Of a stretch of DNA of 64,000 nt, positions 1-64,000 are shown in pieces (the stretch's first letter is position 1; each line of letters begins with the position of its first letter). A program made the position numbers and the translations under genes. The notes beneath the pieces were generated by a model. That model saw only the letters and a program-made list of their open reading frames with translations. It had not been told where the DNA came from and searched no databases. The stretch is taken from positions 169,261-233,260 of the forward strand of contig DYMB01000001.1 in NCBI GenBank assembly GCA_020721805.1, in the 5' to 3' direction. This stretch comes from Acetofilamentum sp. Lineage in GTDB: Bacteria; Hydrothermota; 32-111.

Positions 1-1676
1 TATTTTTTGGTATAATAACCTTTCTTGTTTCATCGGTTCAATATATACCTATACTTAGATTTTTGCCTGATGCTGCAAGAGGAGTTTCAAGAGATTATAA
101 TTATTCGATAAGCTGGTCGATGGGATTTCCAGATCTTATAGATATGTTTTTTCATGGTTTTTCTGGAGTAAATGTGAATGGGATAAACACATATTGGGGG
201 ATGAACCCGTTCAAACTACATCATTCCTATCCGGGAATAATTGTGATGTTTCTTGGAATCTCTGGAATATTCAGAAAAAATAAAAAACCCATAGAATCGT
301 TCTTCTCAATAATATTTTTTATAACACTTATAATATCACTTGGTGGAAATACTCCATTTTTTAAATTCTTCTGGAAACTTTTTCCCTATTTTGATAAATT
401 CAGAGCACCCGAGCTTATAATTTTTATAAACATATTTTCACTCGTTATTCTTTCATTGTTCGCTTTAAAAGAATTTGATAAAAAAAGTTTGAGTTTCTCT
501 TTTTATATTATACTAACTCTTGGTTTACTTATTCTTCTTTTCCCAGGATTTTTTGAAAATATCTTTTCAAAGAATATAATTCAAAATTTTTCCGATAATG
601 TAAGAAATATGAAATTGAACAATTTAAGAGTATGTTTGAACAATGTGAAAATTATAGTCCTTTTAAATCTTTTTGTGATCTCTATACTCTATTTTGTTAT
701 CACGAAGATAAAAAATTTAAAATTCTTCTTTCTTTTTATTTTCCTTTCGTTGTTTCAGTTTTTCGAGATGTATTATTTTACAAAGGATTATATAGTTGCT
801 GTTCCTTCTCCGGGAGAATATTATAAATCTGATGGAATTGTTTCAAAAATAAGAGAGGATATGGATCTTTTAAGAGTCTTTCCCATATCTTATGGAGAGA
901 ACGACTTTTTGAATCTCTATAAAATACAAACCATATCAGGGATACATCCAAGTCCATTCTATGAGTATCAGATTTTTGTTAACAACAGAAATTCGGTTAT
1001 GTTCAATTCCCAAACACTTTTTGAGAAAAAAAACAGGATAAAACTTTTAAATGTTAAGTATCTTATAACTCCCCAAATACCAGCCGATACAACAGGTTAC
1101 GATGAAAACACAAAAAATCTGATAATACTTTACCAGAATCTTTTTAGAAATATGGGATTTGAACCATACTACTATGGTGGAAAATATATGTTGCATAGAT
1201 CCGTCGATTTTCTTCCAAGATTCTTTGTTGTTGATTCTTTTGTTAAAGTTAAGAATGTTGATGAAGCAATATTTACAATCGATTCGGTAAGTTTTGACCC
1301 AAGAAGATTGGCAACCGTAGAAGATGAAAATTTTTCTTTTAGCGGATCGGATGAAAAACTCGTTTATTTTATCGATTCCATAAAGTATACTCCCAATATG
1401 GTCTATTTAAAGGTAAAATCAAGTAAAGATGCGATGCTTATCTTTTTGGATCAGTATTATAAAGCATGGAAGGTTAAAGTTAACGAAAGATCTGAAAAGT
1501 TGTATAAAGTTGATGGCATCTTTAGAGGGGTTAAAATAAAAAAAGGAACGAATGATGTTATATTCTTCTTTTCTTCAACCTTACAGATTTTTGCTTTTAT
1601 AATTTCATTGTTTGGAATATTAATAGTATATTTTGTTTTTATTATAGAAAAAAGGATATTGTTGAATAAAAATTAA
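1..1676 (+). CDS. YfhO-like multi-TM membrane protein, 5' truncated by window edge
   Basis: Frame 3 is open upstream of the listed start (FFGIITFLVSSVQYIPILRFLPDAARG...); many TM segments; YfhO-like layout. Confidence 0.65.
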   Translation, partial: FFGIITFLVSSVQYIPILRFLPDAARGVSRDYNYSISWSMGFPDLIDMFFHGFSGVNVNGINTYWGMNPFKLHHSYPGIIVMFLGISGIFRKNKKPIESFFSIIFFITLIISLGGNTPFFKFFWKLFPYFDKFRAPELIIFINIFSLVILSLFALKEFDKKSLSFSFYIILTLGLLILLFPGFFENIFSKNIIQNFSDNVRNMKLNNLRVCLNNVKIIVLLNLFVISILYFVITKIKNLKFFFLFIFLSLFQFFEMYYFTKDYIVAVPSPGEYYKSDGIVSKIREDMDLLRVFPISYGENDFLNLYKIQTISGIHPSPFYEYQIFVNNRNSVMFNSQTLFEKKNRIKLLNVKYLITPQIPADTTGYDENTKNLIILYQNLFRNMGFEPYYYGGKYMLHRSVDFLPRFFVVDSFVKVKNVDEAIFTIDSVSFDPRRLATVEDENFSFSGSDEKLVYFIDSIKYTPNMVYLKVKSSKDAMLIFLDQYYKAWKVKVNERSEKLYKVDGIFRGVKIKKGTNDVIFFFSSTLQIFAFIISLFGILIVYFVFIIEKRILLNKN

Positions 1677-1710
1677 ATTTTTTATATAATTTAATAAAGA
1701 TGGGGTCAAA

Positions 1711-2424
1711 ATGAAAACTCTGATCATTATACCTACATACAACGAAAAAGATAATATTAAAAAAATAATAAATGAGGTTTTAAGACAGGATCAATCGATA
1801 GATGTACTTATAATTGATGATAATTCTCCAGATGGAACAGCTGATATAGTAAGAAAGATGATGGAGGAAAACAAAAGGATCGACATCATTTCAAGGCCCA
1901 GGAAGATGGGGTTGGGAACAGCCTATGTTTTAGGTTTTGAGTATGCTATAAAAAACAACTATGATTTTGTTTTCGAAATGGATGCTGATTTTTCACACGA
2001 TCCACAAGATATAAAAAGATTTTTATCCCAGATCAAAGATAACGATCTTATTATAGGATCAAGATATTCTGATGGAGTGAGTGTTGTAAACTGGCCGATG
2101 AAAAGATTGCTTTTATCTTATTTTGCAAATATTTATGCAAAGATCGTTACGGGTGTTCCCATAGATGATCTCACAGGTGGATTCAAATGTTATAGAGTAT
2201 CATTTTTAAAAAACATAGATCTTTCAAAGATAAGATCCGATGGATACGCTTTTCAGATAGAAATAGATGTTAAGATATTCAGGAAAAAAGGAAGGATCAA
2301 AGAGATACCTATAATTTTTAAAGACAGGGTTGATGGATATTCGAAAATGAACAAAAAAATAATCTGGGAAGCTTTCTGGCTTGTATGGAGATTAAGGTTA
2401 TTAACATTGTTGGGTAAGTTATGA
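1711..2424 (+). CDS. GT2 polyprenol-phosphate mannosyltransferase (DPM1-like)
   Basis: IIPTYNEKDNI, DDNSPDGTADIV, DADFSHDP, IGSRYSDG, TGGFKCYR motifs. Confidence 0.85.
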   Translation: MKTLIIIPTYNEKDNIKKIINEVLRQDQSIDVLIIDDNSPDGTADIVRKMMEENKRIDIISRPRKMGLGTAYVLGFEYAIKNNYDFVFEMDADFSHDPQDIKRFLSQIKDNDLIIGSRYSDGVSVVNWPMKRLLLSYFANIYAKIVTGVPIDDLTGGFKCYRVSFLKNIDLSKIRSDGYAFQIEIDVKIFRKKGRIKEIPIIFKDRVDGYSKMNKKIIWEAFWLVWRLRLLTLLGKL

Positions 2425-3296
2425 TAAGTATTATTATAGTTACATACAATTCTGAAAAATTTATTAGAGAATGTATCAAAAGTATATATAGGTCTATAAA
2501 AAAAAATGATTTTGAGATAATCGTCGTTGATAACAACTCATCCGATAAAACATCTTCAATAGTTTACAGGGAATTTCCTGCTGTAAGGTTGATAAGGTTA
2601 AAAAAAAATTTAGGTTTTGCTAAAGCCAACAATATAGCTTTTGAAAGAAGTAAAGGCGATATAATTCTTCTTTTGAATCCTGATACGATCGTAACCGAAA
2701 AATCTATAGACAGGATGGCTGAATACATAAAGTATGACGATTCTGTAGGTGTTATCGGAGCCAAGTTGAAAAATTTTGATGGAACTCTTCAACTTTCATG
2801 CAGAAGATTTCCAAATTTTTTTAATGTTTTTTTTGGAAGGAAATCTTTGTTTAGATATATTTTCCCTTCAAATCCGATAAGCAAGGATTTTATGCTGGAG
2901 GATCTCGATTATGATAAAGTTCAGGATGTTGATTGGATAATGGGGGCATGTTTGATGACAAGAAGGGATATTGTATCAAATCTTGGTTTTTTTGATGAAA
3001 CTTTTAAATTGTTTGTAGAGGATACAGATCTCTGTTACAGGATAAAAAAATCAAACAGAAAAGTGATCTATCTTCCCGATGCTGTTATCTATCACTATCA
3101 TGGAGCAAGTGTTGGAGAAGGTTTTACAAAATCTCAAGTATATCACAATATCGGTATGTACAACTTTTTTAGAAAACATTTTATTAAAAATCCTTTAGTT
3201 AAAATTTTATTATACTATGCCATACTGATAAGACTCTGTTGTATCTTTATTTTTTCATTATTCATAAGGTTTCTTAAATCTATAAATATGGTATAA
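2421..3296 (+). CDS. GT2 glycosyltransferase (rhamnosyltransferase-like)
   Basis: VTYNSEKFI, VVDNNSSDKT, NPDTIV, WIMGACLMTRR, EDTDLCYR motifs. Confidence 0.85.
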   Translation: MISIIIVTYNSEKFIRECIKSIYRSIKKNDFEIIVVDNNSSDKTSSIVYREFPAVRLIRLKKNLGFAKANNIAFERSKGDIILLLNPDTIVTEKSIDRMAEYIKYDDSVGVIGAKLKNFDGTLQLSCRRFPNFFNVFFGRKSLFRYIFPSNPISKDFMLEDLDYDKVQDVDWIMGACLMTRRDIVSNLGFFDETFKLFVEDTDLCYRIKKSNRKVIYLPDAVIYHYHGASVGEGFTKSQVYHNIGMYNFFRKHFIKNPLVKILLYYAILIRLCCIFIFSLFIRFLKSINMV

Positions 3297-3312
3297 TCTT
3301 ATAGGGGAAAAA

Positions 3313-4143
3313 ATGGAAAAAACAAGTGAAAGGCTCGATCCTGAAGTTTTAAAGTCTACAGATGAAAACATAAACCTTTTAGTTTTTCATATTGCTACAT
3401 ATAAACTCATAAAAGGTTATGTTAAAGACAAAATTGTTCTCGATTTTGGTTGTGGGGAAGGATACGGTTCATCTATAATGAAAGATGTCGCCAAAAAAGT
3501 TGTTGGTGTTGATGTTTCATCCGATGTTATAATAAAAGCGAGAGAAAAATATCGGTTTGATAATCTTGAGTTTTTGTTTATTGACAAACTTGAAAAGAAA
3601 GGGCTGATGTTTCAGGACAAAACTTTTGATGTTGTTGTCGCTTCACAGGTATTCGAACATCTTGATAATTTCGATATTTTTTTTAAAGAGGTGAAAAGGA
3701 TTTTAAAGGATGATGGATTTTTGATATTAACGACACCAAATTCAAGTTTAAGGCTTTTACCTTTTCAAACACCGTGGAATCATCATCATAAAAGGGAGTT
3801 AAACTATTTTGAAATCGATTCCATGTTATCAAAATATTTTCCTTCATATAAGATCTTTGGCATAACATTTCTCGGAATTCCTCTTAGAAAAGAGATACGG
3901 AGAGTTACAAAACTTAAGATCTTTTTGTATCCTTTTACCAATATAGTTGTTCCCGAAAAGATCAAATTGAATGTTTTAAAAACATTGTGGGATATTTTCA
4001 GAAAACGGGATATATTATCTAAGATTTTAAAAAGAAAAAAAGAAAAATATTATGATGTCGATAAACTTACAAAAAGAGTTATAATCACCGATAATCCAAG
4101 AAAAAAATGGTTAAGTTTTATCTGCTTTTGTTATAAAAAATGA
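3313..4143 (+). CDS. Class I SAM-dependent methyltransferase
   Basis: VLDFGCGEGYGS and FDVVVASQVFEHL motifs; TATAAT and GGGG SD upstream. Confidence 0.8.
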   Translation: MEKTSERLDPEVLKSTDENINLLVFHIATYKLIKGYVKDKIVLDFGCGEGYGSSIMKDVAKKVVGVDVSSDVIIKAREKYRFDNLEFLFIDKLEKKGLMFQDKTFDVVVASQVFEHLDNFDIFFKEVKRILKDDGFLILTTPNSSLRLLPFQTPWNHHHKRELNYFEIDSMLSKYFPSYKIFGITFLGIPLRKEIRRVTKLKIFLYPFTNIVVPEKIKLNVLKTLWDIFRKRDILSKILKRKKEKYYDVDKLTKRVIITDNPRKKWLSFICFCYKK

Positions 4144-4703
4144 AAATAGGAGTTACAGGTAAATTCGGTAGTGGAAAATCTACCTTTTGTAATTTTTTAT
4201 CAAGGGGTAAAATTAAAATCGTATCCGGAGATGAGGAAGGTAAAGAACTTTTAAGAGAGAATTATAAAACCATTTTTGATCATCTCGGATTGATCCCCAC
4301 AAAAGATTATTTAGAAATTTTGAAGGATAATATAGTTAAAGATGAAACTATGTTTGTTAAATATAACAATTGGGTGTATACACATCTTCCTGATAGAATA
4401 ATTGATAAATGTGAGAAATATGATGATGTTATTTTTGATGCTGCATTGATATTTGAATGGCAGATAGATTATTATTTTGATCACATCATTCTTGTTCAGG
4501 ATGGGGATTTTGAAGAAAGATTCAGAAGAGTTTTTGAAAGTAAGAATGGAGTTGATAAAAACCTTTACAGACTTCTCGATAAATACCAATGGAGTGATGA
4601 TAGAAAAAGAATATTCAGCGATTTTGTTGTAGAAAACATTTCCTCTCTGGATAATTTAAAAAGGAGAGCAGATGAAATTTTTGGCAAAATTTTTAATACT
4701 TAA
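4140..4703 (+). CDS. coaE: Dephospho-CoA kinase-like P-loop kinase
   Basis: MKIGVTGKFGSGKSTFCNFL P-loop, D-rich downstream motif, size. Confidence 0.75.
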   Translation: MKIGVTGKFGSGKSTFCNFLSRGKIKIVSGDEEGKELLRENYKTIFDHLGLIPTKDYLEILKDNIVKDETMFVKYNNWVYTHLPDRIIDKCEKYDDVIFDAALIFEWQIDYYFDHIILVQDGDFEERFRRVFESKNGVDKNLYRLLDKYQWSDDRKRIFSDFVVENISSLDNLKRRADEIFGKIFNT

Positions 4704-5547
4704 CATTCTTTTTTTTTCAGTTATCAATCTTTCTACAAAAGAGTTTGATGAAAAGTTTTCTTTTTCTCTTTTAAAAGAACAGTGCTCTTTTGGCCCAAGG
4801 GTTCCCGGAACGGAATCTCATGAAAGATGTGTCCAACTGATCGTTGAACTGTTAAAAAACTATGTTGATAGTGTTTATGTTCAAACTTTTAAAAGGAAGG
4901 TTTCATATTCCAAACAAAAGATAGAGTTTAAAAATATAGTAGGTATACTCAACCCGGAGAAGGAAGAAAATATAATGTTTTTTTCACATTATGATTCAAG
5001 GCCTTTTTCAAATATAAAGAATAGAGCCATAGATGGAGCAAATGATGGTGCATCCTCTACTGCGTTACTTTTGGGTCTTGCAAAATTTTTTAAGGAAAAT
5101 GATTTCAAAGAAAGGATAGATTTTGTCTTTTTTGATGCGGAGGATGGTGGCAGGATAAATCACCCTGACGAATGGTTTTTGGGTTCAAAGTATTTTGCTA
5201 AAAATTATAAAGGCAAAATTCCAAAAATGGCGATACTATTAGATATGATAGGTGATAGCGACCTGAACATTAAAAGGGAGATAAATTCACAGATAGTCAA
5301 TACAAAACTTTATGACAAAATTTTTAAGACGGCAAAAAAACTGAATAAAAAAAATTTTGTTGATAAATTAGGTTTCTACATAGAGGATGATCATATCCCC
5401 TTAAATGAGAAAGGGTTTAGGTGTGTGGATTTGATAGACATAGAATACAAATATTGGCATACGGTTGATGATACACCAGACAAATGTTCATCTAAAAGTT
5501 TAAAGGATGTGGCGGAGGTTATCATTGAAACGGTATACGACAGATAA
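4672..5547 (+). CDS. Secreted M28-family peptidase / glutaminyl-cyclase-like
   Basis: Signal peptide; GPRVPGTESH, FSHYDSRP, DGANDGASSTALLL, FFDAEDGG, WHTVDDTPDKC; overlaps coaE by 32 bp. Confidence 0.85.
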   Translation: MKFLAKFLILNILFFSVINLSTKEFDEKFSFSLLKEQCSFGPRVPGTESHERCVQLIVELLKNYVDSVYVQTFKRKVSYSKQKIEFKNIVGILNPEKEENIMFFSHYDSRPFSNIKNRAIDGANDGASSTALLLGLAKFFKENDFKERIDFVFFDAEDGGRINHPDEWFLGSKYFAKNYKGKIPKMAILLDMIGDSDLNIKREINSQIVNTKLYDKIFKTAKKLNKKNFVDKLGFYIEDDHIPLNEKGFRCVDLIDIEYKYWHTVDDTPDKCSSKSLKDVAEVIIETVYDR

Positions 5548-5857
5548 AATCTTTTTCATTTTGTCTATAACCGTTTTGCTTTTCTCTCTGTCCTTGTTTT
5601 TTTTAAAACAGCATTTTTCAAAGAGTTTTGAATATGCCATAGTTGAAACTGAAAAAAGACTGTATGATGTTAACAGGATAGGCTTTGAGGAATTGAAAGA
5701 TATTCCAGGTGTAGGAGAAAAAACAGCCGAAAATATCATACACCTTAGAGATAGTCTTAAAGGTTTTAAATCTATAAAAGATCTTTTAAAAGTTAAAGGG
5801 ATAAAGGAAAAGAGGTTAAAGACTCTGATGAAATATTTTTATGTTGATGAAGATTGA
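5525..5857 (+). CDS. ComEA-like membrane-anchored helix-hairpin-helix protein
   Basis: TM plus NRIGFEELKDIPGVGEKTAENIIHLRD; probable TTG start at 5525 behind GGCGGAGG rather than the listed ATG at 5507. Confidence 0.75.
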   Translation: MKRYTTDKIFFILSITVLLFSLSLFFLKQHFSKSFEYAIVETEKRLYDVNRIGFEELKDIPGVGEKTAENIIHLRDSLKGFKSIKDLLKVKGIKEKRLKTLMKYFYVDED

Positions 5858-6689
5858 TAAAGTCGATTTTGATTTTTATGAAAAAGAATCTTTTAATTAT
5901 TATGGATACAACATATTCGTTTCAAAAAAATATCTTGAGTCTTTTAATTTTTTTAAAAATATCAGTTTCAATTCTATTTCTTCAAATGGTAAAATTCTGG
6001 CTTTATTCCCAGTTAACGAAAGAAAAATATTTTTTCATAAAATTTTTTTAACACCACAGTTCACACAGTTTTTTAATTTGATTTTTAAAAAGAATTTTAA
6101 GAGTGAAGAAGAAAAATTTTTCACCTATAGGGATATAATCTATACCTATTCAAACCATCTAAAGAAAAATTATTTATATTTTTCTATCCCTTTATCGTTT
6201 GATTTTTTTGATATGAGATTTTTCATCTGGAACGGCATAAAAACTCTACCCCTCTATACATATGTTCTACAAAATTTTAAAACAAATAGGGATTTTGAGA
6301 ACGATCCTTCTTTTTTAGAAATCTATGATGTGGAGGGGCTCTTCGAAAGTTTTCAACTTTCATACAAGGGAAATATGCATATAGAGAAAAAAAATTTTAT
6401 TTTCCTTATTAAAAATTTAATGGAAAAAAAACTTTTAAGGATATTCTCAAATTCAACGGCAAAAATTGCTTTACTTTACGATGAACAAAATAAAACCGCA
6501 TTCACTTATATAATTTCAGGAAAAGAGACCGCAAGACTGATCGAGCAGATTTATTCTAATGGTTTTCTTGATGGATACACTCTTGACCTCAGTGGAGCGA
6601 ATACGGAGAGAATAGCAAAATATAAGAGTAAATTGAAACCCGAATTAAAAATTTATTTTAAAATAGAAAAATCGTATGTTATCGGTTGA
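5841..6689 (+). CDS. Putative FemAB/GNAT-like acyltransferase
   Basis: FIWNGIKTLPLYTYVL and LDGYTLDLSGANTERIAKYKSKLKPELKIYFKIEKS resemble FemAB-like folds; weak similarity by eye. Confidence 0.4.
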   Translation: MLMKIDKVDFDFYEKESFNYYGYNIFVSKKYLESFNFFKNISFNSISSNGKILALFPVNERKIFFHKIFLTPQFTQFFNLIFKKNFKSEEEKFFTYRDIIYTYSNHLKKNYLYFSIPLSFDFFDMRFFIWNGIKTLPLYTYVLQNFKTNRDFENDPSFLEIYDVEGLFESFQLSYKGNMHIEKKNFIFLIKNLMEKKLLRIFSNSTAKIALLYDEQNKTAFTYIISGKETARLIEQIYSNGFLDGYTLDLSGANTERIAKYKSKLKPELKIYFKIEKSYVIG

Positions 6690-8124
6690 AGACAGAAGAA
6701 AAGAAAAAACAGAAGATTTTGAGCTGATAAAAAATATCTTTTTATCATTTTTATATACCGTCGAATTCCCTTATTCAAAAAATAAAATTATATATACAGA
6801 CAGCATGGAAAATTTCAAATCTGGAGTTGTTTATATTCTCGAGGATAAAAGGCTTTATAATGGTGTTATACATAATATTGAAAAGATTAACGATGGTTTC
6901 ATATTGAATAAAATTTATTTGAATTTAAAAGATTATAATGATCTTTTCTACATTGAATCGAATTCACTCATTCTAAAGTTTGATATATTTTCATTGATTC
7001 ACTCTTCGATATATAGAGAGTTTGTTTTTGAAAAAAAAGAATTTTTTGAGAGTATTAACATTTTGAGAAGAAAACCATATCTTGAAAAAATTATTATAAA
7101 TATTTCCGAGAGTATGAAAAATTTCTTTTTAAATAACGATGGTCAATTTTTGGAAATCGAAAAGAATAAACCGACCCTGATCCTTTCTTTCGATATCGAT
7201 AGGATCAAATTTTTCAACTGGAAAAAGGATATATATCATTACCTAAAAAATGTTTTTACAAAAAATAAATTTTCGAAAGAATATCTCAATATTAAAAGAA
7301 CATACAAAAATAAGGATCCATGGGACAGGGTTGACGAAATTTTAAACATACTTGAAGATATAAAAAAGGATGCGACTTTTTATCTGTTTGTTAAAAATAA
7401 AGATATATTTACAAAAAGGTATCCGTTAAGCGAAACTAAAAAGATATTCAATAAAGTTTCAAAGGATAATACAGTAGGACTTCATCTTTCATATGAATCC
7501 TTTACAGACAAGAATTTGATTGAAAAAGAAATAAAAACTTTTAAAACGATATTCAAAAAGGAGAGGATAGATGTAAGATTCCATTTTCTGAACAGACCCG
7601 ATAAAAGAGTTTTGGAAATTTTACAAAATAATTCAGTGAGAAGCGATTCTTCACTTGGAAACAGAAGATCTTCAGGATTTTATTCCGGACTATCGAGTCC
7701 ATTTTTTATAGAGAGTGATATTCTACAGATACCTGTGATAACAATGGATAGTACTCTTTATTTTGAGGAATTGAAAGGGAAAGATCACTATAAAACCATT
7801 TCGGATCTGGTAGAGGATATCATATCCATAAATGGTTTTTTTACCTTTATCTTCCATCCATCGAGTCTTGACAATATATTCTACAAAGGTTTTTCAAAAT
7901 ATCTTTTCGATGTTATTGAAAAATGTAAAGACAGAAATTTTGAATTTCTAACCGTGGAAAAAATTGTTGATCTTTACAGTAAAAGAAAACTCTCTTTTAA
8001 ATCGGATGAAAACTTTTTTAGTCTTGATTCTTCTTTAAATGGTTTGTTAAAATTGTATGAAAGGAATGGAGTTAAAACTATAGATAAAAATTTTAAAATT
8101 TCTTTTAAAAAGGAAAAATTGTAA
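6676..8124 (+). CDS. Polysaccharide deacetylase-like protein
   Basis: LILSFDIDRIKF, DATFYLFVKNKD, VGLHLSYESF, RFHFLNRPDKRVLEILQNNSVRSDSSLGNRRSSGF order of a deacetylase-like barrel. Confidence 0.55.
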   Translation: MLSVEDRRKEKTEDFELIKNIFLSFLYTVEFPYSKNKIIYTDSMENFKSGVVYILEDKRLYNGVIHNIEKINDGFILNKIYLNLKDYNDLFYIESNSLILKFDIFSLIHSSIYREFVFEKKEFFESINILRRKPYLEKIIINISESMKNFFLNNDGQFLEIEKNKPTLILSFDIDRIKFFNWKKDIYHYLKNVFTKNKFSKEYLNIKRTYKNKDPWDRVDEILNILEDIKKDATFYLFVKNKDIFTKRYPLSETKKIFNKVSKDNTVGLHLSYESFTDKNLIEKEIKTFKTIFKKERIDVRFHFLNRPDKRVLEILQNNSVRSDSSLGNRRSSGFYSGLSSPFFIESDILQIPVITMDSTLYFEELKGKDHYKTISDLVEDIISINGFFTFIFHPSSLDNIFYKGFSKYLFDVIEKCKDRNFEFLTVEKIVDLYSKRKLSFKSDENFFSLDSSLNGLLKLYERNGVKTIDKNFKISFKKEKL

Positions 8125-8307
8125 AACAATTTTAATTCTTCTATTGGTATCAAACAAAAGTAAATCCACTGTAAATGTTTGAGAAATTTGACAAAATATG
8201 GTTGTGTGATCAAAACAAGAGTGGCAATACAGTGAAGGTAAAAAACTTTCTAAAGAACTTAAAAAAATAAAGGGTGTGAGTTTGAAGATGGTCACCTTGA
8301 ATATATC

Positions 8308-9456
8308 TTAATTTTCATACTCCTTTCTGATTTTTAAAAACTCATCTATGTTTGAAAGGAAAATGTCTACAAGTTTTCCATCAAAGTGTTTGAATTTCTG
8401 ATCTTCGATCTCTTTAAGTATTTTATCCAAAGGCCAGGGAGCCTTGTAGGGTCTTTTGGTTGAAAGAGCATCGAATACATCGACTATTGCAACTATTCTT
8501 CCTTCAATTGGAATATTTTCTCCTGAAAGGTTATTTGGATAACCTGTCCCATCAAATTTTTCATGGTGGTTTAGGGCTATGGATGATGCGAATTTGATCA
8601 ACTCCTCATTTGAACCGGATAGTATCTCATAGCCCATCGTAGTATGCTTCTTCATTATTTCCCATTCATCAGCGTTAAGTTTCGCCGGTTTTGTTAAAAT
8701 CGCATCAGGTATCCCAAGTTTGCCAATATCATGTAAAGGTGATGCATACAGAATCAGTTCACAAAAATGATCATCCATTTTTAATTTTCTTGCAAGTAAT
8801 TCTGAATATTTACTTATCCTTTTTATGTGGGAACCTGTATCCATATCCTTGTATTCGGCTGCAACGGATAGTCTGTATATCGTTTCAAGGTGTGCTTTTT
8901 TTATATTCTCCTTTAATTGAACATTTTTTATCGCCACCGCAGAAATGGAAGCGAAAGATTCGATTATTTTTTCCGTTTGTTTTGAAAAAACTATAATTCT
9001 ACCTGAATCGTCCTTGGAGTTTATGAGTTGCAATACACCGATGATATTTTTTTCATTATCTATCATTGGGACGGTTAACATTGATTTTGTTCTATAATTA
9101 TTTTTTTTATCAAACTCATCGTTGAAGGAGAATGGAAAATCTCTGGAGATTTTATAAACATCTTTTATGTTTAAAATTTTTTTTGTAATGGCAACATAAC
9201 CTGCTATCGATCTTTTATCCATATTCAAAACAAAAGTTTTCAACTTTGAATTTATCTCTTTTACTGAATCGTTCTGTGTAATTAAAAAGATCAACTTATC
9301 ATTCTCTTTCAAATAAAGTGATCCAGCATCAGCTCTGGTTATGTCTCTCGCTTTCTTTAAGATTATATCCAAAAGATTGTTGAGATTGGAGATTGAACTT
9401 ATCATTATGGAAATTTCGATAAGTTCATTTAATATTTCACTTCTATTCATTTTCAT
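8308..9456 (-). CDS. GAF plus HD-GYP domain protein (putative c-di-GMP phosphodiesterase)
   Basis: N-terminal GAF; HDIGKLGIPD and HHEKFDGTGYPNNLSGENIPIEGRIVAIVDVFDALS. Confidence 0.9.
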   Translation of the reverse strand: MKMNRSEILNELIEISIMISSISNLNNLLDIILKKARDITRADAGSLYLKENDKLIFLITQNDSVKEINSKLKTFVLNMDKRSIAGYVAITKKILNIKDVYKISRDFPFSFNDEFDKKNNYRTKSMLTVPMIDNEKNIIGVLQLINSKDDSGRIIVFSKQTEKIIESFASISAVAIKNVQLKENIKKAHLETIYRLSVAAEYKDMDTGSHIKRISKYSELLARKLKMDDHFCELILYASPLHDIGKLGIPDAILTKPAKLNADEWEIMKKHTTMGYEILSGSNEELIKFASSIALNHHEKFDGTGYPNNLSGENIPIEGRIVAIVDVFDALSTKRPYKAPWPLDKILKEIEDQKFKHFDGKLVDIFLSNIDEFLKIRKEYEN

Positions 9457-9492
9457 ATCTATATCATAATATCGATAAAACTATTGTCAAGT

Positions 9493-11436
9493 TTATTCTT
9501 TATTAAATTTTAACATTAAAATCCTAATATCGAAAAGGTTTTCAATTTTAAGAAATCCTTTACTCTCTAAAGTTTCCATAAATTTTGTTAAATCAATTTT
9601 TTCAAAACTTAAGAGTCTGACTTTTCCCTCTTTTAAATCGTTAAGTGAATAGGGTGTAAGGTCATAAAGAGAAAAAGTTTTTAAGCCTATTTTATCTTTC
9701 AAAATTTTTATTTCTTTTAAAAACATATCAGGGTTCAATTTTTTAGGATAAGATTCGAAATTCGAATTGTAAAAATAAAGTAAATAAATTTTATCTTTGA
9801 AAATAAAAAGTTTTGAAAACTTTTCACCTTCTTTATCCTGATATGTAAACTCGATTGAATTTTTTAAAGAATCTAAAGAATTAATTTTTAAAAATTTTGT
9901 AAAGGAGCCTATCGTTTCTCTGTTAAAATCGTTATAGGGATAATAGTATGCGTAAAAAAGTGCTCCAGAAGCTCCAAGTATCAAAGGAGTAAAGAATCTC
10001 CATCTTACCATTTCAAAACTATTTTTTTGATATGCATCGCCCACATAAAGTATTTTTTTTCCATTTGCTTTTGCAAAATCGTTTATGATTTTGAATCTTT
10101 TTGAAAAAAAATAGTCATAGGTATAGTCATCAAACATTATATATTCTGATAATAAGAGTTGTCCTGTATCATCAAACATCATCATTTTCAACTTTTGATT
10201 TTCTTTGTAATCATAAAATTGAGCTGAATGCAAAATAAAGGGGATAAGTCCTTTACCCTTTATGTAATTTGAAATCTCAAAGATGAAAGTATCCAGTTTT
10301 TCTTTTTCTTTTTTCAAAGAATTTTTAAGATAGATATCTTTTCGATAATCGAAAAACCATCTGTCAAGGTTTAATATTCTTTTTGCTTCGATCTCATCCT
10401 CAAGATAGAATCCGATTATTCTGTCGTCAAAAGATTTACTAAAAATATCTATCAAGTTTTTTGTAATCTCTATCTTTTTTTCATTAGTGTATGAAAAATT
10501 TATATTTCCAAGGTATGTGTTTTTTATGACTATTTTAAGGTTCACCAACTTATAATCTTTAGATTTTAAAAGAGTTTTCAATCTTTCCCTCAGATTTATC
10601 TGGAAAGTCTGCCATACCGTATCTAAGGTATTTTCAACCGGAATGTTTAATTTAAACCTGTTGGTATCATTCTTTTGTATTTTAAACATATCACTTTTAT
10701 ATCCTGTCAGATTAAAATCGGTGCGTATGAAATTTTTATATTTTAAATCAAGTTTTTCTTTTAAAGATTTACTCAATATAAAATAAAAAGAGGAGTGAGA
10801 ATTTTTGAACTCGAAAATGAAACTCAATGAAGAATTTTTCCCAAGAAGTTTATATGAAAAACCAAAAATGTCAAAATATGAATAGACAACTGAATTGAAT
10901 CTCTCATCGAATATCTTTTCTTTCTTTATTTGAATAACTATTCTTTCATCCTTTTTTAAATTCTTTATTTTTATAACTCCATAGGAAGGTTCATTTTTAT
11001 CCCAGAATGCGGTCAAATATTTATTTACACTATCAGAATCGATCAAAATCTTCTTGTTCTTTTTTAAAAGGTAAAGATCAGAGATTTCAAGAATGTTATT
11101 TTTCGTAGAATCAACGTTGAATAAAAAAAATAGGTTTCTTGAAAATGTTGAGTAGCGGGGCAAATCTATTATCATTTTTTTTGAATGGGCAAACTTTATC
11201 AATGGTTGAAATTTGAAAATATCCGCAGATAAAAAATCTTTTTCTCTGTTATACAATCCGTATTGAAAAAAAATATCGTAATATTCAAAATATTCATTCT
11301 TTTCTTCGGAAAGACCTAAAAAACTTCTACTTATTTTAATATCATCGTTAAGATACCATCCCACAAAATAATTAGAAAGATCTTTTGAATTCAATGTGAA
11401 CGACGAAAAAAGAAAAATAAATATTAGAAGAAACAT
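9493..11436 (-). CDS. Secreted 647-aa protein of unknown function, possible TIM-barrel glycoside-hydrolase-like
   Basis: Signal peptide; IIGFYLEDEIEA and GASGALFYAYYYPYND segments; inside the EPS locus. Confidence 0.45.
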   Translation of the reverse strand: MFLLIFIFLFSSFTLNSKDLSNYFVGWYLNDDIKISRSFLGLSEEKNEYFEYYDIFFQYGLYNREKDFLSADIFKFQPLIKFAHSKKMIIDLPRYSTFSRNLFFLFNVDSTKNNILEISDLYLLKKNKKILIDSDSVNKYLTAFWDKNEPSYGVIKIKNLKKDERIVIQIKKEKIFDERFNSVVYSYFDIFGFSYKLLGKNSSLSFIFEFKNSHSSFYFILSKSLKEKLDLKYKNFIRTDFNLTGYKSDMFKIQKNDTNRFKLNIPVENTLDTVWQTFQINLRERLKTLLKSKDYKLVNLKIVIKNTYLGNINFSYTNEKKIEITKNLIDIFSKSFDDRIIGFYLEDEIEAKRILNLDRWFFDYRKDIYLKNSLKKEKEKLDTFIFEISNYIKGKGLIPFILHSAQFYDYKENQKLKMMMFDDTGQLLLSEYIMFDDYTYDYFFSKRFKIINDFAKANGKKILYVGDAYQKNSFEMVRWRFFTPLILGASGALFYAYYYPYNDFNRETIGSFTKFLKINSLDSLKNSIEFTYQDKEGEKFSKLFIFKDKIYLLYFYNSNFESYPKKLNPDMFLKEIKILKDKIGLKTFSLYDLTPYSLNDLKEGKVRLLSFEKIDLTKFMETLESKGFLKIENLFDIRILMLKFNKE

Positions 11437-11437
11437 T

Positions 11438-12691
11438 TTATATTTTTTTTAAATTGTACTTTATCCTGATAAGATCCTCACGCTTAACAAGAAGAAGACC
11501 TTTTATACTTTTTTTATAATGTTTCAAGAAAAATAGGACAAGGATGATCGCATTTATCGAGTAGGATACTAAAGATGAAATTGATGCTCCAACTATTTTT
11601 AATTTGGGGATAAAGTAAAGATTAAGTGCAACATTTATCAAAAGACAGAACAAAGATGAAAAAAGTTGAATATGGACTATACCATCAGCGGAAAGTTCTG
11701 ACGACAACATTTTTGAATATCCACTCGCAAGAATGGCTGGAGCAAGGATGATCATCGGAATGACCGATTCTCTGTATGCTGAAGAGTAAAGTAAAATTAT
11801 AGCAGGGTATGCTGAAATTATCACGAGTATTGAAAGTAAAATGTTTATACTGTTTACAACCCTTGTTGTAAAGTCGAAGGAATCCTTTGTATCCGTATTT
11901 ATCTTTAATGCAAAATTTATCAGAGATGTCGATTGGGAAAGGAGTCTTGTTTTCTCAATTATGAAGACTGCAACCGAATACCATCCAAGATATTCCGGTC
12001 TTAAAAAGAATGTTATAAGAAACATATCTATTCTATAACTGAGAAACGAAGAAAGGTTTGCAAGATAGATTAAAAAACTGTATCTGGACAACGAAACGAT
12101 ATCTGTAAATGACGGAATTTCGAATTTGAGGGGGAAAAGAAAATAGATCGAGAATAAAAATGGTAAAAATATTGAAGAGAAGTAAACGAGCGAGACATTT
12201 AGAGGGGAGAGTTGAATTTTAAAAAATAAAAAGATCAGAAGTAAAGTCATCTCAACGAATATTGGAAGGACTCTCAAGATGTTATAAAGTTTTATTTTTA
12301 AAGTTCCAAGAAAGATGCCGAGTGTAAATTTTGATGAAACGAGAACAAAAAATAATGGTGGAACCACAAAATAAATGGAGGAATATTTTGAAATGGAAAG
12401 AAGAAAAAATGTTGCTAAAAATGAGAGTAAAAAAAATATTGTTGTTAGAATCAAAGAAAAAGTCTTCCATTTATCTATGGAAACCGATATTTTTTTCCCA
12501 GAAAAGAAGGATAAGCCAGTCGATAGACCAAATTCAAATACCATGGATAATGTGGAAGCAAGAAGAAGAATAAAGGAGTAATAGCCTTTGTTTGTAGGAC
12601 CAAGTCCTCTGTTGATTATTATTGTGGTTCCTATACCTACAATAAGAATAATTATTTCGCTGCTAAATGTTGCCAGAGATTTTTTAAACAT
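11438..12691 (-). CDS. Polysaccharide flippase / O-antigen transporter (MOP superfamily)
   Basis: ~12 TM; N-terminal GLGPTNKGYYSFILLLASTLS typical of Wzx-like proteins. Confidence 0.8.
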   Translation of the reverse strand: MFKKSLATFSSEIIILIVGIGTTIIINRGLGPTNKGYYSFILLLASTLSMVFEFGLSTGLSFFSGKKISVSIDKWKTFSLILTTIFFLLSFLATFFLLSISKYSSIYFVVPPLFFVLVSSKFTLGIFLGTLKIKLYNILRVLPIFVEMTLLLIFLFFKIQLSPLNVSLVYFSSIFLPFLFSIYFLFPLKFEIPSFTDIVSLSRYSFLIYLANLSSFLSYRIDMFLITFFLRPEYLGWYSVAVFIIEKTRLLSQSTSLINFALKINTDTKDSFDFTTRVVNSINILLSILVIISAYPAIILLYSSAYRESVIPMIILAPAILASGYSKMLSSELSADGIVHIQLFSSLFCLLINVALNLYFIPKLKIVGASISSLVSYSINAIILVLFFLKHYKKSIKGLLLVKREDLIRIKYNLKKI

Positions 12692-13898
12692 TTTTTAACC
12701 TTTTTTGTATGAACTCGTATTCTTTCTTCATCCTTTCTTCCCATGTTATCAAATATTTTGATTCAAACTCTTTTAATCTTTCTTTGTCTGCAAGGATATT
12801 CTCATTTTCTTTTTTCAGATCCTCTATGAATTTTTTAGCAAAATCGACCATACCGTTAATATCCTCAAAAGTATAAAGCGTTTTATGCAAAAAATCTATA
12901 TTGTAACCTCTTTTCAAGTTCAAAACTGGAGTTTTATTCCTGATGCTTTCAAGAACTGGATTGTTTAATGATGAGATAATGTTAAAATTCAAAAAAAGAT
13001 CTGAAATCTGATAGTATTTATAAGTTTCATTCTGTTTGACCGATCCAGTATATCTATATTCGATTCTTTTTGATTTCAAAAAATTTAAAAGTCTTTCTCT
13101 ATCCTCTCCATCACCTATTATAAGGTAGGATATGTCTGAAACATTTTGCAATTTTTCAATAAACTTTATGAAAAGGTCTGTTCCCTTCAACCTGTTTAAC
13201 CTGTTAAGAAAAAGCAAAATGTATTTTCCCTTCAATCCAAGATTTTCCTTTAAACTTTCCCTTTCCGAAGTTGACATATTTTTAAATTTTTCAATACCGT
13301 TTATAGAAAAAAATATTTTTTCTTTCTTTAACCCTCTTTTTTCAGCAACCATATCACTCGCGGTTCCATCGTTTACCAGTATGTATCCTGTTAAATTTAA
13401 TCTAAAGGAAAGAAGATTTTCCTCAAATTTGTAAAACTTTCTTTTTTTAAGATATTCATAGATGTTAAGTGTTCCATAGTATCTAACAAAAATAGGCTTC
13501 TTCCTTTTGAAAATTGAAAATGCTGTGAGTGGCATATATTGAAGATGTGCATATACAAGATCAGGAGAGAAATCTTTTATCAGATTTTTTATCTTTAAAG
13601 TGTAAAAAGTCATAAAATAAAGAAATCTTAGTTTATTGAAAATATGGTAAGATTTTAATATTTTTTGATTTAAAAAGATTTTGGGGATTTTTATTGAAAC
13701 CACTCTGCATTTCTTTCCAAAAAATGAAACTCTGTTTGTTTCATATGGATATATGTATAACTGCTCGTATCCGAGTTCATCGTAAAACTGTAATGTTTTC
13801 ATCACCGAAGGCATGCCCGAATCATTTTTCAGAACCCAAACTGGTATTGTGGATAAATGTAAAATCTTAAGTGAGTTTTTCTTGAAGTAAGCTTTCAT
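12684..13898 (-). CDS. GT4-type glycosyltransferase
   Basis: ILLFLNRLNRLKGTDLFIKFIEKL, LIIGDGEDRERL motifs. Confidence 0.8.
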   Translation of the reverse strand: MKAYFKKNSLKILHLSTIPVWVLKNDSGMPSVMKTLQFYDELGYEQLYIYPYETNRVSFFGKKCRVVSIKIPKIFLNQKILKSYHIFNKLRFLYFMTFYTLKIKNLIKDFSPDLVYAHLQYMPLTAFSIFKRKKPIFVRYYGTLNIYEYLKKRKFYKFEENLLSFRLNLTGYILVNDGTASDMVAEKRGLKKEKIFFSINGIEKFKNMSTSERESLKENLGLKGKYILLFLNRLNRLKGTDLFIKFIEKLQNVSDISYLIIGDGEDRERLLNFLKSKRIEYRYTGSVKQNETYKYYQISDLFLNFNIISSLNNPVLESIRNKTPVLNLKRGYNIDFLHKTLYTFEDINGMVDFAKKFIEDLKKENENILADKERLKEFESKYLITWEERMKKEYEFIQKRLKNV

Positions 13899-14952
13899 AT
13901 ATTTTTAATCCTTTCATAAAACAGGAATTTTTTTCAAAATTTTTTTCAGCGATAACATAATTTGCTTGTTCAATTTTTTTCAACAGGTTTCTGTCATCGT
14001 GCAGGTTTAAAATTTTTTCATACAGTTCGTTGAGTGAATCGGTTTTTAAAATAATTTCTTCAATTTTAAAAATTTGAAAATCCCTCATCGAATCGTTATC
14101 CTGATAGATCACACATTTTTTACACATCATAGCTTCTTTTACTGAAACAGGGCTTCCATCCCTTAAAGATAAAGATAAGGTTAAGTTTGAACTTTTGATA
14201 AGGGAGATAAATTTTTCCTTTGAAAGATTTTGAATTATTTTTATAAAATTTGTTTTTTCAACCATTTTTTCCATCTTTCTAAAATATTCTGAATCATCAC
14301 CTTTTATTAAAACAAGTTTTATATCCTTATATTTTGAATTTAAAAGTTCAACTGTTCTTATAACCCTCTCAATTTGAAATATATCCCTTATGTATCTAAG
14401 GTTGAGTATCAAAAAATCGTTTTCTGAAATACCGATCTCTTTTCTATCAAAAGGTTTTATCCTATCTATAAGGTTTTTATCAACTCCCCATATCAACTCA
14501 TCAGACTTTTTAATTTCGAATGGAAGATAATTTTTTAGATGTTTTCCAGCAAAGGTTATAAAATCGGCATTTTTTAATGAAACTCTCGCTAAAAGTTTCA
14601 TTAGAGGATCGGAGATTTTATAATCGTTTGTTATATCACTTCCCCAAAGGGAAATAATTTTTTTACATTTATGTGTCAGTGTAAAAAAACCGTAAGGGAA
14701 CAGGTAGTGAGAATGTATAAGATCTGGTTTTATTCTTAAAGTGATCCATTTTATTTTAAAGAAAGAATATAGAAGATTCAATTTGTAGAATGGAAAGAGA
14801 AATTTTATTGAATAACTCTTTTCTACAGGTTTAAAATCTTTTTTTAAACTTATATAGTATATGGTAAAATTTTTAAATTTTTTTAAAAATTCTATCCATT
14901 CAATGGTATGCGTTGAATCAGGCGGTGCCAGTATCAATATTTTTTTCTTCAT
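13867..14952 (-). CDS. GT4-type glycosyltransferase
   Basis: DLIHSHYLFPYGF, SLRDGSPVSVKEAMMCKK motifs. Confidence 0.8.
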   Translation of the reverse strand: MKKKILILAPPDSTHTIEWIEFLKKFKNFTIYYISLKKDFKPVEKSYSIKFLFPFYKLNLLYSFFKIKWITLRIKPDLIHSHYLFPYGFFTLTHKCKKIISLWGSDITNDYKISDPLMKLLARVSLKNADFITFAGKHLKNYLPFEIKKSDELIWGVDKNLIDRIKPFDRKEIGISENDFLILNLRYIRDIFQIERVIRTVELLNSKYKDIKLVLIKGDDSEYFRKMEKMVEKTNFIKIIQNLSKEKFISLIKSSNLTLSLSLRDGSPVSVKEAMMCKKCVIYQDNDSMRDFQIFKIEEIILKTDSLNELYEKILNLHDDRNLLKKIEQANYVIAEKNFEKNSCFMKGLKIYESLLQEKLT

Positions 14953-16396
14953 AATTTAAAATTTTTAGAAAAGAATAGATTATCCCGAGTAATATATAAT
15001 ATACAACGAGTGGGTCGTTGGTTAAGAAACCTTCATTGCTTAGATGGGCTCTTGGACCTTCAGATATTGAACCCATAAAAAAGAATGAAATGAGGGAGAT
15101 AAAAAAAGATAGTGAAAGGTTTTTTATATCACCACTTACTTTTTTTGATACCTGATAGAGTTTTAAAATTATCAGTCCATTGAACAAAAGGAATCCAAGG
15201 ATGGCTAAGATGCCATACTCGATGGTTAGTCCAAGTATAAGGTTGTGAGAATGGAGAACCAGTTGATCTGGAAAGGCTCCATAGTTTCTCCAAAGATGTG
15301 GAAATTGATTTCCACCTATTCCAAGTAAATTGTGAGGTATCTGGGAAATACTCAATTTCCATGCATTTACTCTTATCAGTGTACTGAATTCGGTCACCTT
15401 CGTTCTTGTAAATATCGTGAAAAACCTCGAAATCACATTGAAAAGTAAACCGAAAGCAAAGAGGGCAACCACAAGTGTTATGTTGAAAAGAATCGAAATA
15501 TTTTTTCTATAATCTTTTATCAAGATAAAAAAGAGTATATAGATCAAAAATAAAGATAATAGCCCACCTCTGCTTATTGTCATCAGTATTGAAAGATTTA
15601 TAACCAAAAATATGATAAAGAGTATAAATTTTTTAAGTTTCTTTTCTATGTTGAAAAGAAAGAATGATATAGGAACGAAGATTAAAACGGTTGCCGCATA
15701 AACATTGGGTCCTATGAAATTAAAGGATGCTCTGTTAACAAAAATTTCCACAAGGTTGAATCTTGTAATTATGTTCAAAAGACCGGTTATGGAATTTAAA
15801 AATATTGAAAATACAAAAAGAACAAGGATGGTTTTTAATTCTGAAAGGTTATTGATACTGTTTGAGTAGATGAAGAAAAAAGAGAATGGAATGGGAAATG
15901 CGAAAATGAAAGAAAGAAAGGAAACCGTCGTGTCCCCACCAACTGCAGTTTTAGTGATAAGAGAAGAAACTATTCCACCTGTTATTAAAAGTAAAAAAGA
16001 TAAAGAGATTAAAAAGCCATTGATATCATATTTTTTGGGGAATTTACCTTCAATAAAAATTTTTATGAATCCAATTGAAATGAAAAAAAATTGTGATAAG
16101 ACTATCGGGTGCAATTTTAGATCAAACATTTCGATGTAGAATCTGGTTACATTCAGTCGTAAAAAAAATGGAAGTAGAAGAATATAGATATAACAGAAAT
16201 ATTTTAGCGGAAGGAAGAGAGAGAAGAGTATTAAAAAAAAAGTTACTATTGAAATCGCGGAAAAAAATAATCCCCTGTTTGTTCCAAAAATGTTATGACC
16301 AACTATTAAAACAAATATGAGTATTATAAGAAAGATTGAAAATGATAAAAGATAAAGAGAGAATTTAAATATCTTTTCTTTTTGCAAACGGATCAT
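14918..16396 (-). CDS. O-antigen ligase / polymerase-like membrane protein
   Basis: ~12 TM with large loop; LGIGGNQFPHLWRNYGAFPDQLVLHSHNLILGLTIEYGI. Confidence 0.8.
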   Translation of the reverse strand: MIRLQKEKIFKFSLYLLSFSIFLIILIFVLIVGHNIFGTNRGLFFSAISIVTFFLILFSLFLPLKYFCYIYILLLPFFLRLNVTRFYIEMFDLKLHPIVLSQFFFISIGFIKIFIEGKFPKKYDINGFLISLSFLLLITGGIVSSLITKTAVGGDTTVSFLSFIFAFPIPFSFFFIYSNSINNLSELKTILVLFVFSIFLNSITGLLNIITRFNLVEIFVNRASFNFIGPNVYAATVLIFVPISFFLFNIEKKLKKFILFIIFLVINLSILMTISRGGLLSLFLIYILFFILIKDYRKNISILFNITLVVALFAFGLLFNVISRFFTIFTRTKVTEFSTLIRVNAWKLSISQIPHNLLGIGGNQFPHLWRNYGAFPDQLVLHSHNLILGLTIEYGILAILGFLLFNGLIILKLYQVSKKVSGDIKNLSLSFFISLISFFFMGSISEGPRAHLSNEGFLTNDPLVVYYILLGIIYSFLKILNYEEKNIDTGTA

Positions 16397-17513
16397 AAAA
16401 AATTAACTTTAAATGTTTATAGATTTCTTCTCTTTCATCTGTTTCAAGGTAGTTTTCAAAAAAGAATTTGATGCTTAAAAATAAAAGTTCAAGAACAAAA
16501 AGAAGGAATAAGGTTATGATGACTATCTCCTTTCTTGGTGGGAAACTTTTCAAAGTTGGAGTTGTTGCAACATCCACGAGGAAAATACCACTCGAAGGAT
16601 TTTCAAGATTACTTTTTATCAGGTTGACCTGCTCCAATAACTCGTTTTTTATTCTCATTGCAACCTCAAGATCTATCTTTAACTGTGCATATTTAACAAC
16701 CTCTTCGGGCTTTTCGAAGAGCGAATAGGATATAGAATCCACAGCCCTTTCAATTTCCTTTATCTTTAAAATTTTATTTTTTATCGCCATCGAAGTATCG
16801 GAAACAGAGTTTTTCAATTTATAGAATTCGGTTTTTTCCTTTATGAGTTCATCGTATAGTGTAACCATGGAAGGGGTCTTCTGTTGAACGGAAAATTCTA
16901 CACCAAGAGATCTGTTCTTTTTTAACCACTCGTTCATTCTTTCAGAAATTTCGTTTACGATTAAAATCTGCTTTTGATAAAATTGCTCATATATCTTTAA
17001 ATTTTCTTTCTGTTTCATAACATTTAAATTTGAAATCTGTTTGTTAAGGAAATAGATATAGTCATTGCAAACTGATTTTGCGAATTCAGGGTCTTTATCG
17101 GTGAAAGATATTTTCAGCATTTCGGATGTTTCGATGTCAAATTTTGTAATTCTTTTCAATTTTAATCTTGCATGTTCTATAGTTTTTAAATTATACCTTT
17201 TCTTTAAATCATATCTTATGATCAAAGAATCCAATACTGAGTTGCTTCTTAAAATATCAACATACAGATCAACACTCTGAACCGAAAATCCTGAAATATC
17301 AGCAAGACCACCGGTAAGTTTTGAGAAAGATGTTAGCGATGAGAGAAGTGATTGGCTGCTTCCGGAAGGTGGTGCTATCGATACTGTGGATGTATATTGT
17401 TTTGGTATGATGAAAACTATTATGGTTGAAACTATAAAAGTTATGAAAAGTGAAACTGTTATCAGTTTTCTATGTTTTATAACATATATTAAAAATTTTA
17501 ATGAATCTTTCAT
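16365..17513 (-). CDS. Wzz/GumC-type chain-length determinant
   Basis: Two terminal TMs, coiled coil, VVDVATTPTLKSFPPRKEIV; start set to 17513 after GGGGGATC SD (listed ORF starts 17525). Confidence 0.8.
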   Translation of the reverse strand: MKDSLKFLIYVIKHRKLITVSLFITFIVSTIIVFIIPKQYTSTVSIAPPSGSSQSLLSSLTSFSKLTGGLADISGFSVQSVDLYVDILRSNSVLDSLIIRYDLKKRYNLKTIEHARLKLKRITKFDIETSEMLKISFTDKDPEFAKSVCNDYIYFLNKQISNLNVMKQKENLKIYEQFYQKQILIVNEISERMNEWLKKNRSLGVEFSVQQKTPSMVTLYDELIKEKTEFYKLKNSVSDTSMAIKNKILKIKEIERAVDSISYSLFEKPEEVVKYAQLKIDLEVAMRIKNELLEQVNLIKSNLENPSSGIFLVDVATTPTLKSFPPRKEIVIITLFLLFVLELLFLSIKFFFENYLETDEREEIYKHLKLIFYDPFAKRKDI

Positions 17514-17524
17514 TTGATCCCCCA

Positions 17525-18412
17525 TTACTTCTTAAATATATTTGAAATATAAACATATATTAAAATCGAGTTCATTATAACCGAAACAAAATATGACATA
17601 TCCTTCATCTTTGCGGATAAAGATTTTTCAACAACGAGGATATCCTCAGGTTCTACCTGTCCGGTTTTCTTTTTACCTTTTTTATCAAAATGTTTAATGT
17701 TATTTATATCACCATCTATCGTTGGTCCACCTGCAAGTGAAATATACTCCTTAACAGTTAGATCTGGAGAATATGGATACATTCCACCGTTGACAACCTG
17801 ACCAACAACACCGACAGCCTGAGGTTTTAAATATATTCTATCTCCTGGATATACGATATCATAAGGTGAGACTTTTTCAAGAAAATTTTTACCTTTTCTT
17901 ATCGTGTATATGCTTAAACTGGAATCAATTAGAGTAACATATTTTGTTTGAACATGGGAAAGGTAGTAAAGAAAATTTTTTCCCCATTCAAAATTTACAA
18001 ATCTTGTTGAATCAAGATTCGTCGTAACATTTATATAAGAATGTGAACCATAATATTTTATGTTAATAAGAACTGTATCTATAACAAACTCTCTTCTGTA
18101 TGTTTTAAGAATTGAATCCTGAAAATCTTTTCTTGTTAAATTTTTATATCCTATACTTTTAAAATTTGTTAAGAAGATCTGTGTTTGAACATCAAAAAAA
18201 CCGGTTTTATTTGTTGTTGGTGCCATGAGGATGAACGAACCATCATCAAGTGTCTGTGAAACGAATGAAAAAGAGTTTACTCCTTTGCTGTCCACAACAT
18301 AAACTTCAACAGAATCACCAACGCCCAAAATATATTCATCAGGTGATATTTCTAAAGAGTTAATTATATAAAAGATTGATATGAATAAAAGTGTTGTGAG
18401 AATTTTCTTCAT
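17525..18412 (-). CDS. SLBB-domain polysaccharide export protein
   Basis: DEYILGVGDSVEVYV, VVGQVVNGGMYPYSPDLTVKEYISLAGGPT. Confidence 0.85.
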   Translation of the reverse strand: MKKILTTLLFISIFYIINSLEISPDEYILGVGDSVEVYVVDSKGVNSFSFVSQTLDDGSFILMAPTTNKTGFFDVQTQIFLTNFKSIGYKNLTRKDFQDSILKTYRREFVIDTVLINIKYYGSHSYINVTTNLDSTRFVNFEWGKNFLYYLSHVQTKYVTLIDSSLSIYTIRKGKNFLEKVSPYDIVYPGDRIYLKPQAVGVVGQVVNGGMYPYSPDLTVKEYISLAGGPTIDGDINNIKHFDKKGKKKTGQVEPEDILVVEKSLSAKMKDMSYFVSVIMNSILIYVYISNIFKK

Positions 18413-18500
18413 AGGTTACTCCTTTAAAATAAAAAATATTATATAGTTATAAAACTAATAGTCAACATGGTAAGGGTAAACTTCTTTTAATTATTTTTAC

Positions 18501-18529
18501 TTGACTATATTTCAATTTTAATTTAAAAT
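18501..18529 (+). promoter_or_regulatory. Sigma70-type promoter for pilB/gspE-like gene
   Basis: TTGACT (18501-18506), 17-bp spacer, TAAAAT (18524-18529). Confidence 0.6.
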
Positions 18530-18553
18530 AACAAATTTGAAAGGGGAAAAATT

Positions 18554-20239
18554 ATGTGGAAAAGGTTAGGTGATCTTTTAATAGATGAGGGACTCATTTC
18601 AAAAGATCAGTTGAACAATGCACTCTCTTACCAGAAAGAGAATGGGGGAAGACTTGGATCGATACTGGTTCAATTGGGATTTATCACTGATGAGCAGATA
18701 TCAAAAGCACTTGGTAAGCAATACAATGTTGGAGTTGTGGAGTTTAAAGAGGAGATAGACCCTATCGTTTTAAAAATCGTTTCACCCCAGATCGCACAGA
18801 AATTTCAGGTTATACCGATAAAAAGGGAAGGGAAAAATCTTTATCTTGCTATGGCTAATCCAGTCGATGTCTATACTATAGAGGATATCAAGTTTGCCAC
18901 AGGTTACAATGTGATTCCACTTGTTGCAAGTGAAAATATGATTTCAAAATCTATAGAAAAATATTATGGAGTTGCCGGTTCTATGGCTGAAGTCCTTTCA
19001 GAGTTAGGAATGGAGGATGAGATAGAGATACTCGAGGAAGAGAAACAACCCGATTCACAGCAACTTCTTATTGATGTTGATGCGGCACCTGTCGTAAAAC
19101 TTGTAAACGGTATAATCATAGAGGCTGTTAAACAGGATGCTTCCGATATCCATATAGAACCTTTTGATAAAATTTTAAGGGTAAGGTATAGGGTCGATGG
19201 TGAGTTGAAGGAGGTTATGAGCCCGCAGTATACACTTGGGCCCGCAATAGTTTCAAGATTGAAAATAATGGCTGGACTTAACATTTCTGAAAGAAGGGTT
19301 CCACAGGATGGAAGAATAGGTATGAAGATCGGCGAAAAATCGATAGATCTGAGAGTCTCAACACTTCCAACCGCACATGGCGAAAAAATATGTATGAGAA
19401 TCGCAGCGAAATCATCACTCATGAAACTTGAAGATATAGGTCTTTCCAAAAAACCTTATAACGATTTTATAGAGGCTATTTCAAGGCCAAATGGTATTAT
19501 ACTTGTGACAGGTCCAACTGGCTCTGGGAAAACTGTAACACTTTATTCTATCCTTGCCAGGTTAAATACCCCAAATGTGAATATCACTACTGCTGAGGAT
19601 CCAATTGAATATGACTTTATCGGTATAAATCAGGTCAATGTCAGGGAAAATATAGGATACACTTTTGCAACAGCTTTGAAGGCTTTTTTGAGACAGGATC
19701 CTGATATAATAATGGTTGGAGAGATAAGGGATCTTGAAACTGGAGATATAGCAATCAAATCTGCTCTAACAGGACATCTTGTACTTTCAACCCTTCATAC
19801 AAACGATACCGTTTCCACAATCGCAAGATTGGAGGATATGGGCATAGAGCCATATAAGGTTGCATCGAGTGTTGTTCTAATAGAAGCACAAAGATTGATA
19901 AGAAGAGTGTGTAAAAATTGTGCTGTTCCCATTCAAATATCTGATGATGAGTTTATAAAGTATGGAATAAATCCTGAATATATGAGGGGCGGTAATTTTA
20001 TGATGGGAAAAGGATGCCCGGTATGTGGTTTTTCCGGTTATAAGGGAAGGATCGGAATATTTGAAGTTTTACCAATAACACCGACCATATCCGAGATGAT
20101 AGTAAAGCAGGCATCTGTTGATCAGATAAGAATGCAGGCTAGAAAAGAAGGTGTTATAATGTTGAGAGAGGATGGGCTTATAAAAGTTAAAGCCGGAATA
20201 ACAACTCTTGAAGAGGTTATACAGGCAACAGTTGGATAA
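18554..20239 (+). CDS. Type II/IV secretion assembly ATPase (GspE/PilB family)
   Basis: VTGPTGSGKTVTLYSIL Walker A, PDIIMVGEIRDLETGDIAIKSALTGHLVLSTLHTND, CxxC zinc motif. Confidence 0.92.
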   Translation: MWKRLGDLLIDEGLISKDQLNNALSYQKENGGRLGSILVQLGFITDEQISKALGKQYNVGVVEFKEEIDPIVLKIVSPQIAQKFQVIPIKREGKNLYLAMANPVDVYTIEDIKFATGYNVIPLVASENMISKSIEKYYGVAGSMAEVLSELGMEDEIEILEEEKQPDSQQLLIDVDAAPVVKLVNGIIIEAVKQDASDIHIEPFDKILRVRYRVDGELKEVMSPQYTLGPAIVSRLKIMAGLNISERRVPQDGRIGMKIGEKSIDLRVSTLPTAHGEKICMRIAAKSSLMKLEDIGLSKKPYNDFIEAISRPNGIILVTGPTGSGKTVTLYSILARLNTPNVNITTAEDPIEYDFIGINQVNVRENIGYTFATALKAFLRQDPDIIMVGEIRDLETGDIAIKSALTGHLVLSTLHTNDTVSTIARLEDMGIEPYKVASSVVLIEAQRLIRRVCKNCAVPIQISDDEFIKYGINPEYMRGGNFMMGKGCPVCGFSGYKGRIGIFEVLPITPTISEMIVKQASVDQIRMQARKEGVIMLREDGLIKVKAGITTLEEVIQATVG

Positions 20240-22421
20240 GTTGAAAAATCTCTTTTCACAGATTTCCCTTGAGGAAAAAAATTCAATACTTTTTGATAGG
20301 GTAGGTAATTTTACTTTTAACGATTTTAAAAGAAGAGTGAATTCTTATAGCAATTCTCTTATAAATTCTTTCATACTCTCTTACGATTCTGGACCATTTC
20401 TCGAACTTTTACTTCTTTTACAGGAAGAGAAAACTGAAAATAAGAATAAAAAGTTTTCATCCGATTCCTTCAAGATAGTACATCCATCAAAAAAAATGCC
20501 CAAACTTGAATATAGGGAAGGTCAGCATCTGATGGAAGAAAGAATTAAAACTTTGCTTTGTGAGGAAAAAAATATACTGCTTGCACAGGCACCTCCCGGT
20601 ATAGGAAAGACTCTGGCATACATTATCCCGATGGTGGAAAATATTGAAAACAAAAGATTTTTAATTTCAACGAATACGAAAAGTTTACAGGAACAGATCT
20701 TTACAAAAGATATTGAACTTGCATCATACTTTTCAAAAAAAATTTTTTCTGTTCTCAGTATCAAAGGGATTTCAAACTACTTTTGTTTTGCAAAATATTA
20801 TGAAAATATGAATAATTTTCATCCACTTATGAAACTAGCAACTGAGGGTTTTATACAGATGTCAAATACCGGGGATGTGAACTCTTTAAAATTTTTAAAA
20901 GGTATATCATACGATGATATAACATGTGATGCTGAATACTGTCAGGATAAAAATTGTCCATTTTCAAACATATGCTTTTATATTAAAGTTAAAGAAAAAG
21001 CTTTATCATCCTCAATAGTTATAACAAACCATTATTTAACTTTGATCGATCATACCCTTCCAAAAAGTATAATGGGAAATTTTGATATGATAGTTTTTGA
21101 TGAAGCGCACAATCTTGAAAAAGTCATCTCTGATATTTTTTCATATACTCTCGATTTTTTTGAAATTTTTAAACTTTTAAAATATTTCGAAAAAAAGATC
21201 AAAGAGCATTTAAAAAATTTAAAAGATTATTCACTCTCGCCTGAAGCTGTCAATTTTTTTGAACAGATAGGTTCATATATAGCATCGGTTTATGAAAATT
21301 TTGAAACTATCTATCAGAACCTTTTAGATAGATTATCTACCAGTAAAAAGGATAGGGATGTTTATTCAAACTCTTTCTTTGAAAACCTTTCTTTATTTTT
21401 TTTGAAAAATAAACAGTATATTTTTACCATCACCGAATATTGTGAAAAACTTTTAAAAATGTTAAATGAAGAAAAGTTTAAAAATCTTGAAGTAAAACAA
21501 ACTTTTAAATACATTTCAGATAAATTTTCAAAACTTTTTGACATTTTAATAGTTGTTTTTGAAGCTCAGAATGATGACTATTCATTTTTTTATGATTTCA
21601 ACAGAGAGACTAAAAACATCATACTTAACGCTTACCTTGTAAACACTGGAGACCAGTTTGCAGGCTTCTTAAAGAAAAAGGAGAAGAGTTCAATGGTCTT
21701 CACTTCGGCAACACTTAAATCTTATAACGATTTTAAATTCTTTAAAGAGAGAATAGGATTGGATAAAAGTAAAAGGAAATATTTTGAGGATTCATACGAG
21801 TCATCTTTCGATTATAAAAATCAGATGAAAATATTTTGTATAGACAATATGGGAGATCCGAACTCACAAAATTTTCTTGAGAATGTTTCCATTTTCCTTG
21901 AAAATATAGAGAAAAAAATGAAAAAAACTCTTGTTCTTACAACATCCTATCAACAGATAGATTTTTTAAAAAAGAAGTTTGAGGGTTCAAAAAAGTATGT
22001 ATTTCAGGAAAAGGATGGTAACAGTGAAAAATATCTTCTTGAGTATAAAAACAAAAAAAATGGGATTCTTGTTGGAACCAGTACTTTCTGGGAAGGTATA
22101 GATTTGCCAGGGGATCTACTTGAAATACTTATAATTTTAAAAATACCTTTTATCGTCCCCGATGACCCTGTTTATTTGAAAAGATCTGAAAATTTGAAAA
22201 ATCTTGATATGGATCCTTTTTACGATTACTCATTACCATCAGCGATACTCAAACTCAAACAGGGTATTGGAAGGTTGATAAGAAAGAAGGATGATCAGGG
22301 AGAGATCTTTATACTCGATGAAAGAATATTGAAAAAAAAGTATGGTAAAATTATAATTGAAGAGTTTTATGTTAAGCCTGAGATTTTTGATTTTTATAAC
22401 TTTATTGGAATTTTGAAATGA
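20208..22421 (+). CDS. DinG-family ATP-dependent helicase
   Basis: LLAQAPPGIGKTLAYIIPM, VFDEAHNLEK, Cys cluster CDAEYCQDKNCPFSNIC, GTSTFWEGIDLPG; exact start uncertain (in-frame TTGs at 20208 and 20232). Confidence 0.88.
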   Translation: MKRLYRQQLDKLKNLFSQISLEEKNSILFDRVGNFTFNDFKRRVNSYSNSLINSFILSYDSGPFLELLLLLQEEKTENKNKKFSSDSFKIVHPSKKMPKLEYREGQHLMEERIKTLLCEEKNILLAQAPPGIGKTLAYIIPMVENIENKRFLISTNTKSLQEQIFTKDIELASYFSKKIFSVLSIKGISNYFCFAKYYENMNNFHPLMKLATEGFIQMSNTGDVNSLKFLKGISYDDITCDAEYCQDKNCPFSNICFYIKVKEKALSSSIVITNHYLTLIDHTLPKSIMGNFDMIVFDEAHNLEKVISDIFSYTLDFFEIFKLLKYFEKKIKEHLKNLKDYSLSPEAVNFFEQIGSYIASVYENFETIYQNLLDRLSTSKKDRDVYSNSFFENLSLFFLKNKQYIFTITEYCEKLLKMLNEEKFKNLEVKQTFKYISDKFSKLFDILIVVFEAQNDDYSFFYDFNRETKNIILNAYLVNTGDQFAGFLKKKEKSSMVFTSATLKSYNDFKFFKERIGLDKSKRKYFEDSYESSFDYKNQMKIFCIDNMGDPNSQNFLENVSIFLENIEKKMKKTLVLTTSYQQIDFLKKKFEGSKKYVFQEKDGNSEKYLLEYKNKKNGILVGTSTFWEGIDLPGDLLEILIILKIPFIVPDDPVYLKRSENLKNLDMDPFYDYSLPSAILKLKQGIGRLIRKKDDQGEIFILDERILKKKYGKIIIEEFYVKPEIFDFYNFIGILK

Positions 22422-23038
22422 AAATTTTTCTTGTAAGACATGGCGAAAGTGAAGGAAACAGGGATAACAAGTTTAGAGGAAGAGTAGATTACCCTTTAAC
22501 CGATCTTGGAAAGAAACAGGCACAGGATCTTGCAAAATTTTTAGAAGGATTCGATATCGGAAAGATAATTTCAAGTCCACTCAAAAGAGCTCTTCAGACA
22601 GCTCAACCAATTTCAAAGATTAAAAAAATAAGTATACAGGAGGATCAAAACTTTAACAACATAAACCTTGGCATATGGGAAAATTTAACAAAAGATTTTG
22701 TTGAAAAAAATTTTCCAAAAGAATGGGAACTATGGAAGAAAACTCCCGAATATCTTGATGTGGAAGGTATGGAGAAACTTGATGATGTTATGGAGAGGAG
22801 TTGCATAAGATTAAAAGAGATCGTTGAAATATCTTCAACCGATATTCTGATAGTTACCCACAGAGCAGTTTTAAAACCTTTACTGGCAGGTATTTTGAAA
22901 ATTCCAAAACCATATTTCTGGAAGATACATTTCGATCCAGCATCAACAACTATCCTTGAAACAAGGGATGATGATTTTATTTTAAAAAATTTAAACATAA
23001 ACCATTATTTGAGAGAAAATCACTTTGAGTATTTTTAA
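22418..23038 (+). CDS. Histidine phosphatase (phosphoglycerate mutase-like)
   Basis: FLVRHGESEGNRDNKFRGRVDYPLTDLGKKQAQ. Confidence 0.88.
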   Translation: MKIFLVRHGESEGNRDNKFRGRVDYPLTDLGKKQAQDLAKFLEGFDIGKIISSPLKRALQTAQPISKIKKISIQEDQNFNNINLGIWENLTKDFVEKNFPKEWELWKKTPEYLDVEGMEKLDDVMERSCIRLKEIVEISSTDILIVTHRAVLKPLLAGILKIPKPYFWKIHFDPASTTILETRDDDFILKNLNINHYLRENHFEYF

Positions 23039-23072
23039 TTTTAACTCTCATCTTTAAAACCTGAAATTATCT

Positions 23073-25160
23073 ATGAGTAAGAAGAAGAAAAAAGATCAAA
23101 AAGAAACAAGCATAGAAAAGTTTATAAAGAACAGATTAAAAAAGCCATTCACCATAAAAGATATTTTAAAATTTTTAAAGTTTGAGGATAAAAAAAGGAT
23201 CGAAACGATTCTTGAAGAACTTATCAAAAATGGTGAAGTGGTTAAATTGAAAAACAACAAGTATGGTCTATCATCTCAGATGAACATAGTTTCCGGAATC
23301 CTTGATGTAAATCCAAAAGGTTTTGGCTTTGTTATAAGGGATGATCTTCAAGATGATATATTTGTACCGCTTCATCTTATGGGAACAGCACTTGATAAAG
23401 ATAGGGTTCTTGTAAAGATTTTAGGTAAAAGTGATGGGAAAAGAAAAGATGGTAAAATAGTTTCCGTTATTGAAAGGAGGAGCGATAGGATAACTGGTGT
23501 TTTAAAAAGTAGTGGAAAATTTTTCTTCGTTGTTCCAGACGATAAGAAAATTTTAAAAAATATTTTCATTGAAAAGAATAAAAATCTTGACAACCTTATA
23601 GATAAAAGGGTCATAGTTAAATTGAACGATTGGCTTTCACCAAAACTCAATCCAACCGGTGTTATAGAAAGCGAATTAAAATCTCGGAATACTCTCGATC
23701 TGGTAGAAAAGATGATCGTCATAGAAAACAACTTCTTTGATAGTTTTCCGAAAGATGTGATGGAAGAGGTGAAGAGAATAAATTTTAATCCAAAGGATGA
23801 TATTGATAGAAGGATCGATCTGAGGGATAAAAATATTTTTACCATAGATCCGGTTAACGCCAAAGATTTTGATGATGCTGTTTCTATCAATATCAGGGGA
23901 GAAAAAATAGTCCTTGGCGTTCACATAGCTGATGTATCATATTTTGTTAAAGAAAACTCAAGTATCGAAAAAGAGGCTATGAAAAGGGGAACCAGTCTTT
24001 ATCTTGTCACAAAAAATGTCCCGATGTTACCCGAAAAATTATCAAACGATCTGTGTTCTTTAAAACCTTATGAGGAGAGATATACCATAACATGTGAAGT
24101 TATTTTCAACAAAGATTATGATATAGAAAATTATCAAATTTACCCTTCCGTTATAAAAAGTAAAAGAAGGTTCACTTACGATGAGGTTGAAAAGATTCTT
24201 AATTCAAAAGGATCGGATCCTTTTTATAAAGATATTTTTTTAATGGATAAACTTTCAAAAGAACTCACGAAAAAAAGTTTTTTTGATGGTAGGATAGATT
24301 TCGATATTCCTGAGGTTGAAATCACCTTAACTGATGATGGAAGGATAAAAACTATACAGGAAAAGAAAAGGTTAAGTTCACATAAACTTATCGAAAACTT
24401 TATGATAGTTGCAAATACTATGGTATCAAAATATCTTACTGAGAATTGTAAGGTTACGATATATAGAACACATGAAAAACCAGATTTTGAAAAACTTCAA
24501 CATTTAAAAATGGTTTTAAAGTATTACAATATAAATCTAAAAAAAATTGATGGCAAAGAGTTACAGAGTATTATTGAAAAGAGCAAAAACAAAGAGTATG
24601 GTTTCATAGTTAGAGAACTGATTTTAAGATCGATGATGAAAGCAAAATATACTACAAAAAATTCTGGACATTATGGACTCGGTTTAAAATATTATACACA
24701 TTTCACATCTCCGATAAGAAGATTCCCGGATCTTATCGTTCACAGACAAATTAGAACCATTTTTGAAAAAAAATATCCTCTGGTTTACGATTTTGAACAT
24801 ATTGCAAAAAACTCAACTGAGAGGGAAATAGCCGCCGAAAAAGCGGAAAGGATGGCATACGATGCAGCTAAACTTTACTATATAAAAGAGAATAGAAAAA
24901 AATTTTATGATGGTGTTGTAACATCGATAACACCTTTTGGATTATTTATCCAACTTAAGGATCTTTACATAGATGGTCTTGTAAGGTACAGGGATATTGA
25001 GGATGATTATTACAGAGTTTGTGATGATGAGGTTTCGATATATGGTGTAAACACAAAAAGGATAATATCGTTAGGGGATAAAGTGAGGGTAAAGATTTTA
25101 AATGTAATTCCTGAAAAGATGATGCTCGACTTAAAGATCGAAAAGATTTTGAAAAAATAA
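23073..25160 (+). CDS. rnr: Ribonuclease R
   Basis: RNB core TIDPVNAKDFDDAVS, HYGLGLKYYTHFTSPIRRFPDLIVHRQI, C-terminal S1 domain. Confidence 0.92.
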   Translation: MSKKKKKDQKETSIEKFIKNRLKKPFTIKDILKFLKFEDKKRIETILEELIKNGEVVKLKNNKYGLSSQMNIVSGILDVNPKGFGFVIRDDLQDDIFVPLHLMGTALDKDRVLVKILGKSDGKRKDGKIVSVIERRSDRITGVLKSSGKFFFVVPDDKKILKNIFIEKNKNLDNLIDKRVIVKLNDWLSPKLNPTGVIESELKSRNTLDLVEKMIVIENNFFDSFPKDVMEEVKRINFNPKDDIDRRIDLRDKNIFTIDPVNAKDFDDAVSINIRGEKIVLGVHIADVSYFVKENSSIEKEAMKRGTSLYLVTKNVPMLPEKLSNDLCSLKPYEERYTITCEVIFNKDYDIENYQIYPSVIKSKRRFTYDEVEKILNSKGSDPFYKDIFLMDKLSKELTKKSFFDGRIDFDIPEVEITLTDDGRIKTIQEKKRLSSHKLIENFMIVANTMVSKYLTENCKVTIYRTHEKPDFEKLQHLKMVLKYYNINLKKIDGKELQSIIEKSKNKEYGFIVRELILRSMMKAKYTTKNSGHYGLGLKYYTHFTSPIRRFPDLIVHRQIRTIFEKKYPLVYDFEHIAKNSTEREIAAEKAERMAYDAAKLYYIKENRKKFYDGVVTSITPFGLFIQLKDLYIDGLVRYRDIEDDYYRVCDDEVSIYGVNTKRIISLGDKVRVKILNVIPEKMMLDLKIEKILKK

Positions 25161-25173
25161 TGATGGAGGAAAA

Positions 25174-26616
25174 ATGAAAGATGGATTAACTTTTGATGAT
25201 GTTCTTCTTGTACCAAAATATTCTGAAGTATTACCTAAGGATGTTGTTTTAAAAACAAAAATTACAAAAAATATTTCATTAAACATACCGATAGTATCTG
25301 CAGCGATGGACACAGTTACAGAGAGTTCTATGGCTATAGAGATGGCAAAGAGTGGAGGTATCGGAATAATTCATAAAAATATGCCTATCGAAAAACAATC
25401 CGAAGAGATAAAAAAGGTAAAAAGATATGAATCTGGAATGATACTGGATCCCTTGACAATTTATCCTGATCAAACTATAGGGGAAGCGAAAAAGCTTATG
25501 GAAGAGTATAATATTTCAGGTTTACCTGTCGTTGAAAAAAATAATAAACTTGTTGGTATTCTCACGAAAAGGGATATAATTTTTGAAAAAAATTTGAATT
25601 TGAAAGTTTCTGAAAGGATGACTTCGAAACAACTTGTGGTTGCCAGTAAAGGAGTGACACACAAGAAAGCTAAAGAGATTTTCAGGGAAAAAAGGATAGA
25701 AAAACTCCCGATCGTCGATGGGGATAACATTCTTATAGGTATGATAACGATAAAAGATATTTTAAATATCGTTGAACATCCACTGGCTTGTAAAGATAAT
25801 TTCGGAAGGTTACGAGTTGGAGCGGCAATTGGAGTTTCTGCTGATTCTTTGAAAAGAGCAGAAAAATTGATAGAATCCGATGTCGATCTTCTTGTGATAG
25901 ATTCAGCCCATGGAGATTCTAAAAATATCATTTCTTTTATAAAGGAGATTAAGAAAAAATTTAAAATAGATGTCATAGCAGGGAATGTTGCAACAATGGA
26001 TGGTGCAAAACATATTGCTGATGCTGGAGCTGATGGAATAAAGGTTGGAATAGGTCCAGGTTCAATATGTACAACAAGAGTCATAGCGGGAGTTGGTGTT
26101 CCACAACTGACAGCCATAATGGAAGTCAAAAATATAACAAAAGGGTATAAAATACCACTGATAGCCGATGGAGGTATAGTCTATTCAGGAGATATAGTGA
26201 AAGCCCTCGCTGCTGGAGCCGATCTTGTGATGATAGGTGGTTTACTCGCTGGAACTGATGAGGCCCCTGGAGAGACTGTTATAATGGATGGTAGAAAATA
26301 TAAAGTTTACAGGGGAATGGGGTCAATAGATGCAATGTTGGCCGGTTCCAAAGATAGATATTTCCAGGAGGAAGAATCAAAACTTGTTCCAGAAGGTATA
26401 GTTGCAAGGGTTCCCTATAAAGGAAGAGTATCCGAAATTCTTTTTCAACTTGTTGGTGGAATAAAATCCGGTATGGGTTACTGCGGGTCAAAGGACATAG
26501 AGGAATTACAGAAAAATGCTGAATTCATAAAAATATCCTTTTCAACTATAAAAGAGAACCATCCCCATAATGTTATAATTTCCAAAGAGGCTCCAAATTA
26601 TGAAGGACCAAAATGA
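25174..26616 (+). CDS. guaB: IMP dehydrogenase
   Basis: [13 protein letters not shown] pair, [30 protein letters not shown]. Confidence 0.96.
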
Positions 26617-26680
26617 TGTTTTCAATTACCGGCTAATTTTTTTAATTGATTTTTCTTTTTTTTAGTTTACAATAAAACCA

Positions 26681-26753
26681 GATCTGAGGTTGATGTTTTT
26701 CATAAACCGAGGATCCAAAAAAACTGAGGACAAGATATTTTAAGTCCGAGGAG
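26681..26753 (+). promoter_or_regulatory. Candidate structured 5' leader: two tandem hairpins with CTGAGG-stem-CCGAGGA cores; the second includes the Shine-Dalgarno
   Basis: CTGAGG at 26684 and 26724; CCGAGGA at 26707 and 26746; GGTT/AACC and GGAC/GTCC stems; GAGGAG SD 5 nt before ATG 26759. Confidence 0.55.
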
Positions 26754-26758
26754 AAACA

Positions 26759-27034
26759 ATGGAACAAAAAAATGAAAAAAGATTAAGGATTGGGATAGTA
26801 GGTATTATTGTTGAAAATAGAAATGAAGTATCCCGTGTAGTTAACCAGATTTTAACAGATTATGGATATATAATAAAGGGAAGGATGGGCCTACCAAATT
26901 TAACTGAAAATTTCTGTGCCATATCTTTGATTGTTGAAGGAACAAATGAAGATGTTGGTGCGATGACAGGAAAACTTGGAAGAATAAAGGGAGTTAAAGT
27001 TTCATCCACTTTTATAAAAAAGGAGAAATTATGA
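26759..27034 (+). CDS. TM1266-family putative iron-only hydrogenase system regulator
   Basis: 91-aa ACT-like protein (RIGIVGIIVENRNEVSRVVNQILTDYGYIIKGRMGLP) directly before hydG. Confidence 0.88.
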   Translation: MEQKNEKRLRIGIVGIIVENRNEVSRVVNQILTDYGYIIKGRMGLPNLTENFCAISLIVEGTNEDVGAMTGKLGRIKGVKVSSTFIKKEKL

Positions 27035-28428
27035 ACCAAACTAACGATTTTATTGACCAGGAATATCTTGATGATCTCATAAAATCAAATAAAAAACCTT
27101 CAAAAAACGAAGTGATTGAAGTTTTAAAGAAGGGAGAAGAGAAGAAGGGTCTTTCTGTTGAGGATGTTTTTGTCCTTTTACAGAATGATGATCCGGAACT
27201 GACAGAAGAGATGTTTTCTCTTGCATTGAAGATAAAAAAGGAAATCTATGGAAACAGGCTTGTAATATTTGCTCCACTTTATGTTACAAATGTTTGTGCA
27301 AATGTTTGTGACTATTGTGGGTTTCGTGCAGACAATAAAGAGTTGAACAGACGAACTCTTAGTATCGATGAATTGAAAGAGGAAGTTAAAATTCTTGAAG
27401 AAGAAGGACATAAAAGAATCTTAATGGTTTACGGTGAACACCCTAAATTTAAAGTTGACTGGATAAAAGAGACCATACTTACAGCATATTCGGTAAAATC
27501 TGGTAATGGAGAGATAAGAAGGATAAATGTTAACAGTGCTCCAATGGATACGGAAGATTTTAAAATATTGAAAAGTTCAGGTATAGGTACCTATCAATGT
27601 TTTCAGGAAACATACCATAGAAAGACTTACGAAAAGGTTCATCTTAAGGGTAAAAAAAGGGATTATATTTACAGACTCTATGCTCTCCATAGAGCACAGG
27701 AAGCGGGAATAGATGATGTAGCGATGGGTGTTTTATTTGGACTTTATGATTACAGGTTTGAAGTTATGGCTTTAATACAACATGCTATGCAACTTGAAAA
27801 AGTTTTTGGAGTTGGCCCACATACGATATCTTTTCCAAGAATCGAACCTGCTCTTGGTGCACCTCTTTCAAAACATCCACCGTTTCAGGTAAAGGATAAG
27901 GATTTTAAAAAGATTGTATCAATATTAAGGATAGCGGTTCCATATACCGGACTCATTCTTACAACAAGGGAAAAAGCAGATTTTAGAAGAGAACTTTTTC
28001 AACTGGGGGTATCACAGATAAGCGCAGGTTCAAGAACATACCCGGGTGCATACCATGATGCTAAAACTAATAAACCTGATATGCAACAGTTTACTATAGG
28101 TGATACAAGATCTCTTGATGAGGTAATATTTGATATAGCATCACACGGTTATATTCCCTCTTTTTGTACTTCATGTTATAGAAGTGGAAGAACAGGATCA
28201 CATTTTATGAGTGAAGCCAAGGGAGGTCATATACATACATTCTGTCAGCCAAATGCTATTTTAACCTTTATAGAATATTTACAGGATTATGCATCACTTC
28301 AAACCAGAGAAGTAGGATTCAAATTTGTTGAAAAAGAGATAGAGAAGATGGAGGAAACGATTTTAAAGAAAAATTTTATTCAAAAAGTGAATGAGACTAA
28401 AGAGGGGAAGAGGGATCTGTATTTTTGA
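27031..28428 (+). CDS. hydG: [FeFe] hydrogenase maturase HydG (radical SAM)
   Basis: CANVCDYCGF radical SAM motif, QCFQETYHRKTYEKVH, C-terminal CTSCYRSGRTG. Confidence 0.95.
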   Translation: MNQTNDFIDQEYLDDLIKSNKKPSKNEVIEVLKKGEEKKGLSVEDVFVLLQNDDPELTEEMFSLALKIKKEIYGNRLVIFAPLYVTNVCANVCDYCGFRADNKELNRRTLSIDELKEEVKILEEEGHKRILMVYGEHPKFKVDWIKETILTAYSVKSGNGEIRRINVNSAPMDTEDFKILKSSGIGTYQCFQETYHRKTYEKVHLKGKKRDYIYRLYALHRAQEAGIDDVAMGVLFGLYDYRFEVMALIQHAMQLEKVFGVGPHTISFPRIEPALGAPLSKHPPFQVKDKDFKKIVSILRIAVPYTGLILTTREKADFRRELFQLGVSQISAGSRTYPGAYHDAKTNKPDMQQFTIGDTRSLDEVIFDIASHGYIPSFCTSCYRSGRTGSHFMSEAKGGHIHTFCQPNAILTFIEYLQDYASLQTREVGFKFVEKEIEKMEETILKKNFIQKVNETKEGKRDLYF

Positions 28429-28437
28429 GGAGTTTTT

Positions 28438-29676
28438 ATGAAAAAAGAACTCATATCGATGGCTCCACATATAGGAATTTTTGGGAAAAGAAATGTTGGC
28501 AAATCATCACTTATAAACAGTATTACAGGTCAAAATATAGCAATAGTATCAGATATCCCCGGCACAACAACGGATCCTGTTGGTAAAAGGATGGAAATAT
28601 TGCCACTTGGTCCTGTTTATATTGTTGACACTGCTGGAATAGATGATGAAGGTGAACTGGGAAAAGAGAGGGTAAAAAAATCTCTTGAGGTTTTGGGGAA
28701 AACTGATCTGGTAATCCTTGTTTCAACATACTCAACTTTCAACGATTTTGATAAAAAATTCATTGGGAGTATGAAAAAGAGAAATGAAAAGATACTTGTC
28801 GTTTTTTCAAAAATGGACATTGAAAAAAACGATTCAAAGGTTATGGAATGGTTAAAAGAGAATAAAGTTAAATATATTGAGGTTTCATCAAAAACTGGTG
28901 AAAACATATCAAAACTTAGAGAAAAAATAGCTTCATTGTTGGAAGAAGTTATAACATCCGATGTTATAATAAGAGATCTGGTAGGAAAGAATGATATCGT
29001 TGTTCATGTTATTCCAATAGATTCAGCCGCTCCAAAGGGAAGAGTGATATTGCCACAGGAGCAGGTATTGAGGGATGCGCTTGATGCAAACTCTATTTCC
29101 ATAGTTGTTCAGGATACTCAACTTGAAGAAAGTTTAAAAGTTTTGCATAGGAAACCAAAACTGGTTATCACAGATTCACAGGTGGTTGATCTTGTCTCAA
29201 AAGTAGTACCTAAAGATATTGATATAACTACATACTCTATACTTTTTTCAAGACTCAAAGGTGATCTTGTTGAGTATGTAAGGGGATTGCAGGTTTTGAA
29301 AAAATTAAAGGATGGTGACAAAATTTTTCTCGCTGAAGCGTGTACACACCATACACAATATGATGATATAGGAAGGGTTAAATTACCAGCCTGGATAGAA
29401 AAATATACGGGCAAAAAGTTAAATTTTATTATGAATCCTGGTGTAATGATACATAAGGATATTTCAGATTCAAAACTGATTATACTTTGTGGGAATTGTA
29501 TGATTAACAGAAAGGAGGTTCTATCAAGAATTTTAAAAGCAAAAGAAGAGAATATCCCCGTTACAAACTATGGTGTTATAATATCACATATACACAACGC
29601 GTTAAATAGAACCATAAAAGTTTTTAAAGATGCTTACGATGAGTATATAAAAAGTTTTCCGGAGTCTGGATGCTAA
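28438..29676 (+). CDS. hydF: [FeFe] hydrogenase H-cluster maturation GTPase HydF
   Basis: GKRNVGKSSLINSITGQ, DTAGIDDEGELG, cluster ligands EACTHH...CGNC. Confidence 0.95.
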   Translation: MKKELISMAPHIGIFGKRNVGKSSLINSITGQNIAIVSDIPGTTTDPVGKRMEILPLGPVYIVDTAGIDDEGELGKERVKKSLEVLGKTDLVILVSTYSTFNDFDKKFIGSMKKRNEKILVVFSKMDIEKNDSKVMEWLKENKVKYIEVSSKTGENISKLREKIASLLEEVITSDVIIRDLVGKNDIVVHVIPIDSAAPKGRVILPQEQVLRDALDANSISIVVQDTQLEESLKVLHRKPKLVITDSQVVDLVSKVVPKDIDITTYSILFSRLKGDLVEYVRGLQVLKKLKDGDKIFLAEACTHHTQYDDIGRVKLPAWIEKYTGKKLNFIMNPGVMIHKDISDSKLIILCGNCMINRKEVLSRILKAKEENIPVTNYGVIISHIHNALNRTIKVFKDAYDEYIKSFPESGC

Positions 29677-30668
29677 ATTATAGTTTTAAAAACCTTGTTC
29701 ATCTTTTGGAGTCTAAAAATGAAGAACATTTGAATTTAAGAAAAAAAGCCAACCAACTAACAGAAAAAATTTTTGGAAAAAAGGTTTTTTTAAGAGGTAT
29801 TATAGAATTTTCAAACATATGTAGAAAAGATTGTCTATATTGTGGTATAAGAAAAAGCAACAAAAATCTTGTCAGGTATTTTATTAAAAAAGAGGATATA
29901 AAAGAGATAATAAAGAATAGTTATCAGGATGGTTTCAGAACTATAGTTTTACAGAGCGGGGAAGTCGAGATCTTTGATAGAGATATAACAGAAATTATCG
30001 AATTTACCAGGAAAAATTTTGATATGGCGATAACCCTATCTCTTGGGGAAAGAAAGAGAAAAGTTTACGAAGAGTGGAAAAAAGCAGGTGCGGATAGATA
30101 TCTTTTAAGGATAGAAACCACAAACAGGGAACTCTTTAAAAGACTTCATCCAGATGATGATTTTGATAACAGGTTAAGATCTCTGCTTTACCTAAAAGAA
30201 CTCGGTTATGAAACTGGAACAGGTGTTATGATAGGTTTACCAGGACAAACATATGAGGATCTTGCAAAGGATATTCTCTTTTTTAAAATTTATGATTTCG
30301 ATATGCTTGGAGTTGGTCCATTTTTACCTTCTTTTGAAACACCTTTAAAAAATGAAAAAAAACCAGATTTTGAACTCGTATTAAATTTCCTTGCACTTTT
30401 AAGACTCATTACGGGAAATACTAATATTCCAGCAACAACATCCATGGCAACACTTGATAAGAAAGGCAGAGAAAAGGCTTTAAATAGTGGGGCGAATGTT
30501 ATAATGCTAAATTATACCCCTGCACAATATAGACATATGTATCAACTTTATGATGAAAAGATCTGTTTGAGGGAAGATGAAAAAAATACCTTTAAGTTAA
30601 CTGAAAATGTTGTAAGAAGAGCAGGAAAAATACTTGTTGACGAGAAAGGGGATAGGGTGAAGTTATAA
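29670..30668 (+). CDS. hydE: [FeFe] hydrogenase maturase HydE (radical SAM)
   Basis: NICRKDCLYCGIRKSN, VLQSGE, GVGPFLPS, NLTPxxYR-like MLNYTPAQYRHMYQLYD. Confidence 0.93.
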   Translation: MLNYSFKNLVHLLESKNEEHLNLRKKANQLTEKIFGKKVFLRGIIEFSNICRKDCLYCGIRKSNKNLVRYFIKKEDIKEIIKNSYQDGFRTIVLQSGEVEIFDRDITEIIEFTRKNFDMAITLSLGERKRKVYEEWKKAGADRYLLRIETTNRELFKRLHPDDDFDNRLRSLLYLKELGYETGTGVMIGLPGQTYEDLAKDILFFKIYDFDMLGVGPFLPSFETPLKNEKKPDFELVLNFLALLRLITGNTNIPATTSMATLDKKGREKALNSGANVIMLNYTPAQYRHMYQLYDEKICLREDEKNTFKLTENVVRRAGKILVDEKGDRVKL

Positions 30669-30675
30669 AAAAAAG

Positions 30676-30703
30676 TTTACATAGAAATATTTTTTGATAT
30701 AAT
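30676..30703 (+). promoter_or_regulatory. Sigma70-type promoter immediately upstream of ATG 30712
   Basis: TTTACA (30676-30681), 16 bp, TATAAT (30698-30703); ATG 8 nt further. Confidence 0.55.
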
Positions 30704-30711
30704 ATAATCCT

Positions 30712-32031
30712 ATGTATGAAATTATAATAATAGGTTCAGGACCATCTGGACTTTTTGCCGCTTTAAATCTTGTAAATAATGGTAAGGATTCAATATGTAT
30801 AATCGATAAGAATCCCTTTCCATCCGGAGGGATGTTAAACGATTGCAAGTTGAATCTTTCGACCGAGATCGGTATGGATCTTGGAGAATTAAGGATTACA
30901 AAGGAAAAAGCAAAAGAATATATAGATTTTATAGATAAAACTTTTCTTTTTTTTGGTGCACCGGATGAAGTTTATGGCTCTGATGAAAAGTTGTATAAAG
31001 AATGGGCTGAAAGGGCGAAAAGAAACGATGTTGAGTTTATCCCATCATTGCAAAGGCACATAGGAACAGATCTTTCAAAAAAGATAATAAAAAATTTTAG
31101 AAACTATCTTGAAGAAAAGAATGTTAAAATAAGACTTTCAACTGAAATCGTTCATATAGAGAAAAAAGATTCACAATTTTTCTTAAAATCTTCCACAGGT
31201 GAGGAATTTTTTTCAAAATATCTTTTGCTCGCTCCTGGAAGATCCGGTTCAAGTTGGCTTAGAGAAATTTCAAAAAAACTCAAAATATCCTATTCCAATG
31301 GGAAAAAGATAGATGTCGGCATAAGGCTCGAGATGAACAAAGAATCCTATCCTATAACCGATGTTATATATGATCCCAAATTTAAAATGTTTTCAAAATA
31401 TAAAAATGTTTTAAGAACCTTCTGCACGAATCCAAAAGGAAGAGTAACACTTGAAAGGTATGATGATTTTACTCTTATTAACGGCGATGCTTTGAAAATG
31501 AAAAAGACTGAAAATACTAATTTTGCATTGCTCGATACGATAATTTTAACCGAGCCTTTAACCGATCCCTTTGTATATGGAAAGTTGATCTCAATAGCAA
31601 CGAATCTTCTTGGTAACGGTAAACCGATAATACAGAGAATAGGTGATTTTCTTGATGAAAAAAGAAGTAAATTTGAAACATTTTTTGATAAAACAAGATG
31701 GTTTGACAGGGTGAAACCAACATTACAGATTGGAGAACTCGTAACACCCGGTGATATAAGGATGGCTTATCCTTATAAGATAGTTAAAGAGTTGAAAGAG
31801 GGTCTTATCAGGTTGAACAAGATTTTTGGTAATACAATATTAAAAGAAGAGAATATAATATACGCTCCAGAGGTAAAATTTTATTCCATCTCTTACCAGA
31901 CAACCGATGAACTTGAAACAAATGTGAAAAACATTTTTGTAGCAGGTGATGGTGCAGGTAAATCCAGGGGAATAGTTGGAGCGGCAATATCAGGACTTAT
32001 AGCCTCAAATGGGATTTTAAAAAAAGGATGA
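30712..32031 (+). CDS. FAD-dependent oxidoreductase
   Basis: IIIIGSGPSGLFAALNL; C-terminal NIFVAGDGAGKSRGIVGAAISGLIA. Confidence 0.85.
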   Translation: MYEIIIIGSGPSGLFAALNLVNNGKDSICIIDKNPFPSGGMLNDCKLNLSTEIGMDLGELRITKEKAKEYIDFIDKTFLFFGAPDEVYGSDEKLYKEWAERAKRNDVEFIPSLQRHIGTDLSKKIIKNFRNYLEEKNVKIRLSTEIVHIEKKDSQFFLKSSTGEEFFSKYLLLAPGRSGSSWLREISKKLKISYSNGKKIDVGIRLEMNKESYPITDVIYDPKFKMFSKYKNVLRTFCTNPKGRVTLERYDDFTLINGDALKMKKTENTNFALLDTIILTEPLTDPFVYGKLISIATNLLGNGKPIIQRIGDFLDEKRSKFETFFDKTRWFDRVKPTLQIGELVTPGDIRMAYPYKIVKELKEGLIRLNKIFGNTILKEENIIYAPEVKFYSISYQTTDELETNVKNIFVAGDGAGKSRGIVGAAISGLIASNGILKKG

Positions 32032-32909
32032 ACCAGTTTAAAAGAAAGATTTCAGCATTTTTTTTTGCGATAAGACCCTATGAAAATCTTCAACATTTTT
32101 TGTTTACAGTTGCAGGATTTATCTATGCAACATATAAACTCGCCTTTTTTGAAATAAGTTTGAAATCTTTTATAGGGAGTATAACTGTTCTATCATTTCT
32201 TTCACAGGTTCTCTCATACAACAATTATGCAACTTTTGAACTGGATCTTGTAGATGAAAGTAAAAAATTTCAAAATAAATTTGAAGGTATAAACAAAACT
32301 TTTCTTCTTAAAATATCAATATTCTTTTTTGTTTTAACGATTCTTTCATCTCTCTTTATAAACATTATTTCCACACTTTATTTTATTCTTCTTATGTTTG
32401 GATGGATTTTGTATACACATCCGAAGTTAATGATGAAAAGAAATATTATCTTTCCGTTTATTCTTGATATTTTGACTATGCCATATTTAACTATTTTTGG
32501 TTCATATGTTTCAGGTTATTTTGGTTTTGACCTTTTAATCTTTTCCATATTTTTTGGACTTATTGAAATAGCAGGTCATCTTAACCATTATAACCTTGAT
32601 TATGAGGTTGATAAAAAAACAAAAATATTCACTATAGCCCACAGTGTTGGTAGAAAAAATCTTTTTTTGCTTACAGTTTTCTTTTTTGGAATCTCATCCT
32701 TCTATTTTTTGATAATCTCTATTTTTAAAATAATTCCTTTGTATACTGGATTCTCCTATATCCCCGGTTTTATATTTCAGCTTATTTTTACTTTTAAAAT
32801 TTTAAAAAAGAATATGGATTATAATTTTCCTTTAAAGTTTAGAACATTTTACAGAATCCTATTTTTTCTGGAATCCCTTTTTGTCGTCTTAACTCTACTT
32901 TTATTATGA
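32028..32909 (+). CDS. UbiA-family prenyltransferase-like membrane protein
   Basis: Multi-TM; NNYATFELDLVDESKK and NHYNLDYEVDKKT Asp-rich loops. Confidence 0.7.
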   Translation: MNQFKRKISAFFFAIRPYENLQHFLFTVAGFIYATYKLAFFEISLKSFIGSITVLSFLSQVLSYNNYATFELDLVDESKKFQNKFEGINKTFLLKISIFFFVLTILSSLFINIISTLYFILLMFGWILYTHPKLMMKRNIIFPFILDILTMPYLTIFGSYVSGYFGFDLLIFSIFFGLIEIAGHLNHYNLDYEVDKKTKIFTIAHSVGRKNLFLLTVFFFGISSFYFLIISIFKIIPLYTGFSYIPGFIFQLIFTFKILKKNMDYNFPLKFRTFYRILFFLESLFVVLTLLLL

Positions 32910-33565
32910 TTGAAAAGAAAAAAATTGTAAAAATTATAAAGATACTTTTAAAAGAGACTGAAAGATTAAAAAAACCTGTTGTTGAAAAACTTTATTCTGA
33001 TAAAAAGGATCCTTATAAAATTCTTATAACCACTTTAATATCTTTAAGAACCAAGGATTCTATAACCGAAGAGGTTTCAAGAAAACTTTTACAGAAAGCT
33101 TCAAACCCATATACTATGGCTAAACTACCTTTAGATCAAATAGAAAAAATAGTAAAAAAGGCTGGTTTTTATAAAAACAAAGCGATGGTTGTAAAAAATG
33201 TTTCAAAAAAAATAATAGAGGATTATAATGGAAGAGTGCCAGACAAACCTGAGGAACTTTTAAAAATAAAAGGTATCGGGCACAAAACCGCCAATCTTGT
33301 TTTATCAACAGCATATGGTAAAAATTTTATATGTGTCGATACACATGTTCACAGGATTTCAAACAGGCTGGGTCTTGTTAAAACAAAGAATCCCTATGAA
33401 ACGGAGATTGAACTGATGAAAGTTTTACCTGAAAAATACTGGAAAATCATAAATAGACTTTTTGTAACATGGGGGCAGAATATCTGTAAACCCATAAATC
33501 CAAAATGTTCTATATGCAGTGTTGAAGCCTATTGTGAAAAAAATATTCAAATCTTTAAAGGTTGA
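32906..33565 (+). CDS. nth: Endonuclease III-like DNA glycosylase
   Basis: HhH LKIKGIGHKTANLVL, VDTHVHRISNRLGL, C-terminal 4Fe-4S cysteines. Confidence 0.92.
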   Translation: MIEKKKIVKIIKILLKETERLKKPVVEKLYSDKKDPYKILITTLISLRTKDSITEEVSRKLLQKASNPYTMAKLPLDQIEKIVKKAGFYKNKAMVVKNVSKKIIEDYNGRVPDKPEELLKIKGIGHKTANLVLSTAYGKNFICVDTHVHRISNRLGLVKTKNPYETEIELMKVLPEKYWKIINRLFVTWGQNICKPINPKCSICSVEAYCEKNIQIFKG

Positions 33566-33590
33566 TAATATTTGATAATTATGATATAAT
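33562..33590 (+). promoter_or_regulatory. Promoter with ATG 6 nt after -10 (leaderless type)
   Basis: TTGATA (33562-33567), 17 bp, TATAAT (33585-33590), ATG 33597. Confidence 0.6.
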
Positions 33591-33596
33591 AAAAAA

Positions 33597-33896
33597 ATGT
33601 CAGAACCTTTACATATATCTATAATATTAAAAAAAATAATAGGTGATCTGGAAAGAAAAATAGTTGAAAACTCTTTTGCTGATAATATAGACTGGAACGA
33701 TATAGTAGGAGAGGATATTGCAAAAGGTTCAAAACTTATAGGCAGAAAAGGAAAAAAGGTTCTGGTAAAAGTTAAAGATACTTGTTATATGTTTGAGATC
33801 AACAGAATGAAAGAGGATATACTTCAAAAGATAAATTCCAGAAGCGGTGAAGAGTTTAAAGATATTAAAATTTTGTTAATAATGGAGGAAAATTAA
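33597..33896 (+). CDS. DUF721 / DciA-like protein
   Basis: ~100 aa, W and GxxxAKGSKLIGRKGKKVLVKVKDTCYMFEINRMKEDILQKIN, directly upstream of gyrB. Confidence 0.65.
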   Translation: MSEPLHISIILKKIIGDLERKIVENSFADNIDWNDIVGEDIAKGSKLIGRKGKKVLVKVKDTCYMFEINRMKEDILQKINSRSGEEFKDIKILLIMEEN

Positions 33897-35837
<1,941 letters not shown>

Positions 35838-35840
35838 ATA

Positions 35841-35868
35841 TTGACAAATTTCAATTTTATGTTATTAT
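35841..35868 (+). promoter_or_regulatory. Promoter for tRNA-Asp
   Basis: TTGACA (35841-35846), 16 bp, TATTAT (35863-35868), 11 nt before the tRNA. Confidence 0.6.
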
Positions 35869-35879
35869 GACTTTTCTAA

Positions 35880-35956
35880 GGGGGCGTAGTTCAGCTGGTT
35901 AGAACGCTTGCCTGTCACGCAAGAGGTCGCGAGTTCGAGTCTCGTCGCTCCCGCCA
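35880..35956 (+). tRNA. tRNA-Asp (GTC), CCA encoded
   Basis: Cloverleaf: GGGGGCG/CGCTCCC acceptor, GTTCGAG T loop, anticodon loop CTGTCAC. Confidence 0.97.
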
Positions 35957-36187
35957 CTTTAAACGGTCATCAGAATTCACCAATAGTTAAAAGGGTTTTC
36001 TATATTCATAATGCATACCTTCATCGTTCAATGAGAATTTCGAGCAGACCAGTTTCAGCAATTTCCCCTTTTTCTCGGGTTCTATCCTATCGTATAAATT
36101 TACCAGGACTTACACATTTTGAGTCTTTTTCGCACGATTTCGGGGATTACTACCGTTTTCTTTGTCAATTCCTCTATTAGGCATTCT
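35957..36187 (-). pseudogene. Decayed serine (resolvase-type) recombinase C-terminus, running antisense towards tRNA-Asp
   Basis: Minus frame: ...NV*VLVNLYDRIEPEKKGKLLKLVCSKFSLNDEGMHYEYRKPF*LLVNSDDRLKW; internal stops. Confidence 0.5.
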
Positions 36188-36196
36188 TCTTCTCTT

Positions 36197-36330
36197 CTGC
36201 CATTGCGATGAGCATAGCGACGAAGCATCCTCTTAGTGGGGTAAATACTGTTTGTAAAACAAATGAATAGTCAAAAATGGGATTGCCGCACTAAGAGGTA
36301 TGAAAGTCAAGCAAGGCGTTCGCAATGACA
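36197..36330. repeat. Degenerate dispersed intergenic inverted repeat (GTCATTGCGA type)
   Basis: TGCCATTGCGA (36198-36208) vs TCGCAATGACA (36320-36330); CCTCTTAGTG (36229-36238) vs CACTAAGAGG (36289-36298). Confidence 0.65.
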
Positions 36331-36352
36331 AAAAAAATGAATAGTGAATAAG

Positions 36353-36410
36353 CGGATCCCCACGCTCAGAGGTAAGTGGGTAAAGCAGGTTGCTCAGAAT
36401 GACAGAATGG
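36353..36410. repeat. Second dispersed repeat fragment (CATTCTGTCATTCTGAGC type)
   Basis: GCTCAGAATGACAGAATGG at 36392-36410, reverse complement CCATTCTGTCATTCTGAGC. Confidence 0.55.
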
Positions 36411-36572
36411 AAAATGAGTGTTATTTGAAGAGGGGTTGCAGTAAACTGTGAAGACGCTGTTCGACATGAGCTATGAGCCGTATGAAAATAACATTGAGCT
36501 ATCAGCCTTGTGCCATAAGTTAATAATACAGATGCAGAGCCAATACATAATATGGAGTAAAAAGAATAGGGG

Positions 36573-36848
36573 ATGTTAACAATTTATGACATATCAGACA
36601 GAGAAGTGATAAAAGAGGAACCAAAGAAGCAATGCGAACACAAAATAGATATCAGACATTTAAAAAATGGTATATACTTCATACAGGTTGAGAATAAGAT
36701 CAGGACTTTAAAGGGGAAACTGGTCAAAATTAACGGATATAATCTCTGCCAGTTAAGAAATAAGTCAAGATTTGGTGCTTCCTTTTCAGTAAATAGTCAC
36801 AAAACTCGTTTAGAGACTCCCATTTTTTACTTAATACCCCTTGATTAA
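36573..36848 (+). pseudogene. Orphan secretion-sorting (T9SS type A-like) C-terminal domain fragment
   Basis: LTIYDISDREV...IDIRHLKNGIYFIQVENKIRTLKGKLVKI without the protein body; in-frame stop just upstream. Confidence 0.6.
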
Positions 36849-36868
36849 AATATTTAAAAATATATAAT
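36841..36868 (+). promoter_or_regulatory. Promoter with ATG 7 nt after -10
   Basis: TTGATT (36841-36846), 16 bp, TATAAT (36863-36868), ATG 36876. Confidence 0.55.
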
Positions 36869-36875
36869 AAAACAT

Positions 36876-38372
36876 ATGAAAAAAAAAATTATTATTGTTG
36901 GTATAGATGGTGGCACCTTTTTACTTATAGATAGATTTATAAATGACGGTAGACTTCCATTTTTTAAATTTTTAAAGGAGAATTCTCTCTATTCTGATAT
37001 GTATTCTGTAGACCAGAATACGAGAGTCCCTATATCTCCAACCATATGGACATCGCTTGCCTCAGGGAAAAAAGCTGAAAAACATAAGATCCTTTCATTC
37101 TTCAATCTTCAACAGGATATCGTATCAGCCAGATGGTTTGAAATATTAAACCATTATGGATATTCTGTCGGAACTTTTGGATGGGAATTGACCTGGCCTC
37201 CCGAAGAGTATGGTGGATTTACAATACCCTGTTCTATGGCAAGAGATAATAGAACCTTTCCTTCTTATCTTTCACCGATAATGGAATTGAGAGGCAAAAA
37301 GAAGAGAAAATTTTTGAGCAATGTTTTATTATTTTTCAAATTGAAAAGGATAGGTGTTGATTCTTTGACATTAGTTCAGTTAGTTTTAAACACAATCTTT
37401 GAAAGATTCTATGATAAAAAGATAAAACTTTTTAAAAGGTTGATCCTTTTGAACCGTCTTAACCTTTCCTTGTTTTTAAATTTAGTAAAAAAATATAAAA
37501 CTGAAATTTCCTTTTTCTTCATCCCAATTGCAGATTCTTCTTCACATTATTTCTGGAAATATTCCGATAAAGAGAATTTTCCTGAAGTCTCAGATATAGA
37601 GAGAAAAAAATATAAAGAATTACTTTTAAAATCTTATATTGAGATAGATGAGAGTTTGAAAAAAATTTATGATAAAAACAAAGATTCTGTTCTATTCATT
37701 ATATCCGATCATGGTATGAAACCCATAAGGGAGGGTAGTTTTAAAACTCTCTCACTTAAGCAAAAAAGTTTTCTTGATAAAACGAATCTGAACAAAAAAG
37801 TGGAAATATATTTTGTTGGCTTGAATTCCGTTATCGTAGTAAAGGATGATTCTTCAGTTGATCCTGATTCCCTTTTACAATTTTTCAAAAATATTATCAT
37901 AAAACCTATAGATGAAAAATTTTTTGAAGTTGTTGAAAAAGATAATAGTGGAAGGATATTTTTAAAGGTAACACAGTTCGATAAAGGTAAATTTCAGGAA
38001 AAGGATTTAACAAATTTAAAAGTTTTGATTGGGACAGATTACTATGATTTCAAATCTCTTGTTGATATAAATGATATAGAAAGATCATCCGATCATGATG
38101 AAAGAGGTATATTTATCATATTTGATAAAAATCTAAAAAGAAAGGGGAAAATAGAGGATTCCACGATATACGATTTTTTACCAACTTTACTTGATTTTTT
38201 ATCTTTACCAATTGCAAAAGATTTTGATGGAAAAAGTTTAATTGAATCCTCTCAAAAAAGTTTTATAGATACTTACGATTTTCTTGTGAAAAGAAAAAAA
38301 GAGAGTATAGATAAGGATGATGAATTTGTAAAAGAGGAATTAAGAAGGCTGGGTTATTTAAAAGATAAATAG
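36876..38372 (+). CDS. Alkaline-phosphatase-superfamily protein (type I phosphodiesterase-like)
   Basis: IIIVGIDGGTF, PTIWTSLASGK, FIISDHGMKP, FLPTLLDFLSLPIAKDFDGKSL. Confidence 0.85.
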   Translation: MKKKIIIVGIDGGTFLLIDRFINDGRLPFFKFLKENSLYSDMYSVDQNTRVPISPTIWTSLASGKKAEKHKILSFFNLQQDIVSARWFEILNHYGYSVGTFGWELTWPPEEYGGFTIPCSMARDNRTFPSYLSPIMELRGKKKRKFLSNVLLFFKLKRIGVDSLTLVQLVLNTIFERFYDKKIKLFKRLILLNRLNLSLFLNLVKKYKTEISFFFIPIADSSSHYFWKYSDKENFPEVSDIERKKYKELLLKSYIEIDESLKKIYDKNKDSVLFIISDHGMKPIREGSFKTLSLKQKSFLDKTNLNKKVEIYFVGLNSVIVVKDDSSVDPDSLLQFFKNIIIKPIDEKFFEVVEKDNSGRIFLKVTQFDKGKFQEKDLTNLKVLIGTDYYDFKSLVDINDIERSSDHDERGIFIIFDKNLKRKGKIEDSTIYDFLPTLLDFLSLPIAKDFDGKSLIESSQKSFIDTYDFLVKRKKESIDKDDEFVKEELRRLGYLKDK

Positions 38373-38379
38373 GAGAGAT

Positions 38380-39129
38380 ATGAAAAATTTTCAAGCGGTT
38401 ATACTCGCTGCTGGAATTGGTGAAAGGTTGAAGCCTGATACTGAGAATAAACCTAAAACGATGTTAAGAATAGGTAAAAGTACTCTTATAAAAGAAATAA
38501 TAAATAACATTTACAATTCTGGCATAAACGATATAATGATTGTTGGAGGACATAGATTCAATATTTTAAAAAGGTATCTTTTGGGTTTAAAGAAAAATTA
38601 TTTAAATTTAAACATTTCCTTTGTTGAAAATAAAAAATATATGGAATTCAACAACTGTTATACACTCTTTACAGCCCTTCCACATATTAGAAAAGATTTT
38701 ATAATTTTTAACAGTGATATAATATTTGATATCCTGATTTTAAAAAGATTGCTTGAGAATGATGGAAATTTTATAGTGGTGGATAATGTGAAAAGAGTTG
38801 GTAAAGAGGAAATGAAAGTGGTTTTAAAGGATGGTTTTGTATTCTCTCTTTCAAAAAAGAATCCAGTTGAAAATTCTGTTGGTGAATATATAGGGATAAC
38901 GATGGTTAAACATAACACCATAAGATCTATGATGAAATTTTATGATAGATTTGATTTTACATCAAAAGGTAAATACTACGAGGATCTTCTTGTTGATGTA
39001 TCCAGGGAGAATATATTCTTTAAACCCTTATATACCGATGGACTTTTGTGGACAGAGGTTGATACATTTGAAGATCTTGAATTTGCAAAAAAGATTTATA
39101 AAGATTTAAACAAAAAGTATAGTGAATGA
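38380..39129 (+). CDS. Sugar/choline-phosphate-type nucleotidyltransferase (LicC-like)
   Basis: AVILAAGIGERLKPDTENKPKTMLRIGKSTLI, FIIFNSDIIFD, GEYIGI, LWTEVDTFEDLEFAKK. Confidence 0.8.
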   Translation: MKNFQAVILAAGIGERLKPDTENKPKTMLRIGKSTLIKEIINNIYNSGINDIMIVGGHRFNILKRYLLGLKKNYLNLNISFVENKKYMEFNNCYTLFTALPHIRKDFIIFNSDIIFDILILKRLLENDGNFIVVDNVKRVGKEEMKVVLKDGFVFSLSKKNPVENSVGEYIGITMVKHNTIRSMMKFYDRFDFTSKGKYYEDLLVDVSRENIFFKPLYTDGLLWTEVDTFEDLEFAKKIYKDLNKKYSE

Positions 39130-40217
39130 AAAGTGTAATACTTATATTGATAGATGGTGCAAGGTATGATTTTGTAAAAGAGGATAATACTTACAAACAA
39201 CTCTTTCAAAATTCAAAATGGTTTAACAGATTTTATACCGCGTCACCTTATACCATAGGCTCCATGCACGCTCTTTTTACAGGTCTTTATCCAAAAAATA
39301 ATGGGGTTTGTGGCTATTTAAGACCAAAGGATCTTAGAGAAGATGTCAAAATAATCCCACAATATTTAAAGGAGAAAGGTTATTTTACTCTTGCAAATAT
39401 ACCAAGCCTGGTTGTGATGGCAAATAGAGGCTTTGATGTATACTCTTTGCACGATGAATACAATCAGGATGTTAAAGAGGAACACTTAAAATTTATAGAG
39501 GAAAACCAAAAAAGATTGAACGAAAATAGACCATTCTTCCTTTATTTGCATTATTCGAAGATACACACATCACTTGTAAAAAATGTTTTAAATGTTTATT
39601 CCGATAGGAGTGAAGAGTATTTTGAAAATAGAGAAGAGAATATTAAAAGGTATAAAAAGGATATCGAAATTTCCGGGGAATATCTTAAAGATATTTTTAA
39701 AAAAGTTAAAGAGTATGAACTTGATAATGATACTCAAATATGGATACTTTCAGACCATGGTGCATCGGTGGGGGAAGTCTTTGGTGAGAGAGCGTATGGA
39801 GTCTTTCTTTACAACTATACTCTGCACAATTTTGTTATAAAATATGATTCAAAATTAAGAGAAGAGGATAACTCTCTTCGCTCAACTGTAGATTTTTTAC
39901 CTTTGTTGTTTGATTCTTTGAATATAGATATTCCTCAAAACATAGATGGAATTTTGAAGAGAGAGATTGAAACAAAGAATCTTTTTAGTTTAAAAAGAAA
40001 AGTTTTTGAAATCTATTTTGAGACCGGTGGTGTTGATGGGCCATTCCCATCTCCACAAAAACATAATATTTTTGGAATTTTTGATGGAAAAAGAAAATTG
40101 GTTCATATCAAAACGATAGATAGGTTTCAGGAGTTTATAGTTGAAAATGAAAAAGATCTTGAGGTCTTCAAAATATCTTCTGATTTGAAAAAGAAACTTT
40201 TGGAATATGAAAGATAA
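39126..40217 (+). CDS. Sulfatase / phosphoglycerol-transferase-like alkaline phosphatase superfamily protein
   Basis: ILILIDGARYD, SPYTIGSMHALFTGLYPKNNGV, WILSDHGASVGEVFGE. Confidence 0.8.
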   Translation: MKSVILILIDGARYDFVKEDNTYKQLFQNSKWFNRFYTASPYTIGSMHALFTGLYPKNNGVCGYLRPKDLREDVKIIPQYLKEKGYFTLANIPSLVVMANRGFDVYSLHDEYNQDVKEEHLKFIEENQKRLNENRPFFLYLHYSKIHTSLVKNVLNVYSDRSEEYFENREENIKRYKKDIEISGEYLKDIFKKVKEYELDNDTQIWILSDHGASVGEVFGERAYGVFLYNYTLHNFVIKYDSKLREEDNSLRSTVDFLPLLFDSLNIDIPQNIDGILKREIETKNLFSLKRKVFEIYFETGGVDGPFPSPQKHNIFGIFDGKRKLVHIKTIDRFQEFIVENEKDLEVFKISSDLKKKLLEYER

Positions 40218-41331
40218 AAAAAGAATCATTCTCCTTTCACATCTCTGGCCCTATTCACCCCAGAGGTTAACTCCATCAACCGGAATCTATGTTTATGAAC
40301 AGGTTGAAGAGTTAAAGAATAATGTAGATCTTGAAATTTTTGTTCCTGTAAGAATAAATCCAACTTTAAAAGAGATTCTTTTTTCAACAAAAAAAAATAT
40401 TTTTAAAAACTATATTTTTCATAAAGAAAAAACCTGTATATTTTTAAAATATCCTAGAATTCTAACAAAACATTTCGATTCTTTCGTTATAGGTTTAATA
40501 CTTTATTTAAAAACTTACTTTAAAAGTTACGATCTTATTCATTCTCATACTCTCTTCCCTGATGGATTGGCATCATTTGTATATTCAAGGTTAAAAAGAA
40601 TTCCATTTGTTGTAACTGTTCATGGAAGTGATCTTATGTTGATATCAAAAAGACCCATAGATAAGTTTTTTGTAAAATTGTTTCTTAAAAAGGCAAGAAA
40701 GGTTATAGTTGTCAGTTATAAAATGGAAAAGATTTTAAGAAATGATTTTCAAACAAAAAGAACCGTTGTTATACGAAATGGAATAAAAAGAGAGTTTAAA
40801 ATGACCGATCTTTCAAAAAATCTTCTTTTCATAGGGAGGTTGACCGACATAAAGGATCCTATTTTACTTTTAAATATTTTTAACGATTTTTTGAAATCAA
40901 GGAAAGATTTTAAACTCGTTATCGTTGGTGATGGACCTTTAAGAGAAAAAATTTTTGAAGAGATTGAAAGGTATGGAATAAAAGATTATATTGATTTTAA
41001 AGGTTTTGTAAAAAGGGAAGAGATAGAAAAAATATACTCGAAAGCATTCTTAACTCTCATAACAAGTAAATCTGAAGGGTTTCCATCTATTATTTTTGAA
41101 TCATTTTCTGCAGGTGTTCCAATAATATCCTTCGATGTTGGTGGAGTAAAAGAGGCTGTTTCAGACTATAAAACAGGTTTTATTGTTCCAGAAAGGGATA
41201 AAGGAATGTTTTTAAGAAGAGTTCACGAGGGTATTGATTATAAATGGGATAGGGAATATATAAAAAAATTTGCTTCAAATTTTTTATGGGAAAAGATCGC
41301 AAAAGAGATTGTTGAAAGAGTATATAAATAA
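40207..41331 (+). CDS. GT4-family glycosyltransferase
   Basis: LIHSHTLFPDGLAS, FVVTVHGSDLM, LVIVGDGPLREKI, SKSEGFPSIIFESFSAGVPIISFDVGGVKEAV. Confidence 0.92.
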   Translation: MKDKKRIILLSHLWPYSPQRLTPSTGIYVYEQVEELKNNVDLEIFVPVRINPTLKEILFSTKKNIFKNYIFHKEKTCIFLKYPRILTKHFDSFVIGLILYLKTYFKSYDLIHSHTLFPDGLASFVYSRLKRIPFVVTVHGSDLMLISKRPIDKFFVKLFLKKARKVIVVSYKMEKILRNDFQTKRTVVIRNGIKREFKMTDLSKNLLFIGRLTDIKDPILLLNIFNDFLKSRKDFKLVIVGDGPLREKIFEEIERYGIKDYIDFKGFVKREEIEKIYSKAFLTLITSKSEGFPSIIFESFSAGVPIISFDVGGVKEAVSDYKTGFIVPERDKGMFLRRVHEGIDYKWDREYIKKFASNFLWEKIAKEIVERVYK

Positions 41332-41359
41332 AAAAGGGGGATTTTATCCCCCTTTTTTT
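41331..41359. terminator. Bidirectional intrinsic terminator between convergent genes
   Basis: AAAAAGGGGGATTTTATCCCCCTTTTTTT. Confidence 0.88.
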
Positions 41360-41374
41360 ATTAAAATGAGAGTC

Positions 41375-44300
41375 TTATTTAACGACTGTTATCTTTATTT
41401 TATCTTTTTTGCTTCCCTGCGTTAAAAGAATATAGTAAATACCTGATGATAGTCTTTCTTTATCAACTCTAACCGAATATCTTCCTGGAGACATAACTCT
41501 GTTTTGCAGTGTCGCAACAACCTGACCTGTGATAGAATATATTTTAAGAGTCACAAAATCTTCTTTGTCTATTGCAAAGTTGATATTTAAACTTCCTTTT
41601 ACTGGATTGGTCTCTGGTTTGTAAAGTTTGAATACAAATGGGTTAAAGTATTTTATAGATGTTTGTCCATATGTGACCTTTTCTCCTCCAAGTTTTACGA
41701 GATCAAGTTTGTATGTATATGCTCCATTTTGAGATAAAGTTTTATCAACAAATTTTGATGATTTGAAATCAACTGAGCCTATAACTTTAAAGTATCCATT
41801 ATCTCTGGATCTTGAGATTTCCCACTCGCTTCCATTGTTTATTCCTTCCTTCTGCCATTGCAGGTATATTTCAGAACCATTCTGTGTGGCAACAAGTGAA
41901 ACCGTGTTGAGTGCTATTATATTATTGATGACATAAACTTCATCGGATGTGTTGTAAGAATAACCCTGATAATTAACTGCTCTTACTTTGAAGTAATGAA
42001 GACCTTTTACATCAGGTATAACAAATTTTGCTGAATCATCTGTTGTTGTAAGAACAGAATCTTTTGATGTTGCGAAGAAGTTAGCATCAGTTGATCTGTA
42101 AACAATATACTTTGTAACAAAATCTTTTAATGGGTTGGGTTTCCATTTCAATGTTACTTCATTCGTAGCATCATTAAAGTTACATGAATCTATAACAAGA
42201 TCGACCTGTTCTGGTAACACGAGTGAGGTTATATCTATTTTTGTTACTTCAGAATTATCAAGATTCATCGTCCACATATAATATTTGTTTCCGTATGCAT
42301 ATGGAATCGCTGGTGTAGTGCCATCTGCTGAAACAGCCTGAATCGCAAGATCATATGCAGGATAGGAACCCTGAACCGAAGGACAGGAAATTGTATTTAT
42401 GGTTCTAAATTTCAAACTATCTGGAATAGAATCACCGCTTACACCAAGATCGGTTATAGGATATTTTCTGTAGATAAGGTTTTCATAAATATTAACTGAC
42501 CATAAAGCTGAGCCATCCCATTCTATACCTCTACCATTGTTCCACCTTCCACCATAACCTGCACCATCTAAAAGTGGAGCTCTTTTCCATATAGTCCCGG
42601 CACCATTTATAACTTTTCTAACAGCATATAATGATTCTTCCAGTGTTCCATATGTTTGCCAGTAAGCGTATAGTGAATCGTTGTTGTCAAAAGTTAATCC
42701 TCTTATTCTTTTCATTACTGTTCCAGCATAATCTGAATTGGGCCATCTCACTCTTCCAACATAAGATGGAGATCCAGATGAAAAATCATAGATATGCGCG
42801 GAATCACCTGAAGAATACCATATTCTACCAAGAGCATCATGATCCATATCCATAAGATAATTCGCACCAGCATAAGTGAAAGAATCTTTAACAACACTGC
42901 CCCATGTTGAAAGATCAAAATAGATCATTTTCTTAGAACCTGTTCCATAAGCATTTCCAAGGCCTGTTCCAGCGGAAATAACCATCCAATCCCCCACAGC
43001 ATCAGAGTAAACAAGATCTAATCCAGCAGCATCAGTGAGTGAACCTGATACATTTCTCAGCAATGTTGTATATAGCAAAGAAGTTGAATTTATCTTTATA
43101 CCAAATTCGACTTCATTTGAACCGTTGGAAGAAGTGAAATCAAGGGTAAAGAAAATGGTCGTATCGGTAGGACAACTTGGTTTTACTTTTATCCTGAAAA
43201 TATCTGAAGTGTTTGAAACAGTTGTGAGTGAATTTATTGTCCCATAGTCTGCTGTAGAATCAAGGACGGTGACAAAACCCTGTTTATTTCTTAATTTTGC
43301 TGCAACGCTTGTAGCATTACCACCAACATTCTTAACGGCAATCACAAGGTCAACTATTTCATCAGGATCCACAACACCATTGTTGTTTGAATAATTTGTC
43401 AGAGTATCGTATACGGTATGTGATTTATAAGCAAAGGATGCATTTGATGGAACTGTGCAGTTATCAACTGTAAACCACATCGTATCACCTGGCGCTGAAA
43501 TTGATATTATGTATGGTCCAAAAGCGGTTGTTGAACCATTTTGATTTGCAGCAGCATATGTTGTGTTTGTAAACTCATAATCATCACCCGCAAAATATGG
43601 AGCCTGCCCCTCATCTCTAAAAATGGTATCGGACGAATAGGTTGAATGTGTAACTGGATCAAACCCCCTCTGTTCTACCCAATATGTATAATAAGTAGGT
43701 CCCTCATTATAATAACTTCCCTTTTCAGATGGATCATAATGAACTATTATCAAACCATGTTCTGGTAAGCAGGACTCAAAGAAACCTTTATTAGTCCTAT
43801 TTTCAACAAAGAAATATTCGTCTGCACTCTGGAAAGTCGAATTCTGTATCTGAATAAATCTTGGTCCCAATTTTGTTGATTCAGCGGCAAGACCGACGAC
43901 AAAATATCTTCCATTTGTAGTTATCAACTGATCCCAATCATCTGGCATAAAACCAGCCGTTGAATCACCCTCTTCCGGGTATCCTCTAAATGAGTATTGA
44001 AGCATAGCACCTGGATGTGGAGGCCTTGAACCAGCTTGAATCCCATCACCTATCCATGCACCAGCATCCATTAATGACCAGGTTCCGCAGGGTTCACCTT
44101 CAGAACCATAATCATAAAGATCAGGAGCACCAAAAGCATGGAAAGATTCATGTGAATGAACTCCTATACCCATCGTATAACTTCTAATAAACTGTGTATC
44201 CTGAAGTTGGGTGGCAGTCCAGTTTTTTGAAAGAGAATCAAGCAATTCACCTGCATTGGTTGGGTTTCTGACTGTAGCACCTGTTGTTGTTGAAACGGTA

Positions 44301-45202
44301 GTTGTATATTTTGTAGCCCACATATCTTTTGTTGACCCTGTTGCTGATTGTTCTCCACCAGCACGAACAACTATCCAGTGATCAACATAACCATCACCAT
44401 CACCATCATAATCACTGTATGCATTTTGATCGGCTCTATGTGTTGTGTGATATGCCATTCTTCCGGAACTTTTTGCAATTATATCCTTCATATAATCAAG
44501 TTCCTTCCCATCTCCATATTGACCATATGTCTTTCCAGAAGATACGGGTCCCTGAACATGACAAGCCGAATCTATAAGCCATCTACCAAAAGAAATCTCT
44601 TTAAAAAATGTTCTGAATGAACCGGGGGAATATGAAAAGAAGACTGAATCCCAGTAAAGAGAATCATGGGCTGTTCCACCAGTGCTTCCAGAAGTAAATC
44701 CACTTCTTAAAGTCCATGCAGCGGTATCCCATCTTGTTGTAGGTCTTACTGTCCCTAAAAATGATGAATCATCAAAACAGCCAATAACAACAAGAAACTT
44801 TTTGTCATTATTAACCTCTTTTGTTGTCGCTTCATCGTTGATATTATAAAGCTTTGACCAGTTAATCTGCCTGAACTGGTTTACAGGTAAAGCGGCAATT
44901 TTATCAACATCTGGCCTTAAATTTTTTGGAAATGGTGGATTATCTTTACCAACTATAAACAAAGAAGGCACCAAAAGTCCATCAACTTTGTTAGCATATG
45001 TCCACCACCCCTCACTATTCCTTATGATAGCATACCTATCCTCAGTCTCTGCAAAATGGAAATGCTCATCACCCTTTAATTGAGCGATAAACTTTGTCCC
45101 ATCAGGTTGGTCAAAAACTCTAAATCCAGGCCTTGCGGGAACAGCAAGAAGAACCGAACCCACAAAAAGCAGGATTTCAATTAAAATGAGTAATTTTTTC
45201 AT
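41375..45202 (-). CDS. Secreted M6-family metalloprotease with C-terminal T9SS type A-like sorting domain
   Basis: MKKLLILIEILLFVGSVLLA signal; HESFHAFGAPDLYDY zinc motif; Fn3-like repeats; C-terminal LKIYSITGQVVATL...LSSGIYYILLTQGSKKDKIKITVVK; start refined to 45202 (GGAGG SD). Confidence 0.88.
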   Translation of the reverse strand: MKKLLILIEILLFVGSVLLAVPARPGFRVFDQPDGTKFIAQLKGDEHFHFAETEDRYAIIRNSEGWWTYANKVDGLLVPSLFIVGKDNPPFPKNLRPDVDKIAALPVNQFRQINWSKLYNINDEATTKEVNNDKKFLVVIGCFDDSSFLGTVRPTTRWDTAAWTLRSGFTSGSTGGTAHDSLYWDSVFFSYSPGSFRTFFKEISFGRWLIDSACHVQGPVSSGKTYGQYGDGKELDYMKDIIAKSSGRMAYHTTHRADQNAYSDYDGDGDGYVDHWIVVRAGGEQSATGSTKDMWATKYTTTVSTTTGATVRNPTNAGELLDSLSKNWTATQLQDTQFIRSYTMGIGVHSHESFHAFGAPDLYDYGSEGEPCGTWSLMDAGAWIGDGIQAGSRPPHPGAMLQYSFRGYPEEGDSTAGFMPDDWDQLITTNGRYFVVGLAAESTKLGPRFIQIQNSTFQSADEYFFVENRTNKGFFESCLPEHGLIIVHYDPSEKGSYYNEGPTYYTYWVEQRGFDPVTHSTYSSDTIFRDEGQAPYFAGDDYEFTNTTYAAANQNGSTTAFGPYIISISAPGDTMWFTVDNCTVPSNASFAYKSHTVYDTLTNYSNNNGVVDPDEIVDLVIAVKNVGGNATSVAAKLRNKQGFVTVLDSTADYGTINSLTTVSNTSDIFRIKVKPSCPTDTTIFFTLDFTSSNGSNEVEFGIKINSTSLLYTTLLRNVSGSLTDAAGLDLVYSDAVGDWMVISAGTGLGNAYGTGSKKMIYFDLSTWGSVVKDSFTYAGANYLMDMDHDALGRIWYSSGDSAHIYDFSSGSPSYVGRVRWPNSDYAGTVMKRIRGLTFDNNDSLYAYWQTYGTLEESLYAVRKVINGAGTIWKRAPLLDGAGYGGRWNNGRGIEWDGSALWSVNIYENLIYRKYPITDLGVSGDSIPDSLKFRTINTISCPSVQGSYPAYDLAIQAVSADGTTPAIPYAYGNKYYMWTMNLDNSEVTKIDITSLVLPEQVDLVIDSCNFNDATNEVTLKWKPNPLKDFVTKYIVYRSTDANFFATSKDSVLTTTDDSAKFVIPDVKGLHYFKVRAVNYQGYSYNTSDEVYVINNIIALNTVSLVATQNGSEIYLQWQKEGINNGSEWEISRSRDNGYFKVIGSVDFKSSKFVDKTLSQNGAYTYKLDLVKLGGEKVTYGQTSIKYFNPFVFKLYKPETNPVKGSLNINFAIDKEDFVTLKIYSITGQVVATLQNRVMSPGRYSVRVDKERLSSGIYYILLTQGSKKDKIKITVVK

Positions 45203-45474
45203 ATAACCTCCTTTTATCATCATAATTTTTAAAATTTAAAGCAAATTTTATGCCATTTCTAATTCATATTTATATATATATTTAGAAAATTACCAAAATA
45301 TTTCTTATACAAAATTTTCACCTAAAAATTTAAAATTTTTGATAAATATATAGTTTTTTTAGACTTAAAAATATATCTTATAAATACAATAAAAATCAAT
45401 AAGTGCAAAATTTTCATATTTTTGTTGATTTATTAGTAATTTTATATATAATTTTTTAAAAAAAAGGAGTTAAT

Positions 45475-46818
45475 TTGAAAAAATATGATGTTATTATAAT
45501 AGGTGGAGGTGGAGGAGGTTATTATACTGCGGAAAAGATTAAAGAGTTTGAGAATTCTAAAAGTGTATTGTTGATTGAAAAGGAGAGTATAGGGGGAGTA
45601 TGTCTTAACATTGGATGTATTCCAACAAAAAGTTTTATCTCGACGGCTGAGTTGATTGAAAATTTTAAAAATTCTGAAAGATTTGGTATCAAATCAAGTT
45701 TTACCCCAGACTATTTGAAAATTTTTGAAAGAAAGGAGAGGATAGTAAAAATTTTACAAAGAGGGCTTTATAAAAGACTTTTAAGTAAAAATATAGATAT
45801 AATCTTTTCTAAAGCGCATATATCCAGTGAAAGTGTTGTTGAAACTGAAAATGGTGAAAAGTTTGAATTTAAAAATCTTGTTATCGCTACTGGGAGTAAA
45901 GATTCTCAGATTCCATCTCTTTTGTTTGATGGGGAAACTATTTTAAATTCAAGAGATGTTCTATCTTTAAAAGAGTTGCCTTCAAGTGTTGTGATAGTTG
46001 GAGGTGGAGTTATAGGCTGTGAGTTTGCTACTTATCTTTCAATTTTTGGATGTAAAGTTACTATGGTTGAGATCTTTGATTCACCTCTTTCAACGCTTAA
46101 AAATAGTTTTATTAAAGATAATGCTAAAAAAATTTTACAGAAGAATGGAGTAAAATTTATTGGAGGAAAGAGTGTTCTCTCTTTTGATAGCACAAATAAG
46201 AGAGTTATTCTTTCCGATAAAGAGGAAATTTTTTGTGATAAGGTGATAGTCTCTGTTGGTAGAAAACCTTTTTGTGATCTTGAACTTGAAAAACTTGGAG
46301 TTTTAAAAGATAAAAATGGATTCATAATAACAGATAAAACAAAAAGAACCAACAATGAAAGAGTTTATGCAACAGGCGATGTAACCGAAGGACCGATGCT
46401 TGCACATAAAAGTTATTATGATGGTTTGATATGTGCAAAAAATATATGTGGAATTAAAACTGAAAGAATAGATTATACCTTTATACCATACTCTATCTTC
46501 ACTCTTCCACCGATATCACATTCCGGTAAAAGTGAGGATGAGTTGAAAAGTGAAGATATAGAATATAAAGTTTTAAAAGCCAGTTATGCAGAGAATGGAA
46601 GGGCTGCATCGTATGAGGCAAGAGCAGGTGAAGTAAGGGTTTTTCTTTCAAATGATGATAAAATACTCGGAGCAGATATAATTGGAAAGGATAGTGACAT
46701 TTTGATTCATCAACTTTTACCTTTCATTCAAAATGGAATAGATTTTAAATTGTTGAAAGAGAGTATTTTCATACATCCAACAATGTCTGAAATTATTTCT
46801 GAACTCAAATTATATTGA
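45475..46818 (+). CDS. Dihydrolipoamide dehydrogenase-like flavoprotein
   Basis: IIIGGGGGGYYTA, GGVCLNIGCIPTKSFI, VYATGDVTEGPMLAHKS, HPTMSEII; TTG start with SD AAGGAG. Confidence 0.88.
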   Translation: MKKYDVIIIGGGGGGYYTAEKIKEFENSKSVLLIEKESIGGVCLNIGCIPTKSFISTAELIENFKNSERFGIKSSFTPDYLKIFERKERIVKILQRGLYKRLLSKNIDIIFSKAHISSESVVETENGEKFEFKNLVIATGSKDSQIPSLLFDGETILNSRDVLSLKELPSSVVIVGGGVIGCEFATYLSIFGCKVTMVEIFDSPLSTLKNSFIKDNAKKILQKNGVKFIGGKSVLSFDSTNKRVILSDKEEIFCDKVIVSVGRKPFCDLELEKLGVLKDKNGFIITDKTKRTNNERVYATGDVTEGPMLAHKSYYDGLICAKNICGIKTERIDYTFIPYSIFTLPPISHSGKSEDELKSEDIEYKVLKASYAENGRAASYEARAGEVRVFLSNDDKILGADIIGKDSDILIHQLLPFIQNGIDFKLLKESIFIHPTMSEIISELKLY

Positions 46819-46842
46819 CATTTTAAATTAAAACTCTATACT
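46815..46842 (+). promoter_or_regulatory. Promoter overlapping the lpd-like stop codon; ATG 6 nt after -10
   Basis: TTGACA (46815-46820), 16 bp, TATACT (46837-46842), ATG 46849. Confidence 0.65.
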
Positions 46843-46848
46843 ATGACT

Positions 46849-47616
46849 ATGTTTTTTAAAAAGAGAAAAAAAGAAAAAAGAATAAAAACCAGAGAAGAAA
46901 AGATAATAGATTGGATAGATGCTTTACTTTTCGCTATAGTTGCAACTTTCCTTTTAAAATCCTTTTTCATCCAATCTTATATGGTCTTTTCAGGATCGAT
47001 GCTAAATACTTTACAGATAAACGATTTTCTCTTTGTTAACAGATTAAAATATTCAACCAATGTTCCTGTAACATCAGAAGAGATAATAAGGTATTCAAAT
47101 CCAAAGAGAGGTGATATAGTTGTTTTTAAATTCCCATACGATGGTAGACCATTTGTGAAAAGGTGCATTGGATTACCCGGAGATACCATAGAGATCATAA
47201 ACAAAGTTTTATATATAAACGGTAAGCATTACAACGAACCTTTTGTTCAACATATAGATTCCATAACCTATCCACATATAAACGATATGTTTAAAGGTTA
47301 TCTTTCGCCTCAAGATTATCAGAAGTTATGGGAAAAGGGAGAGTTTTACAGAAACAAATATTTTAGTATACTTCCAAGGGATAATTTTGGACCAGTAGTT
47401 GTTCCAGCGGATCATTATTTTATGCTTGGGGATAACAGGGATAATTCTGATGATTCGAGATTTTGGGGACCATTGCATAGAAAGTATATAGTTGGAACAC
47501 CCTTTCTTTACTATTTTTCAATAGATAAATCAAAACCTTTATGGAAAATATGGGAATTTGTTAGATTTAATAGAATTTTCAGACCAGTAAAATTTCAAAA
47601 GTTTAAATACGAATAA
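46849..47616 (+). CDS. lepB: Signal peptidase I
   Basis: FSGSMLNTL, GDIVVFKFPYDGRPFVKRCIGLPGDTIEI, FMLGDNRDNSDDSRFWG; start refined from 46843 because that ATG abuts the -10. Confidence 0.92.
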   Translation: MFFKKRKKEKRIKTREEKIIDWIDALLFAIVATFLLKSFFIQSYMVFSGSMLNTLQINDFLFVNRLKYSTNVPVTSEEIIRYSNPKRGDIVVFKFPYDGRPFVKRCIGLPGDTIEIINKVLYINGKHYNEPFVQHIDSITYPHINDMFKGYLSPQDYQKLWEKGEFYRNKYFSILPRDNFGPVVVPADHYFMLGDNRDNSDDSRFWGPLHRKYIVGTPFLYYFSIDKSKPLWKIWEFVRFNRIFRPVKFQKFKYE

Positions 47617-47848
47617 TTGTGCATCGATTTTTTTCTATCTTATCTTTGACAATCTATTTCTCTTATTTTTTTATATCTGTCAGTTAATTTATAAAGATTA
47701 AGTGAAATATTGTATATCTTTTTATAGTTAATTCTTTTTTGATTTTCTTTATATGTGTTTAGTATAAAAATCTTTTATGTAAACTCTCTTTCTTTTTGGT
47801 AATTGTAAAAATTTTTTATAAATTTGGGAAAAAATAAGAAACTAAAAA

Positions 47849-47920
47849 TAGCGGGGGCAGGATTTGAACCTGCGACCTCTGGGTTATGAGCCCAACGAGC
47901 TACCGCTGCTCTACCCCGCG
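47849..47920 (-). tRNA. Initiator tRNA-fMet (CAT), CCA not encoded
   Basis: RC: CGCGGGGTAGAGCAGCGGTAGCTCGTTGGGCTCATAACCCAGAGGTCGCAGGTTCAAATCCTGCCCCCGCTA; GGG/CCC anticodon stem, unpaired position 1. Confidence 0.93.
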
Positions 47921-47980
47921 ATTTAAAAATAAAGTATAGACTATTTTTTTTATATGTCAAGAACCTTTTAAAATTTAGTA

Positions 47981-48009
47981 TTGACTTAATTTTAGTTTTT
48001 AAGTATATT
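47981..48009 (+). promoter_or_regulatory. Promoter for ferredoxin
   Basis: TTGACT (47981-47986), 17 bp, TATATT (48004-48009). Confidence 0.6.
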
Positions 48010-48034
48010 CAAAAAAAACAAAAAAGGAGTGATG

Positions 48035-48217
48035 ATGAAAGTTAAAGTTGATCAGGAAAAATGTATAGGTTGTGGTGTATGTATAAATACCTGTCCAGAT
48101 GTTTTTGAACTTAACGATGATAACAAAGCACAGGTTAAAGATGATGCAGATTTTGATTCATGTGATCTTGATGAAGCCATAGATAATTGCCCAACGGAAG
48201 CGATAAGTGAAGATTAA
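48035..48217 (+). CDS. Small 4Fe-4S ferredoxin
   Basis: CIGCGVCINTCPDVFEL...CPTEAI; GGAG SD favours ATG 48035. Confidence 0.92.
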   Translation: MKVKVDQEKCIGCGVCINTCPDVFELNDDNKAQVKDDADFDSCDLDEAIDNCPTEAISED

Positions 48218-48220
48218 ATT

Positions 48221-48250
48221 AAAGCCGGTTTTTGCCGGCTTTTTTTTTTA
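48221..48250 (+). terminator. Intrinsic terminator after ferredoxin
   Basis: AAAGCCGGTTTTTGCCGGCTTTTTTTTTTA. Confidence 0.88.
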
Positions 48251-48361
48251 ATTTTTGAAGTTATTTTTGGAACAGAAATTATAGATTCCATAATCAATAA
48301 AAACAATTTTAAGAATTTAGAGTTTTTTTTCACAAAAACTGTTGAACTTTCAACAGGGGAA

Positions 48362-48817
48362 ATGGTTGGGAAAATAAACGGTAAGGTAATTTTTTCAGAG
48401 GATTCAACTAAATATTTTGTCTTGAAGGATGGTAAAGCTCAAATTTTTGGTTTCGATTATAAAGGTATCTTTGAGGAGATTGATGGAAAGAAAAGATATA
48501 ATAAAGATACCCTTCAAAAAGATGAACTTGATGTTGAAACGATTTTAAATCCTGCAAAAAAACTTGTATCTTTTAAAAATTTTATAAGAGACGAATTTAT
48601 TCTATTTGAGGGTAAAAATGAATATTTTGATAGTGTAAAACTTTTCTACACTAAAAATTTTTATTATGATTCACTTATTTTTTTTAAGAATGGAGAGAAT
48701 ATTCTTTCAACCCACTATACATATAATGTGGATTTCCCTTATACCATTACCACTTTTGATAAGGTAAAGAATATTGTTGAAAAAATAAATAATTATAAAA
48801 TAAAATTTATCTATTGA
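48362..48817 (+). CDS. LolA-like protein; coding sequence probably extends upstream of this ATG
   Basis: LEFFFTKTVELSTGEMVGKINGKVIFSEDSTKYFVLKDGKAQIF resembles LolA; the first ~20 residues lie 5' of the listed ATG. Confidence 0.5.
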   Translation: MVGKINGKVIFSEDSTKYFVLKDGKAQIFGFDYKGIFEEIDGKKRYNKDTLQKDELDVETILNPAKKLVSFKNFIRDEFILFEGKNEYFDSVKLFYTKNFYYDSLIFFKNGENILSTHYTYNVDFPYTITTFDKVKNIVEKINNYKIKFIY

Positions 48818-48859
48818 ATTTTTTTTTGTTTTAATTAAAATACTCAAAAAGGAGGTTTG

Positions 48860-49042
48860 ATGAAAATAAACATTCTTATTATCGTTCTTTTACTTGTTGT
48901 TTCAATTTTTGTTTTTGCAACTTTTTCTTTTAATTTCGTTTTAACACAATGCTGCTGTTATTCATATGGTTCAGGAAACAATGTTAAAACTGTTTCGGTC
49001 TTACCATACAACAATGGAATGAGTTTTATTCTAAATGAATAA
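48860..49042 (+). CDS. Small secreted/membrane peptide with Cys triplet, unknown function
   Basis: GGAGG SD, signal-like TM, LTQCCCYSYGSGNN; stop overlaps next start. Confidence 0.55.
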   Translation: MKINILIIVLLLVVSIFVFATFSFNFVLTQCCCYSYGSGNNVKTVSVLPYNNGMSFILNE

Positions 49043-49793
49043 ATATTTTTTTCTGATTTTTTTTTTCTTTTTTGTATTAACACATGCCAGAACACCAGCA
49101 TGTGTTAATATAATCGATTCCTTGTTTTCAAATGTAAAGAGTTTAAAGGGATTCTATGTTAAGGATATTAAGATAAATGAAAACAAAATTTCAACAAAAG
49201 TTTATTTTTATGAAGATCTTTTAAAAGGAAGAAAAAAATACATAGTAAAAAAAGGTGAAGAGAAGACAACGGTTTACATAATGAATGACTCTATTTTTGT
49301 AAACATTGATGATATTGTATACTATGATAGACTGATAAAAGATTCTTTGAATCTTCTGTCAAGCAGTTTTGGTTTTGGACTTTTTGATATATTGAAATCT
49401 TTAAAATTTTTCGCAGATATATCTGATATTTCAACAAAGAGGGTGGATGGGAACGATTATCTAAGGTTTCAGATATTGAAAAATATCCCTACCATATCAA
49501 ACATAATCATAAAATTGGACAAGGAAAACGGTTTACCTGAAATAGTTGAAATCTATGATGCAAACAACAAAGTCATATTACAGGTTTTTTTAAAATCTTA
49601 TTCTGATAATTTTCCTAAAAGTATAAGAAGTTTTGTAGACGTTGGTGGAAATGTTGTTGAGGAAATTGTTACAATAAAGGTGCTTGAAAAGGATAAATCT
49701 CTGGAAGATGATATTTTTAATTTAGGGAGAAATAAGAACAAATTTGAAAAACTTGAAAAAATTATGAATGATGCGGGTATAGCTCAATGGTAG
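49035..49793 (+). CDS. LolA-like periplasmic protein; 3' end lies inside tRNA-Gly
   Basis: Signal peptide, LolA-like alternating strands; C-terminal ...IMNDAGIAQW* encoded partly by tRNA. Confidence 0.6.
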   Translation: MNKYFFLIFFFFFVLTHARTPACVNIIDSLFSNVKSLKGFYVKDIKINENKISTKVYFYEDLLKGRKKYIVKKGEEKTTVYIMNDSIFVNIDDIVYYDRLIKDSLNLLSSSFGFGLFDILKSLKFFADISDISTKRVDGNDYLRFQILKNIPTISNIIIKLDKENGLPEIVEIYDANNKVILQVFLKSYSDNFPKSIRSFVDVGGNVVEEIVTIKVLEKDKSLEDDIFNLGRNKNKFEKLEKIMNDAGIAQW

Positions 49794-49844
49794 AGTGTCA
49801 GCTTCCCAAGCTGAATGTTGCGGGTTCAATTCCCGTTGCCCGCT
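49773..49844 (+). tRNA. tRNA-Gly (CCC), CCA not encoded
   Basis: GCGGGTA/TGCCCGC acceptor, TCAGC-TTCCCAA-GCTGA anticodon arm, GGTTCAATTCC T arm. Confidence 0.95.
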
Positions 49845-49858
49845 TTGATAAAAATATG

Positions 49859-49886
49859 TTGACAAAAAGATTAAAAATGATAAAAT
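49859..49886 (+). promoter_or_regulatory. Promoter for lipoprotein gene
   Basis: TTGACA (49859-49864), 16 bp, TAAAAT (49881-49886). Confidence 0.6.
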
Positions 49887-49908
49887 TTAAAAGAACAAGG
49901 AGGAATAG

Positions 49909-50154
49909 GTGAAAAAAACTTTGATCGTTTTAATTTTAGGTTTGTTGATTTTTTCCTTTATTCTTACAGGTTGTGGACCAAAGAAAGCCACACAGGCGCA
50001 GTTATCACAACTTGAAGAATTAAAAATGGCTGCAGATCAGGCTGAAGCCCAGTATGCTGAATGTCAGAAATCACAGGAAGAACTGAAGAAACAGATAGAG
50101 ACTCTTCAAAAAGAGATAGAAGAGTTAAAACAACAGATAGAAATTTACAAATAG
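49909..50154 (+). CDS. Small coiled-coil lipoprotein
   Basis: Lipobox FILTGC; heptad-rich EELKKQIETLQKEIEELKQQ; GTG start with AGGAGG SD. Confidence 0.75.
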   Translation: MKKTLIVLILGLLIFSFILTGCGPKKATQAQLSQLEELKMAADQAEAQYAECQKSQEELKKQIETLQKEIEELKQQIEIYK

Positions 50155-50166
50155 CAGAGGTGAATT

Positions 50167-50589
50167 ATGAATAAAAGAATATTTATCGTTTTATTGGCTC
50201 TTATTCTTTCATTAACCCTCTTTGCTCAGGATAAAAAGATGACAGAAAAAGATGCCCTTGATGCCATATCTATGGAGCAGGCAAGGCTTGATGCGGCAAA
50301 TGCAAAATTGACTGAATGTAAAACAGCCAAAGAACAACTCGAAACGGAAGTTTCCAACCTTTCTAAAGAAAAAGAGGAACTTCTTTCCCAGTTGAATAAC
50401 CTGAAGGAAACGAGAGGATTCTACATTGTAAAATCAGGTGACTGGCTTTCAAAATTGGCAGAATATAAAGAGGTTTATGGGAAGGGTGGTTGGAAAAGAT
50501 GGCCTGAAATATATAGAGCAAATAAAAGATTTATAAAGGATCCGAATCTTATTTATCCAAACTGGAAACTCGAGATACCGAGGCCATAA
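50167..50589 (+). CDS. Secreted coiled-coil protein with C-terminal LysM-like domain
   Basis: Signal peptide; GFYIVKSGDWLSKLAEYKEVYG...WPEIYRANKRFIKDPNLIYPNWKLEIP. Confidence 0.8.
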   Translation: MNKRIFIVLLALILSLTLFAQDKKMTEKDALDAISMEQARLDAANAKLTECKTAKEQLETEVSNLSKEKEELLSQLNNLKETRGFYIVKSGDWLSKLAEYKEVYGKGGWKRWPEIYRANKRFIKDPNLIYPNWKLEIPRP

Positions 50590-50595
50590 AGAGTT

Positions 50596-50626
50596 AATGT
50601 GGGCTGTTTTCAAATCAGCCCACATT
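50596..50626 (+). terminator. Strong hairpin without long U-tract (weak terminator or attenuator)
   Basis: AATGTGGGCTG-TTTTCAAAT-CAGCCCACATT, 11-bp stem, 6 nt before phoH ATG. Confidence 0.5.
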
Positions 50627-50632
50627 TAAAAT

Positions 50633-51553
50633 ATGTTTCAATTGGATGAAAAAACAAAAAATTTTTTGATTAAATATCCCAACTATAGAGAACTTATAAA
50701 TTCAAATCTCAAAGGTGAAATAATATTATTGAAAAATGATTTTTCCTTTGAAGGTAATGAAAACGATTTTGAAAGGTTAAACTCTATAGTTTCAAGACTT
50801 ATTGATATAGAGAATGATAAAGGATACATTGAGAGAAGCGATGTTATAGGTTCAATTTCAAAAGTGATAAGTGATCTATCAACAGGTAAAGATCAGAATC
50901 TGTTTTATCTTCCAAAAAAAATTATAAAACCAAGGACTAAAGGACAGGAAAAATATATTGAAGCCTTAAACACGTATGATATGGTTGTTTCCATAGGTCC
51001 TGCCGGAACAGGTAAAACTTTTCTCGCTGTTGCAAAAGCATTGAATGAACTTTTGAAAAAGAATGTTTCAAGAATAATTCTTACAAGACCTGCTGTTGAG
51101 GCTGGAGAGAATCTTGGTTTTCTACCTGGGGATCTTAAAGAAAAAGTGGATCCCTATTTAAGACCCTTATATGATTCATTGTACGATCTTATGGATAAAG
51201 AGAGAGTTGACAGGATGATAAGGGATGGTGTGATAGAGATAGCACCGCTTGCATATATGAGGGGGAGAACACTTTCAAACGCTTACCTTCTACTCGATGA
51301 GGCACAGAATACAACATCAATGCAGATGAAAATGTTTTTAACAAGACTTGGAGTTAGATCCAAAGCGATAATAACAGGTGATGTGACACAGATAGATCTG
51401 TCAATAAGATCGACATCCGGACTCGTTGAATTGCAGGAAATTGTTAAAGAAATAAAAGATATATCCTTCGTTTATCTTACATCCGAGGATGTTATAAGAC
51501 ATCCACTTGTTAAAGAGATAATAGATGCATATTATAATTTTAATAAAAAATAG
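50633..51553 (+). CDS. PhoH-family ATPase
   Basis: [56 protein letters not shown]. Confidence 0.94.
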
Positions 51554-53660
51554 TTTTAAAAAATTTTATTTTGAAATTTTTCTTACACTTTTTTTAGTTA
51601 TAGTTTTTAACCTATTTTATCCATACAGTTTCAAAAAGATCCCTGAGTTGAAAAAGGGTGATATTGCTCCTAAAGATATAATCGCGCCTTTTACTTTCGA
51701 TGTCATAAAAAATAAAGATCTCCTTAAAAAAGAGAAGGAGAATGCTTACGATAACACTCCACCTCTTCTTATTTTTGATGAAGGTAAGAGTGTGGAGATT
51801 ATTAATAATTTTCTTGAATTTAAAGGGCTTATTGAATCGGTAAACAGAAATATCTGGAAGGTTGATGCTAAAAGAAAAATAGTTTCTGACAGTTTTAAAA
51901 ATCTTTCTGAAGATCTTATCAACCTTTTGATATCTGATCAATCCAGACCTGTTTTCTCTTTTGTAGAAAATTCGTTAAAGGATATTTTAAAAAAAGGGGT
52001 TGTTGGAAACAAAGCGGTTATACCTTTTGGTAAAAATAAGGTTGTATCCATAAAAAAAAGTGATGGTGAAATTACAAAAGGTGAAAATGAAATTTTTGAT
52101 ATTTATGAGGCTAATGAGTATATAAAAAATCAGATAATAAAAAAGTACTCAAGCAATTCATTTCTTTTAAGGTATGGAACTGAACTTTTTAACTATTTTT
52201 TAAAACCTAATCTTTATTTTGATAGAGATGAAACTTTTTTCAGAAGGGAAAAATCAAAAAATGAGGTACCCGAAAAAATAGGGGTAGTTTTAAAGGGAGA
52301 GATAATAGTCAAAGCGAATCAGATGGTTGATCAGATAGTTGAAGATAAGATCTATTCTTTGAACCAATTTTTGATGGGAAAAGAGGATAGGTTTAAAAAT
52401 TTTTACATAACAATGGTAAAGAATTTAATTTTTATAATATCCTTCATCCTTTATATTCTATTTATCAATACGCAGTTTGACAGGCTTTTATTAAAAAAGA
52501 GGGATAAACTCTTTGTCTCCATCTTATACATTCTGAATCTTTTCGTTTATGGTTTCTTTTATGATTTTAGAAATGTTGAATATATACTTCCACTAATTTT
52601 AACTTCTCTCTATCTATCGTTACTTTACAGTAAAACTTTCTCATTGATAACCGTGATTTTTATAATATCATCTCTGATACTGTATTCAGGTATGAGAATA
52701 TATGGATTACTTGCTTTAATGATATCTTCCATCTACTCTATTTTTTTCGTAAAGGATGAGAGTTTAAAAAAGAATTTTTATATGATAATTTTTAAGATCT
52801 CATTCATAAACACACTACTTACATTTTTTATTGAAATATACAGAGGATCCGAAATACAGACAATTTTTGTCTCGACCTTATGGAGTTTTTTAAATCCAGT
52901 TATTTCATTTGTTCTGATGATGTTTACGATAAAAACCATAGAAACTTTTCTTAACAGAATTACAACTATAACACTCGTTGAACTTTCCGATCTTAACAAC
53001 GAACTTTTAAAGGAATTATCTGAAAAAGCAGCCGGGACATACAATCACAGTATACTTGTCAGTAGACTCGCTGAAAGGATAGCAAAATTACTTGGAGTAG
53101 ATTTTTTGTTGGTTAGGGTTGGAGGGTATTATCATGATATAGGAAAACTTCAATCTCCTGAGTATTTTATCGAAAATCAGTTTAAAGGACTTAATCCGCA
53201 TGAGAATCTACCACCTGAGATTTCTTCACAGATCATAAAGGATCATATTACGAATGGATTGGCTCTTGCAAAAAAATATAAACTTCCATTAAAGATTCGC
53301 AGGTTTATTTCAACACATCATGGAACGACATTAATTTCTTATTTTTTCGATAAAGCTAAACAAGAAGGGAAAGATCTCTCTTTGGATCTGTTCAGATATA
53401 CTGGTCCTTTACCATCATCAAAAGAGGAAACCATTGTTATGCTTGCTGATTCCATTGAGGCTGCCATAAGAAGTCTGGATGTAACGGATGATGAAAATTT
53501 GAAAAATATCATAGATAAAATAATTAAAAAAAGGATGGAAGAGGAACAGTTCAAAGACTCTGAGATAACTTTAAAAGAGATTGAAAGGATCAAAGAGATA
53601 TCATTTGAATTTTTTAAAGGAATATATCATCCAAGGATAGAGTATGCTCCAAAGGAATAA
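51525..53660 (+). CDS. 7TM-HD family phosphohydrolase (PgpH/YqfF-like)
   Basis: [59 protein letters not shown]. Confidence 0.9.
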
Positions 53661-54066
53661 AATTAAAATCTATAACAAACCTTCAACTGTCAAAATAAAA
53701 AATAACGGGTTAAAACTCTGGATCGATGATATCCTTCTGATGAACTCTCTAACAGGTTTTATGGTAAACATAATTTTTGTTGATAAGGAAAAAATAAATT
53801 TTTTAAATAAAAAGTACAGAAATATTGATAAGCCAACCGATGTCATATCATTCTCCTTTGTTGAGGGAAAATTTCCAGAATACTCTTATAACATGCTTGG
53901 AGATATATACATCTGTGTTGATATGATAAAACCTCATACTGAAAAGGAAATTTTAAGAAGAATAGTTCACGGAATACTCCATCTTGTAGGTTATGATCAT
54001 AAGGGTGAAAAAGAATACAAAAAATTTATAAAACTCGAAAATAGATATCTTTCAATTTTACTTTGA
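53644..54066 (+). CDS. ybeY: rRNA maturation endoribonuclease YbeY
   Basis: LNKKYRNIDKPTDVISFSF, LGDIYIC, HGILHLVGYDH. Confidence 0.93.
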   Translation: MLQRNKIKIYNKPSTVKIKNNGLKLWIDDILLMNSLTGFMVNIIFVDKEKINFLNKKYRNIDKPTDVISFSFVEGKFPEYSYNMLGDIYICVDMIKPHTEKEILRRIVHGILHLVGYDHKGEKEYKKFIKLENRYLSILL

Positions 54067-54956
54067 TGTTTTACACTTTTTCATTTTTTCTCTTTTCTGT
54101 TTTTTCATTTCTCGTTTCTGGAATCGAAACATCATTTTTTTCAATGTCCAATTATGAGATTGAAAAAATGTCCAAGAGGTTAAGATATTTAAAAATATTG
54201 TTCTCCAATAAAAATTTTTTCCTTATCTTTCTAATTTCCCTTAACACCTTTTTTAATGTCGGTATAATCATAATGTTTTATGAAACTGTATCTCTTTTAA
54301 ATTTTCCAAAGATTTTTGAATTTTTTTTTCTTCTTATCTACATACCTCTTTTTTGCGAAATTTTGCCAAAAACTCTATCCTTTATAAGAAAAGATTTTTT
54401 TCTTAAAAGTTTTCTAATCTTTTATCCAATTTTTGGATTCTATATTTTTTTTATAAAGGTGTTTTTTAAAAATAATAAAAATAATGTAAGGAAATTTAAA
54501 TCCGATTTCGATTCTATTTATTTTTTTATTGAAGAGAATAAAGAAAATTTTGAAAACGAGATGGATTTTTTAAAAAACTATCATTTTTATAAAGATAAAA
54601 AGATTTCGCAAGTGCTTTTGCCAGAGAAAATTTCAATCTATGTTAAAAAGGGGAGTTTTGTAAAAGATGCTTTAAAAATTTTTTTGGAAAAGAGAATACT
54701 CTATTTACCGGTTTTGAATGATAAAGAATTTTCAGGGATTCTGAACTTCAAAAATATTTTTTTAGAAGATCAAAATAAAACCATTGATGATTTTATCGAA
54801 GATATCCCTTATGTGGATTATGATACACCATTTTCAAAAGTTTTGGATTTTATGATAAAAAAAAATACTTATATCGTTTTTGTTCATAAAGATGATGAGA
54901 TTCTTTCAACTATTACCATAGATGATCTCGTGAATTTAATAATGAGAGGAAAATAA
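54063..54956 (+). CDS. CNNM-transmembrane/CBS protein (CorC/HlyC-like)
   Basis: ETSFFSMSNYEIEKM, multi-TM, weak CBS pair. Confidence 0.7.
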   Translation: MMFYTFSFFLFSVFSFLVSGIETSFFSMSNYEIEKMSKRLRYLKILFSNKNFFLIFLISLNTFFNVGIIIMFYETVSLLNFPKIFEFFFLLIYIPLFCEILPKTLSFIRKDFFLKSFLIFYPIFGFYIFFIKVFFKNNKNNVRKFKSDFDSIYFFIEENKENFENEMDFLKNYHFYKDKKISQVLLPEKISIYVKKGSFVKDALKIFLEKRILYLPVLNDKEFSGILNFKNIFLEDQNKTIDDFIEDIPYVDYDTPFSKVLDFMIKKNTYIVFVHKDDEILSTITIDDLVNLIMRGK

Positions 54957-54960
54957 ACTT

Positions 54961-56163
54961 ATGATTTATATTTTTTATATACTCCTTTTTTTATTTTTTT
55001 CATTCATCTTTTCTGCGAGTGAGATGGCTTTTGTATCGAGTGATAAAATTTTTATAAGGATAAAATCTAAAAAAAATAAAAACTATTTACAACTTTTACA
55101 TTTTTTGAATAGACCACTTGATTATCTTTATACGATTTTAATCTCGAATAACATATCAAATATTCTTGTTGCAACGATGGTAGAATCTTTTCTCGATAAA
55201 GAAAAAATTTTTATTCAACCATTTTTTCTTACATTCTATATTTCTTTAACCATAATGATCTTTTCAGAAATTCTACCGAAAATAATAGTTTCAAAAAAAC
55301 TTGAAAATTTTGCTTTGATCTTTTACAGATTTATAAATTTTTTGTTCATCCTCGAATATCCCATAATCTACATTTTTACAAGAGTGGCTGAAAAAATGAC
55401 CGGTAAAAAGAGAAGGGATTTTTATTCAAAAGAGTATGATAAGGAAACCATAAAAGATTTTTTATACAAAAGACTTGACTTAAAGTTTGAGCATGAACAT
55501 GAAAAGGAGATGATCACTGGAATATTTAAGATGGAGGATAAAAAGGCAAAAGATATTTGCACGAAAAGAAAAGATGTATATATGATAAACATCGGTTGGC
55601 AAAAAGAAAAGATCTTCCAGACGATAAAAAGAGCAAAAAAAATTTTTACGAAGATACCTGTCTATGATGATAGTCTTGATGATATAAAGGGAATTTTGAA
55701 TATCATCGATGTTGTAAATTTACATTTTGAGAATCTTGAGAATCTAATAGAACAGCCTTTGTATGTTGAAGAATCATATTCATTTTTAAAGGTTCTTGAA
55801 ATGATGGAAAAAAACGATGAAGACTTTGCGGTAGTTATAGATGAATACGGAGGTTTTGAGGGGGTTATAACAAAGAACGATCTATTTAAAACGATTCTTG
55901 GAGAAATTGAAGAAAAAGAAAAATCACTGATGGAGAATATATTGGGTTATGAGAATGGTGATATCAATATAGTCGAATTCAGCGAAAAATATGGATTAAC
56001 CTTAAAAGGGAAAGGTTTTACAACCCTTTCCGGATATCTGATCTACAGGTTGAAAAGATTTCCATTTATAGGTGATGTTGTGATCGTTGACAACAGGTAT
56101 AAAATAGTTATCATTGATGCTGATGAAATGGTTGTAAAAAAGGTAAAAATTGAGGAGTTATGA
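54961..56163 (+). CDS. CNNM/CBS/CorC_HlyC-family transporter-like protein
   Basis: SASEMAFVSSDKIFIR, CBS pair, EDFAVVIDEYGGFEGVITKNDLFKTILGEI. Confidence 0.88.
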   Translation: MIYIFYILLFLFFSFIFSASEMAFVSSDKIFIRIKSKKNKNYLQLLHFLNRPLDYLYTILISNNISNILVATMVESFLDKEKIFIQPFFLTFYISLTIMIFSEILPKIIVSKKLENFALIFYRFINFLFILEYPIIYIFTRVAEKMTGKKRRDFYSKEYDKETIKDFLYKRLDLKFEHEHEKEMITGIFKMEDKKAKDICTKRKDVYMINIGWQKEKIFQTIKRAKKIFTKIPVYDDSLDDIKGILNIIDVVNLHFENLENLIEQPLYVEESYSFLKVLEMMEKNDEDFAVVIDEYGGFEGVITKNDLFKTILGEIEEKEKSLMENILGYENGDINIVEFSEKYGLTLKGKGFTTLSGYLIYRLKRFPFIGDVVIVDNRYKIVIIDADEMVVKKVKIEEL

Positions 56164-56164
56164 A

Positions 56165-57016
56165 ATGGGTAAGATGAGAATAGATTCAAAGGATCTGATT
56201 TATTTGGTTTTTGGTATGATCCTTTGTGCATCAGGTTACACATTTTTCCTTGTTCCTGCGAAAATAAGTACCGGTGGAATCGCTGGAATTTCAATGGTAT
56301 TGCATCATATATTCAAGACACCATTTGGTCTTTTGTTGATAATATTAAATGTCCCTTTACTTTTGATAAGTGTAAAAATCTTTGGGACACTTTTTGTAAT
56401 AAGAACCCTCTTTTCAATATTTTTTATTGGTATACTTTCCGATATTTTCAATCTCTATTTTAAAATATTGATCTTTCATGGAAATCCTTTACTTTCAACC
56501 TTATACGGTGGAGTTATACTTGGAATTGGACTTGGACTCATATTCAAGGGAAAAGGTTCCACGGGTGGTAGTGATATTATAGGTCGTTTGATGGAAAGAT
56601 ACACATCCATATCACTTGGAACATCCATATTTATTCTCGATTCCATAGTTATCGCAATGGCTGGGTTGATTTTTAAAAATTATGAGTTGATACTTTATTC
56701 CTATCTTTCATTGTATCTTTCAAGTAAAATGATAGATCTGGTTCTTGAAGGACAGGACTATGCTAAGGGAGTATTGATCTTTACAAACAACCCTGAAGAG
56801 ATTTCAAAAATCATAATTGAAAAAATGAAGAGAGGTGTTTCAGGTTTTAATGGTAAAGGGATGTATTCCGGTGGAGATAAAACCATTCTTTACTGTGTTG
56901 TTTCGAGGCGTGAGATATCAATTCTTAACAAGATAATTGAGGAAATAGATAAAGATGCATTTGTTGTTGTTTCGAATGTCTATGAGGTTATGGGAAAAGG
57001 TTTTCCAAGAAGATGA
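56165..57016 (+). CDS. YitT-family membrane protein (DUF161 + DUF2179)
   Basis: GYTFFLVPAKISTGGIAGISMVLHH, GSTGGSDIIGRLM, GVSGFNGKGMYSGGDKTILYCVVSRREI. Confidence 0.88.
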   Translation: MGKMRIDSKDLIYLVFGMILCASGYTFFLVPAKISTGGIAGISMVLHHIFKTPFGLLLIILNVPLLLISVKIFGTLFVIRTLFSIFFIGILSDIFNLYFKILIFHGNPLLSTLYGGVILGIGLGLIFKGKGSTGGSDIIGRLMERYTSISLGTSIFILDSIVIAMAGLIFKNYELILYSYLSLYLSSKMIDLVLEGQDYAKGVLIFTNNPEEISKIIIEKMKRGVSGFNGKGMYSGGDKTILYCVVSRREISILNKIIEEIDKDAFVVVSNVYEVMGKGFPRR

Positions 57017-57561
57017 AGAGTAGTTCATATATCGAAACTGAAGGTATAGTTTTAAAAAAGATAAAATATCTTGAGAGTAGTGCTATGGTTGAAATTTTTA
57101 CTCCAATTTTTGGTAACAAAAATTTTTTGGTTAAGGGTGCCTACAGAAAAAACAAAAGATTACGATCACATATGGAACAGTTGTCTTTAAACCATCTCGA
57201 AATATTTTACAAGGAGAACAGAGGGGTCAATTTAATAACGAAAGCACAGATTATTTTTTATCCATACAATCTTATCAAGGATACTGAAAAATTTTTTCAT
57301 GTTATGCATATAGTGAGTATTCTGAGAAAACAGAGATTTGCGACTGAAACCGTTTCGAAACTTTATAACCTTTTAAAGGAATCGTTGGAAAAATTTGATA
57401 AAGGTTCAAAGTTTGAAGATGTTTATTATGATTTCCTTGAAGAGTATCTAACGATAGAAGGTTTATTGAATAAGGATCTTTTCCGTCTTTATAAAGAAAA
57501 AGAGAATTGGAAAGAAAGAATCGGATATCTTGAAAAGATACTCAAATATTACAATGTATGA
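57013..57561 (+). CDS. recO: DNA repair protein RecO
   Basis: YIETEGIVLKKIKYLESSAMVEIFTPIFGNKNFLVKGAYRKN. Confidence 0.8.
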   Translation: MKSSSYIETEGIVLKKIKYLESSAMVEIFTPIFGNKNFLVKGAYRKNKRLRSHMEQLSLNHLEIFYKENRGVNLITKAQIIFYPYNLIKDTEKFFHVMHIVSILRKQRFATETVSKLYNLLKESLEKFDKGSKFEDVYYDFLEEYLTIEGLLNKDLFRLYKEKENWKERIGYLEKILKYYNV

Positions 57562-58202
57562 AATACAAAAATATTATTTTTGATCTCGATGGAACTTTAA
57601 CCGACTCAAAGGAAGGTATAGTATCCTCTTTGAAATATTCTTTAAAAAAATTCGATATTGAACTTCCCGAAAACAAACTCGTTAACTATATAGGTGAACC
57701 TTTGAAAAAAATTTATGCTGAAATTTTATCAACTGAAGATGAAAAAAAGATAGCGGATGCGATTCTATACTATCGCGAACATTTCAAAAAAGAAGGAATT
57801 TCCAAAAACAGATTGTATGATGGTATCGAAGAACTCATAAAAAAACTTTTTTCATATGATGCTGATATTTTCCTTGCCACGATAAAACCAACAGAGTTTG
57901 CAAAAATTGTATTGAAAAATTTTTCTTTACTCGATTATTTCAAAGGAGTTGTGGGGACAAAGTTTGATGGCGGTAATTCAAGCAAGGAGGAACTGATCGG
58001 ATTGGTTTTGCAAAATTATTCTTTAGAAAAAGAAAAGACGGTTATGATAGGGGACAGGGAGAGTGATTATCTCGGAGCCAGATATAACAAAATAGATTGC
58101 TTTATAGTTGGATACGGATATATGTCGCAAAACGAAAAGAATAATCTTTCAGAATCTATTATCGTAAAAGATGTTTCCCATCTTGAAACAATACTTTTTT
58201 GA
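57558..58202 (+). CDS. HAD-superfamily hydrolase (phosphoglycolate phosphatase-like)
   Basis: IIFDLDGTLTDSKEGI, VMIGDRESDYLGAR. Confidence 0.9.
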   Translation: MKYKNIIFDLDGTLTDSKEGIVSSLKYSLKKFDIELPENKLVNYIGEPLKKIYAEILSTEDEKKIADAILYYREHFKKEGISKNRLYDGIEELIKKLFSYDADIFLATIKPTEFAKIVLKNFSLLDYFKGVVGTKFDGGNSSKEELIGLVLQNYSLEKEKTVMIGDRESDYLGARYNKIDCFIVGYGYMSQNEKNNLSESIIVKDVSHLETILF

Positions 58203-58209
58203 GGATAAA

Positions 58210-58869
58210 ATGGGAGAGATTTGTTTTGATATAGAAACCTGTGGTATCGATGATCTTGAAATTGAAAAGGATGTAAGGGAATATTTTTTATCCCGGGATG
58301 AGAACTTTTCGTCAAAAAAAGGTTTGAACCCTTTCAGTGGTAAAATAATCACTTTATCCATGCTTGATGTTGAAAAAAAATGCATAGATACATTCTACGA
58401 ATCAAAGAGCGTTGATCTATTTTCAGGCAACTACACCGATGATTATGAAGGTTTCAAAAGAAATTTTTTCGTTTGTGATGAAAAAGGTATTCTTGAGAAT
58501 TTTTATATAAAAATTAAAAGTTGTTCAAGGTTTATAACCTTTAACGGATTAAGATTCGACTGTCCATTCATCACTTTCAGATCCATATTGAATGGAGTAA
58601 TACCAACAAGAAACATAAATACTCCAAGGTTTAAAAAAGATGAACATTTTGATCTTTTCGATATTTTAACACTCAACGGGTTGATAAAAGGTAATTCTCT
58701 GGATATATACTGTAAAATTTTTAACATACCATCATCTAAAACTGTTATGTCAGGAAAGGATGTTGAAAAATTTTATCGGGAGAAAAAATTTTTCGAAATC
58801 GCAAAATACTGTTCAATGGATGTTTATTCAACCTATCTTCTTTATCTTAAGATTAAAGATTATTTCTAA
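58210..58869 (+). CDS. RNase H-like 3'-5' exonuclease
   Basis: ICFDIETCGID, FITFNGLRFDCPF, YCSMDVYSTYLLY (DEDD pattern); start refined from 58171. Confidence 0.75.
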   Translation: MGEICFDIETCGIDDLEIEKDVREYFLSRDENFSSKKGLNPFSGKIITLSMLDVEKKCIDTFYESKSVDLFSGNYTDDYEGFKRNFFVCDEKGILENFYIKIKSCSRFITFNGLRFDCPFITFRSILNGVIPTRNINTPRFKKDEHFDLFDILTLNGLIKGNSLDIYCKIFNIPSSKTVMSGKDVEKFYREKKFFEIAKYCSMDVYSTYLLYLKIKDYF

Positions 58870-60850
58870 ACCTTATACTTTTATTTCTGCCCAGTTCTTT
58901 CGCTTTATATAAAGCTTTATCAGCAAAATTTATTAAAAGATTTTTATCGGTTGTATTATCTGGAAAGAGGGAATAACCTATGCTTACAGTTATATTCAAC
59001 TCGTCATTGTTTTCATTTTTTATTTTGGAATCTTCAATTTTATGTCTTATATTTTCAAAAATGGTTTCAAAGTGGGGATCCTTTACATTTGTTAAAACTA
59101 TGACGAATTCTTCTCCTCCATATCTTGCAACAAGATCCGTTTTTCTCACGGAATCTTCAAGTGTTTTTGCTATATGTTTTAAAACGAGATCACCGGTTTG
59201 ATGACCATGGTTATCGTTGAATTTTTTGAAATAATCTATGTCGAGCAAACCTAATGAAACCTTACTTTTGTTTCTACTCGCATTTAAAAGGATTTTCGTA
59301 AGTTCATCCTGAAAGTATCTGTGATTGTATATTCCAGTTAAACCATCCTTTATTGCAAGATCCTTTGTCTTTCTATAGAGTAAAGCTTTTTCTATGGCAG
59401 TTTTAGAAATGTCTGAAATAAAATTCAAAACGAAAAATTTTATCTGATCCATAAAAAGATCTCTATTGGATATCAATATGAGGTTTATCCTATTTTTCGT
59501 AGAAGAATAGAGTGGTATAGAGACAAGAGAATCAAAATCCAAATTTTCATCTTTCGAGAATAACCTTAAAGGGATCTTTCTTGACATAAGGTTATTTTTA
59601 AAGGAAATGGAATCTTCAACTGGAAGAGAAGATAGAAAAGTTTCCGGGATAATTTCACCCGATAGAGATTTTAAACCACTATCGGTTGATATGATTTCAA
59701 ATCTATCATCTTTTATAGTTATTAAAAAATAGTTTGAAAAAGTGATAATGTTTTTGATGGAATCTATAACGGTTTTTAAAACTTCATCAAAATCTAAAGT
59801 TTTTGATAATCTGTGAGTTATATCGTTTAAGATTGAAATATATGTTGCTTCAATTTTTGCCTGTTGAGCATATTCTACAAAATTTAATATCATCCCTATC
59901 TGATCGGCAAAGAGTTTGATCGTTTCAAGATCCGATGGCGAAAATTTTTCTTCATCTCCATCATCAACATATAAAGCGCCGACACTCTTCCCCGATTTCA
60001 CAACGGGTGTTGAAATGACGGATCTGATCACCGGATTGGTATTATATATTTTTAACTTTTCAATATCCCCTATAAAATAGTTATCAAGAATATTTTTTTG
60101 ATCCTTTATAACCGAATAAAGAAAATTATTTTTTTCAACATTGTTCTTTAAAATTATCCTTTCGCTCGAAATGCCATATTCGGCAAAAAGTGTATCATTT
60201 TTTTTATTGTATAGAAAGAAAACTGCACTTTTACTTTTAAGAAGGATTTTTAAAGTTACAAGTAAAGAGTTCATGGCTTCATCAACTATATTGAATGTCA
60301 TCATATTTTTTTTATAATCTTCCTTTATGAATTTTTCTCTTTCAAGCATAAACGGTGATATTTCAACTATGCTGTTCTTTGATCTTATATTTTCATATCT
60401 GTTTTTTAGTTCTCTGAATTTCTTCTTTTTATAAAATAACAAAATAGAACATACTATGTACACACAGGATAAAGGGATTATTATAAAGAGAGATTTTATA
60501 TTGAAAAAAAAGAATGTCCTTATGAGCAAGACTATCAAAAAGATAAGAAAAAAAAAGATAAATTTGATAAAATCAAAATCTAAAACCACTAAAATGATAG
60601 ATGAGATTAGAAGAAGAAAATAGATATACCAACCAAAATTCTCCCCAAGAAAGGGTGCTATGAATAATACGGGGAGAATCAAAAAAATATGGTTTATATA
60701 AAAATAGGATCTTGTAAAATACAAGAATATGAAGAAAATCGAAAATAAGGCTAAAATCGTTTGTAAAATCGGATGGACTTTAAAAGCGAATAGTGAGTTG
60801 AATATAAAAGATATAAGGAGTAAAATACCTACTGTTATTTTTAAATTCAT
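58853..60850 (-). CDS. Membrane GAF-GGDEF diguanylate cyclase
   Basis: N-terminal TMs, GAF, LAIKDGLTGIYNHRYFQDEL, DLVARYGGEEFVIVL. Confidence 0.92.
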   Translation of the reverse strand: MNLKITVGILLLISFIFNSLFAFKVHPILQTILALFSIFFIFLYFTRSYFYINHIFLILPVLFIAPFLGENFGWYIYFLLLISSIILVVLDFDFIKFIFFFLIFLIVLLIRTFFFFNIKSLFIIIPLSCVYIVCSILLFYKKKKFRELKNRYENIRSKNSIVEISPFMLEREKFIKEDYKKNMMTFNIVDEAMNSLLVTLKILLKSKSAVFFLYNKKNDTLFAEYGISSERIILKNNVEKNNFLYSVIKDQKNILDNYFIGDIEKLKIYNTNPVIRSVISTPVVKSGKSVGALYVDDGDEEKFSPSDLETIKLFADQIGMILNFVEYAQQAKIEATYISILNDITHRLSKTLDFDEVLKTVIDSIKNIITFSNYFLITIKDDRFEIISTDSGLKSLSGEIIPETFLSSLPVEDSISFKNNLMSRKIPLRLFSKDENLDFDSLVSIPLYSSTKNRINLILISNRDLFMDQIKFFVLNFISDISKTAIEKALLYRKTKDLAIKDGLTGIYNHRYFQDELTKILLNASRNKSKVSLGLLDIDYFKKFNDNHGHQTGDLVLKHIAKTLEDSVRKTDLVARYGGEEFVIVLTNVKDPHFETIFENIRHKIEDSKIKNENNDELNITVSIGYSLFPDNTTDKNLLINFADKALYKAKELGRNKSIRFRNNL

Positions 60851-60865
60851 ATTATTTATCTATTG

Positions 60866-60893
60866 AGTATATTTGATTTAAACCATCAGTCAA
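60866..60893 (-). promoter_or_regulatory. Promoter for GGDEF gene
   Basis: Minus strand TTGACT, 16 bp, TATACT; divergent from dnaG promoter. Confidence 0.55.
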
Positions 60894-60900
60894 TATTATA

Positions 60901-60928
60901 TTGATTTTTTATAAAAGAAGGTTATAGT
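60901..60928 (+). promoter_or_regulatory. Promoter for dnaG, ATG 6 nt after -10
   Basis: TTGATT (60901-60906), 16 bp, TATAGT (60923-60928), ATG 60935. Confidence 0.55.
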
Positions 60929-60934
60929 AATTTT

Positions 60935-62644
60935 ATGTTCAACTATGAAGATTTGATATATAAAATAAAGGATCTGAATCCCATAGAGTCGGTAATCGGT
61001 GAATATGTTAAATTGAAAAAAAGCGGAAGTTCATATAAGGGATTATGTCCTTTTCATTCAGAAAAAACTCCATCTTTTTTTGTTAATCCACAGAAAGGTT
61101 TTTTCCATTGTTTTGGATGTGGTAAGGGTGGTGATGTTATCACTTTTATACAATATATAGAAAATGTGGATTTCAACGATGCGATTGAAATACTTGCAAG
61201 AAAGAGTGGTATCAACATTAAAGATTTTTTAAAAAACAAAGAAAGAGGTATCGCATCTATAATCTTTGAAACCAACCTTTTTGCGATGGAGATTTTTAAA
61301 AAGAGTCTGTTTAAAAATAGAAACGCTTTAGAATATCTTTACGGTAGGGGACTGGTTGATAATGATCTGGCATCATTCTCTCTCGGATATGCTGATGGAG
61401 AAAAAACTCTTTTAAAATCTATAAAAGAAGAGAAATTGAATATCGAGGATTTTATAAAAGCAGGGCTTGTGCAAAAAACTGAGGATGGAAGGGTAAGAGA
61501 GGTATTTTACAACAGAATAATTTTCCCTATATTTTCACTGACGGGTAATATAATAGGTTTCGGTGGAAGGGCACTTAAAGATGAGATACCCAAATATGTT
61601 AATACACAGCAAACCGCAGTTTACACTAAAGGAGATTTTCTTTATGGATTAAATTTTAGCAAGAAAAATATTGGTGAAGACAACTTTTGTTTTCTCGTTG
61701 AGGGCTACATGGATTTTATATCTCTTTACAAAAGCGGAATCAAGAATGTTGTTGCCCAGCTTGGAACAGCCTGTACCGAGAATCAGGCGAAAATATTGAA
61801 AAAATTTTGTGAAAAGGTTGTAATAATGTATGATTCGGATGAACCAGGCCAGAACGCTACGATGAGAACCATACCTATTCTTTTAAAAAACGGACTTATC
61901 GTAGAAATCTATCACAACGAAAAATTCAAGGATCCCGATGAACTTACAAAAAATTTAAAAAAAATAAGTTTCGATATATTAAAAAAAGATATTAATGATA
62001 TTGTGGATTTTTCTTCTTTCTATTTTCACAGAAAGAATACTGATAAACTTCTCGCGCAAAAACATCTTCTATCATTTTTAAAAAGTTCAGTTGAATCTAT
62101 AGAGGATGACTCCGTAAGATTTTTGTATCAGGATCTGGTAAGAAAAAAGATAGGTTTTTTGATAGATTCTAAAAAGAGTGAAACACAAAATAAAAATCAG
62201 GTTCAGGAAAACGGTTTAAAATCCAGTGTATATATAGAGGTGATTTCAATAATGATAAACGATCCATCCCTATGTAAAACTTTCTGTTCCGAGATGGATG
62301 AGTCCGATTTTCTGGATTTGAATTTGAGAGGAATTTTTGTTTCACTGTGCAATTCTGTCGATGAGGATTATAACAAAAATATTGACTTAATTTTTAAGAA
62401 AGATATAATAGATAACTTAAAAAATATCTTGATAGCGAGAATCGATTATTACAGCCATGAACTACCAAATGAAAGAAAAGTAAGGGAAATACTCTCTATC
62501 ATTAAAAGAAAAAAAATTGAGAAAAAGATCTATGAGATAGAAAATAAAATAAGAAATTTTACAGATGACGAGGAAAAGGATAGACTTCTTGAGATAAAAG
62601 TTCTCCTTCAGAAAAAGCTCAAAGGGGGAAAATTTTATGATTAA
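60935..62644 (+). CDS. dnaG: DNA primase
   Basis: [48 protein letters not shown] toprim. Confidence 0.96.
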
Positions 62645-64000
62645 AAATCCTAAAGACCTTGACCAAACAGAAAATATACTTGAGATGATAATCAAAGAGA
62701 CCAATAATTCCAGAGAAATATCCTATCAAAAATTGAACGAAATTTTACCTGAAGATTTTGATGTGGACCAGATAGATTATCTTATAAAAAGAATTCAAAA
62801 TCTTGGCATATCGATGGTTGAGGAGGAAATCGAAAAGGGCTTTAACGAACCTTTACAAAAGGTTGAAATAGAAAAACATAGTATTGAGCAGATAAAGAAC
62901 GATGATCCGATAAAAATGTATTTGAGCGAAATGAAATCCATAGATCTTTTAACAAAAGAGGAGGAGATTGAAATTTCAAAGATCATAGAGGAGGGAAGAA
63001 GGGAAATCCTCAACGATCTATTTATGATAGATAAAAGTTTTAAAAAACTCGATGAATTTTTTGTTAAAGTTTCTGAAGAGAATGTTCCCATAGATCAATA
63101 TTTTCATATAGAGGATCCAAAGATTTCATCCGAACTCTCTCAAAATAAAAAGATTAAGAAATTAGAAACGATTTACTCAAAAATAAAAGAATGTCAGAAG
63201 ACGATAAAGGAGCTAAAAAGAGGTTATACTAAATTAAAAAAAGACGAGAGAAGAGATAAAGATTCAAAGTTGAAAAAAGTATTTAAAAACCTTATAATGT
63301 ATATTGAAAACCTTCAGTTAAACCCACAGGTATTAAACGAACTTATAAAAGAGTATAGAGAATATTATAAAAAGATAAATCTTAAAAAAGAACAGTTGAA
63401 ACTCTTTGAAAAAAGATTTGATACATCTATAGATGAGATTGTAAAAATTTCTAAAGGGAAGGGAAGTGTTTCTTTAAAATTCCGAAGAAAGAATCTCAAA
63501 AGGAAAGATTTCAAAGTTGCTGTTGAAGAGATTGAAAAGATAAAAAATGAGTTAAAAGAGTATGAACAGGTTTTAAAATGTGATTGCGATACCTTTGTGG
63601 AACTGATAAAACATCTTGACAAATTTGAACATAGTTTAAAAAAGGCTAAAGAAAGAATGATGGAATCAAATGTGAGACTTGTTATATCCATTGCTAAAAG
63701 GTATACTAACAGAGGACTTGAATTTATGGATCTGATACAGGAAGGAAATGTAGGTTTGATGAAGGCTGTTGAAAAATTTGATTATCAGAAAGGTTATAAG
63801 TTCAGCACCTATGCAACATGGTGGATAAGACAATCCATTACACGTGCTATAGCGGATCAGGCTAGAACCATAAGAGTCCCGGTTCATATGATAGAGATAA
63901 TGCACAAGGTCGTTAAGGTTACAAGAATCCTTATGCAGGAATTTGGAAGAGAGCCTTCAGAAGAGGAGATAGCCGAAAAGTTAAATATGCCTATAGAGAA
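62637..64000 (+). CDS. rpoD: RNA polymerase primary sigma factor, 3' truncated by window edge
   Basis: [32 protein letters not shown]-type [58 protein letters not shown]; overlaps dnaG end. Confidence 0.95.

Follow-up and report, generated by a model that had tools for sequence, protein, structure and literature searches.

A leader RNA element of [FeFe]-hydrogenase maturation genes that co-occurs with the putative regulator TM1266

Introduction

The [FeFe]-hydrogenase active site is put together by three enzymes, and how bacteria tune this assembly line is an open question. TM1266 has been described as a putative regulator, and its structure has been solved since 2006 (PDB 2nzc). We found no target of TM1266 in the literature. 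In the 64-kb stretch of DNA analyzed here as a whole (the window), a TM1266-family gene opens the maturation operon TM1266-hydG-hydF-hydE, and two similar hairpins precede it. A reading of the sequence alone had taken them for a tandem ligand- or protein-responsive switch, possibly for the co-encoded regulator. What are these hairpins, and what may bind them? In this work, we show that they are two copies of a real, widespread cis-regulatory RNA element.

Results

All four genes of the operon lie on the forward strand and match NCBIfam equivalogs above the cut-off. The first (26759-27034) encodes a protein of 91 aa that belongs to the TM1266 family by the curated cut-offs of both TIGR03959 (96 bits, cut-off 60.8) and PF21699 (92.4 bits, cut-off 27). 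It is followed by hydG (27031-28428; H-cluster radical SAM maturase, TIGR03955, 514.6 bits), hydF (28438-29676; H-cluster maturation GTPase, TIGR03918, 505.2 bits) and hydE (29670-30668; H-cluster radical SAM maturase, TIGR03956, 362.5 bits). The operon is extended by genes at 30712-32031 and 32028-32909. According to weak family matches, they encode an FAD-dependent oxidoreductase-like and a prenyltransferase-like protein, which are unusual partners of hyd genes. Using a consensus scan, we found a candidate promoter on the forward strand (TTGATT-16-TACAAT, 26646-26673, 9 of 12 positions matched). It was graded as weak, because the chance mean is 0.7 per region. A transcript from this promoter would begin roughly at the first hairpin.

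The pattern CTGAGG-N(8-20)-CCGAGGA matches the window twice, with 0 matches expected from 100 shuffles, and there is no third match across the whole 1.7-Mb genome (99.8% complete). Both matches lie where the sequence-only reading had placed them, at 26684-26713 and 26724-26752, with starts 40 nt apart. The stems that it had paired, GGTT/AACC (26688-26691 with 26705-26708) and GGAC/GTCC (26728-26731 with 26744-26747), are correct by sequence, and the GATC/GATC helix closing the first copy is present. Hairpin copy 1 (26681-26715, forward strand) was delimited by sequence, fold and covariance model (CM) matches. It consists of the outer helix GATC(U)/(G)GATC, a GA/GA loop, the helix P2 (GGUU/AACC), a GA/UA loop, the helix P3 (UG/CA) and a U5 loop, and it scores 33.8 bits with CM R1 and 31.1 bits with R2. 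Copy 2 (26724-26751, forward strand), delimited in the same way, is built of P1 CU/GG, a GA/GA loop, P2 GGAC/GUCC, an AA/AA loop, P3 GA/UU and a UAUU loop; its scores are 37.1 bits (R1) and 34.5 bits (R2). The MFE fold reproduces both copy 1 (-12.9 kcal/mol, z -2.7) and copy 2 (-6.7 kcal/mol, z -1.9). The Shine-Dalgarno GAGGAG (26748-26753, forward strand) had also been located correctly. It is in the 3' strand of copy 2, 5 nt before the ATG at 26759, and this position predicts that the Shine-Dalgarno of the operon is sequestered when copy 2 is folded. The hairpins had previously been described as one GA platform on a stem. The outer GA loop is indeed there, and a second GA/RA loop with an inner helix had been missed. 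Since each hairpin has this second loop and helix, the unit is a pseudo-dyad and not a single GA platform.

The element is about 30 nt long and has the consensus CUGA-N(3-4)-RAGG-loop-CUGA-N(3-4)-RAGG. Three short helices are separated by two tandem-GA (GA/RA) internal loops. Base pairs form between the outer CU and the last GG, and between the inner GG and the second CU. The central helix P2 of 3-4 bp, flanked by both GA loops, is free in sequence, with 34 distinct sequences among 56 copies. The two strands are near-identical, as expected of a pseudo-dyad: identity is 81% at the conserved columns versus 22% in P2. In the alignment of 56 copies, which were partly hand-picked to fit the consensus, 97.3% of cells are standard pairs, and 116 cells are changed on both sides. 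Covariation in this alignment is 0.654 versus 0.155 in shuffles (0/500), and it is at most 0.18 in all controls with a slid structure. A subset of 32 copies, picked in part by hand in the same manner, is 99.6% paired with a covariation of 0.694. The terminal loop of 4-8 nt is not conserved in sequence among the 56 copies. In some clostridial leaders (L034, L042, L052; e.g., L034 4856-4888), the first tandem copy is a degenerate half-element that keeps the outer GA loop, with the inner part replaced by a longer helix CUGAUG/CAUCAG.

These data bear on two simple explanations. The first is that the hairpins are chance structures or local repeats without function. Only their short length fits it, and it is refuted by the conservation across phyla, covariation, orientation and gene context, so that its probability is negligible. 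The second is a DNA operator for a transcription factor, a direct repeat CTGAnnnnRAGG in which the hairpin is incidental. Read as DNA, the element does repeat directly with a period of about 20 bp, and Rex-like operators are located near these promoters in some relatives (L005, L009, L010). However, the two repeats are reverse-complementary at their four free positions, which covary, and for this reason the operator was rejected. The orientation of the element (sense strand relative to the hyd genes), its place within the leader and the bases that it shares with the alternative pairing of a terminator or Shine-Dalgarno also speak against an operator. We regard it as very improbable.

Covarying homologs upstream of hyd operons were found in at least five phyla. 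The element occurs in WOR-3, Bacillota, Thermotogota, Omnitrophota and others, before TM1266-hydG, stand-alone hydG, hydF and aspA-hydF. The window is grouped with the WOR-3 phylum. Among its relatives of the same family, TM1266 is preceded by tandem copies in L005, L008 and L009, and one clear copy is present in L010; a single copy is found in the sister family (L003, L004, L006) and in the family f7 (L011-L014). We examined 80 named TM1266 loci from GTDB genomes and found the element in Bacillota, Omnitrophota, Atribacteria, Synergistaceae, contigs labelled Deltaproteobacteria and others. In Bacillota, tandem copies are 41-50 nt apart (L034, L035, L042, L050, L052, L061, L067, L069, L072, L078, L101). 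The tandem arrangement noticed in the window is common elsewhere but not universal.

When 25 named genomes were searched with the model, all strong matches outside TM1266 were at maturation genes. The element was found at the stand-alone hydG of Thermoanaerobacterium butyriciformans, and at hydF and at hydA-hydG of Athalassotoga saccharophila; in Syntrophomonas zehnderi, a second copy separates TM1266 from hydG. Of 249 Bacillota-type genomes sampled, 51 gave a match at E ≤0.02. Leaving out false positives in coding sequences, one repeat and one unassigned site, the sites in this sample precede TM1266, hydG, hydF (L167), aspA-hydF (L179) and transporters (L183, L184, L186, L166). Among 81 Thermotogota genomes, 55 had a match. 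In all 19 Thermotogota loci first examined, the element precedes TM1266-hydG or hydG; about 12 of 18 further sites could be assigned, and these precede hydF, hydG, TM1266-hydG or hydA. The following were discarded as false positives: matches inside gyrA, rpoB and other coding sequences (L152, L174, L177, L180, L189, L190), the repeat L192, and Thermotogota matches in G405 and G436. Extra WOR-3 matches of the narrow model R1 (L279-L283) were also discarded, since they fall in coding or unrelated sequence away from any hyd gene. L168/L289 (G339), L300, L303 and L305-L307 were left unassigned.

Several sites deserve a separate description. In three related genomes, an ECF transporter S component (PF12822) begins about 10 nt downstream of the element (L183 1450-1481, minus strand of the locus; L184 1563-1594; L186 1508-1539). 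It is possible that this component imports an H-cluster precursor or cofactor. In L166 (genome G221), tandem copies (1450-1482 and 1500-1532) precede an operon of an SsuABC-type ABC transporter, and the same genome has tandem copies before TM1266. In L179 (minus strand), the element is followed by a terminator, aspA and hydF. Aspartate ammonia-lyase, encoded by aspA, is a source of ammonia, and its location with hydF perhaps points to a link with the bridge amine of the H-cluster. In the WOR-3 family f7 (L015-L018 with L011-L014), there are two consecutive TM1266-like genes, and the element lies between them, only before the second. L019, L020 and L021 contain a second TM1266-like paralog, which is divergent, scores below the TIGR03959 cut-off and has no element upstream. 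A similar weak second match was found in most Thermotogota genomes.

In most phyla, an intrinsic terminator is located downstream of the element. A permissive scan showed a terminator-like hairpin between the element and the start codon in 44 of 53 other TM1266 leaders, and a stricter scan in 24 of 53 versus 7 of 265 shuffles. Complementarity of the element 3' strand to the 5' arm of the terminator is above that of shuffled sequences (mean z -1.0, n=44; t-test p 2e-5). This antiterminator complementarity is strong in L057, L064, L071, L076 and L004 and absent in others; roughly one in two Bacillota leaders pairs no better than shuffled sequence. The picture is clearest in Thermotogota. Here, the segment A, that is the element 3' strand with its flank (e.g., CACCAAGGGAGGGGAA), pairs with the segment B (TTCCCCTCCTTGGTG), and B alternatively pairs with the segment C (CAAGGAGGGG, then TTTTT) just before the gene. 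In 16 of 19 leaders, A:B pairs better than shuffled sequences, at -19 to -34 kcal/mol (z -2.7 to -7). Thus, the A:B antiterminator and the B:C terminator are mutually exclusive, as in an attenuator. Since the element 3' strand is the antiterminator strand, folding of the element would free B, and the terminator would form. Overlap of the 3' strand with the Shine-Dalgarno, as in the window, was also found in f7 leaders and before Thermoanaerobacterium hydG and Athalassotoga hydF. A translational switch, as first suggested, is in keeping with the location of the Shine-Dalgarno in the window; elsewhere, transcription attenuation is the commonest output. Judging by these pairings, the folded element is predicted to be the OFF state in every architecture.

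To find a candidate partner, we compared the occurrence of the element with that of TM1266 and hydG, counting genomes without phylogenetic correction. The 249 Bacillota-type genomes include 140 with TM1266 and 149 with hydG above the cut-off. TM1266 is encoded in 48 of the 51 motif-bearing genomes. The three others have marginal matches (E 0.011-0.016) and no hydG, and their number is within chance expectation. In 20 genomes that have hydG and lack TM1266 (including G162 and G249, which are only weakly TM1266-like), a local search around hydG with filters off revealed the element in 0/20; the best score was 11.8 bits on the wrong strand. Local search of 40 genomes with TM1266 in which the coarse genome scan had detected no element recovered it in 24 (E <0.1). 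All 24 are on the sense strand; 20 are located 75-319 nt upstream of TM1266, and four elsewhere in hyd operons. In total, the element is present in 72 of 88 Bacillota loci with TM1266, with none detected in the other 16, versus 0/20 with hydG and without TM1266 (Fisher p ~2e-12, kinship ignored). In Thermotogota, it was found in 53 of 60 genomes with TM1266 (7 had no detectable element) and at hydG in 0/5 genomes that have hydG without TM1266 (p ~1e-4, kinship ignored). TM1266 is often unlinked to the element, as in Thermoanaerobacterium and Athalassotoga. The element thus tracks the TM1266 gene and not hydG alone. A general hydG-linked element independent of TM1266 is unsupported by the 0/20 result. 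Autoregulation of TM1266 in cis as its sole role was also rejected, because the element is often before hydG or hydF with TM1266 elsewhere.

The main rival is a small-molecule or metal-ion riboswitch. In this case, the GA loops would bind a ligand linked to the H-cluster (iron, SAM, a tyrosine product or an H-cluster precursor), and TM1266 would be merely a member of the regulon. Several features resemble a riboswitch: the conserved loops are compact and flank a helix that covaries freely, many genomes have tandem copies with a spacing of about 40-50 nt, like guanidine-II or glycine riboswitches, and the expression platforms are of the terminator and Shine-Dalgarno types. The occasional control of transporters (the ECF S component and the SsuABC type) is another such feature. 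However, a riboswitch predicts neither the absence of the element from genomes with hydG and without TM1266 (0/20 and 0/5) nor that almost every motif-bearing genome encodes TM1266, whether linked to the element or not. In addition, a dimeric protein would be expected to have a pseudo-dyad as its site more than a riboswitch would. We therefore consider a riboswitch unlikely, while still the strongest competitor. It could also be supposed that the leader is bound by another protein of the regulon (e.g., HydF, HydG, HydA or a general RNA chaperone) or by a complex containing TM1266, as the element precedes hydF and hydG as well as TM1266. But genomes with hydG and without TM1266 are also without the element, and hence HydG alone is not the partner. 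Such a binder seems to us distinctly less probable than a riboswitch. TM1266 is the favored binder because the element co-occurs with it even when the two are unlinked, in line with the early suggestion that the co-encoded regulator may be the partner.

The AlphaFold model of the window TM1266 (pLDDT 88.6) is a beta-alpha-beta-beta-alpha-beta domain. Using Foldseek, we found that it is closest to PDB 2nzc, then to NikR C-domains (E ~1e-5 to 1e-4) and ACT domains. The Pfam NikR_C model gives 21.6 bits (E 2.6e-4), just below the cut-off of 22. Thus, TM1266 has the fold of ligand-sensing ACT/NikR-C domains. No DNA-binding domain and no recognized RNA-binding domain were found in its 91 aa. Conserved residues include R10, N29, G41-R42-M43-G44-x-P46, T70-G71-K72-L73-G74 and V81 (window numbering), several of them basic. 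A scan of viral contigs for TM1266 found nothing.

Discussion

The reading of the leader as ligand- or protein-responsive is supported by homologs before hyd operons, by co-occurrence with TM1266 and by the absence of a match in Rfam. The best explanation is TM1266-dependent repression by attenuation or Shine-Dalgarno masking, with a probability of about 0.6. The element probably shuts off the maturation genes when TM1266 grips the RNA. A dimer of TM1266, an ACT-like protein with the NikR-C fold and no DNA-binding domain, may read the pseudo-dyad, binding the hairpin directly and stabilizing it. With TM1266 bound to the folded element, the genes would be OFF. For the TM1266-hydG-hydF-hydE operon of the window, the Shine-Dalgarno would then be hidden by the 3' strand of copy 2. 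The 3' strand of the bound element would instead be kept from its antiterminator role in Bacillota, Omnitrophota and Thermotogota, and the downstream terminator would form. TM1266 may sense the state of H-cluster assembly or its substrates, which would provide feedback control. In a broader form, TM1266 proteins would be a new family of RNA-binding regulators based on a stand-alone ACT/NikR-C domain. They would read the state of H-cluster assembly (iron, tyrosine or a CO/CN synthon), and the entire maturation regulon would be repressed by them, both in cis and in trans, via a dedicated pseudo-dyad RNA box in many anaerobic phyla. We consider the chances of this broader proposal about even.

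If so, several deep phyla would share a new class of leader RNA, and RNA-binding regulators might gain a new fold class. A portable element of 30 nt with a candidate partner makes regulation by TM1266 directly testable, and it offers a handle for engineering hydrogen production in Thermotoga and clostridia. TM1266, hydG and hydE of T. neapolitana are co-induced under CO2 (PMC7039931). Rex regulates transcription of hydG/TM1266 in Clostridium thermocellum (PMC8457756). Since Rex acts on transcription, the RNA element would be a second, post-initiation layer. Rex-like operators (TTGTGAAATAAGTCACAA, TTGTGAAATAAATAACAA and TTGTGAAAAATTTAACAA) are located just upstream of the element in L005, L009 and L010, overlapping the promoter region. 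The window leader has no match to Rex boxes at ≤3 mismatches.

The leader RNAs of the H-cluster maturation regulon form a real class that is, as far as tested, unreported. In the literature searched, no RNA leader of hyd genes is described, and the lists of new bacterial structured RNAs that were examined do not mention hydrogenase. At the gathering thresholds of Rfam 15, only tRNAs were found in the window, and the leader gave only chance-level matches at E ≤10. No family fell on the element in 15 loci of Bacillota, Omnitrophota and others or in 20 of Thermotogota and others. The element therefore remains without a named class, as the sequence-only reading had supposed.

TM1266 shares the C-terminal/ACT-like fold with NikR. 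The NikR repressor combines an N-terminal ribbon-helix-helix with NikR_C, whereas TM1266 has only 91 aa without the ribbon-helix-helix DNA-binding domain and is proposed to have RNA as its target. Two small tandem hairpins controlling a terminator or Shine-Dalgarno are also known from guanidine-II (mini-ykkC) and other tandem riboswitches. Unlike guanidine-II, the element has no matching loop consensus or Rfam match, and it is tracked by the protein TM1266. The RAT of LicT/SacY is a short hairpin with two internal loops bound by a symmetric dimer of CAT domains. The element is likewise a short hairpin with two internal loops, and it is conceivable that a symmetric dimer straddles it. In contrast to the RAT, the folded element is predicted to be OFF and not ON, the consensus is unrelated, and the co-occurring regulator (PF21699/TIGR03959) has no CAT domain. 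Hairpins responsive to ANTAR proteins (EutV, NasR; PMC3369931, PMC7496416) are similarly tandem and lie in leaders of metabolic operons before a terminator. Their conserved residues are in hexanucleotide terminal loops, whereas those of the element are in internal loops, its terminal loops vary from 4 to 8 nt without conservation (56 copies), and no ANTAR protein is involved. The best match to the PyrR binding site RF00515 was 30.5 bits (L041 4875-4974), below the gathering threshold of 54, and there was none in the window. The sequence and fold differ from those of PyrR leader attenuators, the regulator is not PyrR, and the site is a two-loop pseudo-dyad. In pyr attenuation, the protein-bound hairpin is an anti-antiterminator: upon binding, the terminator forms and the operon is off, and one regulon has several such leaders. 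The proposed action of the element would be of the same kind, with a protein-bound hairpin leading to a terminator and the OFF state.
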